DNA of 64,000 nt from Blepharisma japonicum (Eukaryota > Ciliophora > Heterotrichea > Heterotrichida > Blepharismidae): positions 768,251 through 832,250 of the forward strand of contig CATKHK010000005.1 in NCBI GenBank assembly GCA_949751835.1, given 5' to 3'. Positions 1 to 64,000 of this stretch are shown here, in pieces; within the stretch, counting starts at the first letter, position 1, and every line of letters starts with the position of its first letter. Position numbers and translations under genes: made by a program. The notes beneath the pieces were generated by a model that had not been told where the DNA came from, ran no database searches, and was given only the letters and a program-made list of their open reading frames with translations.

Positions 1-777
1 AAAAATCCACAAGAAGCCTTTTACGAGATTTTTCATATCATTGTAAATGCTGCACCTTCTCAAGAAGAAAATAAGAAAACCAAAAAAATTGTTTTGGTCT
101 TTCCTGAAAATCCAGGGCTGTGACTATTGACAATAGAAGAAGCGATAAAAGCGCTTTTAAACTGCCCTGGCATAAGAACATCGCTGACTGTATGTTTGAA
201 AAGCCAAGAATTAGAAACACTAAAAAATCACTTGAGTGAATCTAATTTTTATCCGGAATTAAATGTGAATAATGCAAAAAAGCTTAAAAGATATATTTTT
301 TCAAGGTTTATCTGTAATTCCTGCTATGAGTTCGCTTATAAACCTTATGTTTCAAGATGCTGCTTCTCAATTTATTGCAATTCATGTGTCAAAAATTTAT
401 ACTGCAATGTCTGTAACATCCGATGTGAATTTGAAATTAATTTAGCAATAAAAAAATTAGTTAATGAATCGCCTTATTATTGCAACTGCGGAGAAAAGAT
501 AAAAGTAAAAGACATAGAAAATCATATGGAAAGTTGTGTGGCAAGTTTATTTCGCTGCAAATTTACAGGATGTTCCTTTGAAGGCTCCCAAATAGAACTC
601 ATGGATCACGCTTTCCAATTTCATGCAGAAACAATATTAGAAAATATGAATGAATATGCAAAAATTAATATAAGCCAAAAACAGCGTCTTATCCAATGCA
701 GAATATGTGGAGATTTCAGTGAATCTCGATGCAAAAATTGTTTAAAAAGCATTCCAATTACTAAAAATTTACAATAA
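1..777 (+). CDS. RING/TRAF-like zinc-finger protein, 5' end cut off
   Basis: The reading frame is open from base 1 and ends at TAA 775-777, giving the last 258 residues; the start lies outside the window. An in-frame TGA at 121-123 is read as Trp. From about residue 105 there is a RING-like set of cysteine pairs (CNSC, then CC, CNSC, CNVC), followed near residue 161 by CNCGEK...H...C and C...C...H...H clusters that resemble TRAF-type zinc fingers, and a last CRIC...CKNC pair. That order (RING, then TRAF fingers) is typical of TRAF/SIAH-like E3 ubiquitin ligases, so a role in ubiquitylation is an inference. The RING spacing is irregular and a ligase activity is not certain. It converges on the STAND gene with 23 nt between stops. 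Confidence 0.7.
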
Positions 778-800
778 TGCTTAAGAAATATTGGTTTTAT

Positions 801-3800
801 TTAGAATTTATTGAAATCTGCAATGATTTTTCCAATCTCGCTTGTTTTTTCATGGCTTTCTCCCAGTGTAGATTTAAATATAGAAAAAGCTTTTTCTAAA
901 TAAATTAAGGCAATTTGTTTATTTTTGATATTTGCAAGGCCCATATAATGATAGCAAACCCCAGCCATTTCACTATTTTTCCCTGATTTTCCTTTAATTA
1001 TTTTTAATGACTCTTTTAGGTGTTTCATAGCGTCGTTATCAGACCCAAGTTTTAAGTTGCAGTACCCAAAATCACTCAAAAACTGGGCTTTGACCAGTTC
1101 ATCTTTTTCGTTTTCACAATAGTGGATTTCCTCAGCACTCTCATATTCTAATATAGCTTCATTCCACATGGAAGCTCCCAAATAAAAACCAGCTAGTTTA
1201 TTATAAGCTTTTCCCACCTCTAGACTTTTGTCGCCAAATTTTATTTTTCTTATTTCTAGGACTTGCCCCATGCATTTTTTGAACCCGTCAGATTTACCAA
1301 TTTTTGAGTAATTTTCAGAAGCTTTGACTAAAAATTCAGTCTCATCTTCGTCAAAGCCTTCTTTAGTAATTTCAAAACAGTCTAAGTAGCATTGTATAGC
1401 TTCTTTATATTTTTGCAAGTTTTCTGCAAATTCAGCTGTTTTTATTAATAATTCTAATGCTTCCTCGTTATTATGTTCTAAGTTGTTTTTCACTGCTTCT
1501 ACCTGTTTAAGGCGAAATTCTAAAGCCTTTTGTGTGTTGTTTAGCTCACGGCAGATTCTGAATGCAGCATAAGCCCATTGGGCAACATCTGATGTCAGAT
1601 GTTTTGGCCTATCTAATAAATAATTCAAAGCTCTTTCATATAATTCAAGAGCATCTTCTGGCTGGTTTTGGTTTTGCGCAAGCTTTGCTAAAGATGCATA
1701 AGATTTGCAGCATTCATAATGAGAAGTAGGAACAATTTTTTGTCTTATTTCTAATGCTTTTTCTAAGTATTCAGTAGCTTCTGGGATCTGGCTATCAGCT
1801 AGATGTAATAACCCTATTCTTTCGCAAGTATGGGCACAAAACAAATGGTCTTCTCCAACAGTTGTTTTAATGATCCTTTCTGCGTCTAGTGCATATTTCA
1901 TAGCTTTTGGCTTATTTGTGCAGCATTTTGACAAGAAATATAAAATTTTCGCTATTTTTAGGTCATCTAAGCCATATCTTTGGACCCTGATTTCTAATGC
2001 ACATTTTAAGTGATTTAGCGCTTCTTCACTTCTTTTGCAAGCAATATAAAAATTTGCAATTAAAATATGATAATCACTCAAAATATCATGGTGTGTCCCT
2101 ACAATTTTACAAATTGGCTCCAAAAGGTTTTCTGAGTAATCCACAAGCCCGGACACCTCTTCTGACATTGGAGGAGGTTGGGAAATTAAGGTAGAAATAT
2201 ATGATAAATAATGGCAGCATTTTTTGTATAGCTCTAAAAATGAAAATCCCAAGGCAATTTTTATAAGTATAATTAAAGTAACAATCACATTTTCAGGGGC
2301 AGAAACTTGGTCTTCTATGATAGGCTCATATGGTCTTAAAATTTCATGAAAATCTTGATTGAGGACTCCGATTTCTATAATTGACTGTGAAATAGAAAAA
2401 ATAGCGTCTGGAGAAGTCAACCCAAGGATTTCTTTGGATTTTAATATTTTTTCAAGCTCATTAAATCTCCCTAACTCACTAAGCGTGCTACATATCCCTA
2501 CCTTTGAGTACAACAATAATTCTTTATTTTTACATTCCTGAATAATTTTTGTAAATAAATCTGAAGCTTCACGAGTCTTATGCAGCTTTAAATTGCAATA
2601 GGCTTCCCCATAATAAGCCTGATATCTATCCGGATGATTAAATTTTGTCAAAATTTCAATTGAATGATTAAAACTCTGTGCAGCCTCAGGGAAATTCAGC
2701 TCCACCTTCATTTCATATCTTCCTTTTTCATAAAAAACAATCCCAGCTTCTAATGAGCTTTCTCCTATAATATATTTTGATAGTTTTTTTATATGTAAAG
2801 ACGCTTTTCCTGTTATACAAAATGTCGATAAAATATCTAAATCCCCAATTTCTTGTGTAAAAATCTGTTGTAAAGCCAAAGTAAATTGCTGACTTTGATG
2901 AGTCTGTGAGATAATTATTTTTGCTATAAATGGATGAATCTTTATTCTGTGTTTTTCGTCTTTTATTAAAATTCCTAGCTTATTGAGGGTATAAGTAAAA
3001 ACTTCGTATTTAGAAGCATCAGATATTTTGGTTATATGGAAAAATACTTTTAAAGCAATATCTTGGGAAATCCCTGATACATCAATAAATGTGAGGCAAG
3101 ATAGGAAATTTAGGAAATATGGGTGGTCTTTGGAAAGGCGATTTGCGGTACATTTTCAAACTGTGGCAGCTGATAATTCAAGTTGAGAAAATCCTTGGAA
3201 TTCAATTTTTTTTAGAGATTGCTTGCACTCAGAATGCAAATCTTTGTACTCTTCTAAGGAGATTTTATAGTAATTGATATATCTTCCTATTAGTTCTAAG
3301 GAAATAGGCATGCCTTCAGATATACTTAAAATTGACTCATTAAATAATTCTGTATATTTCCTTAAAATTAAAACATATTTTTCAGCTGGAATCGGCCTAA
3401 TCTCCATTATATTTTCCCATTCAGGATGCGAAGATGTGACTATAATGTGTCCTTTATTTGGTAAAAAATTCCTAATAGACTCTAAGTTTTCAGCATCATC
3501 AAATATTAATAATGAAGGTTTGCTTTGGATTTCTAAGTATTCTTTTATTGAATAAATATTGTCTTCAAAAGTGTCTCTAATAGGCAGCTCAATTTTTCTA
3601 AATAATTTCAAAAATACAAAAGAAATATTGTTTATTGATTGTGAAGGAATAAATAAAATAGCAGAATAAAGGTCATTGTAAACTTCTGAATATTTAACTG
3701 CTAAAGCGGTTTTTCCTACCCCTGAGTCTCCAACTAAAGCAACTATTTTGTTTTGGGCTTCTCCAAAGCTATTTCTAATTTGTTGCAGTTCTGAATTCCT

Positions 3801-5255
3801 TCCTATACAGGAGTATTGAATATGAGGATGAATAATTGGCTTTTCTTGGTCTTCTTCTTCATCCTCATCTTCTTCGCTAATTCTTTTATGATACGTTTTC
3901 AAGCATTCTCTATAAAAATCTGAAAACTCAAACATTTTTTTTACATTAGGATGATTTTCTTGTAAAGCCCTTTGGCTGAGAATTAAATCAATTTCTTCAT
4001 CAAATTTGTGGGTTTGTTCTTTAATTTTAATTAAAGTTTCTATTGCTTTGGCTCGGATTCTCCAATCATCAATTACATCTGAGTCTCTGAAATTGCTGAG
4101 TTTATTTAATTGTTCTAGAAGATCAGGGTTTAGAGTATGCAAAATTAAAATTTCAACTGTATCTAATATAGCAACGATTTGTTCCCAAGTAGATTTCATA
4201 CTTTTTGTGATAAATTTAATTAAAAGCTCAATTGAAGCATTTGTGGTCGCTTTTGGTTGCTCCATATAGGCTAAAACTATTAAATCGCTCAATAAGCTGC
4301 GTCCTTTTTTCACAGAGTCTTCAATATAAAGCTTTGCAGTGCCTATGCTAACATTGGGAGTTTCATTTAGCAATTCATTGACCATAAGCTGGATATACAC
4401 AGATAAATGTGGCAATAGTGGGACTCCACTGCTAATTTGGGTGACAATTTGGTCAATTGAATTTATGTATACTGCAAAAGTGGTTTCTGGATAAGTGCTT
4501 TCACAGATTCTTAGGAGATCTTTTATTTTAGTCACATAGTCTTGCAGAGGCATTTGATGCTCTTCTTTAAAAGAAGGAATTAATTTAGAAACAACCATAT
4601 AAGCCCCTAAATATCGCCTTGCTTGCCGTGCCAGCCTCTCTCTGAAAATTTCCCATTTTTTTCATTTATAAATGACTTTTTTAGTCAACAGCTCTAAAAA
4701 TCTTGCCCCAATTTCATAGAGTTTTACAGTCCCTGGGAGTCCAATGCTTTCGATTTTTTCAATAATTTCTCCTTCAATAGACCCTTCTTTAAAAGAATTA
4801 AAAACCTCATCAATATAGCTAAGAATTTTTTCTTCTTGTCTTTCGTCATGCTTAAACGAGATTGCCGGCGACCCAGGATCTTCTTCAACTTTTACATCTT
4901 CTTTTATGTCTTCAGTACTCGGAGTGTTGTCAAAGGGCTTAATAATTGAACTACTAGGTCTACGATCTGTTGGTGGGACTATTGAAGCTGATGCCTTTCG
5001 AGGCTTTTGACCATTGCTTGTGGCACAGTTTCCTCCTCCACTTAAGCCACTTTTACCAATGACGATTACATTTTTGGCTTTATAAAATGTTGTATTTCAT
5101 TTATTAGGTGTTTTTGTTTGTGGAGCGTCAATAAAGATTTTTGCGTTTGGAGATATGAGGACTCCTTCTTTAGTAAAAACTTTGGAAGTGTGTTCGGATT
5201 TTTCTTTATTGAATTCTATAAGGTAGCCTTCTCGCGTTTCAATATAATCTCCCAT
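801..5255 (-). CDS. NB-ARC-like STAND NTPase with C-terminal TPR repeats
   Basis: One uninterrupted frame of 1484 residues once three in-frame TGA codons (5097-5099, 4662-4664, 3156-3158) are read as Trp; stop TAA at 801-803. The N-terminal ~490 residues are of unknown type. A nucleotide-binding module follows: P-loop GDSGVGKT (about residues 509-516), Walker B/kinase-2 LLIFDDAE (582-589), an IIVTSS RNBS-B-like strand (604-609) and a GLPL-like GMPISLELIG (648-657). This is the NB-ARC motif order of NLR/Apaf-1-type switches. From about residue 790 to the end are many TPRs of the kinesin-light-chain type (for example AIQCYLDCFEI and EATEYLEKALEIRQKI). ATP-dependent oligomerisation triggered by the TPR sensor is the family model, not shown here. 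A short acidic EEDEDEEED tract precedes the NTPase. Confidence 0.85.
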
Positions 5256-5328
5256 TTTACTAAAGAAAATTAGAAATCTTATATTGTGGAAAATTAATTC
5301 AACGATTATTACAAAGTATTATTTGAAT

Positions 5329-5628
5329 TTAGTTGCGATTTGTATTGGATAGTGAACGAAAATAAGCCCTACGGACATCTATCAGCTGCTGAGTCTTCTC
5401 ATCAGCTTTTGGAGGTCCTGTTAAATTTCGACTTAGTCGCTGAGATTTTGGGCCATGCTTCATAATAAATTTTGGCTTGAATGTAGGTGTCATCAGCTCT
5501 TCTCTTTTTTCTATAACTCCGATTAGCTGTGATAAATTTAGGCTTCCTATTTTAATGTTTTCTTTTGATGGTGCCATTCGGACATGAACTCTTGGAACTT
5601 GACTTGATTTGCTTTTCAAAATTTCCAT
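5329..5628 (-). CDS. Small basic protein of unknown function (99 aa)
   Basis: ATG at 5626-5628 (minus strand), TAA at 5329-5331, no introns needed. The frame upstream of the ATG closes at once, which supports the start. The product is basic and polar, with no TM segment or recognised domain. It lies 73 nt downstream of the STAND gene start region and is read in the same direction. I do not recognise the family; the codon pattern and isolated position make it a plausible small gene rather than a shadow. Confidence 0.5.
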   Translation of the reverse strand: MEILKSKSSQVPRVHVRMAPSKENIKIGSLNLSQLIGVIEKREELMTPTFKPKFIMKHGPKSQRLSRNLTGPPKADEKTQQLIDVRRAYFRSLSNTNRN

Positions 5629-5964
5629 TTTAAATATTTATTTGAATAATAATCGAAAGATTAGGACCATCTTAGTAAATACTCATTTATAATGATGGCT
5701 AGTTTGATTTTTAATGATTTCAGATAAAAATCAATCTATTAAGCGAGATGCTCAAGTGGAAATGTGTTTATTTTCAATATAGATAACTTGTTTCAAATTA
5801 ACCTTTTCTTCGTATTTAAATGTTCATAAAAAGAATATTTTTAATTTTTAATAATTAATGTATTAACCTAATTTTATCTTGATTGCAAATTTCTTCATCA
5901 TTCCATTATAAATAATATAAATCTGCAAATTAACTCAATTTACTGCACAATCTTTCATATTTAC
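5629..5964. other. Intergenic, AT-rich
   Basis: 336 nt between two minus-strand genes. Rich in A/T runs, presumably the promoter of the 99-aa gene and the 3' end of the kelch gene. No coding signal, RNA gene or repeat seen. Confidence 0.6.
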
Positions 5965-7197
5965 TTAATTATCTATTTTAACTGGTGTCTTTAGCTCCTC
6001 CTCTATCAAAAAATACGCATACAAGTCACTAAACGGCATCTGATGTCTATCGCCACCAAATATATACATAACATCCTCATGGACAACCGCCGAATGTCCA
6101 TCCCTCTGATGGGGTGCTCTCCCTTGCACCCTCCCTTCCAGCGAAATATTGATCGTCCTTACATCAAATTCTGTGTTTGCCCTTGGCTTTGGGGTCAAAG
6201 GGCTAAAAGATTCTTTTTTATTCAAATTTGAATTCACAGTATGCCTCCTTGACATAAGATGGCTCTTATGAGCTTGTTTATACTCTTCAAGCTGAGCTGC
6301 TGAAACAGGATCTTTTACCTGGTGGTCATTTTGGAACAAAGTCCAGTCATTCGTCAAAAATCCATAAGAATACATCTCATTGGTCTCTTGGGTCTCGTCT
6401 TTCATTCCTCCAAATATTACCATGATATCTTTATATACAATTGCAGAGTGCCCAGACCTGCCTGCTGGGATTCTTTGCTTTGGGATGATGATTTCTCATA
6501 TAAAAGTGTCAAGTTTTAGCCTTCAAAAATCGTGGAGTTTTTCGCCTTCATTGCTGGAGCCTCCATAAATGTATAGATCGTTATGGTAAAGGACGGCTGT
6601 ATGGTTCGATCGAGGTTCTGGGCCGGCATTTGTGTCTTCTAATTTTCATTTAAAATTAGACAGGTCTAAAGTATATACTTTATTTGTACGGGTTTCTTCG
6701 ACAAAACCGCCGAAAACGATCATAGAAGAGCTTATTCCGTTTTCATATAGTGTAGCTGTATGGGAATCATGGGGTGGAGGAAAGTCAGGACGATTTGAAG
6801 TTATTTTTTCTACTCGCTGATTTATTATATCAATTACCCAAGTATCATTAAAAGCCTTTTCTCCATTGGTTCCTCCGAAAATATACATGAAATCTCCTTT
6901 CACAATCGCACTATGCCGACACAAAGGGGCCAATCCAGGAATTTCGAATTCTTCCCAAATTTCAATGTTTTTATTATCAAGATCAAAAGCCCACAAGCCA
7001 CTTTGCAGACCATCTTGGATGTTTTGGCCACCATAAATCAGCATTCTGTCCCTCCAAACACAAGCTGAATGATAACTCCGCCGACTTGGGTGGATTCCAA
7101 GTGACCTGATTTCTTCTCACAAATGTTCAGTATTTTTTTGAAGCTTGGTATTGATTTTTAAGAATGAAAACTGGTCTCTATGACGTTTTGGCTCCAT
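5965..7197 (-). CDS. Kelch-repeat protein (six-bladed propeller)
   Basis: 410 residues, ATG at 7195-7197, TAA at 5965-5967. In-frame TGA codons fall exactly at kelch Trp positions. Six kelch units are visible, each with an (H/G)S-x-hydrophobic strand and a GG pair: MLIYGGQN, MYIFGGTN, MIVFGGFVEE, LYIYGGSS, MVIFGGMKDE, MYIFGGDRH. Six units would close one beta-propeller, so this is probably a complete propeller with a short N-terminal extension (MEPKRHRDQF) and an insertion before the last blade. Kelch propellers are protein-interaction modules (actin binding, Cul3 adaptors, acyl-CoA-binding relatives); nothing here picks a partner. Confidence 0.88.
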
Positions 7198-7606
7198 GAT
7201 AATAATTAGTTTAAAGAAAATTATAAAAAATTAAACAAAATTGGAAGAATTTCTAGTGGAAAATATGGAGTCAGTGAAAGAAATGAAGAAACTAGGAAAT
7301 AAACCAAGAAAATGTCAAGAGAGTTTTATAAGAGTTTAAAAAATGACTAGGAAAAAATTATTAAAAAATTAATTTAGTAATATCCAATATTTAAATAAAC
7401 AAATAGCTTTAGCAATTCTTCAGTTTCCAAGGATTAATACTAAATTCAGAAAAAAACTATATTTTTGCCAAATTAATTTAATAGTAAAATAAAAAATTGT
7501 ATCAATTTTCTATTTTAAGCAAAAAGCAAATAAATTATAAATTTATTATTAAAATGCTAATGCGGTTAAATTCAAAGATTTTAATAAAATTTATAAAATG
7601 TTTAAT
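7198..7606. other. Intergenic, AT-rich
   Basis: 409 nt upstream of the kelch gene (minus strand) and downstream of the next minus-strand gene. Very AT-rich. A 76-codon plus-strand ORF overlaps its right part but has no protein-like composition. Nothing else seen. Confidence 0.6.
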
Positions 7607-8050
7607 TTACAATTGTCTAAGAGGAGTCCTTTTTCTTGTTTTAACAGGCGAGAAAAACCCTTCTGGAACTTCTATGTTATCCAGAACATGGTCTAGTTGT
7701 CCTTCCAACCTATTCATGTGTTCATAAAAAGTATTCCTTATTTCTGGCACTGTAAAAATGGGCTTAGGAAGTGGAGGAGTCTTTGACACGTCTTTTAAAA
7801 TCACAGGCGGGTTATTTTCTTTATTTTGATTTTGTTTTATCATTAATTTTCATACCAAGCTTGGAGGTCTTCTATCACTTGCTGACGAACTTCTAGGTCG
7901 TCTTGATGATGCAAAATGCTGGCTGAAATATTCAGGGATAAGCTTGGCTTCGATTTTTTTTTTGTTTGGGACCATTACAGGTTTGTTAAGATTTGCCGAA
8001 GGTGGTCTAGGTTTTAAACAGTTGGGTGTGATGGTAGGTTTGATAGACAT
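7607..8050 (-). CDS. Small Pro/Lys/Ser-rich protein of unknown function (147 aa)
   Basis: ATG at 8048-8050 and TAA at 7607-7609; the two halves join through an in-frame TGA at 7850-7852 read as Trp. The N-terminal half is basic, proline- and serine-rich (SSRRPRSSSASDRRPPS) and probably disordered. The C-terminal half has a predicted helical piece (IRNTFYEHMNRLEGQLDHVL) and ends in a basic KTRKRTPLRQL tail. No known domain recognised. The composition resembles cytoskeleton-associated linkers, which is only a guess. Confidence 0.6.
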
Positions 8051-8243
8051 TTTTGATTTTAAATTATGATTTCATAAAATAAACTGTTATCGATCAATTA
8101 AACTCACATAATGGTTTTGTTTAAATTTATAGGCATTTGCTATCAGCCTTAAATAAATTAGCAAAATTTATCCCTGAAATTATTTCTCCATTTCCCAAGT
8201 TATAAAAAATATAATTTATCAGAAAAACTATTATCATAAGAAA

Positions 8244-10946
8244 TTAAAAAGCATTATCCCAAGCTTCTGATTCTTGGACAATCACTTTTTTAGCAGGCAC
8301 TATATTTTCATCTTCTCCTAAAGAGTTCAGCACACTTTCCAAGCTCTTCGGATTTTTCAAAGCTTTTTCAATTTCCTTATCTAGATCAGGCAAATGAGGA
8401 ACATAAGGAGTTGGCAATAACTTATTTAATAATCTTTCCCAGTCAACTCTACAAAATCATGCATTTCTTTTTAAATTTTCAATGCTCCCTCCTAGCCTCA
8501 TCGCTGGATTTTTGCTTAAAAGCTGCTCAATCACTGCCCTGACCTCACTTTTATTATTTAAATACCCAGTAAACTGTATTTTTCTTGCCAAAATTTTTTC
8601 ATAAATTGCATAAGGCTCGTCTTCATCATTTCCAAAAGGTAAACAGCCACAAATAAATTCAAATAGCATTATTCCTAAGCTTCAATAATCTACTGCTATC
8701 CCATAGCCTTTTCCTATAATAACTTCAGGTGCCATATAATGAGGAGTCCCTAGGATTGTATAAGTCCTTCCTGAGACAATTTTTGCTGTGCCAAAATCAA
8801 TTAGCTTAGGGTACCCTTCGTCGTCAATCATAACATTTTCAGGCTTTAAGTCACGATAAATGATATCTCGTTCGTGAAGATGCTCTAAAATACAGAGAAG
8901 GCAGGACGTGTAGAATAAGGAATCTTCTTCGTTTACAAGGCCAAGTTCTCGGATAACATCAAATAGGTCTAGACCTCTTACGTATTCAAACAAAAAATAC
9001 AATCTTTTGTTATCTTTAAAAGTCCTTACTAATTTTAATATAAAATTATGGTCGATTTCCATAAGAATATTTCTTTCAAGCATCATCATAGACTGTAGTT
9101 GATATTCTTCGATTTTTTTTCGTGAAACTGCTTTAAGTGCATATAAAGATTCCTTAGCCCTATGGGCGGTCAATATAACATTGCCAAACATACCTCTTCC
9201 AAGAACTTTAACTGGAACAAGCTCATCCATCTCAATTTTATCATCTTGCAAACATATTCGTTTTAATAGCCTATTCCTTAAAGCCTCATCAATTATATTC
9301 AAAAAATCGGACTTTCTTAATATCCAGCAAGAAGACTGTCCTATAGATATCACAGTTGCTGACCTATTCTTATCAAAAAGTAGAGACCTTTCACCGAAGT
9401 AATCCAATTTTTTAATAGCCCTTATCATCTGTCCGTCTTGGTAAACTTCAACTTTTCCTGATCTTACTATAAAAAAAGAATCACCTGGGCTGTTTTGTTT
9501 GACAATTTCAAAGCCATCACTGTATTCCTGTACAAGTAAAGCGCGGCTTAGGGCTTGCAATTGATCGTTACTTAATCCTCTTAGAAGCTGAATTTTTTTC
9601 ATGACTTGTAAGGCTTCATTATTTGCAGTAGCATGCTCATATCTTCCTCCAATACAAGCTTGGAATTTTTCTTTTGTAATAAATGCACAGTCAGTGAGTG
9701 CGTCAGCTAAAATATCATGGTCATAGGTTTCTGTTGACTCATTTGTAATTTCTTCATCTCCTAGACAATTAAATTTCTCAATAATTGTATCAGAATATTT
9801 TAATTTTCCTTTTAATATAATAATAAGCTGTGTGCCTTTAGCCGTGCCTCTATGAATTACTTGTGTGCCTGCTTGATAAGTATTAATTTCCATTGCAGCA
9901 ATCAGTGAATTTGCTTGCTCAATAGTCAATTGGCTTAAAGTTTTGCTTTTTTCAATCGCAATTTTCTGGGAATTTTTATAAATAATTTGATGCAGATGAT
10001 TTCCAAGAACTTTTATTAATTTTTCTCTACCAATTGCAATACAAGTCACATTTTCGTCAGCTGTAATAGTAGCTGTTCTTGCACTTCCATATAATAATGC
10101 CTGCTCTCCAAAATATTCTCCTCTTTCCATACGTCTTATCTCTACCCCTTTTTGTGTGCAAATTACAGAACCTTCTTTTATTATATACAATAAATCCCCA
10201 GGATCACCTTCATTTACAATATTTTCTCCACTCGCAAATTTGAAGCTTGACAACGCAAAAACTAAGGCTTCTTTTTGTTTAGCAGTTAAGATATGAAATA
10301 ATGGCACAGTATTAACAAAATTTTTGTTTTCTTCATAATAAGTTGCATTTATTTTTTCAAGGGCTTTTCGAAAAGTATGCCGAGTCAAGCCCCATAAGCC
10401 AACTTTTGTGGTTGTCTTTACAGTTGCGCTTCGAGGCGAATCATGGAGAAGAGCAAGCTCTCCAAAACTATCACCTGCGTGAAGTATTTTTACTTGATTT
10501 CCATTAATAATTACTTCTAAATCGCCGCTTTCAACTACGAAGAAGTTATTTCCAGGGTTGTTTTGTTCGAATATTATTTCCCCAGGGTTTAAATCATAAT
10601 ATTTCATATGGGAAACTATGGCTTGGTGAAGATCTTTTCTCAAGCCTTTAAATACGAAATGCTTTCCTAAGGCTTCCAATATTATTTCTAAGTCTCACTC
10701 TGTCTTTGGGCGATCAGAAATTTCTGCACTTGGTGCATCCTGATTCGTTTCAGCTTGCTCCCTATGAGCAATTCCTACTGGTTTCTTCTTAACAGTTCTT
10801 CTAGTATAAGAGTCCTTTAAATCTCCCCACTCAGATGTAGCTTCACTTTCATATCCAGACCTTGGCATGTCGCCTCTTTTAGAAATAAGTTTACTTTTAG
10901 TATGATTTAGGGGAGCGCTTTGATGAGAACTGAGGCAGCCTCCCAT
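8244..10946 (-). CDS. cGMP-dependent protein kinase with four cNMP-binding domains
   Basis: 900 residues, ATG at 10944-10946, TAA at 8244-8246; TGA at 10695, 8682 and 8457 are Trp. The start MGGCLSS suggests N-terminal lipidation. Four cyclic-nucleotide-binding domains follow (about residues 97-500). Phosphate-binding cassettes are intact in domain 1 (FGELALLHDSPRSA, 161-174), 2 (FGEQALLYGSARTA) and 4 (FGERSLLFDKNRSA). The third domain has lost the Arg and cassette (LGDEEITNESTETYD). The AGC kinase domain has GRGMFGNV (583-590), Lys605, YRDLKPEN (696-703), DFG (717-719) and APE (739-741), and a C-terminal AGC-type tail. Four domains with a degenerate third is the arrangement known from apicomplexan PKG, so this is very likely PKG. 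It phosphorylates Ser/Thr substrates when cGMP rises. Confidence 0.93.
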
Positions 10947-11041
10947 ATAAAATTGATAAATGGATTCTAATTTAAATCTGAGAATACGTCATATAAAGAG
11001 CGTATCCCCTAATAAATTTGTGCTTGCACTCTATTAGTAAA
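10947..11041. promoter_or_regulatory. Short divergent promoter region
   Basis: 95 nt separate the PKG start (minus) from the next plus-strand ORF. Both promoters must sit here. AT-rich; no specific element can be named. Confidence 0.4.
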
Positions 11042-11746
11042 ATGATAAGGATTCTAAGTATAATTAATATGAAGATAGTTTCGACAAAAAAAGGCCTGAA
11101 AATCAGAAGCGGAATTCTGAGAGAGCAATACATATGGAGTAAAGATCCTTTTGTGAGAAAAAAAGAAGAAGATCAGTTTCCTGTGCCGATTTCACATTCA
11201 GAGCACCAAAGTATATTTTTATCTAATCTTAATCTATCTCCTGATACATCAATTACAGGGAGAAGTGCATTTATGATTGATGAAGATCCTTATGAAGTAA
11301 ATAGACCGTTTGTTGGGAAGAGAATTCCAACACCATTTAGATCCCTTACTAAAGATATTGACATAAAAGTTACCCCAATGCACCCTAATAATGAAATAAT
11401 CCCTATTAAAACAAGAGCTGAAGATATTGTAATGCCATGCATACCTTGTAAGTCAAACAAAGAATTACAGTTAATTCGATTACATAATAAGCGTAAATTA
11501 GAACAGGAAAATATACATAAAAAATTAAGAGAGAAAGTGAATCAAGAAATTCCAACAAAAAAATTTTTGGAAGACGTAACAACATTATTGGAAAAATGCA
11601 AATCAGAAAATGCTATTTTTGAGGCAGTTGGAAATGATGATAGATTAAAAAATATTGCAAAATGGCACTTAAAAGAGTATAAAAAATGCTGGAATATGAA
11701 AAAGACATTTTTAAGCAGAAATGGTCATAGTATCATACAAAATTAA
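11042..11746 (+). CDS. Unknown basic protein (234 aa or shorter)
   Basis: ORF ending at TAA 11744-11746. The first ATG is 11042; a second at 11069 (MKIVSTKKGLK) has a better preceding AT-rich context and may be the real start. The protein is charged, with Pro-rich short motifs (GKRIPTPFRSL) in the middle and a helical Lys/Glu-rich C-terminal third (LIRLHNKRKLEQENIHKKLR). No TM segment, no recognised domain. It converges on the RING gene with 14 nt between stop codons. Confidence 0.6.
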   Translation: MIRILSIINMKIVSTKKGLKIRSGILREQYIWSKDPFVRKKEEDQFPVPISHSEHQSIFLSNLNLSPDTSITGRSAFMIDEDPYEVNRPFVGKRIPTPFRSLTKDIDIKVTPMHPNNEIIPIKTRAEDIVMPCIPCKSNKELQLIRLHNKRKLEQENIHKKLREKVNQEIPTKKFLEDVTTLLEKCKSENAIFEAVGNDDRLKNIAKWHLKEYKKCWNMKKTFLSRNGHSIIQN

Positions 11747-11760
11747 TTTAATTATTTTAA

Positions 11761-12306
11761 TTAATTTTTTGTATAAAACCCAGCAATTGCTAATCTATTT
11801 GAATAATTAGGTAAAAATTCGTCATATTGATTTTCCCATCCTTCATAGTGTACATACAAATCTGAGTAGCCCTCCCCACTAACCACAAGCTTAACCACTC
11901 CTTTTCTTCATATTCCTTCCTCATCTTTAATATCAATCTTTTCCCCCACTTTCACATTTTCCATTAATTTTGAATTTTCCATTATTTCAGTCCAAAATTT
12001 TTTCCTTGATAAATAGTTAAAAACTGCATTTTTATCTAATAAAGATTCAATTACTTCATCTAAAATCAAATTTGGGTAAAATTCAGTTTTTTTGATGTTT
12101 TTATTGCAAATTGGACAATTCTATATAAAATTTACGTCATTTTCAAGTAAATACTCAGTTATACAGACTTCACAAAAAGTGTGGCCACATTCTACAGTCG
12201 TGTTTCTTATAATTGGTTGCTTGCATAAAATACATGTAAAGTTGTAAGAGGAAAAATAATATTTCAAGGCAAAAACTTCACTCATAAATTCCTTGACTTT
12301 CTGCAT
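11761..12306 (-). CDS. RING-finger protein with chromo/Tudor-like C-terminus
   Basis: Two exons: 12136-12306 and 11761-12120, with a 15-nt intron at 12121-12135; 176 residues. Splicing joins CILCKQPIIRNTTVECGHTF CEVC to NCPICNK, restoring a full C3HC4 RING (CxxC...CGHxFCxxC...CPIC), which without the intron would end at a stop. After a ~50-residue linker the C-terminal half reads KVGEKIDIKDEEGIWRKGVV...LYVHYEGWENQYDEFL, matching the pattern of chromo-barrel/Tudor-knot/MBT-type folds (KVGxxIDAxD..G.W....V, HxxGWxxxYDEW). One Trp there is TGA. RING implies E3 ligase activity; the second domain suggests reading of a methylated or nucleic-acid ligand. Both are inferences from motif. Confidence 0.8.
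12121..12135 (-). other. 15-nt intron (RING gene)
   Basis: Minus-strand GTAAATTTTATATAG, phase 0. Removal restores the second half of the RING finger. The terminal TAG is an in-frame stop if the intron is retained. A at position 10. Confidence 0.93.
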
Positions 12307-12346
12307 GAGGGGGGTTATTGATTATTTAATTTCAATTATACTTAAT

Positions 12347-12997
12347 CTAATGACAGCAGCCTTTTCTCTTTTTTGGGGTTTCAGTGATTAAGCTTTTCCC
12401 TTTTAGAGTTCTGTCAACAGGGTCTCGTGAGTGTAAACTTTCTGCGAGGCTCATTTTTACGATAATCATTTTACTCACAGCTTCAAAAAGTTCATTAACT
12501 CCTTCTCCACTTTTGGCAGAAGCTTCCAAAAATTCGCATTTGGAGCTTTCAGCATATTTTCTAGCTTCATCATAAGTAACTTCTCGCTCTTCAGCTCTGT
12601 CTATTTTATTTCCTACTAAAAGTACATTTTCTATGCTTTCTATTGAATTATTTTCTCTATAGTCGTTGATTCATATTTTTACATTATCAAAGCTTTCCCG
12701 ATTGCATATATCATAAACAGCCACACAGCCATTTGAAGACCTAAAGTAGCAGTTTGTAATAGGCTTGAACCTTTCTTGTCCAGCAGTATCCCAGACTTGA
12801 AGCTTTACTTTTTTATCGTCAATTATCAAACTTTTGATTTTAAAATCCACCCCAATAGTACAATTATAAGCTGTTTCAAATTCTTCGTCAACATACTTGG
12901 AGAGAAGAGAGCTTTTACCAACTGCAGCGTCCCCAATTAGAACCACTTTGACTATATAATCAAAATCCCTAAAACTCTTTCTGGCTTGGTTTTCCAT
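12347..12997 (-). CDS. Rab-family small GTPase
   Basis: 216 residues, ATG 12995-12997, TAG at 12347-12349. All G boxes are present: G1 GDAAVGKSS, switch I with T in TIGVDF, G3 WDTAGQERF, G4 GNKID, G5 EASAKS. The FDNVKIW Trp is a TGA (12671-12673). IGVDFKI and WDTAGQERFKPIT are Rab family signatures. The tail RKGCCH ends in a CCx prenylation motif, so the protein should be geranylgeranylated and act on vesicle membranes. Subfamily cannot be fixed by eye. Confidence 0.93.
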
Positions 12998-13171
12998 GAG
13001 TTAGATTATAGCATTATCCATTTTAAGTAAATATAAGATATATCTTAGGTGTTTTTAAGGATTTTCTGATAAATATACAGCACAAATAAGCATGAGAATA
13101 TATAAATTAATTAGAAAAATTGCTATAGGAACAATTTTTTATATAAAATAAAAATATTATTTTGAAGGTTT

Positions 13172-13693
13172 TTATGAAACTTGCCAATTATCATTTTTTG
13201 TCATTTGATCTTCTATAATACCTTCATTCATCAGAAAATGATTTGGCCCATGCTCCCATTTCAAGTTATTGCCTTTTTGGCATATATATTTGTATTCTAA
13301 GGTTCCCACCTTATCTTTTTCAATTGGAAGAGTCCCTTTCCATATATTACCTTCACTCCATTCTAATTTAAAGGCTTTCTGCGGATTTCAATTGCCAATT
13401 TTTTCGTGATTCCCACATACCCAAATTGATTCCCCAAAGGAAGTTTTGTAATTTATATTAAAATAAACGTCACATGCATGTTTTTCATTAAAATCTGTGT
13501 CCTTAGCTGGTGGCTTACCAACTCCAGTATGGTGTTCTTGCATTGGAATATGCGTTATTTCGGCTTCTTTTCTTTCTTCGTGAGTTTCTTCATGTGACTC
13601 TTTATGACTCTCCTCGTGGGATTCTTGGTGACTTTGTTGGCTTTGTTTGGTTGTTTTCTTTCCTGATGTCTTATCTGATTCTGATGGCTCCAT
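13172..13693 (-). CDS. Stand-alone CBM20 starch-binding domain protein
   Basis: 173 residues, ATG 13691-13693, TAA 13172-13174; TGA at 13388-13390 is Trp. Residues ~1-50 are a low-complexity His/Glu/Ser tract (repeats of SHEE/SHKE/THEE). The rest matches CBM20: VYFNINYKTSFGESIWVCG, IGNWNPQKAFKLEW, W...LP, LEYKYICQ, WEHGPNHFLM. The conserved Trp residues that stack on glucan are present (GNW, KWEHGPN). CBM20 binds starch or glycogen; no catalytic domain is fused and there is no signal peptide, so a cytosolic glycogen/paramylon-like glucan scaffold is more likely than secretion. Confidence 0.88.
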
Positions 13694-14472
13694 TATAAAT
13701 GAATATATTTTTTAATTTAATCCATTAAAATGATCAAAAGTTAGTATATCTCAGAATTATTACGATTTGAAACTTAATATATTTAAACGCTTTTTTATTA
13801 AAAAATTTTCAGTTTTAGAGTCCTAAAATAGAAGAATTCTTGGTTGTTTTGATAAAAAATTATTAAGGTCAAAGATATTTTGATAAGGGGAAAATTTCAA
13901 ATTTTGGGTTAAAATATTTACTCAAATTAGTGATAGTTCAAAAAATTATCCACATTTAAATCAAGATAGATTTAAATTCAAACAGGAAAGTTATTTATTA
14001 AAAAATACACTTGATTTTTATTACTTATTCAAAATCAAGCTAATCCAAAATAACCAGCAAGTTTTTTAATTGGAAATTTAATTTAGGAAGCGATTTTTTA
14101 AAAGATTTTTGAGCTAATTTATTTCTGATAATTTTTTTATTAGAGTTCTATTACATCTTAGTTATATTAATATTAATAATTTTCATATCCTGATCAGGTT
14201 TGGTATCTCCATCTATCAAATGTGAGCTTGACCAATTCATCAATATAGGTCTCCCTACTCAAAACCCCACCCAAAATTTCTTTTCACGACAAAATCATAC
14301 TAAAAAACATTTTCTTAATTTTAGTGTTCCCTCTTATTCCAACCACAATCCTTATTTTCTTAATTCTTAATTTCCGACCAGCCCGAAGTCTTCAAATCTT
14401 CACATTAATTACTGTAAATGCTGAAAAAATGAATGGCATCGTCATTGAGCATAAAATCAATAATTAATATTG
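13694..14472. other. Intergenic with one hydrophobic short ORF
   Basis: 779 nt between divergent genes (CBM20 and CDPK). Mostly AT-rich. From about 14254 to 14466 a plus-strand frame without an ATG at its head is open and encodes a strongly hydrophobic segment (LILVFPLIPTTILIFLILNF) followed by polar sequence and TAA. It may be the tail of a decayed membrane protein gene or chance; I do not annotate it as a gene. Confidence 0.4.
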
Positions 14473-16011
14473 ATGGGCTGTTGTACATCAAAGAAGCCAG
14501 ATAAAAATTCCAATTCATCCGAAATCATTATCACGACTAACAAAAACATAGAAAAAATTGTATTTTCCGCTAAAACCCCTAACACTAGATCAGTTACCGT
14601 TCATGAAGTCTCTAAAATTAGAAGATCTTCCCATGTAGCACATAAAAATGGTCCAATCGAAGAGTTCTTCAACGTTTTAGAAAAAATTGGGTCTGGAGGG
14701 TATGGAAACGTTTTTAAAGGGACTGATAAGCAGACAGGTTTTTTTAGAGCTTTAAAATGCATCAAAAAAAACAAACTTAAAAACACAAACTTAATGAGCG
14801 AAGTGGAACATTTACAAGAACTCGTAATCATAATTCAGGATCATCCAAATATCTTAAGAGTTTTGGAGGTGATTGAAGATTCGGAGAATTTTTGAATTGT
14901 TACAGAGCTCTGTAAAGGACCTAACCTGTTTGAAAAAATCTCGAAATTTGAAATATTCAGTGAAAATCAAGCTGCGGTGTACATGTATGACATTTTGTCA
15001 GCACTAAGTCATTGTCATAAGGCAGGGATAATCCACCGTGACATTAAGCCAGAAAATTTGCTTTTCGAGACTAGCGATGAAAATTCAGTCCTAAAAATCA
15101 TTGATTTCGGGACATCACGTAAAATAACTGAAGATATAAAATGTACAGAACTTATAGGGACTGTAATTTTAAATTAGCCATATTATGTTGCCCCAGAAGT
15201 GCTTGAAGGCGCCTATGATGAAAAGTGCGACTTGTGGAGCTGTGGGGTTATTTTGTATATAATGCTGTCTGGATACCCTCCTTTCAATGGGTTGAACACT
15301 GGGAAAATTTTTAAAAAAATTAAGCATGCTTTATACACGTTTTCTAGTGAAGAATGGCAAGGGATTTCTGAAGATGCCAAAGATCTAATTTCTAAGCTTC
15401 TCCAAAAAGACCCAAATCAGAGACTCAGCGCAGAAGAAGCGCTGATGCATAAGTGAATTAAAAAAAGGTCTGACCTTAAAAATTTCTGTGTAAATTCCAG
15501 CACCATAAGCCATTTAAGGCATTTTAACTCATCTTGCAAGCTAAAAGTGTCAGCGTTAAGTTATATAGCAAATCATTTGAGCACATTAGAAGAAATTACA
15601 GAAATAAGGGAATTGTTTTTGAAGCTCGATCTAAATGGAGATGGAAAACTTAGCAGAGAAGAACTTAAAAAAGGCTGCAAAGTCCTTGGAGTAAATAAAG
15701 CAGCTGAAATTGAAGACATTATGGAAAGATGTGATGCAGATGGAAATGGATATATTGATTATACGGAGTTTATTATTTCTACAATGGATTGGGAAAATAA
15801 ATTATCAATGGATAAGCTTAGGGAAACTTTTAGAGCTTATGATACTGATGGGAGCGGAGCAATCAGTATTGAAAATTTAAAAAATTTTTTTGCAAATGAC
15901 TTAAGTTTGAATCCTGAAGATTTTGATGAAATGCTGAGGGAGGGAGATATCAATGGGGATGGAATCATAGATATTGAGGAGTTTATGCAGGTTATGAACT
16001 TCACGACTTAA
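14473..16011 (+). CDS. Calcium-dependent protein kinase (CDPK)
   Basis: Two exons 14473-15162 and 15178-16011; 507 residues. MGCCTSKK at the start is a myristoylation plus palmitoylation signal, so the kinase should be membrane-bound. Kinase domain: IGSGGYGNVF (72-81), Lys95, HRDIKPEN (188-195), DFG, and GTPYYVAPEV, which is only restored when the 15-nt intron is removed. TGA at 14893 gives ENFWIVTEL, another conserved Trp. A junction region follows, then four EF-hands with good loops (DLNGDGKLSREE, DADGNGYIDYTE, DTDGSGAISIEN, DINGDGIIDIEE). This is the full CDPK layout of plants, ciliates and apicomplexans: Ca2+ binding to the EF-hands releases the kinase. Confidence 0.96.
15163..15177 (+). 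other. 15-nt intron (CDPK gene)
   Basis: GTAATTTTAAATTAG, phase 0. Splicing gives GT-PYYVAPE of the kinase activation segment. Retention gives an in-frame TAG. A at position 10. Confidence 0.95.
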
Positions 16012-16325
16012 GTCAGTGTATTGAATATATATACTAATCAATTTCTAATATAATAATAAAATACAATTGGATAATAAATATGGTTTTATAAGGAATTTTT
16101 AATGGGTAGAGTATTTAAGGGGAAAAAATTAGCAAATAGTATCATTTTTGCATCAATGCCGTTTTGCCTATCATGGCACTTATCGAATTCACTAATAAAT
16201 AAATAGATTAAATAAAGAGAGTTGTCTTAGTTTAAATAAAGAAAATTATGTATTTTAAAAAACTCATATTCAAATCAAAATAGATTAATTCACATCATTA
16301 TTGATAATCATTAATATCTAATTCC
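16012..16325. other. Intergenic, AT-rich
   Basis: 314 nt between the convergent ends of the CDPK and the Cys-rich gene. No coding signal or structure seen. Confidence 0.6.
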
Positions 16326-17402
16326 TTAACTTAAATAAAAAGCTAAAGACGCTAAAGCTAAATAAACTGCACTATCGTCTTCTTCGTATCCTGGGTCAAA
16401 CAATCCAATACCTTTTGCACAATTATCAATAACTCCTGATTGATAAAGAGCCCAGTAATTGAATTGTTGATTCATAAGAACCCAATGGTTGTATTGATCA
16501 TCCGAAATAGACCCACAAGCCCACAAGGTTTCTATATCTCCAACATGAGTTCTATCTTCTGCACATTTGCTATCAGAATATTGCATATCTTCATAAAGGC
16601 TTCCTATATGTTCATAAGCCAAAGACATGTATGAAGCACAATACCCAATTGAGGTGTTAGTTCCAGAACATAAGCAAGGCTCAGAAGCAATGACATCATC
16701 ATAAACTAAACTTTTATAGGTGCAAGTATGGCCAATTCTGCATTGATAAGGAGGAGCTATAAGTCTTCCATTTGCATAGACTTTAATAGCATCGCAGTAT
16801 CCGTTAGTTAAGTAATTGCTGATACAAAATTTTGCATCATCAGCTTGATCACTATAATAGATGCTGAAAAGCTTGGTACATATTTTTTTGTTGCAGCCTA
16901 GGCCAGTGTCGCATTCATAATCTTTTGTGCATGCTGAGCCTTCAGGTAAGGTAGTTTTACAGTATCCATTGATAGTGCTAGTTAAATTATAGCAATATGA
17001 GCCAGCTTTACAAACACTGTGTGACCCGCAATAGCTATTATAGTCAGCTGGGCCACAAATTCCATCAGTACAGATGCCGGTCACACAGTTCCAATCCTGG
17101 CAGCATTGATCACCTGGGTCTTGAGTTTTTGTATAGGTGCTGTCGTTGCATAAGTCTACATAAGTTTTAAAGCTGTAGTTTACACAAGTCGAGTTTTTCC
17201 AGGTGGTTGAATAGGCAGAGAGCTGAGAATAGCCAGAGCACTGATAGCCAGCTAGACATGGGCTTACGTTAACCTCATTTGAAAGAATTTGGATACAGTA
17301 GTTAGGATTAGTGTCAACACATTGCGTTTTTAGACAGCCATCAGAGTTGAGGGAGTAGGAAAATAGAGGAAAGGTTAGAAGGAGGAGTAGCGGATAGACC
17401 AT
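16326..17402 (-). CDS. Secreted cysteine-rich surface protein
   Basis: 358 residues, ATG 17400-17402, TAA 16326-16328. The start MVYPLLLLLTFPLFSYS is a clear signal peptide. The body has some 30 cysteines in short repeats of the type C.....C...GYC and CxxxxxCxTGxGCxxxxC, resembling Dickkopf/EGF-like Cys-rich extracellular modules that are numerous in ciliates. Several N-glycosylation sequons (NSTC, NLTS, NTSIG). The extreme C-terminus is a short hydrophobic stretch (AVYLALASLAFYLS) after a small-residue region, which would suit a GPI-anchor signal. Likely a cell-surface or secreted protein; its ligand is unknown. Confidence 0.8.
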   Translation of the reverse strand: MVYPLLLLLTFPLFSYSLNSDGCLKTQCVDTNPNYCIQILSNEVNVSPCLAGYQCSGYSQLSAYSTTWKNSTCVNYSFKTYVDLCNDSTYTKTQDPGDQCCQDWNCVTGICTDGICGPADYNSYCGSHSVCKAGSYCYNLTSTINGYCKTTLPEGSACTKDYECDTGLGCNKKICTKLFSIYYSDQADDAKFCISNYLTNGYCDAIKVYANGRLIAPPYQCRIGHTCTYKSLVYDDVIASEPCLCSGTNTSIGYCASYMSLAYEHIGSLYEDMQYSDSKCAEDRTHVGDIETLWACGSISDDQYNHWVLMNQQFNYWALYQSGVIDNCAKGIGLFDPGYEEDDSAVYLALASLAFYLS

Positions 17403-18051
17403 TTATTGATTTATAACTGAGGTTTAGGTTTAAAGTTTGAAGCTAAGAAAAATTCTTAAATTCAGATTGAATAATAATTAAAGAAACTATCTTTGAGAAG
17501 GTTGACTGGCTACGATAAATGATTAAAGATGACATCCATTTAAATTTCAGTTTATTAAATCTTGATGCTTTTTATTTTATTGAGTGAATTTATGCATAAG
17601 CAATATTTAATTTTTCCACTGATAATTTTATTATCAAAATTGATCAAGCACAAAGCTGTCTTTCATAATAATTGATAATCTAATCATCTTGAATATATTA
17701 ATCTGCAATTTAATAAGATTTAAAGAACTTTGAGATGATATTTTATTTAATGCCAAATTATCCTTCTTTTGCATTTAAATCAATTTTTGATTATTAAACT
17801 GATTTACTCTAAATAAAATGGATTTTTTCTCATACGCATATTGCTTATATAAAATCCAACTATTATGAAGAAATTCTAAAGTAAAATCCACAGTAATTAT
17901 TAATAAAAATGATTAATTTTCAAAATAGCAAATAATTCAAGAAAAATTACAAATAAATTTTTTATAGCATACGCCTTATAAATAATAATTGTTTCAATTA
18001 TTTAGATATTTCTCTTCTATATCATGATTTCCCAAGCTAATGTAATTTTAA
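17403..18051. other. Intergenic, AT-rich divergent promoter region
   Basis: 649 nt between the divergent Cys-rich and receptor genes. Strongly AT-rich with poly-A/T runs. No ORF of note, RNA gene or repeat recognised. Confidence 0.6.
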
Positions 18052-19455
18052 ATGTCATTTTTTCTGCTATTATTTTTCGAACAAGTTTTCTCATTCAATA
18101 TCGGCTTCTACAACTTACTCCCCTACTCTCACACTACAGAAGAATCTATTGCCCTCGATATTTGACAAAAAATATCTACGCAGCTAGGTATTTCATATAC
18201 CATTATTAGCTTAGCAAACGAAACCCAAGGAATTGACTGCGTGAACTCAGGGTCTTGTGATGCCTGCATTACAGGAATTGATAGCCAACTTACTTTAAGC
18301 TATCCTTTATTTTATGTAAAATTCATCTAGGACCGCGGCTTATTAGTAACAGTAGATAAGAGACCAGGATATGTCAGTAAATTTTTGTGACAATTTTTGA
18401 TTTTAATCGTATCGATATGGCTACCTCTACTAATTATCGTCTCCCATATAATTTATTTTGTGGAAACTCGATTTTTATACCCAAATAATTACCCTTTAGC
18501 TATTTTAAACGCAATATGACTAATGGTCACTTTTTCAACTATTAAAAAACCTTATGCAAAAATATGAGCCTTGATCTCAGGAATTTTTTTGCTCTTTGTA
18601 ATGATGCTTATTATCGCTGACTTGTCGTCTTCAATAGCAAATGCTAATCTCTATGGGTCAATTTCAACAGAAAGTATCATGGATATGGACCTATGTGCAC
18701 AATATTGAACAAATTTTAACACAGATGCAAACTATGATACATTAAAAAATTGTTTAAATGACTTAAAAGATGGCGATTATGATGGGGTGTTAGCAGGAAG
18801 ACTTGAATTAAGCTATTTTGTAAAGCAGCATGATTCATGAAATGATGACAGCAGCCTAATTTTGCACGACACTATTAGTAATGAAATATTTTTCCATTTA
18901 GGATTTTCTTCAAAAAATACAGAGCTTTTGACGGAAATAAATAAAATTTTGCAAAACTTGTGAACAAATAAAGTCATTTTTCAGATCACACAGAAATATT
19001 ATGAAAATTTAAGCATTAACTATAGAGAAAAATATACAGTAATCTTTAGGATTGCGCCTCTGGTGCTGGCGGGGCTGACGATTATTATAGTGTTTATAGG
19101 GGCTTTACTTGTGATTGGTTTAGTAAAAGTTATAAAAAGTAGAAAAGAAGTAAGTCATAAAGAAATTGAGGATGGAGCCAATAGCTCAAGAGCCTTACTT
19201 TCTGCAAGGGACCATGGAAATACGCTTTCCCTTGAACGATCAAACCTGAGAGCCCAGCAAGGGGCTGGAAGACCTGAAGGGGAATGAGTAAACAAAGCTG
19301 TCAACATCGAAGATGAAAATGCTCACAAAATCAAAAATATCCAAGACTACGAAAATGAGCTTTCCGCTGTACCCCCAGCCAGACCTTCCCTAGTAGCAAG
19401 TGACAGTTTAGCTTCTTTATTCAAACCTGAGAAATCTAAGACAAATAAAGATTAA
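18052..19455 (+). CDS. Compact ionotropic glutamate receptor-like channel
   Basis: Two exons 18052-18315 and 18331-19455; 462 residues; five or more TGA codons read as Trp. ATG 18052 opens a signal peptide (MSFFLLLFFEQVFS). Residues 15-105 form an S1-like ligand half (TEESIALDIWQKISTQLGI, then TLSYPLFYDRGLLVTV, as in iGluR S1 just before the membrane). TM1 is at about 107-132, a re-entrant pore segment near NAIWLMVTFSTI (148-159), TM2 at 165-188 ending ADLSSSIANA, in the place of the iGluR SYTANLAAF motif. An S2-like half with YDGVLAG follows, and a last TM at 333-355. There is no amino-terminal domain. Topology and motif order identify the iGluR/GluR0 fold; the ligand is unknown. The cytoplasmic tail is Ser/Ala-rich. 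Confidence 0.82.
18316..18330 (+). other. 15-nt intron (receptor gene)
   Basis: GTAAAATTCATCTAG, phase 0, joining SYPLFY to DRGLLVTV. Retention gives an in-frame TAG. A at position 10. Confidence 0.9.
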
Positions 19456-19497
19456 ATATTTTCATATAAAAATACATTTATATTTCCATTATAAAAT

Positions 19498-21051
19498 ATG
19501 TATCGCAGACTCATAGCTTTATCTCGGTCCTTTTCCACTCATGAAAACATCTTCAAGCAATACCTCAAACAAGCTGAGCAAATTGCTGAAGAAGAAAAGA
19601 AAAAAGCTGAAGAAGTCAAAATAGATACAGAACAATCACTAGGGCCAAAAGAATCGGGTTTAACAGACCCAGCATTAAAATACCTTAAAGCAACCAAACT
19701 TATAGAGAAAATTATCAAGTCAAAATCAGTTGAAAAAATGCAGCTGATCATTGAAGACGCCTTGTATGATGTATCGAAAAGCTATAAAGAGAAAAAAGAC
19801 CAAGAAGAAAATGTGCTCAAACCAATGGAATTAGTTGAAAAACTAACATCACTATGGGGTGAAAGACCAGATCTAAAAGTCCTTAATGTCCCTCCAGCTT
19901 CCATTTTCCGAACTATGCTAATCAGCCAGATATCTGATAATAAAGGATATTTTGGGAAATTCCAAAGAATCACTAAAAATGAAGAAGGCGAATTCAACCC
20001 TTTCTTTTATGGAGAATTTTCAGAAGAATTTTGCATGAATATGATCAAAGGAATAGGAAAAACTGCCCAAGGGATCAGAGTTATTAGAAGAGTTGTAGAC
20101 CACTTGGCGGCCTTTGATATCGAACCAAGCACAGAGCTTGTAAATTTGATAGTTGATGAATCAATACAAGGAAGGTGGCCAAAAGTTCTCCTCACAACCC
20201 TTGAATATGCTGTCAAAAAAAGAACAAAAATTCCTTTAGAAACTTGGAGTAAAGCTATAAAATTTTACCGTTTTTGCGCTGAACATTTCGATAAAGCAAG
20301 TACCTGCATCAATTTGGCTATAAAAACTGGAGTTGACCCTGATTATGATTTAATCGAGCCACTTGTAGCCAAAAATTTAAAACATGGAAGAATTGAAGAA
20401 GCCAAAGACTTAGTAAATATGCTCAGAAGAGAAGTTCTAAATAGAAATAGAGTCAATGCTATCCTTGTCAGAGAGGAGCAAGCCAAAAAGACTGTAGAAA
20501 TCATGAAAAAGTTTATCAACACCCTATTGGATTCTCGCAAGCCAAAGCCAGCCCATGAATATTACGATGAATATATAAGAGACCCTTATATCAGTAAAAT
20601 CAGCGAGAGTTATGAAATTGGTTTCAAACTTTACCAAGACATTGGTGACGTTAGAGACGGCATATGGCTCTATGAGTTTATAAAAGAAGACAAAAAATTC
20701 GAATGGAATCAAAAACTCGTCACAAGCCTCCTAAAAATGGTTAATGAATTTGGAAAATCTGGTCTTGATGCTGCCAAAGATAAAGCCCATCAGATTTTTG
20801 TTAATAAGGAGCTTTACAGCACTTTTGCATTAAATTTATTGATAACTTATTTTGGAAAGCATGAGGTGTGGGATCAATTAGAAATTATAGTTGCAAAGCT
20901 TCTAGAGCATAAAACCGAGGTAAATAAGTATACAAAATTAGCATTGGAGAGACAAATTGACAAATGCTTAAATCCTTCTTACAAAAGGCAGATTTTAGAT
21001 AAAGTCAAACTGATTAATTTCCCTGAAGAAATCCCAGAAGAAGCTAAATAA
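19498..21051 (+). CDS. Mitochondrial helical-repeat protein, unknown
   Basis: 517 residues, single exon, ATG 19498, TAA 21049-21051. The N-terminus MYRRLIALSRSFSTHEN is Arg/Ser-rich with an FST cleavage-like site, a typical mitochondrial presequence. The rest is alpha-helical and charged, with paired helices spaced about 35 residues apart (for example YRFCAEHFDKASTCINLAIK and LKHGRIEEAKDLVNML), reminiscent of PPR/TPR-like repeats of mitochondrial ribosomal or RNA-processing proteins. I cannot assign a family. Only 42 nt follow the receptor gene stop. Confidence 0.72.
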   Translation: MYRRLIALSRSFSTHENIFKQYLKQAEQIAEEEKKKAEEVKIDTEQSLGPKESGLTDPALKYLKATKLIEKIIKSKSVEKMQLIIEDALYDVSKSYKEKKDQEENVLKPMELVEKLTSLWGERPDLKVLNVPPASIFRTMLISQISDNKGYFGKFQRITKNEEGEFNPFFYGEFSEEFCMNMIKGIGKTAQGIRVIRRVVDHLAAFDIEPSTELVNLIVDESIQGRWPKVLLTTLEYAVKKRTKIPLETWSKAIKFYRFCAEHFDKASTCINLAIKTGVDPDYDLIEPLVAKNLKHGRIEEAKDLVNMLRREVLNRNRVNAILVREEQAKKTVEIMKKFINTLLDSRKPKPAHEYYDEYIRDPYISKISESYEIGFKLYQDIGDVRDGIWLYEFIKEDKKFEWNQKLVTSLLKMVNEFGKSGLDAAKDKAHQIFVNKELYSTFALNLLITYFGKHEVWDQLEIIVAKLLEHKTEVNKYTKLALERQIDKCLNPSYKRQILDKVKLINFPEEIPEEAK

Positions 21052-21070
21052 TCAATAAAATTATTTAAAT

Positions 21071-22480
21071 ATGTTTTCCTATAGTTCTTCTCAGAGAATT
21101 TCTGACATTTTCAGCATAACTCGGACCCCAGAAAGTGAACTTTATAATGAAGAAAGACAAATTTTGAGGCAGCACATTGGGAGGTTAAACAGATCATTTG
21201 ACAGTAAAGAAAAAATTTTGAAAAGTTTTGAAGATTTATTGAGGGCTGTGCATTTTTTTGATAAACCTGACATAATCCCAACCCCGAATGATATGGACTG
21301 GATTAAGCAACAAATTTTAATTAGACAGGAAGATAGCCAGGAATCATATAAAAGACTATATGAAGATGAAAAAAAATTAAGAAAAGATGAAGAGCAGGAG
21401 TGAAGAGAAAGAGAAAAGAAATGGAAATACTTAGAAAAAGAGTGGGAAGAGTCTATAAGAAGAGGGAAAATTGCAGAAAATGAACAGAAAAGGAGGAGGG
21501 CTGGAGAGATTGAAAGAGAAAATGAAGGACTAAAAATTATGATGAGAGAGACTAGGAATAAATATGAAGAATTGGAAGGAATAAATAAGAATATGAGAAG
21601 GGAGTGAAAGGAAAGAGATGTGATGATAGAAGAGCTGAAAGAAGAATTAGAAATATTGAGAAGTACAGTAAGAGAGTATAGAAATAAATATGAAGAAGAA
21701 TGTGAGGGGATGAGGAAGTCGAGAACTGAATTTAAAGAAAATTATTTAGCAGAAGAATTATTTCATGTCAAAAATAGATTTAATGCTCTACAAGAAGAGC
21801 ATGAATTCACGCTGAAAAAGCTAAAAGCAATCGAGTCTTTTAAAGGATTAGAAGGAAAAGGAAACACAAAAAATATTTTAGAGCTTGAAAAAAGAAATAA
21901 AGAGCTTGAAGGGAGACTGCAGGTTTTAGAAAAAGCCTATGCAAACCAATTGAATATTTTAGATAAAAAGAAAAATGAAAAAAATAATGAAGAAGAAAGT
22001 CCAGAAATAAGGGTAGAAAATGGCTTAGATGAAAAGCAAACTAATCAAGTTCCAGCAAAACTTATAAATCCTTTTCAGAAATTAAATAACGTAGAATCAT
22101 TAAGCCTTGAAGACAGAATTCTTCAAACCCCTCTTTCTAATCACTCAGAAAAAGACAGTTTAAAGCATTTATTTTCAATCAAACCAAGCCATGACAACGC
22201 TCTTGATCCTAAAATCCAACCAAATTCTCATAAAATACACAAAGCAGAATCCAAAAAATTTAAAAAATCATTAAAGCATAAAGGCTTATCTGTAAATCTT
22301 CATACTGACCGTTCTGATTTGTCGACCAGAAAGGATCCATTTGATGGGGGCTCGCAAATGTCAAAAACAGACAGAAAAAGTAGTAGGGAAAGACTAACAA
22401 CAGAAAAAGGAGATTTCTGTGAGGTCTGTGTCAAAGTCCATGGCCACAAATGGGCTAACTCTCCTTATAAAGAAAAATAA
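21071..22480 (+). CDS. Coiled-coil protein with C-terminal CxxC motif
   Basis: 469 residues, ATG 21071-21073, TAA 22478-22480; TGA at 21401 and 21605 are Trp. A short N-terminal segment (residues 1-85) with a helical hairpin is followed by a long Glu/Lys/Arg coiled coil (about 85-300), a disordered Ser/Lys-rich region, and a terminal CEVCVKVHGHKW that could bind zinc. Layout resembles centrosomal or basal-body proteins, but this is inference. Starts 19 nt after the previous stop and ends 11 nt from the convergent DYRK stop. Confidence 0.75.
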
Positions 22481-22491
22481 ATAATTAAACA

Positions 22492-24126
22492 TTATTTACA
22501 GGTTATTTTCTTACTTAAAAAGTCTTCACTCAAAAATGACTTTGATTTCTTTGTAATTGGCTTCTTCCTTGGGGATAGCTGTGGCCTAGAGTTTTGGCAA
22601 ATCCAAGGATGCCTTAAAGCTTCATCAGGATTCAACCTCTTGTCTGGGTCTCAGTTCAAAATATCTTTTACAAACTCCAGGAACAACCCATCATTAGTTC
22701 CAATCATAGCTGCTAGTGGCCTTGTATTTGGGTATCTTAATTTCCCTCTCGAATTTGGGACAATTTTTGGCTGTCCGTCTGGCTCAAAAAATAATTTTTT
22801 CCTTGTACTTTGCTCCAATATGTTAGGAGGTGGAACCCCTAATACCTCAATAATCCTTAGCAGCTGCTCATGCTCATTTTCTCCAGGAAATAATGGATAG
22901 CCAGTATGAAGCTCTACAACAATGCACCCAAAACTCCACATATCAATACCTGTCGTATAAGGAATTCCTAATATTATTTCAGGTGCTCTATAAAACCTTG
23001 ACTGAATATATGTATAAATCCTTTCTGCTTCAAAACAAGAAGAGCCATAGTCAATTATTTTTATTGCAGACTCGTTTGGAGATTTTAGTAATATATTTTC
23101 TGGCTTTAGGTCACAGTGAATTATGGAATAAAGCTTAGTGAATCGCATAGCGATTAATATTTGAATTGCAAATCTACGAACGAGAGATAAAGATAAGCCT
23201 TCAAAAGAGTTGAGTTTTAAGAATTCGTAGAGATTAATAGATAAAAGCTCAAATGTAAGTATCAAATGCTTTCGAAACATAAAATTGTCCTTTATTCTAA
23301 CAATATTGTATTTGTCCTCTGGATCTTGTGCTTTCAATAAATCAAGGACCTTCACCTCGACAGCACCTTGCTTAATGAACCTTTTTTTATTTTTTATGAT
23401 TTTCAATGCGACGATCTCGCCATTCTTATGATCCATACATTTCAATACCTGCCCAAAAGATCCTTTCCCTAAAAAGCTTAAAGCCTCATACCTATAGCCA
23501 ATATGATCCCCAATAACACAATTATAATTTCCTTTCTCATCGTCGTATCCATAATTGAAATTTTCATTATTCGCATGGATTTTAGGTGCTCCTGACCCTA
23601 TAAAATAAATTTCTTTATAATCCAGAATTTCTGATTGTTCATATTCAGTTAGCATATTTCCCATGTTTTTCAAGACTTCGCCAGGTGATAAATAAAGTTT
23701 CAGATTTTTTTTTGACTCAGTTGATAATGATTTTAAATGTGACCGAGCAGTTCTAGTTCTACTTGAGTTCAAACTTTGTAAAGAGCTTGAAGGACTGTTA
23801 AAGCTCAGGTTTATTTGTTTAGTAGCTCTGCTTGATAAAAGCCCTTCAAAGACGCGACGGGACGACGAAGAGTTGTTTAATGAGTTGTTGGAACTCGACT
23901 TATATTGGATTGGGAGGATTGGGACTTTTTTGGATCGAGTTGTTGCTAGGCCAGATGGAAGCTTTATTTGACGGCGAGGGGAAGCTTGCACTTTGGTTAG
24001 GCCTAAGAAAAGTTTAGGTTGCGGGTGAATGCGCTTAACAGAGCCTTCATCGAAACTGTTTCCTATAGACCTAGACGAAGCTTTGAATCGATGTACACGG
24101 GTTAAGGATTGGGAATCAAAAGACAT
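22492..24126 (-). CDS. DYRK-family dual-specificity kinase
   Basis: 544 residues, ATG 24124-24126, TAA 22492-22494; TGA at 22651-22653 is Trp in the kinase C-lobe. A ~210-residue Ser/Arg-rich N-terminus is followed by the kinase domain: GKGSFGQVLKC, ALKIIK, HCDLKPENIL (Cys in place of Arg, as in DYRK), DYGSSC (DFG replaced by DYG) and the YIQSRFYRAPE activation loop. YxY autophosphorylation on this loop defines DYRK/HIPK kinases; here YTYIQSRFYR holds it. The CMGC features and IPYTTGIDMWSFGCI match the family closely. After the kinase domain a short Lys/Ser-rich tail. Likely functions in growth or cytokinesis control by analogy. Confidence 0.94.
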
Positions 24127-24499
24127 ATTTAATAGAAAATGTTAATGCATATTAAAACTGGAGATTTATGTAAATGGAAATTTTCTTGCTTTAGAAGATA
24201 TTTTATAATTATTTAGAAGCATTCAATTTCATTTATATTATACATTTATTATTTTAAATATTTGTGGAAATTTCATACATAGATTAATAATCAATGCTAT
24301 TATAAGAAGAGGACTATTATTGTTATGATAATGTAAGAGCACTGCCATATTCGCATGAAGAACAGTTCATTAGTTATTATAACGCTAAAGCCTGCAAAAA
24401 GTGTTAGATAAATCTTTTACTGATAAATAAGTATCCTCATAAGTTAATAAATTCTGATACTTATATATAGCAATATAAATAGTGGTTTTATTTAATAAT
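24127..24499. other. Intergenic divergent promoter region
   Basis: 373 nt between the DYRK and SCOT starts. AT-rich, with a GC-poor TATATATAG-like stretch about 35 nt before the SCOT ATG. Nothing else recognised. Confidence 0.5.
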
Positions 24500-25918
24500 A
24501 TGCTCAAGAGATCAATTTGCCAATTTTACAAAACCTGCCACGAAGCAATATCAGACATATCTTCAGACTCCTCGATTGCAGTTGGTGGGTTTGGCACAAC
24601 TGGAGTCCCTGAAAACTTGCTTAAAGCTTTAAGCGAAAAGCCAGTTTCAGGCTTAAAATTCATGAGCATAGATTGCACAATTGATAATTATGGCATTGAC
24701 TGAGTTTTAAAAAACAAACAAATTTCCCACCTAACCGTCTCATATGTAGGAGACAGCCCAAACTTCCAAAAACAATTTTTTGACGGAACTCTTTCCGTCG
24801 ATTTCACACCTATGGGAACTCTTGTAGAAAAATTCCGAACAGGAGGCGCAGGAATCCCTGCATTTTATACAAAAACAGGCACAAAAACCCCTTATGTCAG
24901 TGGCCTCCCAAAACGTTATAAACCTGGAGGCCTTGAAGTCGCAGAATACAGCCTCCCTAAAGACACAAAAATGTTTAATAACAGAGAATACATATTAGAA
25001 CCCTCACTAAATGCAGATTTTGCCTTCATAAAAGCCTGAAAAGGAGACAAATTAGGAAATTTAGTATTTAAAGGTAACTCACAGAACTCCAACCCAGATG
25101 TTGCAAAATGTGCAAAAATTGCTATAGCAGAGGTAGAAGAATTGGTAGAGCCTGGAGAAATTGACCCAAAACATGTCCATTTGCCTGGAGTATATGTTGA
25201 TAGAATAGTAAATCCATCAATTTATATAAAGCCAATACTACATTTGAAGCATAAATCTAACTTTGAGGTTTCTGCAGCTGAAAATCTAATATTGACAAGG
25301 GCAGCTAAAGAAATTAAATCAGGAATGATTGTAAATTTAGGCGTCGGGCTGCCTATTTTTCTCCAAAAATACTTACAAGATAAAAATATTATTCTTCAAT
25401 CAGAAAACGGCTTATTAGGAGTTGGAGACTACCCAGAACCAGGGCAGGAAGACCCTGATCTGGTTAATCCTGCAAAAGAAACCATCACAATGAATCCAGG
25501 AGCTGCACTCTTTGAAAGCTCTGAAAGTTTTGCTATGATCAGAGGATCGCATATCGACATAAGTGTACTAGGGGCTTTACAAGTATCATTAAGTTGTGAT
25601 ATTGCAAGCTGAATGATCCCAGGAAAATTAATTCGAGGGATGGGTGGAGCTATGGACTTGGTAGGGTCTGATTCAAAAAAAATAGTGACTATGATACACA
25701 ACTTTAAGGATCAGTCAAGAATTGTGGAAAAATGTAGTTATCCTCTGACAGGGACTAATATAAGTATGCTCATAACTGAGCTTGGGGTGTTTGAAAATAG
25801 AGAAGGGAGGCTTACATTAATTGAATTAATGCCAGGAGTTGATTTGGAACTTATTCAGGCCAAAACTAAATGCAGATTTGAGACTTGCTCAAGCTTAAAG
25901 CATGTAGGACAAGCTTAA
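24500..25918 (+). CDS. OXCT: Succinyl-CoA:3-ketoacid CoA transferase (SCOT), mitochondrial
   Basis: 472 residues, ATG 24500, TAA 25916-25918; TGA at 24701, 25037 and 25610 are Trp. The start MLKRSICQFYKTC is a mitochondrial-type presequence. The fused alpha and beta halves of class I CoA transferases are both present: VGGFGTTGVPENLL (alpha), RTGGAGIPAFYTKTG, NLGVGLPIF, and SENGLLGVG holding the catalytic Glu that forms the glutamyl-CoA intermediate; GMGGAMDLV near the end. Length fits eukaryotic SCOT after processing. It moves CoA from succinyl-CoA to acetoacetate in ketone-body use. Confidence 0.96.
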
Positions 25919-25995
25919 TTTAACCAATTTTACTAATAAATTTAATATAGACTTATAGTATCTCTAAAACACTTAATCCTAATTTAAATAAAATT

Positions 25996-26823
25996 ATGTC
26001 TAACGAGCCAAGAATTTGGACCTTACAAGATTTCGAAATCGGCAAAGCCCTGGGCAAGGGAAAATTCGGCCATGTCTACCTCGCCAGAGAAAAGCGAACC
26101 CACTACATAGTCGCTTTAAAAATGCTCAGCAAGCGGCAGCTTCTTGAAGTAATGATTATTTAGTCACGTATGGAGCGGCAGCTTAGGCGGGAAATTGAAA
26201 TCCAATCCCATCTCAAACATCCCAACATTTTACGACTTTTTGGCTATTTCTGGGATGAAAAACGCATTTATTTGATACTTGAATACGCTCCAAATGGTGA
26301 GCTTTTTAACGAACTCCGCATCGAAAGGAAATTTTCTGAGCCAAAATCCGCAAATTATATTGAACAAGTAATTAATGCCCTAATGTATTTGCATGAAAAC
26401 AATATAATTCATAGAGATATCAAACCAGAAAATTTATTAAATTCTTGTGGAATCATAAAAATCAGCGACTTTGGGTGGTCTGTGCATGCCCCAACAACAA
26501 GAAGGAAAACACTGTGTGGGACTCTTGATTATTTGCCGCCGGAAATGGTGTGTAGGGAAGAGTATGATGAGTTTATAGACCATTGGGCGTTAGGGGTGCT
26601 AACTTATGAGTTTTTAGTGGGGGAACCGCCTTTTGAAAGTAGAGAGCCGAGAGAAACTTATAGGAGGATAGAAGGGCTACAGTATAATTTTCCGAGTCAT
26701 ATAAGTGAAGAAGCGAGAGATTTTATATCAAAGCTGCTAAGAAGAAATCCGTATGAAAGAATGAGCTTGGAAGAAGCACTAGAGCATCCATGGCTGGTAA
26801 ATCACAGAAATAGTATGGTATAA
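25996..26823 (+). CDS. Aurora-type mitotic kinase
   Basis: Two exons 25996-26148 and 26164-26823; 270 residues. The kinase domain starts almost at the N-terminus: [44 protein letters not shown] and the activation loop [16 protein letters not shown], which is the Aurora signature (TPX2/INCENP-activated Thr). There is no N-terminal extension and only a few residues after the kinase domain, shorter than animal Auroras. Role by family: chromosome segregation and, in ciliates, nuclear and basal body division. Confidence 0.95.
26149..26163 (+). other. 15-nt intron (Aurora gene)
   Basis: GTAATGATTATTTAG, phase 0, between QLLE and [12 protein letters not shown]. Retention gives in-frame TAG. A at position 10. 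Confidence 0.93.
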
Positions 26824-26878
26824 CTATGTAAATTTTTATTTTTTTAATTAATTTATTGAGGAACTTAATTTATATATT

Positions 26879-27187
26879 ATGAGTGATTTGCTTATATTGC
26901 AGTTAGAGTGCAAATTTGATAAGTGGAATAATAATTATAAAATGGAATTAGGCACCTTGGAATTAGACTTAAAAGGCAGCATCAAAAATGTAACTTATAA
27001 ATAGAGTTCAGGAGAGCTAGAAGGATGGCCTGAAGAAAATAGAAAACGAGTGCTTACAATGCTGGAAGATTCTGGTGCACTTTTAGGCTCAGATTCTTTC
27101 CGAAGACTAGTTGTTGCTTATACAGGTTATGAGTATTTAATTACAATTACCCGAGATTCCATATTAGTTCTATTAAGAGAAAATTAA
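26879..27187 (+). CDS. Probable LAMTOR4-like Ragulator subunit (97 aa)
   Basis: Two short exons, 26879-26989 and 27005-27187, joined over a 15-nt intron; ATG 26879, TAA 27185-27187. The gene is easily missed because each exon is short. The product has an alternating beta pattern ending [29 protein letters not shown], which lines up with the C-terminal strands of LAMTOR4 (roadblock-like fold), and an earlier [20 protein letters not shown] that fits its first hairpin. LAMTOR4 is part of the Ragulator scaffold that anchors Rag GTPases and mTORC1 on lysosomes. The assignment is by pattern only; a different roadblock-fold protein is possible. Confidence 0.62.
26990..27004 (+). other. 15-nt intron (LAMTOR4-like gene)
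   Basis: GTAACTTATAAATAG, phase 0. Retention gives in-frame TAG. A at position 10. Confidence 0.85.
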
Positions 27188-27231
27188 CTAGTCACTTTAC
27201 TTTACATTTCCATCTATCTTTTGTAATAAAT

Positions 27232-28299
27232 ATGCTTGATATTCGTGTAGGAGGCAGATATCGAATTGGCAAAAAAATCGGTAGTGGGTCATTTGGAGAA
27301 ATTTATATCGGTGTCGACATCCAGACCAACGAAGAAGTCGCTATTAAGCTTGAAAAAATAGATTCAAGACATCCTCAGCTTATTTATGAAAGTAAACTGA
27401 TACGGTTGCTGCAGGGCGGACCCGGACTTCCAGGTATTCTCTGATATGGAGTTGAAGGCAACTATAACGCAATGGTCATGGAATTATTAGGTCCGAGCCT
27501 CGAAGATCTCTTTAACTTCTGCAATCGGCGCTTTACTTTGAAAACTGTACTTATGCTTGCCGATCAAATGATCTGTAGGGTGGAATACGTCCACTCTAAG
27601 AATTTCATACACAGAGATATCAAGCCTGACAATTTCTTAATAGGTCTCGGCAAGCGGAGCAGCCTTCTGCATATAATAGACTTCGGGCTAGCCAAAAAGT
27701 ATAGAGACCAGAAAACTCATAAGCATATTCCTTATATTGAAGGAAAAAGCCTTACAGGGACTGCAAGATATGCCTCAATTAATACCCATATGGGCATTGA
27801 GCAGTCAAGAAGGGACGATCTGGAGTCAATAGGCTACGTTTTGATGTATTTTTTAAGAGGAAGTTTGCCATGGCAAGGAATTTCAGCTCATGGAAAACAA
27901 GAGAAATATCAAAAAATAAAAGAAGCCAAAATGAGCTCAGCGGTTGAAGCATTGTGCAGAGGGTTTCCACCCGAGTTTGTAATATATCTTAATTACTGCA
28001 GAGAACTGAAATTTGAGGATAAGCCGGATTATGGATATTTGAGGAGGCTATTTAAAGATCTTTTTGTAAGGGAAGGATATGAATATGATTATGTTTTTGA
28101 CTGGACACTATTAAATTATTCTAATGCAAGACCACAAAGACATAGGCCAAGGATTGAGGAAGAGAAAAAAGAAGTTAAAGATGTAAGTAAAGAGGTGATA
28201 AATGCAAGCTCAAATAAGGAGAGCGAAATAAAGCCGATTGAAAAGCAAGACACGAAAAAGTCTGAAAAGAAAAGCAAGAGTAAGTGCGATATTTTTTAA
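27232..28299 (+). CDS. Casein kinase 1 with C-terminal CaaX-like tail
   Basis: 355 residues, ATG 27232, TAA 28297-28299; TGA 27442-27444 is Trp (GILWYGVEG). CK1 signatures: [58 protein letters not shown], and [18 protein letters not shown] in place of APE. After the kinase domain is a ~60-residue Lys/Glu-rich tail ending KSKCDIF, which has the form of a CaaX prenylation box with terminal Phe, preceded by a polybasic run. If modified, the kinase would be membrane-tethered as are yeast Yck kinases (by palmitate). CK1 is constitutively active and prefers primed or acidic sites. Confidence 0.95.
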
Positions 28300-28322
28300 T
28301 AAAAATGTAAAATATAAAAAAA

Positions 28323-29801
28323 TTATAGTAGCATGGAGAGTTTGGATTTTATTGATTCAAGAATCATGGAGTTAACGTTGTCTTCGGCTTCTATTGTACT
28401 TAGAGGTGAAAGGCCTTTTAGAAGACTTTCATGGCGCTTGGCTTTTCTTTCGAGATTTTTTGCGTATTTGTGGATGTCTGTAAGTTTTTCGAGAGACTCA
28501 ATGGATTTGCAAGAGTTTTCAAGAAGCTCTTTAGCTTCAATTTCTCTAAGCCGCTTTTGGTCTTCTAAATAATTACGCCTATTAGGTCTAAAAGAAGCAG
28601 AGTCCTGCATCACACTCAATTGTGAGCTGCTACTATCGCTCTCCGAGCTCATCCTACTATGTCTTTTCATAGTAGTTTGTGATCTTCTAATTGCAGGTGC
28701 TCTATGCGACAAACTTTGTGATTTTGGCAAAATTTCCTTCTTTTTGTCAATTCTTTTTATGCTTTCCTCTAACTCCTGCTTTTTCTGCCTATCAATTATC
28801 GGTGGAAAATGCTCAATAACGATTTTCCCGTACTCAATTCTTTTATTTGCAAGCAATTTTTTTTCCAATGACATATATTCTTGCTTTTCACGTTCTTTTC
28901 TATCATTTTCAATCACCTCACTCATAAATTTGCTTGAATACATTGTAGGGCTTTCTCCTCTACTTGTGCTTTGGGATTTTATTTTTGGCTTTTCATCGAT
29001 ATATTTTTGGTATTTTTCTATATGAGTTTCTATATCTGCGTGCCTTATTGGTGAAAAAATTTCTCGCTTTTTGATTAAAACCGTTTTTCTTCTTTCCATT
29101 TCAGGTCTAACTACTTTTTCTTGATATTCTTCTTCTATTTTTTTATATAGCGGTTTTTCTTTAGAAAGGCTTTTCATCTCAGTTTTTGCTTTAAATAAAT
29201 TCAATTTTCGTTGCTCTCTTTTAGCCACTAGTTCGTCAACTCGCTTTCTTTTAGCTAGATTAATTCTGTCCATCTCGAGCTGTTGCTGCCACAAGGATTC
29301 CTCATATTCCTTTTCTTCTTCTTTTATTTCTTTAAGTAGCTCCTCTTCTTTTTCCTTCAACTTTTTAGCTCTTTCTTTTAACAATTTTTTTGCAAAATCA
29401 GCAGCATACTGATATTTTTCATTTTCTGAAGTAAAAACGACTCTTTTTTTTTCCTTAGGCTTGCTCTCTTGCATTGATTTTGCTTTTGCTTTCTTTTTTT
29501 CTTTGATCTCATATTTAATCTCTTCAAAAAAATCATCATCACTTTTTTCATTAATTTCTTCTTCGCTTTCTACATCACAAATAACAGGCTCCAATTCAAT
29601 GACTCCCTTCCTTTTTTCCTTCCCATTTCCTTTATTTTCTCTATTTTTCACAATTTTCGCAAAATTTCCACCAAGACTTGCAATAATATTTTTCTTAACT
29701 CTTTTTATAACACTCCACGCTGCAAAGTCTTCATAGTCTTTTGATCCAATTGAGTTTAAAAGGACTTCCATGTAATTTTTTAGCCTTTTTCGCTTCGGCA
29801 T
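28323..29801 (-). CDS. Lys/Glu-rich coiled-coil protein, unknown
   Basis: 492 residues, ATG 29799-29801, TAA 28323-28325, no TGA or introns. N-terminus basic (MPKRKRLKNYMEVLL) with nuclear-localisation-like clusters. The central third is a long charged coiled coil (KKLKEKEEELLKEIKEEEKE), then Ser-rich linkers and a final helical part. No enzyme or named domain seen. Composition fits a cytoskeletal, ciliary-rootlet or nucleolar protein. It shares a 78-nt divergent promoter with ribosomal protein SA and converges on CK1 with 23 nt between stops. Confidence 0.72.
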   Translation of the reverse strand: MPKRKRLKNYMEVLLNSIGSKDYEDFAAWSVIKRVKKNIIASLGGNFAKIVKNRENKGNGKEKRKGVIELEPVICDVESEEEINEKSDDDFFEEIKYEIKEKKKAKAKSMQESKPKEKKRVVFTSENEKYQYAADFAKKLLKERAKKLKEKEEELLKEIKEEEKEYEESLWQQQLEMDRINLAKRKRVDELVAKREQRKLNLFKAKTEMKSLSKEKPLYKKIEEEYQEKVVRPEMERRKTVLIKKREIFSPIRHADIETHIEKYQKYIDEKPKIKSQSTSRGESPTMYSSKFMSEVIENDRKEREKQEYMSLEKKLLANKRIEYGKIVIEHFPPIIDRQKKQELEESIKRIDKKKEILPKSQSLSHRAPAIRRSQTTMKRHSRMSSESDSSSSQLSVMQDSASFRPNRRNYLEDQKRLREIEAKELLENSCKSIESLEKLTDIHKYAKNLERKAKRHESLLKGLSPLSTIEAEDNVNSMILESIKSKLSMLL

Positions 29802-29879
29802 CTTCTTGAAAATCCAAGCTATTTAATATCAATTTATTCATGTACTCTGCATCAAATTGGACATATTTTTTAGCCACTC
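29802..29879. promoter_or_regulatory. 78-nt divergent promoter
   Basis: The whole space between the coiled-coil gene and the ribosomal protein SA gene. Two divergent transcription units, one expected to be strongly expressed, share 78 nt, so core promoters must be very compact. No element can be named by eye. Confidence 0.5.
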
Positions 29880-30689
29880 ATGAGCCAGCAACGCAAGCAG
29901 CAAAGAGAAGAGGACATTCAGCTTTTACTTGCAGTTAAAGCCCACCTTGGCACTCCTAATGTTTCAGAGCAAATGAAGCCTTATGTTTTCCAAAAACGTA
30001 CAGATGGCTTAAACATCATCCACCTAGGCAAAACCTGGGAAAAATTGATGTTGGCAGCCAGAGCTATCGTTGCTGTCGAAAACCCAAGTGACGTTATAGT
30101 CATCAGTGCTCGTCCTTATGGTCAACGTGCAGTGCTCAAATTCTCTCAATACACTGAAACTGCTTATCTCGCTGGCAGATGGACTCCAGGTACTTTTACA
30201 AACCAAAAAATCCCTAAATTCATGGAGCCAAGACTTATCATTGTGACAGACCCACTTACAGACCACCAAGCTTTAATTGAAGCTTCCTATGCAAATGTCC
30301 CAACAATTGCATTTTGTGATACAGACTCGCCAATGAAATATGTCGATATTGCGATCCCTTGCAATAATAAAGCTAAGAACTCAATTGCTATGATGTACTG
30401 GTTACTAGCAAGAGAAGTGCTTTATTTAAGAGGAGCCTTAAGCAGAACACAGCAATGGGATGTGATGGTCGATTTATTCATATGGAGAGACATCGAGGCT
30501 GAAGAAAGAGCTGCCAAAGAAAAAGGAGAAGCTGTAAGAGAAACTAGACAGAGAAGAAAGGAACAGTATGATGAAGCAGGAAATGAGGAACAAGCTGAAG
30601 GAGTAGCTAACGAAGAAAATTGGGGCGAGCAAGATAATTGGGATGCAGTACCAGAAGCTGAAGGACAACCAGCCCAAGGTTGGGAATAA
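29880..30689 (+). CDS. RPSA: 40S ribosomal protein SA (uS2)
   Basis: 269 residues, ATG 29880, TAA 30687-30689. Clear uS2/SA sequence: [110 protein letters not shown]. The C-terminal extension is acidic with Trp-containing repeats ([16 protein letters not shown]), as in eukaryotic SA proteins (laminin receptor precursor). It is a structural part of the small ribosomal subunit. Confidence 0.98.
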
Positions 30690-30738
30690 ATAATTCCATT
30701 TTAGAAAAATAATAGATATAAATTTGAATTGGCGGTAT

Positions 30739-32343
30739 ATGGACAGACTAAGTGTTGATAGAATTGAAGACAGGAAAAAAAACTACCAGAAAGGCGTTGA
30801 CATACTTGAAATGAAGAAAAAAAGAGAAGAAGGAGCTATCCAGCTGAGAAAGAAAAAAAGAAATGAGCACATTTGCAAGAAACGAGCCATGGGAGTTGAC
30901 AGAATTGTGCCATCGAATGATATGAGAGACTATCAGCCAAATGCATTCAGCTTCCCTGCTGAGATGGTACCTGCTGTATTAGAAAAAAAAGACCAAAGAT
31001 TGGCAGCTCCTGATTATTCTGCATTCCAAAGGTTCACTCTCTTAGTCCATTTCATTATAGCAGAAGAAGACGAAGCTGTTTTAACCGAAGCTGCCAAAGT
31101 CTTAAGAAAACTATTAGCAGGGAACAGCCAGCCTTCTTTGAAAACCCTTGTAGAGATTGGAATCAGTTCAAAATTAATAAAATTGCTTACCTCAAAAAAT
31201 GAAAGTCTATTATCTGAAGTTTCCTGATGTTTAATTAATTTATCATCAGGCCCTGCTGATATTTCAAGTGTCATGTTAAATCAAAATATAGCCAAAACTT
31301 TAGCTCAAGTTTTGGAAAAATGCCACTCTGTTGAGCTTGTTAATAACTATGCATGAATACTAGGAAATATTTCAGCAGACTCAATAGACAATAGAGATGT
31401 AATTTTGGAGACTGGGGTGGTAAAGACACTTGTAGATTTTATAATTGAAAATTTTAATGGGAGCTCTTTTGTGATTTGGACATTAAGCAATTTGTCAAAA
31501 GGGAAACCAATGCCTACTGACCATATTATTTTAGACCTTTTAAAGATTTTCCCTCGAGCTATTGAGACAAATAATGAAGATATGCTGGTAGATGCTTGCT
31601 GGATTTTGTCTAATATAACTGATGGTGAAAAATACATTGATAAAGTTTCTGATATTGGGATTATTCCCAAATTGGTAGATTTATTGGCTCATCCGAGCCA
31701 AGATGTACAAGGATTTGCGTCAAGAGTGATAGGAAATATTATCGTTAACTCCGATAAATATACCGGAACACTACTGAATTTAGGGATTTTAGACAATTTA
31801 GGAGGTTTATTGTACCACCCTCGCAGATCATTAAAAAAAGAAGCTTTATTGTCATTGGGTAATTTTTTGTTTGGAAATGACGAGCAAGTCGATCTTGTTA
31901 TCAGCCACCCTTGCATGAAAAATATTGTCAGGTTTTTATTGGATGCCGACCAAAATATCCGATATGAAGCTTTATGGGCAATCGGCAACGCAACCCACAC
32001 AAGCAATAGAAACATAGTTAAGAAATTAGAAAAATACGAAGTTTTGAAATCCCTTGTGGAGAATTTAAAAGACAAGCACCCTAAGACTCTTGTGGTAGCT
32101 TTAAAAGCTATTGACTGTATACTAGAAGCAGGAACTCAAACGAGTGGTGATACAGGAATAAATATGCTTGCCTATAAGTTTCAAGAACTTGGAGGAGTTG
32201 ACATGCTTGAGTTTTTACAAAGTCATCCAAATGTGACGATATACAACATTGCAGTCCATATTATGATGAAATATTATGGAGTCGAAGAGGACGTGGATGA
32301 GAACTTAAACAGCAGCGAGTCTAATGGTTTTGTGTTTAGTTAA
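30739..32343 (+). CDS. Importin alpha
   Basis: 534 residues, ATG 30739 (MDRLSVDRIEDRKKNYQKGV), TAA 32341-32343; TGA at 31225, 31354 and others are Trp. The N-terminus is an Arg/Lys-rich importin-beta-binding domain (RKKNYQKG...MKKKREE...LRKKKRNEH). About ten armadillo repeats follow; the Trp/Asn ladder that holds NLS peptides is visible (WILGNISADS, VIWTLSNLSKGK, CWILSNITDG, ALWAIGNATH). The protein carries classical NLS cargo into the nucleus; ciliates use distinct importin alphas for macro- and micronucleus, but which one this is cannot be said. Confidence 0.96.
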
Positions 32344-32346
32344 TAA

Positions 32347-32904
32347 TTAAAGTTGTTCTGTTACAATTTCAAGCTTCGAATACTTTTTCGAAGTTTTTTT
32401 CTTAAATATCTCATAATCAACGTCTTCCTTAATTTCAACGACTTTGGGGGTGGCGATCTTTTCATACTCATCATAAGAAGGCAGCTCATTTTGATTTGGA
32501 GTGTCTAAAAGCTCATTAATTTCTATTTTTTCTGGCATTTTTTCATCAGGATCAGGAATTTCGTCTTCATCCCCTAGGTTAGGTGGTGGTTTGTAGCTTC
32601 TTTCTTCTTCAGTCTCATTAATAATTTTAGATAAATTTTCAATACTGCTGTTGTCGCTCACCAAGATATCAGGCTCATCCACAGGCTCATGGATTTCTGC
32701 TGACTTGGGCTCTCCAGTATTCCTAGAAGATGGTCGAGATCTTGATCTTGAACTTCTTGATTTAGACCTCCTGTAAGGCTTCGTTGGGGTAGGTTTCAAC
32801 GATTTTTCAAAAAATGTGGAAAATCCATTGACAACTTCATTTGGCAGCTGAGGAGGCAAAGGCACCAAAACTTGGGTGGTTTCTTTAGTGGAGCAAGAAC
32901 CCAT
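32347..32904 (-). CDS. MGSC-start Ser/Arg-rich acidic protein, unknown
   Basis: 185 residues using the internal ATG at 32902-32904, chosen because MGSCSTKE is a good myristoylation/palmitoylation start; a longer frame begins at 32943. TAA at 32347-32349. Regions: a Pro-rich stretch (LVPLPPQLP), an RS-rich tract (YRRSKSRSSRSRSRPSSR), then an acidic, Pro-rich, probably disordered half. No enzyme domain. Likely a lipid-anchored adaptor or scaffold. The stop lies 3 nt from that of importin alpha. Confidence 0.65.
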   Translation of the reverse strand: MGSCSTKETTQVLVPLPPQLPNEVVNGFSTFFEKSLKPTPTKPYRRSKSRSSRSRSRPSSRNTGEPKSAEIHEPVDEPDILVSDNSSIENLSKIINETEEERSYKPPPNLGDEDEIPDPDEKMPEKIEINELLDTPNQNELPSYDEYEKIATPKVVEIKEDVDYEIFKKKTSKKYSKLEIVTEQL

Positions 32905-33020
32905 ATTCAGTTTAATTATTACTTCTAGTATTAATGATAGCATTTTTCCTATAAATCGACAAATAAAGTGTTTTTACTCCAATATAGCTCACTGCTGAAT
33001 TATTTATTTATAAAATAAAA
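32905..33020. promoter_or_regulatory. Divergent promoter region
   Basis: 116 nt (or 77 if the longer start of the left gene is used) between divergent genes, with TTATTTATAAAATAAA just before the right ATG. No specific element identified. Confidence 0.35.
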
Positions 33021-33524
33021 ATGCATATTAGGCCAAGATCTACGAAAGAACTGAAAATTATAGACATCAACTCAGACCCAATTTTGGGCGCTTTTAGACA
33101 TGTGAAATCAAGGAGCAACCTAGAAAATGATATAACGAAATATGTGTATACTAAGCAGACTTTTAAGAGGAGGGACTTTTCGCTTGTTAAATATGATGAA
33201 ATTCAAAATAAAAGCTTTTTAAGCATAAAAACTACACTAGATATTAAGCCTGCAAGCATCAGGCATGCTCTAGAGAAAATACAGAAGCCTGAGTCTATTT
33301 CGCAATATAGAAGGACACCTTCAAGAAATAAAATTGTCATCAGGGTTCCATTGGCAAAGCTTCTGCCGAGGTCAAAATCTCAGCTTAATTGGATAAAATG
33401 CATAAACCAGCCGTTTGTGAGCGATGGAAACCAGAGCTTGCCATATAGAGATGGCGATCTTTATCTGAAGCGGAATTTCAGATCTTTTGGATGGAATATC
33501 CAAAATCAAATAGCTGCAAGTTAA
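33021..33524 (+). CDS. Small basic protein, unknown (167 aa)
   Basis: ATG 33021, TAA 33522-33524. Highly basic, with Ser/Arg/Lys patches (RHVKSRSNLEND, YRRTPSRNKIVIRVPLAKL) and a C-terminal RNFRSFGWNIQ. No TM segment, coiled coil or known domain. Codon structure and AT-rich start context support a real gene. Function unknown. Confidence 0.6.
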   Translation: MHIRPRSTKELKIIDINSDPILGAFRHVKSRSNLENDITKYVYTKQTFKRRDFSLVKYDEIQNKSFLSIKTTLDIKPASIRHALEKIQKPESISQYRRTPSRNKIVIRVPLAKLLPRSKSQLNWIKCINQPFVSDGNQSLPYRDGDLYLKRNFRSFGWNIQNQIAAS

Positions 33525-33568
33525 TTTATTAGTAATTGATTTATTCAATAAAATAAAGAAGCCATAAT

Positions 33569-35248
33569 ATGTCTGTTAGAACGCCTCAAACTAGCTATCA
33601 TAGCGGGTTTTCAACCCCAAACAAAGAAGTGAACTCGAACGCCAAGGCTAATAATGAAGTTCTTATTTTAACCATAAATCTAGGAAATTCCAAAGATGAT
33701 ATAATCATCCATGAGTTTGATGACCCAAATATCTGTGCTAAAAGGTTCTGTGAAAAACATAATTTAGGACCCGAAGTCGAGTCTACGCTAGCAGAACACA
33801 TAATTTTTAACCTCGAAAAAGTCCTTCAAGATTTATCTAACATCAATCAAAGATTGCAACAGAAAAACAGTGAGGAGAATTTTATTTCTAATGAAAATGC
33901 AAAAAAAGCAGTAACCCCAAAACCTCGTCTGCCAGCCCAGGAGAGGGCCAATGAAAGCAGACTCTCAAAACAAAGCTCAGCTGCCACCATGGTCAGCTAT
34001 GAAGACAAATCCCCGAGTAGATCTTTTTATAAAAATCCTGGAAATAGGCTCTATCAGCTAGGAATGATTCAGCAAAAAGATAGGGAAAATAAATCAAAGT
34101 TGTACCAGCAACAAAAAATGCAAAAAGAACTAGAAGAAGTCACTTTCACCCCAAGAATTAATACTAAAAGAATAAAAAAAGTTGAAAACACTGAAAATTT
34201 GCTGATAGAAAAAGGTAAAAAAGTTAAAGAAGTGCTGAAACTAAAGATTAAAGATCAATTGGACACAGACAGAAGAAAATGCACATTTACCCCTGAGTTG
34301 AATCCAGTCAGCTCTAGACTCGCAGCTAGGGATAGAAGTGCTGATAGAATTAGTTATCTTTGCAAAGAAAAAGAAGAAAATAAAAAGAAAATTCAAGGAA
34401 AAGCAGAGGAATAGTATTTTTTATATAGTTTTAAAGAAATTTGTCCATTTACGCCGAATAAAATATATAAATCTTATACGAAATCTGAATTAAATGACAG
34501 CATAGACAGATTGACGAAATCGAAAATTATGTCTGAAGATGAACTGGAAAAGTAAGGAATATGCAGATTAAGAGAAAAGCATTTAGGAGACCAGACAAAG
34601 GATCCAGTAACTGGGAGGGAGTTTTTTACACCTCAGATTAATAAAGGTCCAAGGACTGAAAGGCAGTATTCGAATGTATGAGAAGATTTGTACTATAAAC
34701 GATCAAATAGCCAAAGTAGGCTTTCAATATCACCGCAGAAAACATATAAAAATGCAAAATCAGAAAAAATTATGAAAAAGTTAACGGGAGAAAAATATTG
34801 TGAAATATTTCAAAAGTTAAAACCTCAAAAAGGTACGATTTTATATAATGAAATTGATACATCTTCGCTAGAGCGCGAGCTTCTGCTAATTATTCAGCCT
34901 TTAATCGATGAAATGAAATCAGCCAGAGAAAGCTTGTCTTTTGAAGAATTTTGCGGAGCCATGGATGCTCTTATGAAAGTTCTCACTCCTCAAGAGAAAA
35001 ATTATTTAATTTTCAATAGAAAAAAGCCTAAAAATGATAATGCATTGACAAGCAGGTCCCAATCTCCATCTTCAAGAGCAATTTTTCAAACATATGATAG
35101 GTTGATGAAGCATAAGAGAAATTTAGAAGAAAAATTGGAAGTGCAGAGAAGAATGAACGAAGAAAAACTTTTGAGTGAGTGTACGTTTAAGCCAAATACA
35201 AGGCAAAAATTAGAAGATTCTTTTAGGAATCTCAGCTTTGAAAATTAA
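33569..35248 (+). CDS. Protein with repeated F-T/K-P-x-I/L-N motifs
   Basis: Three exons 33569-34413, 34429-34551 and 34567-35248; 549 residues. Both 15-nt introns are needed: without them TAG or TAA ends the frame at once. TGA in NVWEDLYY is Trp. Motif copies separated by ~60-100 residues: TFTPRINTKR, CTFTPELNP, CPFTPNKIY, FFTPQINKG, CTFKPNTRQ, each beside a Lys/Arg-rich helix. Repeats of this kind occur in protist cytoskeletal proteins; I cannot name the family. The N-terminus has an ordered-looking segment (VLILTINLGNSKDDIIIHEF), then charged helices. Possibly a microtubule- or cortex-associated protein. Confidence 0.8.
34414..34428 (+). other. 15-nt intron (F-T-P repeat gene, intron 1)
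   Basis: GTATTTTTTATATAG, phase 2. Retention creates TAG across the 5' junction (TA|G). A at position 10. Confidence 0.9.
34552..34566 (+). other. 15-nt intron (F-T-P repeat gene, intron 2)
   Basis: GTAAGGAATATGCAG, phase 2. Retention gives AAG TAA, an immediate stop. A at position 10; the only intron here ending CAG. Confidence 0.88.
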
Positions 35249-35262
35249 TGTTTATAAGTAAT

Positions 35263-35967
35263 TTATGGCTGTACTGAGATTCTTTTTTCTACTCTATCCA
35301 CTAAGCCTTCTACATATTCTTTGGCAGCTGCTTCAGATGGAGAGGCTAAAGAAGGAATCATTGAGTCATGATGCTCTTTGGATTCTTCAATTCTATGATG
35401 AGATTCGTGACGCTCATGATGTTCTTCACTATGTTCTATATGGATTTCATGACGGGTTTCTGTTATAATTTGGCGACTTTCTGTGATGACTTGACGAGTT
35501 TCTGAAGTAACTTGGTGATGAGCTTCTTTAGAGTGTTTTTCATCAAATTTTGACTCAGATTTTTTCTCCTGAACAGCAATATCTCTTGATTCACTTCCTC
35601 CTGATTTTTTCTTCTCATGAACTGCGTCTTGACTTTTTGGCCCTGAACTTTGCTTTCCTTCATGAGATTGATGAATTTGGCTTGCAACTCTTGGCTCTGA
35701 GCCAGGTTTGGTGGAGTATGCTACTTTTTCTGGCTCTTTTCTAATGATTTTTGGATAATCGCATGGCCTTGGCGCCCTTGGATTTGCTTCATCCCATATA
35801 AATTCTTTTCCCTAAGTAAAAATTACAGCTTGTTTGCATTTAAAGTACTCAGCTGCAAACACTATGATATCTTGAGGCTGCAAACGAAGGATTTCTCTTG
35901 TTAAATCACGTAAAATATTAGGAAATTCTGGAGGTATAGGAAACTGTTGCAGATATTTGGATGCCAT
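35263..35967 (-). CDS. RIIa (R2D2) domain protein
   Basis: Two exons, 35827-35967 and 35263-35811; 229 residues. The first exon is an almost complete RIIa dimerisation-docking domain: IPPEFPNILRDLTREILRLQ PQDIIVFAAEYF, as in PKA regulatory subunits, ROPN1 and SPA17 of cilia and sperm. The rest is disordered and rich in His/Glu/Ser/Lys (ESRQIITETRHEIHIEHSEE), ending in a short helix and TAA 35263-35265. In other eukaryotes R2D2 proteins bind the AKAP helix of radial spoke protein 3; an axonemal role is likely but inferred. Convergent with the F-T-P repeat gene, 14 nt between stops. Confidence 0.88.
35812..35826 (-). other. 15-nt intron (RIIa gene)
   Basis: Minus-strand GTAATTTTTACTTAG, phase 0, just after the RIIa domain. 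Retention gives in-frame TAG. A at position 10. Confidence 0.93.
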
Positions 35968-36133
35968 AACTGCTTTTAAATTATTAATTTATTTAGAAAT
36001 TCATACCTAAAGATTAACAAAAACATTTTAATAAGCTATTATCCGCTTTCATAGTAATCAGACTTTAATAATTTTAAAAAATAATCATGATAGTAAAAAT
36101 CAAATCTTTAATAAAAAGAATCATTCAGTATTA

Positions 36134-38149
36134 TTAATTTTTATAACCATCAAGCTTTTTATAGAAGTCTTGATTGCAGATGCAAAATTGAGGATTTATC
36201 CCAATTTCCCTTGCTGCCATTTCACAATCCCCTCCATATTTATCAGTTCTTATAACACCTAAAATCTGCAAGTACATTTTGTGCCCCATAAAAGCTATTG
36301 GCTCAATATATGGCTTCTCATTATCAATTTGTTGGTTAATTTCATTAGAAAAAGAAACCATACTTCAAGTGTCAAATTGCGCTCTTTTATTTTCCATAAT
36401 TGTAAACATTATTTTGAATAAATGAGTGCCTTCATTGATATTTTTATATCCTGCGTAAATAACTTCATTTAAATTAACTTTCATGCATAAAGATCCCAGT
36501 TTGGCGATTTTCATTGTAAAAACTTCAGAATTTATATAGTAAACAAGAGAATCTGTTATTTTCTTCACTATTCGATTTAGCTCTATATCTTTGTATGTTG
36601 TTGTGACGTCTGCTGAATCATCAAACGATCTGATATTTAAAGGCTCTGGCAAATAACTAGAACAATATCATATTGGGATCTCCGAATCTCTGCAGGTTCT
36701 ATCATCAGGAATCTTCTGAGAAAATAGACTGTAAAACTGTGGATATTTACTTTTGAATTCTAAATTATTTTGGAAATGTGCTAAATATAGCATAGACTCC
36801 TTAAGATCAGGCTTAGAATTTAACCTAAACGTATTGTGCAGTAAATTATCTTGTGCTTCCATAGACTTCAAAAATTCATTTCTGGCCACAATAAAAAGAG
36901 CTGGCAGCCTATGCTCTTGAATTGAATCAGAATCATATAAGAACTCCCCATACCTCATCCCATGGTCTGCAGCCATTACTATGACAACTTCATGAGTTTT
37001 GCTTACACTTTCTATATAATATTTAATATACTCCTTTAAATCATAATCCAATGCTTGGGCATGCTGACCTGTACCTTCATGAGCTGCATCAAAATGGTTA
37101 TAAATCCATTGGTTTGCGTTAGGATAAAGCTTATTAAAAGCTTTTGAATATTCCATTAAATAGTAATGGGACATATGTGGCCCAATACATCTTTGTTTTG
37201 TTGTGAGCTGCTTCGCAGCTCTATAATCTCCATATATATAAAATGCACAATAAAATGAAGACAAACAATGGTCAACTTGCGGGATCCTACCCATTGATTT
37301 TGGTACATTATGAGGGCATGAGTCAGCCCCTCATAAAGTCATAAATCCTAATTTTTTCAGCTGGAATCAAATAGCTTCTTCCTTAAAATAATCAACGTCT
37401 TGATCGCCTAAAAATCTTGAGACCCACTTGTGTCCGAATACTCTCATCATATTTTCTGAGGTATCTGCACCTATAATATTGTGAAGCTTAAAATCAAAAA
37501 CTGACCATTCAGAATTGGAATTTAGCTCATTAAGATAATTGACTGTTGAAGTTAACTTTCGAAAAAAATGGCGCCGTGAAAAACTGTCAGGGACTAAAAA
37601 GAGGATTGTCATAGGTTTTTTGATTGTTTTTCCCGAATTAAGAGTTTGGACAGTATTTAAAGTTTCATAGTAAGATTCGCCTTGGAAACGTGGGGATAAG
37701 TATTGCATGTTTACTATTTCTTTATTGAAGCATGAGGCTACTGCAAATTCGTGGTGGGGCTCAATTGGGACTGGATTTTTGTAAAAAAATTGTTTTGTCA
37801 GAAAATTTTTTGATTCCGTTGGGTTTGCAACTTTGATTGATTTGTGTGGGCCAAGGATATAAAATGGGTTTTTACTTTCAGTACAATTGATTTCTAAGGT
37901 ATTAATGCTAAAATCCATATAAATACTTCCTAAACTCGCTTTTGCTTTATCTTCACAGCGAGGGTAAAAATAGAACGGAAATATTTCTTCTCCTTTTTTT
38001 ACTGAAAATCCGAATACTGATGGTGATGCTGCAATATTCATATATTTTAAAATTTCTGTATCATCTATTCCAAACGAGGCAAGGGAAGTCAAAAATAAAC
38101 AGCAGAAAGTAAAAAGAACTAAAAAAAAAGGTTTCTGATCGTGCACCAT
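36134..38149 (-). CDS. DUF229 (sulfatase/phosphatase-fold) secreted protein
   Basis: 671 residues, ATG 38147-38149, TAA 36134-36136; several TGA codons (37364, 37328, 36665, 36362) are Trp. Hydrophobic start (PFFLVLFTFCCLFLTSLAS) is a signal peptide or anchor. Motifs of the DUF229 branch of the alkaline phosphatase superfamily: LFLVPDSFSRRHFFRKL (Asp188), GADTSENMM, and VIVMAADHGMRYGEF (Asp395/His396), which in the superfamily coordinate metal and position the nucleophile. Cysteines in the last third suggest an extracytoplasmic location. A hydrolase of sulfate or phosphate esters is likely, substrate unknown. Confidence 0.85.
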
Positions 38150-38414
38150 TTTTATGGCTAAGATCCTAAGATTACAACCTTAATTTCTTTTTAGGGTGAA
38201 TAAAAATAAAGCCTTTCCTATAGGTGGTAAATGGATAAGAAATAACTTTCATATTATAATTGAAAGTCTAACTAATATTTTGATCCTTTTAAATAATCAT
38301 CATTATTAATTCAAATCAATTCAATCTTATATAAGTAATGACAATATACTTAAAATTTTTAAATAATCATTATTTTTACCCTAATATTTTTTAAGAAATT
38401 TATATAACTTCAAA

Positions 38415-39350
38415 TTATTTACCCACAATAAGGGCTATTTCAGAATGCACTTTCTTGACAAATCCTGGAATGTGTTTTGCAGATGTCGTCTTAATAATAG
38501 ATTTCGGAACTTTTCCTCCAAAGTTTGCAATATTTATATAAACAACTCTACTTTTATTCCCAGCCTCATCAGTAGGAATTGTTTCAACATAATACCCACT
38601 CAGCTTCACAGTTGCTCTCACAAAGCTCTCCGTTGGCTCCAATTCCCCATGCTCACATGATGTATTTATTATAATCGACCCATTATGTGCCTTCACCACC
38701 CTGCTTACAAGTAGCACATCTCTAGGGGAAATCATAGGGACTTTTTTGAATTTAGAGTGTGTCACCACAATATCTGGTGGATATTTCGCTATAATGCTTA
38801 CGCTTTCTAAACTCTTATCCCACCTACACCTGTCTTCGGCATTTCCTAAAAATTCAAAAAATTCTTTGGCTGCATACGGCATGAGCCATTGAGCCTTCAT
38901 CATAATTCCTTCAGGAACTTCTTTTGAATATATTAAAAACCCATCTTTATTCATCATTTCTTGGCTCCCTTCTTCTTGTAGAGGAAGCTCGAGATGCTGG
39001 ACAAATTCAGTGGTTGCTTTATCTAATAAATTCATTAGAAGTCCTACATCAAAACTTGGCCCTTTTGGCTTTTCGTTGAGTTCGACCAAGGCCACTGACT
39101 TTTTTTCTTCTTGCAGTGGGTTAGTTTTTTTTATATCAAAACTTGTACCTCTTGGAGTTTCGTTGAGCTCAACCGAGGTGACTGATTTTCGTTCTTCACG
39201 AACTTGGTTAAGAGGCTTTGTCTGAACTTTTGGCTGAGGGAGAAGGAGAGGCGTGGTATTGGTCTCTTGCAATTCGTTTTCTGGCAATGAAGAGTCTTCT
39301 TCTTGCGACGTGAAGCATCACACGCACGTCTCTGAAACTGCGTTCCCCAT
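38415..39350 (-). CDS. START-domain lipid-binding protein
   Basis: 311 residues, ATG 39348-39350, TAA 38415-38417. The true start MGNAVSETCVW, reached by reading TGA 39318-39320 as Trp, is a myristoylation signal. Residues about 120-305 form a START domain: LIYSKEVPEGIMMKAQWLM, CRWDKSLESVSIIAKYP, ISPRDVLLVSRVV, YVINIANFGGKVPKSII and a C-terminal helix (FVKKVHSEIALIV). The N-terminal linker has a tandem duplication (KSVTSVELNETPRGTSFDI / KSVALVELNEKPKGPSFDV). START domains carry phospholipids, sterols or ceramide between membranes. Confidence 0.9.
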
Positions 39351-39382
39351 CTATTATTTTAGTCAACTAAGAAAATATTAAA

Positions 39383-40978
39383 TTAATCATCATATGGTGA
39401 GTAGTTTATTTTTTCAGTTTTTCTGTCAAGCTCCATTTCGTAGAGTTGGATCATTTGTTTGTATTTGCTGATTGTGTTTTCTAGCTTGATGGTTTTTACA
39501 CGATTTGTCCTGGCTGTGAAGGCGAGTTCGTTTTTTAGATTTTCAATTTCTTGAGTGAGATGGGTATTTTCTGCTTTTTTTTCTTCGTGAAGCTGCTGGA
39601 TTTCGATGTGCTGGGATTTAGGGATATTTATTGAGGTTAATAAAAATTCAATTATGGCTATAGCACCTTCGAAGCATTTTTCTACTCCATAAGCATGCTC
39701 AGGTAAGAACTCAATAATCCCCAACAATAAACTTTTTAGCTGCTTGGCATAACTTTTTAAAAATTTGTTACAGTATTTATTCATACTTTTTACTTGAGAG
39801 TCTACCACATTAATCTGCTCTCCTTGAAGAATTTGCAAACTAGTTAATATTGCTTTACCATTAGAACGTATTTCATGTATATCTTTAATAAGGCTTTCTT
39901 TCGATGGTTTTATATCAATATCAGGAGGAATTGGAATAAAAGACTTAAATTTTGATTCTGATGCTTTTGTGTGTTTTAAAAAAGAAAACGCTTGCCTATT
40001 TTTTATGGGTGGCATAAGTGAATTTGGCTCAGTAACAAATGATTTTTCTTCTGTTTCAAGCATGCTACTTTCAGTTATTCTTATGTCAGGTGAAGACTTC
40101 TCAGAATGAAACTCATCAAATTGGATCCTGCATAAAACAAGATCAGTATCTCTTATTCTTGTAGTTTTTTCTCCAATTTGGAGCTCCAAATTTAATCCTG
40201 GTTGGGCTATCTCTTGATAAGGTCTTGCTGTGTTAAATTTTTCTGGTTTAACAGTGGAGTCAAAATCTTTTTTTGAATATTTTTTTGTGCTTAAATTTTT
40301 AATTTTCATTAAAATTGCTAGTGAGTTTGGCTGAGAATTTTGAGTTTGGCTTAAGCACCATTCGCAAACCCCATCACTATTTTTTCCAATCACTGAGCTC
40401 TCACATTTGCAGCATCGGTCAAGCTGATCTTTTGTGCTTAAATTAATAGCTTTTGCGAGAAAAGGCTTTTCAAACTCACTTAATGTTATTTTGGGGAGAT
40501 GTGTCTTCACATTTTGGCTACTAGTTCTGCATGTGCATCCACAAGTTTGGCATGGCTTATTAGTTTCATTTTGGGTTTCAATAGGAATATTCATTAAAAT
40601 ATCAAGTATTTTGAGCAAAATCCCTGTGTTGTCATTGCTCGAAATAATTTCAAAATTTGTTTCAAGATGCTGCTTTATTCGCTTGAGATGTATAAGAGAT
40701 TTTATTATTTCGCCATGCTGGAACTGGCTTATTTTTTCGAGTTCTGATTTATCTTCATAGTATGTATACTTGTCTATGACTTGGTTAACTCTTTTAAGGC
40801 TTTCGTGATATTCTGCAAGCTTCTCTTCTTGGGTTTTGTATTGGCGAAGTTTTAAACGATTGCCTGCGCTTGGAGCTTCTTCACGGAAGGTTCTGTTTTG
40901 AGGGGAATTTTTACTGAGAGGGCTTTGACTTTTGTATGATTTTTGGATTTTATCCAAATAATTTAATGATTTATTCAT
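39383..40978 (-). CDS. Coiled-coil protein with CxxC zinc motifs
   Basis: 531 residues, ATG 40976-40978, TAA 39383-39385, no internal TGA. The N-terminal third is helical; two Cys clusters follow near residues 150-160 (CQTCGCTC) and 200-225 (CCKCESSVIGKNSDGVCEWC), the second with the look of a zinc ribbon. The C-terminus is a coiled coil (HLTQEIENLKNELAFTART). No named family recognised. Possibly centrosomal or cortical. Confidence 0.7.
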   Translation of the reverse strand: MNKSLNYLDKIQKSYKSQSPLSKNSPQNRTFREEAPSAGNRLKLRQYKTQEEKLAEYHESLKRVNQVIDKYTYYEDKSELEKISQFQHGEIIKSLIHLKRIKQHLETNFEIISSNDNTGILLKILDILMNIPIETQNETNKPCQTCGCTCRTSSQNVKTHLPKITLSEFEKPFLAKAINLSTKDQLDRCCKCESSVIGKNSDGVCEWCLSQTQNSQPNSLAILMKIKNLSTKKYSKKDFDSTVKPEKFNTARPYQEIAQPGLNLELQIGEKTTRIRDTDLVLCRIQFDEFHSEKSSPDIRITESSMLETEEKSFVTEPNSLMPPIKNRQAFSFLKHTKASESKFKSFIPIPPDIDIKPSKESLIKDIHEIRSNGKAILTSLQILQGEQINVVDSQVKSMNKYCNKFLKSYAKQLKSLLLGIIEFLPEHAYGVEKCFEGAIAIIEFLLTSINIPKSQHIEIQQLHEEKKAENTHLTQEIENLKNELAFTARTNRVKTIKLENTISKYKQMIQLYEMELDRKTEKINYSPYDD

Positions 40979-41644
40979 AATTATGCTGAAAATTTAAACT
41001 TGAAAAGATGTCTTGTGTCTACTTCATTTATTGAATATAATGGACTTGCTATTTTATACTGTAGCAACAGATGCACTCAGTAGAGTGCATATACAAATAT
41101 TAGTTAACTTTCTTGAACCTATAAAATAAAAATCGCCAGATTCTTTTGTGTTTATTCAATTATGTGCTAGTTTAGTTTCCATCGATAATTTAAATTATTT
41201 TTTGAAAAATCTTGAGGATTCAAATAATATTTTAATAAAGACTCTGCAAATAATCGCCAAAAATTTCTTATTTCATTTACCCTTGGTCATTAATCATGAT
41301 TTGAGAAAATATTTAATTATTTGAGTCATTAATAATTTAAATAAATTACTCAATGCAAGTACCTTGGAAAAGCTTGTCTATCGATAAATAGTAATAATTT
41401 GATTAGTTAAGGACCTTAAGTTAAGTAAAGATTAAAAGTTTACTTTACTCACAGCTTAATCTAAAAAATTAAAATTAAGCTTATGGAAAATACATTGAAA
41501 TTTGCTTAGTAATTAATAAGCTAGTAAACACAATCAAAATTTTAATAAATTTCATCTAAATTTATTGAATGCGTTGCCATTCCACCCCAGCGATAGGCGT
41601 TAGTATCAAAGAAGAACTAATATGGAAATAAATATAATTTAAAA
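40979..41644. other. Intergenic divergent promoter region
   Basis: 666 nt, AT-rich, between the coiled-coil gene and the K+ channel gene. A 69-codon minus-strand ORF at its right edge overlaps the channel start and is a shadow. No RNA gene or repeat seen. Confidence 0.6.
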
Positions 41645-43009
41645 ATGATTCAATCAACAGTTGCATCTGGCTTACATTCCCCACGAGAAACCCAGCGTTT
41701 CCTAAACTGGGAATCAAAATACGCAAAAGCCCGAACTTCATATTTAAAACACAAAACAAAAGTCGAACCAAGTGGCCTCATTTATATTCAATCCGAAGAC
41801 ATTTCAATCACCAATCTGCAATCCTCAAAACTAAAATTTGCCGAAACGATTTGTGCAACCCTTGCCTTAGCTGGCTTCGTTTGCGGAGCAATTTGCTCAG
41901 ACCTGACATTCTCTAGTGACATTTACAACAACAAAAAAGTCCAAGTCACAATTTCATATATATTTTGTACAGTAACTACAGCCTTACTTCTTATCGCAAT
42001 ATGTTGACGTACATCAAGAGAGCTCAAGTGAGAGCAAGCCAAAGGGATTTTTTCATATCAAGATGACTTAATTTCAACAGGCAAAGTCAAATGACTTGTA
42101 ATAGAAATTGTAATAAATGCGATACACCCTGTATATGGCTTTGAGGACTATCAGCTGTCTACCTATAACAATGTATATGATGTAGATTATTCATATACTT
42201 ATACATCGATTTTTACTGTATGAATGCTGATAAGAGTTTACCATTTAATACGTGTTGCAAGTGTTTTGAGTGTTTATAGGTCTGAAAGGGTACAAAGGCT
42301 ATGCCAAATGACTGGGAGCTACGCAGGCAGCTGGTTTGCTGTAAAATGCATGATGAAAGATGTCCCAGTCTATTTATTGTCCTCAATGCTAATTGGTGGA
42401 GTTTTTATACTTGCGTTTTGCTTAAGGATTTTTGAAAGGCCACTAGATGAATATACAGGAAAAGCCTTTTCAGAGTATGGAAACTCGATGTGGTGTGCTA
42501 TAATTACTATGACAACTGTGGGATATGGAGATTATTTTCCCGTCACAAGTGCTGGAAGACTATTTGACGTGTTGGCCTGCATGTGGGGAGTCCTTTGTGT
42601 GTCACTCATGGTGATTACACTAACGAATATGCTGAAATTGGATGCAGGGCAAGAAACGTCCCTTTCCATTTTGAATAGACTGTGGTTTAAAGAAGAATTA
42701 AAACAGTTAGCAGCTTATGTCCTTACTTCAGCAGTGAGGTATAGGCTTTATGCGAAGCATTATCCGGGTGATAAAAGAAAAATAGCTATTCAATTGGGAA
42801 AATTTAGGCATTATTTTAATAATTTTCAGAGCTTTAAGATAAAGCAAAGGGATTTGTATGATTTTGACTCTTTTGAGGATAGAATAGAGAAAAAAATGAT
42901 TGATATTATAGAGGATAGTGAAGCAATTGAAGAGACGAAAAAAGAAATTGCTGAGATTATAGAATATTTACAGGCAACAATTCCAGCGAGGAACAATGAA
43001 AAATTATAG
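41645..43009 (+). CDS. SK-like potassium channel
   Basis: 454 residues, ATG 41645, TAG 43007-43009; TGA at 42005, 42032, 42092 and 42221 are Trp. Six membrane segments are visible, with a weakly charged S4, then S5 (VYLLSSMLIGGVFILAFCL), the selectivity filter MTTVGYGDYF (TVGYGD at 291-296) and S6 (GVLCVSLMVITLTNML). After S6, LKLDAGQETSLSILNRLWFKEELKQ and a basic helix (YPGDKRKIAIQLGKFRHYF) occupy the place of the calmodulin-binding domain of SK channels, and a coiled-coil end follows. A Ca2+/calmodulin-gated K+ channel is the best reading; no EF-hand or cyclic-nucleotide domain is present. Confidence 0.9.
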
Positions 43010-43361
43010 TAATATTAATTGGCTTGAGTGCTGATTATATTAATAAGTAATTAATAATACTTAATGTTTTATTATAATTAAAAAATATTATAATACATTT
43101 GTCCTTTTGCCTAAGGTCTTCCAAAATAAAACTCTCATCTTAAAGGCTCCTAAGAGTGCACAGTCCATAAAAAAATAGCTAATTCTCTATATATTCTTAA
43201 TTTTTAATAAGAATAATCCATTTTTAAGAGAAATTATTACAAATTTTAATTATCGAGTCAGTTTCTTGTATTATAAATCAATTTTTAACAGATGAGAATT
43301 TAATAAATCTGAAACTACTGTAATCAAATGATATTATTTTAATAAATACCTTAAATTAAAA
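43010..43361. other. Intergenic, AT-rich
   Basis: 352 nt between convergent ends of the K+ channel and four-TM genes. No coding signal seen. Confidence 0.6.
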
Positions 43362-44273
43362 CTACGCCCTTGGAAGATTTACTCCAGGCCCAGCAAATTG
43401 AGGGTTTTGAGCCTGCCCTGACTGTGAATTCAGAATTTGCTCATATCCATATCCTCCAGGCTGTCCAGGATATTGCCCTTGATACTGAGGAGGGGCATAT
43501 TGCACTCCTGGCTGGCCCATCCCATATCCTTGCTGATACCCTTGTGGATACCCTTGATTTTGCTGATAAACAACCCCAGGATTCCTTACATACTGCATCC
43601 CATAGTAGCTCTGTCCTGAGTAGTTAACTATAATCCATTGATGCGCCACATGCGAAACAATGATATAAAGAACTACTACAATTGGTATAAAAATTGTCAA
43701 AAATAGTGAAATATTCGGCCCATCTTTTGTGCAAACCCCAGGGTTGTTGTCAGTTTTTGCATTCCACTTGCAACTATCGTCGAAGCTCGCATCAGTCACA
43801 TTTACCCACGTAAAAAATGCAATAAAATGAAAAACCATCGTTAAAATGGCTTTCAGGGATGAATAATGCGGCCGCCTTGTATAATGGCAGTCACATCCGC
43901 AGCGGACTACCCAAAAAGTAAAGGACCCAAACCATAGGAAAAGAGAAACCAGCGATAAAAACTCAAAAACCTCAAACCAACCGCCTCCATTCCAAAGGTT
44001 ATTGATTTCGTCACAAAAATTATTATAAGAGATGAGATTTGTGTCACAATAATCGTCATAAAAGTCGTCGTAGGAAATGTCAGGATTTGCACTATTGTAG
44101 GATTTAACATTGCGGAGCGAGCCTTTTATGTGAATTGGTCCTTTTATTTCTATTCATTCAGGAAGGGCAAAGGAGATTATCATCAATAAAGCAATTAAAC
44201 ATTGAGCAAGAAAGAAAACTGCCCACCAAATTCTAGTGTCAATTTTTAGAATTTTGGTCTGAATAAGTGGCAT
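43362..44273 (-). CDS. Four-TM protein with Gln/Gly/Tyr/Pro-rich tail
   Basis: 303 residues, ATG 44271-44273, TAG 43362-43364; one TGA is Trp (LPEWIEIKG). Four hydrophobic spans: WWAVFFLAQCLIALLMIISF, FEFLSLVSLFLWFGSFTF, ILTMVFHFIAFFTWV and ISLFLTIFIPIVVVLYIIV. Between spans 1-2 and 3-4 are Cys-containing loops. The cytoplasmic tail is built of YPQGYQQGYGMGQPG-type repeats, a low-complexity sequence as in synaptophysin, annexin VII or Sec31-like tails. The tetraspan plan is known in MARVEL/tetraspanin proteins but no signature of either is evident. Function unknown. Confidence 0.75.
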
Positions 44274-44705
44274 ATTTATATTTTATTCACCATTTAGGTA
44301 ATCTTATATAATTTTTCTGTAAGGAAATGAAGAATTAGGCAGTAGAAGAAATTAAAAGCCAGAATGAAATGAAGAGACAATTATTGAAATTCAAACAGAT
44401 AAATGACAAATATATAAAAGCGCATTATCTTGACGGAATAGAAAATAAGAGTTGCATATGGAATATAAATTGTTTCTTCTAATATTTTTTCGCATTCTAT
44501 ATTTTGCTATAGCTATTGATTAGATTATTTATTTCATTCATACAGTCAGAATTAAAACTATTAAATCCTTCGATAAGATCCCCAAATTAATAAATAGAAA
44601 ATAAGATATAAAAACCGCTAAGTTAAGATCTTAACTTCTTATCTTATCCTAAATTATCTATAACTAATAGTCTAGAAAGATCTTTTATTAGCTAAATATT
44701 TATGC
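44274..44705. other. Intergenic, AT-rich
   Basis: 432 nt between the four-TM gene start and the WD40-channel stop. A ~45-codon plus-strand frame near 44340-44485 (…KRQLLKFKQINDKYIKAHYL…) lacks a start and a partner exon and is not annotated as a gene. Confidence 0.5.
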
Positions 44706-47700
44706 TTATTTACTCTGGATTATTTTTAGAATCTCATCCATTTTAGATTTCATCATGCCAATTTCTGCCTTCAGATCTCTAAATCCCCTTTTCATTTCTT
44801 GTGCATCTTCATTAACGATATTTATTGAATTTTTAAATTCACTTCTCATTTCCTTTACATCTTCATCTATTGAATTTGCTATATTTTCTCGGAAATAATC
44901 ACATCTCTGCATATACTGTGTTTTTTCACTAAAAATATCACCAAATTTAAATATAAAAATTAAAGTTTCCATTTCGATTATTATGATCAGCTTTTCTTTT
45001 GTGTCCAGTTCTTCTTCTTCTTCTTTTGATTTTTCAAAAGAGTCTCCTAGTACAGATACGAGCAAATTCAATAGCACAATTACATTAATTAAAACTGCAA
45101 AAGTAAAATATAAGTACTGCAAGAATGAATAATTGCTATTGTCAAAGCCTCCAGCTTCAATTTCATAGGTTTTTTTTCATGCTGACCGTATATCCTCTGC
45201 TTCATCTGTCGTTGCATAAATTACGGTAAAAGCAAAAATAGAATACAGAAGGATAACAAGAAAAGGAAATGCCTCTAAGAAAGCGCGAATGATCAAACGG
45301 ACATAAAATCGAGTCTTATCAAAAACGCGAAAATAGAGTAATCCTACCAAAAAATTTGCGGCAACTGTTAAAAAGCCCACAGTGCTGAAGCTTTTTTCAT
45401 CTGGTTCTAAATCGGCTAAAAGAAAAACCATGATAAATCGAAAAATGTCTAAATAATTTCAAAAGCTTTTGAAGTATCCTCTTAGATCTGCTCCACAACT
45501 GATAATTTCAAAAAAAATCAGAGGAATGTTAATATATGCGGATAAATTCAGATAATCTTTATTACGAGTCAAAAAATAAATAACCATTAAGCCAAGATTG
45601 CACCAAAATATAATGGAAAGAATAAAAATTAAATATCAGATCGATTTTCATTTCTGATTTATCAAAAACTTGATGAAGTCAGTGTTGTAAATTGTTAACT
45701 CTTCACAATCTCTGATTGCTTTAAGAAGCATTAAGCTCTCGAAAGATCCGAGTGAGAAATTTCAACCAAAGGGGCTTGTTCAGTACTGAACCAGCTTTGC
45801 ATAACTTTTATTTTCAAGGTCCACAGGTCGAACGAATCTTAATTTTGAGAGCGTCGCACTTTCAATGAAAATTGTATTTGGCAAAGGACTTCTTGGAACT
45901 GCAAATTCTATATTTATAACTCCCTGCTTTCTAAGCAAGCATGAAAGGAATGGAATAATATTTACCTTAAGTCTAAATAGCTTTGGTATATCATATCTAA
46001 TTGCATGGAAATATAAGATTCTTAGAACTTCATCTTCAATTTCAGATATAAAGCGAAGTAGTTCAATCAAACTTCGCTGGGCCTTAATACTAATTGCATA
46101 GGTTAATGGGCTCGAGCCATTTAAATCTCTGATAATTGTTGGATTATAATCAAGCGCTTGCTTTAAAGAAGCAGCATTGTCATCTCAGCAATAGCAATGC
46201 AAACAGTTTATTCGTAAAGGAAAAATCGTTATTTTAGAAAAACTCTCAATTGCATCATCATTTTTTGGATTGATAAATCGCTTAATTGAGAATGATGTCA
46301 TAGTTTCAAATAAATCATCACAGTGAACAGACAACGACCCCCATTGAGATTTTTTAGAAACCAAATTTTTTATATTGTAAACAGACACAATTCTGTCACA
46401 TGATCCCATCACAATCATGCAATCATCACAAGGATTTTCTAAAATTTTCAGAGGTCTACCATAGTCAACAAAAACAGCTATTTGAGTTCTCTCCTTTAAA
46501 TTCCACAAAACAAGACCTCCATCATCAAGACAAGCTACAATAAACTTATCACTATGAATCATTTCGAAACCATTCACAAAGTCACGATTTTCTAGATTAA
46601 CAAGCATATCATTTCCGTCAAAACGCCAGATTTTAATTATATTAGTATTCGAAGAGGCTGCTAAAATCTCTTCCTCTTGAGCAATCCTTATGCACCTTAT
46701 TGGAAAATTTTCCGAAGATAAACATCTAATTCTAAAAACCTCAGAAAGATTTCAAATTTTGATAGTCGAATCCTCAGATCCAGAAATGAGAAATCGGTTA
46801 TTATAAAGCAATTTCAAATAGCTGATTGGACCTTCATGGCCGTTCAACGTACGTATAGTTGTTCAAGTAGCTTTGCTTCAGAAATTTATCCTAAAGTTTT
46901 GGCATTCGCAAATTATTTCACTTTGAGTTTCTTCAATGCAGTAGATTCTGGTGTTAACCTCAAATATAGCAGCTTGATTCCAACTGCCTATATTTCAAAC
47001 TGCTACTTGGCCTTCTTCTGATGCTGATAGTAAAAAATTGCAATCTTTTGTTGCATAAATCAAGCACACTGAATTTTCATGGGCAGGCAAATCTACAGTT
47101 AATTCTCTGTTCAAGCAATTTCATACCATGAGATTATTACTAATTGAGTTTGATATTAAAAATGCGTCATCTCTGGTAATCTCTATGCATTCGCATTTCA
47201 AAGACGGGTCTTCTATGGTTCACATTTTTTTCATTTGATGAATATCCCAACATACTATTGAGTTTTCTTCACTTATGGCTAAAAATGCATATTTGCCGTC
47301 TCTTGTCATCTTCATTCTAATGGTATTATATTCATTGGGATCTGCTCTTTTTTGTGATGGAGAAAATAAGCTTCTTCGCTCAATATTCCAAATTCCAATG
47401 CTTTGAGAGCTGCTAGCAATCAAGTAGGGGGGATCAATAGATTCGTATAAGCCTGTGATTGGCCCATTTCCTAAAGACAGAGACTCTACTTGCCTTTGCT
47501 GGTTTATGTTATAAATTTTTATTGAGCTATCATCACCGCCAGCAATTAAAAATCTTGAGTCTATTGATATTTTCAAATATAGTATAAAGGGTTCTGATTC
47601 AATTTTGAAAATTTCAGAAAAGTCATGAAAAGACCATATTTTGATTCATTGATTTGCAGAAGCAAAATATTGACCATTAGCACTGACTTCAATCATCAAT

Positions 47701-48530
47701 ACTTCTCCTAACTCAGTCTCAATAGTCTGTTCTAATTTATTTTCACTTGTGCTTCAAATCCTTATTTTTCCGTCGCTATAACCTGACAAAATTCAATTTT
47801 CGTTAATTGTTAGCTGAAGGCAATTGATCTTACAAGCATAGCCTTCTAAAGTTTTAATTTGTTTCCTATTGCTTATGTCTCACACCCAGATGGAGTTATC
47901 CACTTCTGCTACTGAGTAAAGAATATTTTGGGAGGTAACTTTAAGGCAGATCATCGCTTTATTATGCCCCTCTCGGAATTCAAGTTGTTCGCTCTTTTCT
48001 AAGCTTCATATAGCAAGACTACTTTTTGTAGCCGTTATCAATAGTTTGTTATCATATGTAATGCAAAAATCATTGAGCTCAGTCATTTTTAGTACTTTGT
48101 TCACCCCATTTATTTTAGTACTTGAAATAACTATACTTTCTGAGGAACTAGAGCAGATAAAACTGCCATCACTTGATATGCAATTCATTTTGATACTACT
48201 GCCATGGCATGGTATGGGTCTGGTTCACTTTTTTCTTATGAGGTCATAACTCTTGATAGTCTCATCACCCTCGCCACAATATAAATTGCTTTTATGGGCA
48301 AGAATTGCTGGCGAATTTGCCTCGAGGAAAATTGGATCTCCATAACTTGGGAGAGATTTCAAAATTTCACCAATAGAAGGCAATTGGGGATTAGGATCAG
48401 GCTTAGATTCCTCATAAAGCCATTCAGGATCAAACTCCGCTTTCTCGCAGAGCCAAGAAGGCTTGGGCTCGAACTCCTCTCAATAAGAATCAAAATTGGT
48501 AGCTTCAGGTCCTATTTTAGATCTTTCCAT
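44706..48530 (-). CDS. WD40-propeller/TRP-like channel fusion, copy 1
   Basis: 1274 residues in one frame, ATG 48528-48530, TAA 44706-44708, with well over ten TGA codons read as Trp, most at the WD40 Trp (for example STIKIWNLSE, NLMVWNCL). Residues ~60-690 hold about 14-15 WD-type blades, enough for two seven-bladed propellers. A linker (about 720-900) contains an ankyrin-like unit (IIRDLNGSSPLTYAI). Then six TM spans: S5 FPFLVILLYSIFAFTVIY, a pore segment near YSFLQYLYFTF, and S6 AVLINVIVLLNLLVSVLGDSF, which has the TRP/polycystin S6 pattern (N-x-L-I/V). The C-terminus is a coiled coil. Same plan, in the same orientation, as the next gene; the pair is a tandem duplication. Confidence 0.88.
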
Positions 48531-50550
48531 TTATTAAGTAGGTAATGTGGTTGAGTAGTTAAAGAAAAGATGCGGGAATTAAAAAACATGTAGAAAAATA
48601 TTAAAATATGTAGGAATTTATTAAAAAATCGGATAATTTTATAAATAACACTATATCTTTTTTATATAACTACAATATCATAATCATGAATTTTAAAAGA
48701 TCAGCTCAATTAACTATTCAATATAAAAATAACACACAATTTTTCATTTTATAATTGCAAATAACAACTTTAAAAGACAGCAGAATTATTAGTAATTATC
48801 GAAAATGTGAGTGTGCCAGTGTCTTATATTTCTTTTATAATCTTATTTGTATTGTCAAAAGTTGTATATTTATTTTTGCATCATTTTTTAAGTAACTCAA
48901 AGTTTCAGTTATTATACAAGCTCTGAACCTTTTCTTTACTCACTCTTTATCAGTTGCACCTTTCTCAAATATCACTTTCTCTTAAATCTCTCGACTCCTT
49001 TCAGATTTTCACCTAACACATCTTATAACATTTTTTTAATAAATAGCCACAAGTTCTAAGTATTTATATTTAACAATAACCTGATTTTTCCTCCAAAAAT
49101 CTTAAGTTCTTTAACAATTACTTCATCAATCCAATTTTCTGAGGCTAAATATTTTTTAATTATTTTAATTTATTGAATATATAGTGTCGTCTAAACTCGG
49201 CCAGCTTAGTTTTATGATATTTAATATTAGCAATTGCAGTGCATATTAATATGTAATATCATTTATATTAATATTAGCATGCTCTAGACCTGCAAAGGTC
49301 TATTTGTGTTTGATCAACTACTGGCAATGTGGCAGACATAGCAATAGTTGAGTTTGCACTGAAAACTCATATTTTGCATCTAAAATCTTAAATATTTTGT
49401 ATATTTATTTTGCCTTAGACCGAAAATTTTAAACACTCAAAGATATTCTTAGATCGATTTTGGCTAGGCTAAAATTTATCTGCATTATTTTTAATAATCT
49501 GATATATGCTGCTTTGAATACGTATTTTTTAAAATAATTGCAAAGGACACAGGAACTTTAACTTTCCTAATATTATCAGTCAAAAAGGATATTTAATTTT
49601 AATTTAATAATTAGACAATCCTTTTCATTATTAAATTAGCTCAATATTTCGCAACTTTATTCAGATTCACTAACTATTATTTTAAGTTTAATTGCAAAAT
49701 GAGTTAAACTATTTTAAAGTATTCATATTTATTCATTTAATGATATTTGGAACATTAAATTCAAACAATATATAGCACAAATTGTTGGATTAGGAACTCT
49801 ATCATATTAAGAATAGCTTGAATGCTTAATAAATCTTATACAGAATTATGAGATATGCTCTTCTCTTGTTCAAGGATTTGTTAAGTTTATAAATTAGTGT
49901 TTCTTTATTTCATTCGAATATTTGAAAATAATCAAATAAAAAACATAATTTTTTACAATTTGAAACTAACTATCATTTGTATAACAGATATAATTGATAT
50001 AGCAATTTATTACAGTTTATGCAATTTTCAACTATTTGCAAAATGTGTCTTTATATCTAATACTATATTCTTATTAAAAAGACTCAAGAGAAATATTTTT
50101 GCAGATAATGACCCCCTTGAGATTTTTTCTGACTTTTTTAGAAAAACAAAAATTTGTGTTATTTTCCAAGTTTTAAGGAATTTTAATAGGACAAAGAATG
50201 CCTTGTGGCATTCATGTCAACCAGTTTTAAATCTTCGAATAAATAATTTTTAGGTTCCTAGAACTAAATCTTAATAATCTTGAAATTTTCTAAAATTTGT
50301 GTAATCCTTACACTTATATAAGGTGAAAGAAGAAATTAGGAAATTACTGAAGAAATGCGAATTTTTATATATAACTAAAAAATCATAACCCGGTTTAAAT
50401 AAATAAATAAATAACGTTAAATAAATAAATTCTTTATTTTCAATAAAAATTAAGGAGCAATTAGATTTACTTTTTATTTTCTGACTATAGCGGGAATTAT
50501 GAATAAAATTAACTACGGACTACAGTAATTCTCGAAATTATGCTAATTTA
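48531..50550. other. 2-kb intergenic gap between tandem WD40-channel genes
   Basis: AT-rich, no convincing gene on either strand. Around 50030-50260 a minus-strand frame (stop-free for about 75 codons with TGA as Trp) shows weak likeness to the C-terminal WD part of the flanking genes (KITQIFVFLKKSEKISRGSL), and the plus-strand bases GACCCCC-TTGAGATTTTTT near 50108 match the same spot in copy 1. This may be a decayed third copy. An AAAT-type simple repeat lies at 50396-50430. Confidence 0.35.
50396..50430. repeat. AAAT microsatellite
   Basis: Short interrupted run of AAAT units (broken once by AACGTT). Confidence 0.8.
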
Positions 50551-53500
50551 TTAGTGCTTTTGTTTTATTTCTTTAAGCATCTCATCTATTTTTTCTTCAA
50601 AAACTTTATCTTTTTTTTCGATTCTATTTTCTAAATTTTTTATTTCTTCTTGAAACCATTCCACATCACGGATTTTCAGTTTTCTATGCAAATTCTGAAT
50701 CTCTTCTTTCAGCCATTCTTTATTAATTGCATTTTTTCTTAATTCAAATACTTCCTGTCTTAGACACCTAATTTCTTCCTTCATTTCTTTCACATTTTCA
50801 TCTAACACATCCTTTCTTACATTCTCTTGAAAATAGTCACATCTTTGCAAGTAATGCCTTTTCCCTTGATTAAGATTTCTCCTCCAAAACAGCACCGTCT
50901 CTATCTCAATAATAACTCTTAGCATTTCTTCCAAATCGATTTCTTGGGTAATTTCTTTAAGTCTAGAAAAAGAATCCCCTAGCACTGAGACTAATAAATT
51001 CAATAGAACAATCACATTGATTAAACTTGCAACTGTGAAATAAAGATATTGTAAGAATGAGAAACCATCATTATCAAACTGACCGATTTCAAGCTCATAG
51101 GTATTTTTCCATACTGATATGATGTTCATAGATTTATCAGTTGATGCATAAATGACCGAAAATGAAAGAATTGAGTATAAAAGAATAACCAAAAACGACA
51201 TCGCATCATAAACTGCATGCAAAATTAATCGAACATAAAAACGAGTCATATCAAAAGCGCGGAAATAAGAGGATCCTCGAGCAAAATTAATAGCGATTGT
51301 AAAGTATGTTAGGGGATAAGGGCAATTGTCATTAATGGTGATGATGCTTCATATAAGGCACATTGCCAAACGGACAGTGTCTATATAAAATCATGGATCA
51401 GAAATGCAGCCTCTAAAGTCTGCATAAATTTGGACAACTTCGTAGAGTCCAAGTGAAATATTTACAATTATAAATGCAAAAAAAATTGTATTGTCTTGAG
51501 TGAATACAGCAAAAATCATCAGAGCAATATTTGCCCAAAAGACTAAAGATTGAGCGAGAATAATGCTTTTAAGTGAATCTCATTTCAATCTTATCAAAGT
51601 CCTAATAAAATCTGTTCTGTAGATTTCAAATTCCTCTCTATTATTAATTGCTTTGAGCATTTTTAAGCTTTCAGATGATCCCATTGAAAAATTTCATCCA
51701 AAATAGCTGGCTCAGAACTGCACTAGTGTTTCTTCTTTATTTATAATGCTATCAGATTCATATACAAACTCATTTCTCCTCAATATTACTGTGGGCGAAA
51801 AAAATGTATTTGGCAGATCTTTTTTTGGCACTGCAAAACCAATTAATTCATCTTTTTCGCTTTTAAAAATGCAAGCCAAAAGCAAAACCAGATTTTTTAA
51901 TTTTATCTCAAAAAGATAAGGAATATCGTCTCTTATTGCGTGAATTGATATAAGTAGCAATTTTTCATCAGCTATTTTTGATAAATAAAGAAGTATTTCA
52001 TCAATGCATCTTCTTGATTTTTTAGTGATGGCATATGTAAGAGGGCTCGAGCCATTTAAATCCCTTATTATAGACGGCCCATAAGTTAATGCTTTACTTA
52101 AACAAGAAATATTGTCAAAATAGCAATAATAATGCAAACAATTTATTCTGAGTGGATAAATCGTAATATCAGAAAAGCTTTTAATGCTTTCATCATCTTC
52201 TGATTTTATAACATTTTTAATTGATACTTTTGTCATAGTTTTGTATAATTTATCAGAATAAGTGGATATTTCTTTCAATTGAGTAGGATGGCTGATCAAC
52301 TTTTGGAGATCATAAATCTCAACAATTTCTCGAGAGCCTGTAATAATTGTCCAATCTTCATAAGGTGATTTTATTAGCTTAATAGGCCTTTTATGATCTG
52401 TTATTGTGGCTATTTTATTTCAATCCATAAAGCTTCATAGAATAATTTTCCCATCATTTAGACCTGCTATAATAAATTTATCATTATCAATTAGTTCTAT
52501 ACAGTTTGCTGCATCAGAATTGTCCAAACCCATGATTTCTTTTCTTTCATCAATATCCCATATCTTGATTGTTTTATCGAATGAGCTTGAAACTACATAT
52601 TTTTCATTTTTAGACAATTTTAGGCACTTTATAATATCAGTATGGCCACTTAATACAGCGATTTGGGTTTTTATTGAAATATTTCAAATTCTAATAGTTT
52701 TATCGTCAGATCCTGATATAAGAAATTTCATATTAGAAAATAATTTTAAGCAGGATATCGATTTTGAGTGGCCATATAGGATTCCATATAAGTCTCATTG
52801 GTTTTTATTTCACAAACAAATTTGGCAATCAGCTCCTCCTGAAATAATAAATTCTTTTGTTTCTTCTATGCATAGCACATCAGACTCATGGCCTTCTAGG
52901 AACGCAATTTCATTTCAGTCTCCTATCCTCCAAACCTTAATGTACTTATCTTTTGAGCCAGACAGTAAATATCTATTATCTGATGTTACAAATAATACAA
53001 AAACTGAAGCCAAATTTTCTGATAAATCTATAATTCATTTTCTATTTTCAATGTTTCATACTTTAATTTCCCCGTAGCTCCCTGATATCAAATATTTCCC
53101 ATCTTTAGTTATTTCTAAGCATTTGATTTTACTACGATGGCCTTGGAGCAAGCCAATTTTGCATTTTTCGATAGCATCCCAACAGATAATTGAAGTATCT
53201 CATATACTTGTAAAAAAGGTGTTGCCATTAGCTGCAATATTAATATATTCTAATTCTTTTAAAAACCTACTCTCTGAATCTCCTTTTGAAGCTAAACTAA
53301 AATCATTTTTTTCCAGACTTCAAATTCCTATGCTTTCTACTGTATTTGCAATAAGCCAATTTCTCTCATCAGTTTCGCATAGGGTAAGAATGGACTGGTC
53401 TTTCAGTTTCAAGCTTTCCACCTCAGATGTTAATTTTATATTGTATATTTTTATTGACCCACTGAATAATCCAGCTATTAAAAATCGCGAATCTCTTGAA

Positions 53501-54414
53501 AATTTTATATCCTCAGCATAGTCATGCAAATCCAGCTTAAATGAAGCGATTTCTCTCTTTTTCAACAGACCTCATATTTTAATCTGCTCTTTTGCAAACG
53601 CAAAATATTTCCCATTTTTGCTGATTTTTATAGTTGGGATATTTTTCATTCCTGCGTGAACAATAGCCTCAACGCGAATTTCAGCTACATCCCAGAACCT
53701 TATGGTTCCATCATTAGAGCACGATAAAACTAAGTTTTCTTGGCAAGTCAGCTTTAAGCAATTCACATTTTCAGTGTGACCCTCCAAAATGGCAATTAAA
53801 AATTTTGTGTCTAAGCTTCACACTCTGATGGCTTTATCTTCTCCTGCTGAAAATAAAAAATTATTTTTTGTGATTTGGATACAAAGGATTACTTCACTGT
53901 GGCCTTCTAATTTTTTTAACTTTTGGCCATCCTCTAAATTTCATATAATGAGTCCTGAATCTGTAGACGCAGTAACTAGCAATCTATTATCGCTTGTGAT
54001 TCCTAGGTCATTTACCATATGTATACCTTCTAATGCTGCGATATGCTGCATTAGTTTTGGGTTTCATATACGCACGTTCCCATCTCTTGAATGCGAGCAC
54101 ATGTAACTTCCATCTTTTGAAAGTTTAAGTAGCAAAATTTGGTCACTATGGCCTTGAAGACTTCCTATTCATGATTTCTCTTCTAAATTATAAATTTTTA
54201 TTGAGCCATCAATGATTCCACAGTATAAGAAATTTCGACGGACTATTATGGAGTGAGAAGCTTCCTTCAAAATAGTAGGCTTACCATATTCAGGCAAAGA
54301 TTTTAAGACACTTTCTATAGAAAGTAATGAAGGGAATGACTGAACAGTTTCTTCTGAAAACTCACTAAAGGTGTCTAGTGGTATTGTTTTTGAGGTTATC
54401 ATATTAGACTTCAT
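50551..54414 (-). CDS. WD40-propeller/TRP-like channel fusion, copy 2
   Basis: 1287 residues in one frame, ATG 54412-54414 (a second Met is five residues on), TAA 50551-50553; numerous TGA codons are Trp. About 15 WD blades cover residues 60-700, with textbook units such as LEGHTENVNCLKLT...IRFWDV and LSGHTDIIKCLKLS...IKIWDI. The linker (706-905) has the ankyrin-like IIRDLNGSSPLTYAI, almost identical to copy 1. The channel follows: four spans, S5 FLVILLYSILSFSVIY (1074-1089), pore DGFSFLQYLYF (1116-1126), S6 ASLINVIVLLNLLVSVLGDSF (1129-1149), then a long coiled coil (to 1287), which could tetramerise the channel. The acidic pore GFDN/QFDNDG suggests cation selectivity. Sensing role unknown; WD propellers could bind a cytoplasmic regulator. 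Confidence 0.92.
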
Positions 54415-54844
54415 TTATATTTTTATCAAAAGCGATTAAATGGTTACACTAAAATTCTAAAAATTAAAAATCATTTGAAAAGTATTAATGCCATCATAAA
54501 TTTATGAAGGTAAACAGTGTTTTGAGCCAGGTTCTATATTTGAGTAAGTGGCTATTTGCTCTTCTCCTAAGGCATTTTCCTAAGCGTTACAAATCAGAAG
54601 GCATATGAAGAAATAAGACCCCTAACCTTAATTCTATTTTTTAAGGTTTACGACTGAACATAAAAGACAATTCTTTAATATCTTACGAGAGAAAAGCATA
54701 AAGAAAAATTTTTAGCTTCTCTCGGCTCACGCCTGACTAACTTGGAGAATGACTTTCTCCTCAATTTAAAAGTAAGCAAAAATATCTTGCTCTTTCTTAA
54801 AGTGGGTTAATTTTTGGTTTCTTAGAAAATAAGAATTTTGAGAT
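54415..54844. other. Intergenic upstream of WD40-channel copy 2
   Basis: 430 nt, AT-rich, holds the promoter of the minus-strand channel gene. No ORF of interest. Confidence 0.5.
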
Positions 54845-55613
54845 TTTAAATAGGCTGAATGACCAAGGATTAGAAAATGATTTTAGAAGAGCTTGCTTGT
54901 TATATAAGAGCAATCCAAATGATTATAACTTAGACCTTATGCAAGACTTATTAAAAGTTATTATCAAAGAGTATCACTTTATATTAAAAAGATATCTATA
55001 ATAGAAAAACTAATATATATAATATATAACGCTGAAAGTGAAACCAGTTAGACAAGAGGATTTATACTCCGGAGCTGTTCGACTGAGCATCTATGCCACT
55101 CAGCTTCAAAACGGCAAATTTTCTGTTTTAGCAAAGGTAATTATCCATCAGCTATCTATTTTAGCCAAAAGCGTCTATTGTTAGTGGGATAAGCAAAGAT
55201 ATTCCTTTGTCCCTTTCTGGCATATTTTACTTGGATAAAATTGTTGATTAAAGCTAACTCCATTGCCACAAACTGATTTCTTTTGCAATAGTATCGAATA
55301 TTTTGTTTTCTGGGTGTAAAACTAGAAATTTATTGTTATACAAAATTGACATTGACTCTTTCCACCCTCCTTATGAATTCGCAGCAGATAAAAAAAATTC
55401 TGATAAACTCAGAAGAGAGATTGTTTTTGATTGAATGTGGCAATGGGTCAGTCTATGAAAATTAAATTGAAAGCAAAAATGTTTTGCATAAGTTTCCGAT
55501 TCAAAAATCCATGGCGATCCTTGGCGAATATTTTTTCATATAACAAAGAGCGGTTTGCATTTGATGCCATTATAGAATTTATAACGAATGCTTCAAATTT
55601 AACTTAGGTAAAA
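54845..55613 (+). pseudogene. Decayed TPR/beta-propeller gene fragments
   Basis: Several short plus-strand frames, each protein-like, are broken by stops and frameshifts. 54845-55003 reads ...LNDQGLENDFRRACLLYKSN PNDYNLDLMQDLL..., with a TPR-like LYKSNPNDYNLD helix pair. 55297-55400 reads NILFSGCKTRNLLLYKIDID, a kelch/propeller strand pair; after a frame change it continues ...KILINSEERLFLIECGNGSV, then TAA, HKFPIQKSMAILGEYFFI, TAA, and CFKFNLGKKN. The strand pattern is that of kelch-type propellers. Multiple stops with no rescuing intron indicate a pseudogene. Confidence 0.6.
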
Positions 55614-55619
55614 AAAATA

Positions 55620-56945
55620 ATGACTGAAGATTTTAAATTATCTAAAGCTTTAATATATCAATCCACAAATTTCTCGAAATGGCTATTAAAAATGAACTCA
55701 GACTCATGCGATATCGAAAACTGCCAGAATGATGCCAACTTCATGTGCAACTGTGCTAATCCCGAAACATTTTTATGCTCAGCCCACATAAGCAAGCATC
55801 TTCAAGATTCTCCAGGTCCTCATCACGCCATCAAAATAAACTCTGAAAAAAAAATCCAAACAAAGAGTGAAACAATCGACTACTTAGCAAAGCAAACAGA
55901 AAAGCTCAAAAAACTCAAAAGAAGCTTGTGCAAAGAAATCGCATCAAAAATCGAAATGATTGAAGCCAGCCTTCTCAGCTGCACCAAGAAAATTGACAGA
56001 AAAATCTCAAGCATCAACCTAAAAATAAAAAACTTGATTTCTTCGGATGAGAAATCAGAAAATGACCCTAACCTTAACACTTTTATGAAGCTTTGGAAGC
56101 GTAGGGGGTCATTAAATATCGATGACTTAGAAAAGCGAGGATCTGTCGATATTGTCATACCTGAGAAAAAAGGATCAGTTGATGTAAATTGCTTGAGAAG
56201 AGGATCATTTGACTGTGTAGTCAGCGAAACTGTGAGTGTGATAAATAACCATAGCTTGCAAAATTTGATGAGAGAAATAAACTTATTTATGAGGAGTGCT
56301 GAGAGAATAAAAATTCATGAGTGAAATGAGTCTCCTGCAAGCACCCGGACGTTTGACGATAGCATTACACCAACGATTAAGGAGCTTCCAGAAACAAATA
56401 AGAAAAAATATAAAAAAAATTTTAAAAACTTAGAAAAACAAACTGAAATTGTAGAGGAAGAAAGAAGTTGCAGAGACTCTGTAGAAAATTTAGAGCAAAT
56501 AGAAGAAAAATTGACTAAGAGTTCAAGCTTTTCCAAGGCTAGCGATAAAATAAATGAGAATGAAAATGAAAAACAAGCAATGCCCCCAATCCAAGCTAAT
56601 CCAAGTCTTAAAGAAAATTACACTAAGCGAGATGATAATGACAGCTTTAAAAGCAAGCCTTTGCAAAGTTACTGTTTTAAAAATGTACCAAGAATAAATT
56701 CAAGAGAATCTTTAAGTCCAAAATCAAGCGAAATGAGAATTGAGGTCAGAGCAAGCTTAGAGTGCTGCTGCTGTGGAGAGTTTTTTGACTCTTCTGAAGT
56801 CGTCGAAAATTTCTGCGGTTGTCTTACATGCTCTAAATGCAATATTTTGGAGATGAAAAAGTGCTATCATATGAGAGGATATTTTGTTAATGAAGTCTGC
56901 AAAATTTGCCAGAGACAAAGACAAGTGACTGGGCATCGTTGGTAA
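55620..56945 (+). CDS. B-box/coiled-coil protein with all-Cys RING-like end
   Basis: 441 residues from ATG 55620 (or 417 from Met 55692, which directly precedes the B-box); TAA 56943-56945; TGA at 56322 and 56328 are Trp. B-box-type zinc finger (CDIENCQNDANFMCNCAN...CSAHISKH...HH) at ~29-69, a coiled coil (KQTEKLKKLKRSLCKEIASK) to ~150, then four copies of an ~11-residue unit carrying R-R/K-G-S (KRRGSLNI, EKRGSVDI, EKKGSVDV, LRRGSFDC). The C-terminus (382-430) is C-x2-C-x13-C-x-C-x2-C-x2-C-x19-C-x2-C, a RING-like zinc site with Cys in the His place. The reversed order (B-box first, RING last) is unlike TRIM proteins. R-R-x-S sites suit PKA/PKG. Confidence 0.85.
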
Positions 56946-57396
56946 CAGATGGGATTCTAAAAACAATATAAATAGCTTTATAATTTATAAGTAAAAGCCT
57001 TAAAGGCTAGTTTTATTTAATCTTTTATAAATTTATTTGCTATTCATATTATTTAAATATCCCAATTTAGAATGAAAAAAGAATGTTTTTAAGACTTTTG
57101 ATTTAGAAATACGTAAATAAATGCATAATATTAATTAAATGATTACAAAGATCTCAGCTACATTAAAATTAGAAAAAATATAAGCTTGATGTATCATTAA
57201 AAAGCAAAAATCATTGATGCAAACATTAAAAATTAAAACCTTCAATATAATTTTTGACGTAAAAATAGTTTAAATTGATCCAACGCTCATATTTTATCAT
57301 CAAGCACGCCAAAGTATTTGTTTTAATGCTCATCCTATTTCATTCTGATAAATTTTATGAATTTCTTTTATTGCTCTCATTTTATCAATAAAGGAA
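56946..57396. other. Intergenic, AT-rich
   Basis: 451 nt between the B-box gene and the permease gene, same strand. No coding signal, RNA gene or repeat seen. Confidence 0.6.
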
Positions 57397-58890
57397 ATGG
57401 CATTAAGTATCCGTCCACCTTCTGTTCTAACAGTAGAGCCATCCGGGTTTGGCTTTTGGACTGGTTACTTTTTCGCCGTCAACTGCGTTGTAGGAGCTGG
57501 CTTTTTAAGTCTCCCCTGGGCTTATGAAAACGGTGGGTGACTTTTTTGCCTGTTATATCAAATTTTTATGACAATTTTTAGCTTGATTCTTTCACATATG
57601 GTTTTTGAAGTCATGGGCCGTGTTGAAGTTCTCACACGAATTCAAGAACTCGGTAAAGACGTTCCACAGCTCGATTTCAAGCTTCTAATTTTTGGAAAAT
57701 CAAAAGGAGAACAATTAATTCCGATTACAGATCAAGAACCAAAAATTACCTCAAGAAGAACTGACTTATCAGAAATCGCCAGGCTGCTATTTGGCAAGCA
57801 TTTTGGCCGATTATATTTAGTTATTTTATACATTTATCAGCAAGGGATTCAAGTTTCCTACGCATCAATTTTTTCTTCTTCTTTTGCATCAAATATCCCT
57901 TTAGGGAATCTTGAAACTTGTGATGTATATGAGGAAGCTGGGTTTTATAATAACTGTAAATGAAAATATTGGATTTATTTGCTGATTTTCGGGGTATTCA
58001 TGGTATATTTGACACTGAAAGGAATGGAAGAACAGGTTTGGTTTCAATCCTGCATGACTTTTATGAGATTTCTTGTGATGAGCTTAGTTATCATAACAAG
58101 CATTTATGATATTGCGACAAATAATAGCAACGAAAGCGATAATCGAAATAATATAGAAATGCCGCCTTTAATTTCCTTTGAGCACCTTGGATCTGCAATT
58201 CCAATTGTCCTTGTAGCCATGGCATTTCAAAACTCAATTCCTACTATTGTGCAGCATGTTACAGATAAAGAAACAAATTTAAGGAAAATAGCAAATGCTT
58301 CTACTATGACTGCTTTTGGGTTTTATACACTTTTAGGAATGCTTGTTCCTGTAGCAATTGATGATGTACCGAGTATGTCTACTTTATCATATAGGAATTA
58401 CACAGCTGGGCATGAAAGGCATAATCGTCCTTGGTGGACTTATATAATTGAGTACATTGTGGTGATTTTTCCAGCACTTGACGTATTTTCGAGTTTTCCT
58501 ATACAAGCTATTACACTTGCTGATAATTTGTGCACAAGATATTATGGGAATATTCCAAAATTTCATATGCCAAGGAGAGGAGTGAGATTCTTTAGATTGT
58601 TAGTAGTTATTCCTCCACTTATTATTGCATTTTTAGAATATAATTTGGTGAAACTTATATAGGGATTTATATTGGAGTGGACTGGACTATTAGGGATCTT
58701 ATTGATACCAGTTGCAATACCGATGATGCATTTAGCGGCTAGAAGATTGGTTGATGGGGAATCTGTTCATGACATAGATATTGTTCCACCTGTAAGCTAT
58801 ATATAGATCCTGTGTATTATTTTGAGCGCTGTTCATATTTTTATCGCGATTTTAGTTGTAGTGCTGAATATTTTAGAATCAACGAAATAA
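57397..58890 (+). CDS. Amino acid/auxin permease (AAAP family) transporter
   Basis: Three exons 57397-58647, 58663-58791 and 58807-58890; 487 residues. Without the two introns the frame ends at TAG 58660 and again at 58804. About 11 TM spans. The N-terminal signature GYFFAVNCVVGAGFLSLPWA, with the unwound first helix typical of the APC/AAAP fold, and the later AMAFQNSIPTIVQHVTDK (as in AAAP helix 5-6) support the family. Large hydrophilic loop between spans 2 and 3. Substrate (neutral or aromatic amino acid) cannot be told by eye. TGA at 57538 and 57961 are Trp. Confidence 0.85.
58648..58662 (+). other. 15-nt intron (permease, intron 1)
   Basis: GTGAAACTTATATAG, phase 0; the only one starting GTG. 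Retention gives in-frame TAG. A at position 10. Confidence 0.9.
58792..58806 (+). other. 15-nt intron (permease, intron 2)
   Basis: GTAAGCTATATATAG, phase 0. Retention gives in-frame TAG. A at position 10. Confidence 0.9.
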
Positions 58891-58968
58891 ATGGAGATTT
58901 ATTTATCTAATATATTTTTCGTTTATTATAAAGTGTTAATTTGATGCTAACTATATTTAATAATTATT

Positions 58969-61056
58969 TTATTTTGAAACCGATAGTAAATCTGTCACAT
59001 CTTGTTCTCTCTCCTCATTTAGAATGTCGCTTAAGTCAGCTAATTTTATTTCTTTGATTTCGATATGATATGTTTCTTCAAGCCGCTTTAAGGCTGATAA
59101 ATCTCCATTGTCGCTAGCAATATTTATTGCAATCCCATGTCTTCCAAATCTAGAGCATCTTCCAACCCTATGAATGTAGCACTCTTCATCAAATGTTCGT
59201 GAACCTATGATTCTTGGTAAATCAAGGTTTACAACGCATTTCACTTTGGTGTTGTCAATACCTCTGGCAAGCAAATTTGTCGTCACAATGATTGAATATC
59301 TTCCAGCTTTAAAATTGTTCATTGTAGACTCTCTTCTCAATGTCGTCATGCTTTTTCCTATAAGTAAGGCAACTGAATAGTCCATATCTGACAGAGAATC
59401 AAAAATTTTTTCAGCGCGGTCTCGAGAATTTGCAAATACAATTGTGACTCCGTTTTGGGCTTTCTTTAAAAATTTAACTAGTGTTTTTAGTTTGTCAGAT
59501 TCTCTAGAAACAATATAATAGTGATCAATTGTAGTCGAGATCAAATTCACTTTTTTGACTGAAATCTCATTCACATTTCCAAGTAGATTTTTCATGTTAT
59601 CTTTGATATCTTCACGGTAAGTAGCTGAAAACAGCAGTATTTGCGTATTTTTCGCCAAAGATTGAGTAATTATTTTCTTAATTTTCTGATAAATTTCGAA
59701 ATTATCCTTTTTATTCCACAAAAAATCAGCTTCGTCCATAACTATAACTTTCAAATCTCTTGTACTTATATACTTTGACTTTAAAGACTTAAAAAATGTC
59801 CCAGACGTGCAGACTAAAACTTGTCCCCTGTCTATTTCATGATTTCTCATAATCAGCCCCACGGAAACTTCACAATATTTTGCAAATCTCTTATATTCTT
59901 CATAATTTTGTTTCGTCATTTCATAGGTATGACATATACATACAACCTGAGTATTAGGATTCGATGTATCAATTCTACATAGAGAGCCAATTACAAAGGC
60001 TGCAGTTTTTCCTGATCCTGTAGGTGCTTGGGCTATTAAGCTATCATTGCCTTCTTTTAATATTAAATCAATGCCATAGTTTTGAATTTTTGATGGGAAG
60101 GAAAATCCTACTTTTTCAATAGCTTTCAAGATGGTGGTTGGTATTGGAAGCTCATTTCATTCTTTATTATATCGAAAAGTTGAAAATTCTTCAGGCTCTT
60201 GCAAGTCTTCTGCTTCTTGGAAAAGAATTCTTGACTGACTATCATTTTCAGAAATATTGTGATGGATAATTTCTGCTCTTTCTAAGGCTCCTCTGCGATA
60301 GTCGACTCATTGATCAAAATTAGCTTCATTTTCACTTAGTATTTTTTCCTCTTTACTGCCCTCGAAATCAAAGATCTTTGATTGCCGAACAAGTGATTTT
60401 GGATCAGATGGAAGGGAAATAAAAGAATTTAAACTGATTTGGTTAGTCTGACAAGTTTTGCATATTTTATTTGAAATTTGACTTAAAGAAGAACAGTTTA
60501 TGCAAACAGGGCATCCACATTCAAGATTCTTCATAAGCTCTTTTTCAAAAGATTCGTGACATGATTGGCATTCTGTGATATTTCTGCTGGTTGGGATGCT
60601 TTCGACTTCTTTATTTTCTTTTTTTAAAAGTATTAAATAGGCTTCATTAAGTGTGTTATAATTTTCTTTCAGCTTCTCATTTTCTAATATAAGCTCTTTG
60701 ATAATTATTTTATTGGCTTCTTCTAAGTTATCTTTTTCAATTTTCAGGTTAGAATATTTTTCTGATGCTTCATTTTTAATTTCTTCAGTCATTTTAGCTG
60801 CCACTTCAAGCTTAATCTTAAGGTCACTTATTGCTTGTATAAGCTCTTCGTTTTCTTTCGTTTTATCTTCAAGAGTTCTTTTTGAGCAGTATATATTATT
60901 TTGGGTATCCTTTTTATTCTGGGTTTGCTTATGCTTGCTAGAGGATTCGCATTTAACATCATTGCTTAAGTGTTTTTTAGATGCCATATTTGGAAAAAGA
61001 TCTCTTGATGGTATATTTTCAGTAAATTCTTTGAATAAGTTGATTTGAAAGCACAT
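58969..61056 (-). CDS. Coiled-coil/all-Cys RING/DEAD-box helicase fusion
   Basis: 695 residues in one frame, ATG 61054-61056 (a second Met, MASKKHLS, 23 codons on), TAA 58969-58971. TGA at 60307-60309 and 60157-60159 (EWNELPIP) are Trp and connect the two halves. Residues ~60-150 are a coiled coil; 163-202 are C-x2-C-x13-C-x-C-x2-C-x2-C-x10-C-x2-C (CQSC...CGCPVCINC...CKTC). The helicase core runs ~300-690: Q-motif region NELPIPTTILKAIEKVGFSF PSKIQNYGI, motif I APTGSGKT (344-351), DEAD (441-444), SAT (477-479), TTNLLARGID, HRVGR. The LP.PT..L.AI...GF..PS.IQ pattern and the C-terminal core suit the DDX19/Dbp5 group (mRNA export), though close relatives are possible. The fused zinc module suggests a ubiquitin link. 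Confidence 0.9.
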
Positions 61057-61387
61057 GGCTAAGATTTATTTATTTATTAATCAAAGAGCCCCATTTTGGT
61101 TAATTAAATAGATAAACGAAATTTAAGGCTTAATCAAGAATGCTTAGAAAGATCAATAAGCCAATTGCATAAATTTTATAATTCTCTTTAAATAGCACTT
61201 ATCTTAATCAGCATAATTCAATGCTCCTAGGTCATTAGGCTATATGATATTTAAGCACTTATCTATGTTTATATGAATAAATTGCTTATTATTGTTTCTA
61301 AATTTGAATATAAAAATTAAGAAATCATTTGCAAAATTAAATTTGGAGCTATGAAGTAAGAATCAACGCATTTCATTTATAAATAAA
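61057..61387. other. Intergenic divergent promoter region
   Basis: 331 nt between the helicase and small membrane protein starts. AT-rich with a CATTTATAAATAAA stretch just before the right ATG. Nothing else. Confidence 0.5.
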
Positions 61388-62008
61388 ATGATATCTCAAA
61401 TATTTTTAGCAACTTCTTTATTTTTTGGAATCTTCAGCCTTATCCACAAATGACCAAAATATTCCACCTTGAGGATAAAAAATCATTTTGAAACATCAGA
61501 ATTAATCTCAATTTTATCAATCCTCTTTTGGAATATTCTTGAATTAATTTCAAATTATTCCACATGTCTAGCTGGAAGTCAAGAGTTTTGCATCTTTTCT
61601 CTGCTCAACCTACAAGGTATCTGTTTGCTTGCTTTATCAATAAAAAAGAAATGAAATAACTTATTGACTTTGTAAATTTTATTTAGAGGGTTAATGATAG
61701 TTCAATCACTATCATTATTTGTTAATGGAAACCTTGAAATATCATTAAGAAGGGTAGAAATTTTAGGATTTTTATTAGGGATTTGTATAATGCTTCACAA
61801 ATTAAAAATTGAAGGGAAAGCTAAAATCTATAAATATCTGCAATGCATATGATTTTTATTGACATCAATTTTATTTTATTGTCTCTTGCCTACAGCTTAT
61901 TTAGATTTCACTATTACACACTATGACATAATCATCTTATTGCCCATTTTCCTCATATGTGACATGAAATCAGAGAAATCATCACTCAATACAATGTCAG
62001 TCATTTAA
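61388..62008 (+). CDS. Small multi-TM membrane protein, unknown (201 aa)
   Basis: Two exons 61388-61671 and 61687-62008, TAA 62006-62008. The 15-nt intron must be removed or TAA ends the frame. TGA codons (61454, 61655 and exon 2) are Trp. Six hydrophobic spans can be drawn (ISQIFLATSLFFGIFSLI, ELISILSILFWNILELI, FCIFSLLNLQGICLLALSI, GLMIVQSLSLFV, RVEILGFLLGICIM, LLTSILFYCLLPTAYL) and a seventh near IIILLPIFLI. Short loops, no motif. Topology recalls 7-TM or TLC/DUF-type proteins but no family is recognisable. It is the last intact gene before the telomere. Confidence 0.75.
61672..61686 (+). other. 15-nt intron (membrane protein gene)
   Basis: GTAAATTTTATTTAG, phase 2. Retention gives TTG TAA, an immediate stop. 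A at position 10. Confidence 0.88.
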
Positions 62009-63865
62009 ATCTTAAATTAAAAAAGTAACTTTTGATTTAACTTATAGTTTCTTATATTAATTTAAAATTTTTATATTTATATAAATTTAAAAAGCTTGTA
62101 TGAGTTAAATCCATTAAAACCTAAAATAAAGAAGGATTTAGTGTGATCTTTCATATATATTATTTAAAGCCTCATATGAGGTAAAAGTAGCTTTTACCTG
62201 TCGAAAGTAAATTTTCAAAATATTTGATTGAACTTATATTTTTAAAAATATAAATTGCAAAATAAACAAAATGTTATCAAATTTTTAATAAAAGGATTAA
62301 TAATCAATTCCATAATCCAAAATGTGAAATAAGGAGTCTAAAAAATTGAAGGAACGAGCATTCTCTTAATATTTTACTGCATGGCTCTTAAAGGAGTAAT
62401 TATAAAGAGAAATTTGAAATAGTTTTTTAATGTGCCTAACATAAAAGTCTCTTTGAATGAAATTCAGCGAAAAACACTAAAATTTTTGATATGCTGCTTT
62501 GATACCTTGCTTTTTGTTCGAAAATGGCATAATAGATTTCAACCAACTTTAATATTAATATGCCAAATAAATCATTCAGGTAATAAACTATAAATCATCC
62601 TGCCTATTTGGCCATATAACTCTATTGCAGAAGAAGTGTTATTAAGAATCGTAAATAGTTTATGCTATAAGTTGAGAAATCCTCTCAAAGACTCAAACCC
62701 AATATAAATAACGAATTAGCATCCTATAAGAAGATCCAATTATAAATTAGCTTGCAATGTAAAATAAATGCTAGACAGCTGGTACTTAACATCAAAGATG
62801 TAGGCTATTTGATTTCTCTTCCAGCTCACACTCTTAAATGCTGCTGTGGTTTATAGTATAGAAGCCTTGTTATGTAAATTTTTATTGCAATTTATCATAG
62901 CAAATTAGTGAAAATCAAGAATTTTAACCATTTAATTTGAATTTTTCAAGAAAGATTATCTGTTCTCTCTAATTTGCAATATCGCCTTAACAAGTCCTGC
63001 TATGTACAGCGAAATTTTAATTATTATCTAAAATACTATTTGTGGAGCTAGCATTCTAAAAAAATCACTTAAGAAAAGCTATCTCCCACAGTCACGCTGA
63101 TGATTTAATCAGAGTTTTGATGAATATGCCCACAGTCCAAGCAGAGCTATCGACACCTTAATTTTTGAATATATTAAGCTTCCAAAACCGAAAAAAATTG
63201 ATTATATCTTACGCTGCATTCAATTTTTAACTTAGAATCCATTTCAGTTCGCCTAAAATAAGTTCTGGAATGTTGCACTAAGAGAAGGTTGATGCATGCC
63301 GCCATTTAAAAATATATTGTAGCTGGCTATAATCTCGAAAAAATTCTATTCACTCAAAGGAATTGAGAAGCACTCTTAAATATCTAAATAAAAATGTGGG
63401 GTATCCCAAAAAATTCTTGAATTAAAAAATAGATTGTGCCTTTGAACATAAACTTTTATTGTCTAAAAATTTTAGTTAGCTAAAATTTATTATGCTTTTA
63501 TTGCATCGAAAAAGAATAAGTTACAGTTTTCTTCAAAATAGTTATAAAGATGTTCCTAATTTAGTTTTAAGTGCCGATTAATATAAGGTAATAATGAGGG
63601 GAATAATAGGGTCTATTTATTTGAAAGAGGAGAGAGAACTTTTGAAAGTGCTGAAAATGATATTTCAAACTGAGCACATATAGGTAGTAATACCATTTCA
63701 TAAAATTGTCATATTCAGTCAGTTGTTATTCGGTATAAGGGTAGTCTTTATGCTGTTCACTATAATAATACACTATGGAAGTTTGATCTGTTTTCAAAGC
63801 AATCATCTGAGATAAAAATTGTTTAAAATTTATCCATAATAAATGGTTAAATATAGCTGGGACCC
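62009..63865. other. Gene-poor subtelomeric region with coding remnants
   Basis: About 1.9 kb with no intact gene. Two stretches look like decayed protein-coding DNA on the plus strand. Around 63039-63231 a stop-free frame (TGA as Trp) reads ...QSRWWFNQSFDEYAHSPSRA.... Around 63596-63825 a frame with one internal TAA reads NRVYLFERGERTFESAEND then VVIRYKGSLYAVHYNNTLWK, with kelch/propeller-like strands. The rest is AT-rich with scattered stops. Confidence 0.55.
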
Positions 63866-64000
63866 TTAGGGTGTTAGGGTGTTAGGGTGTTAGGGTGTTA
63901 GGGTGTTAGGGTGTTAGGGTGTTAGGGTGTTAGGGTGTTAGGGTGTTAGGGTGTTAGGGTGTTAGGGTGTTAGGGTGTTAGGGTGTTAGGGTGTTAGGGT
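63866..64000 (+). repeat. Telomere repeat array, (TGTTAGGG)n
   Basis: About 17 perfect copies of the 8-mer TGTTAGGG (C-rich strand CCCTAACA) run to the end of the window, starting after the last unique bases CTGGGACCC. This is the G-rich strand 5'->3' at a right chromosome end, and the repeat known from Blepharisma macronuclear chromosomes. No variant units were seen. Confidence 0.98.

Follow-up and report, generated by a model that had tools for sequence, protein, structure and literature searches.

Fusion of paired WD40 propellers to a TRP-like channel in a multigene family of the ciliate Blepharisma japonicum

Introduction

The TRP channels known so far bear ankyrin, TRPM-homology, kinase or Nudix modules. 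For example, the N-terminal domain of TRPV channels consists of six ankyrin repeats, the filter of TRPV1 reads GMGD, and in NOMPC an ankyrin spring transmits the gating force. WD40 propellers are generic interaction platforms; the double propeller of Apaf-1 acts as a sensor, and near-identical WD40 blades are typical of the fungal receptors HET-E/HNWD.

In this study, we analyzed a window of 64,000 nucleotides at the end of contig C5 (832250 bases) in the genome of Blepharisma japonicum (45.2 Mb, 224 contigs), in which two genes join WD40 propellers to a six-helix channel. The individual parts are well known, but neither this combination nor the size of the gene family was found described in the open-access literature searched, a scope outside which most subscription journals lie, and the fusion had no matching relatives in phage records, IMG/VR viral contigs or prokaryote genomes. 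Judged from its sequence, the protein appears to belong to the TRP-superfamily channels and to carry a new module at its N terminus.

Results

Each of the two genes encodes a propeller-channel fusion in one frame:

50551..54414, reverse strand: gene 1, WD40-TRP fusion of 1287 amino acids, TGA read as tryptophan, no intron required
44706..48530, reverse strand: gene 2, WD40-TRP fusion of 1274 amino acids, TGA read as tryptophan, no intron required

A preliminary description of this DNA had given the span 44706..54414 for the pair, which is exact, and had placed WD40 propellers, an ankyrin-like linker, a six-TM TRP-like channel and a coiled-coil tail in one frame, which is supported by open reading frame, Pfam matches and models. 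Translation with table 4 reads through 20 in-frame TGA codons in gene 1 and 20 in gene 2, and under table 11 or table 1 both frames fall into pieces. According to the published genome report, Blepharisma uses UGA for tryptophan, has 66% AT, introns mostly of 15-16 bases and the telomere unit CCCTAACA (PMC9942806). The two proteins share 41% identity across 1263 aligned columns, and the motifs IIRDLNGSSPLTYAI and NVIVLLNLLVSVLGDSF are present in both. WD40 and many other propeller families of Pfam match the N-terminal half of both proteins. Ion_trans reaches 33.7 bits in gene 2, above the cut-off of 25, and 18.6 bits in gene 1, below it; therefore, automatic annotation may list gene 1 as a plain WD40 protein.

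The N-terminal half comprises the following predicted parts:

53317..54276, reverse strand: gene 1 propeller 1, residues 47-366; 32 strands, read as 8 blades, closed by the N-terminal d strand (AlphaFold2 model, Pfam WD40 matches)
52309..53253, reverse strand: gene 1 propeller 2, residues 388-702; 31 strands, read as 8 blades, final d strand not seen (AlphaFold2 model)
46371..48347, reverse strand: gene 2 WD40 half, about residues 62-720 (aligned to gene 1)

The long AlphaFold2 model covers residues 1-1200 of gene 1 with a mean pLDDT of 77.5, and because its pTM is only 0.55, it is uncertain how the propellers are placed with respect to the channel. A low-confidence linker (residues 368-388) precedes propeller 2, and the 63 strands of the model are best read as eight plus eight blades. 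Thus, of the two propellers with about 15 blades proposed earlier, the propellers stand and the blade number is refined. Repeated four-stranded WD blades, as in WD40 beta-propellers, are indicated in both proteins by the Pfam families and in gene 1 also by the 8+8 blades of the model, and in gene 2 a profile detects 12 WD40 blades at E<=0.1. The closest solved sequence to the WD40 half is 2ymu. Among the 50 Foldseek matches listed for the long model are axonemal doublet-microtubule WD40 proteins (8i7o, 8snb, Tetrahymena 8g2z and others), and ribosome-assembly double propellers and Apaf-1 rank equal to or higher than these.

The second half was delimited as follows:

51913..52140, reverse strand: gene 1 ankyrin-like helices, residues 759-834, including IIRDLNGSSPLTYAI (models; weak Pfam Ank_2)
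51694..51867, reverse strand: gene 1 pre-S1 beta strands, residues 850-907 (models)
50953..51612, reverse strand: gene 1 S1-S6 and pore helix, residues 935-1154 (alignment, models; fold match to TRPV1)
50881..50949, reverse strand: gene 1 TRP helix, residues 1156-1178 (models and alignment)
50557..50814, reverse strand: gene 1 C-terminal coiled-coil helices, residues 1201-1286 (model)
45021..45680, reverse strand: gene 2 S1-S6, about residues 951-1170 (aligned to gene 1; Ion_trans match given above)

Structure prediction, which had been named beforehand as a refuting test for the six-TM TRP fold, shows that fold, with six membrane helices, a pore helix between S5 and S6 (residues 1098-1110 of gene 1, with GQF at the filter position), and a TRP helix directly behind S6 (helix 429-451 of the channel model) that is conserved in the family alignment. 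The channel half matches the membrane part of TRPV1 (8t0y) over 265 residues at 2.8 A, and a profile of 34 family members shows significant homology to TRP channels among PDB sequences (best E 5.4e-17). Among solved structures, the channel half appears closest to TRPV channels, which come first in the profile search (best 60 of 393 PDB matches) and in the fold matches, with TRPM8 and TRPA1 close behind, in a ranking by sequence and fold similarity. The S6 formerly called TRP/polycystin-like appears TRPV-like rather than polycystin-like by profile and fold matches; PKD_channel (PF08016) appears at E<=1 in 3 of the 34 members (best 4.4e-6), and PKD channels are not among the best 60 of the 393 PDB matches.

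In place of the six-ankyrin-repeat N-terminal domain of TRPV channels, the protein has the two propellers and then a short ankyrin-like stretch. Pfam recognizes this linker, also part of the preliminary description, weakly (Ank_2 at E<=1 in 16 of 34 family members, best E 0.004), but it is upheld by the channel-half model, which aligns from its first residues with TRPV1 from residue 202 onward. The pre-S1 strands behind it sit in a manner that we take to resemble the coupling sheet of TRPV channels. We infer that the fusion protein is a tetrameric cation-conducting TRP channel, whose N terminus is probably cytoplasmic by analogy with other TRP channels.

The search of the genome with gene 1, in which 36 of 397 candidates were scored, gave 36 loci. 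An uninterrupted open frame of at least 1170 amino acids is kept in 34 of these, which rules out a chance or artefactual frame; the exceptions are a decayed locus (C115:11305-13494, 730 amino acids and then stops) and one frame of 993 amino acids. Another search, using a distant member's channel half as query, returned 87 matches that cluster into 79 loci, fragments included, and in 57 of them the WD40 half lies in frame upstream of the channel half (48 with a WD40-half match directly upstream, eight gene models with WD40 blades, and one in-frame locus; 35 were read as DNA and 22 from match positions). A chance frame is also contradicted by the former group, in which all 48 upstream matches are on the same strand and in the same frame, as judged from match positions in 21 loci where the stretch between the matches was unread. 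The remaining 22 of the 79 loci include short fragments, one contig end and loci without upstream DNA read, and no locus was shown to be intact without a WD40 half. Therefore, the two window genes, described earlier as a tandem pair, are indeed adjacent; however, they are not a pair in isolation, since both belong to this family, in which further tandem groups occur (e.g., at C2:832-854 kb). No stretch of the family alignment was sufficiently conserved to scan for relatives elsewhere.

Between the two genes lies a further trace of the family:

48824..49159, reverse strand: decayed 3' end of a gene-1-like copy (local DNA alignment scoring 158, whereas 300 dinucleotide shuffles reached at most 94)

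By its DNA alignment, this segment is a relic of a third tandem copy; tblastn of both proteins across the intergenic stretch gave nothing at E<=1. About 7 kb ahead of the window, C5:759706-761083 on the reverse strand holds a broken channel half, with an Ion_trans match containing two internal TAA codons, that was returned in two pieces by the channel-half search. Another relative, L048 (C66:220787-224380, reverse strand), has an open frame of 1198 amino acids without S4 to S6, the TRP-helix region being joined in frame, and could be a relative that has no channel, the result of a deletion or an effect of the assembly. The first alignment (A2) comprised 34 of the 36 loci, leaving out L012 (decayed) and L047 (1776 amino acids, long tail); the second (A3) comprised 33, leaving out L048 as well; and the trees comprised 32, leaving out these three and L011. 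Separately, runs of several strong, closely spaced Ion_trans domains on one strand, as in four-domain Ca2+/Na+ channels, were seen on C16, C71, C95, C26, C51, C159 and C6, with many copies at C16:129-146 kb and C71:206-226 kb.

Other features of the window are as follows:

63866..64000: telomere, 16.9 perfect copies of the 8-base repeat TTAGGGTG
57352..58662, forward strand: amino-acid transporter of the Aa_trans family (63.5 bits)
55608..56945, forward strand: 445 amino acids with cysteine clusters at both ends, B-box-like by eye, and a coiled-coil-like middle; no Pfam match at E<=0.01
43362..44282, reverse strand: four-helix membrane protein with a G/Q/Y/P-rich tail; MARVEL match weak, under the cut-off
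41621..43009, forward strand: potassium-channel-like protein of 462 amino acids with TVGYGDYFP (Ion_trans_2 48.7 bits, weak SK_channel), adjoining the channel pair

The terminal repeat is the reverse complement of the Blepharisma telomere unit in a permuted register, and the window is therefore a chromosome end of the macronuclear genome. Within the family, the window genes belong to a clade located close to contig ends, with 10 of 13 loci within 20 kb as against 2.4 expected (median 11 kb versus 80 kb), a pattern that was seen post hoc, in a clade of which three contigs hold two loci each and three loci (two on C115, one on C66) are absent from the tree and placed by similarity, and in a genome where not every contig end is known as a telomere. 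The other 23 loci are not enriched there (4 versus 3.5 expected).

The WD40-half and channel-half trees of 32 genes have 22 of 29 splits in common, compared with at most 3 in 500 label shuffles, indicating that the fusion is older than most of the expansion and that the halves mostly duplicated as one unit. Four well-supported conflicts between the trees reflect some exchange or error. In 16 of 17 pairs, dN is higher in the WD40 half than in the channel half; these pairs, like the 15 used below for the top face, were picked as close relatives and are not independent. The ratio of WD40 to channel dN is 3.0-4.7 among C29:454219, C41 and C39, 2.5-2.9 with C53, and 1.0-2.0 in other clades. In close pairs, dN/dS is below 1 in both halves (8 pairs, several with saturated dS and one with an undefined dS in the channel half), with channel values of about 0.1-0.26 where computable and values slightly above those of the WD40 half in C114/C71 and C71/C134. 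The fast change of the propellers may thus be relaxed constraint. In C29/C41, some 60-codon propeller windows have pN/pS above 1, up to 1.56, with few synonymous changes. As for location, 7 of 15 pairs, including the window pair, favor top-face loops (p<0.05), 5 favor bottom loops (p>0.95) and 3 favor neither, so that a variable top face is ruled out as a family rule. Concerted, near-identical blades like those of fungal HNWD were not seen in 19 genes, where identity between blades of one gene peaked at 0.57 and no pair reached 0.7.

Discussion

Taken together, we hypothesize, with about even confidence, that in this TRP-superfamily cation channel the double propellers serve as the input module, and that the channel kept its pore while its propellers diversified. 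Each subunit would consist of two stacked eight-bladed WD40 propellers on the cytoplasmic, N-terminal side, followed by the ankyrin-like linker and the TRPV-like coupling sheet. Binding of a cytoplasmic partner, either a protein or a small ligand, to the propellers might shift linker and sheet against the TRP helix beneath S6, thereby opening or closing the pore. Four subunits, held partly by the C-terminal coiled coil, would present a ring of eight propellers around a pore that conducts cations, perhaps Ca2+. Paralogues would vary mainly in the ligand of the propellers and little in pore conduction, so that the family might act as a channel repertoire that converts many cues from inside the cell or near the membrane into a single type of cation signal. 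Our confidence is limited because the support for an input role is evolutionary and indirect.

Alternatively, the propellers could attach the channel to microtubules of the cilia or cortex, force through this tether opening the pore, much as the ankyrin spring does in NOMPC. This is consistent with the axonemal WD40 proteins among the 50 Foldseek matches listed and with Chlamydomonas, in which a TRP channel (ADF1/TRP15) and an EML-related WD40 protein (FAP16) are reported to be both required for acid-induced deflagellation (PMC5068960). However, the equal or higher rank of the ribosome-assembly and Apaf-1 double propellers argues that the match reflects the common fold, and if the propellers docked to conserved tubulin, they would not be expected to change fastest; we consider a tether unlikely. 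Unlikely too, to a slightly greater degree, is that the propellers are a scaffold for assembly, trafficking or effector recruitment, with the channel gated otherwise (by voltage, lipid or Ca2+). Such a role would suit WD40 propellers as interaction platforms; the coupling of propeller to gate is hypothetical, and the relative placement of the two in the long model is uncertain (pTM 0.55). Nevertheless, the fusion is retained in 57 of 79 loci, with no locus shown to be intact without the WD40 half, and a passive role predicts less diversification than one clade shows. The six-helix part might even be a non-conducting membrane anchor for the propellers, as the relative at C66:220787-224380 without S4 to S6 could suggest; yet the other 33 of 34 members can be aligned across pore helix, filter region, S6 and TRP helix and largely conserve these parts, and the low channel dN/dS (about 0.1-0.26 in computable pairs) likewise makes an anchor very improbable.

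Extending the input-module hypothesis, we tentatively suggest, as a doubtful further step, that this ciliate lineage holds a subtelomerically expanding receptor-channel repertoire, in which a diversifying double WD40 propeller recognizer and a constant TRPV-like pore would sense self/non-self, prey, symbiont or stress cues as one cation signal. A pore with two propellers, in dozens of copies in one genome, would widen the range of modules that can be coupled to the TRP gate, and the family would provide a molecular starting point for studying the receptors of heterotrich ciliates, about which little is known. Given a constant pore half and a variable propeller half, propeller swaps between paralogues could directly test whether the WD40 part sets the stimulus.

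Among described systems, TRPV1, TRPV3, TRPV5/6 and Inactive/Nanchung align with the fusion from the end of the ankyrin domain through the pre-S1 sheet, S1-S6 and pore helix to the TRP helix. In contrast to TRPV channels, the fusion has propellers in place of most of the ankyrin domain and a C-terminal coiled coil, and its filter is G[N/D/G/Q]F-like in the family alignment rather than GMGD as in TRPV1. The TRPM 'chanzymes', such as TRPM2 (8sr7, a fold match), likewise combine a TRP pore with a large soluble module that is read as input or output; however, the module consists of enzyme domains in TRPM2 and of N-terminal WD40 propellers in the fusion. Apaf-1 (3shf and 3sfz among the Foldseek matches) also has two WD40 propellers in one chain, which are joined to an NB-ARC ATPase and not to a channel. 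The HET-E/HNWD proteins similarly place a fast-changing WD40 propeller on a constant effector part, although their effector is not a channel and their near-identical blades have no counterpart among the 19 fusion genes. If the doubtful repertoire reading applies, its logic of a constant effector with a diversifying recognizer would be comparable to that of fungal and animal immune and chemoreceptor families.
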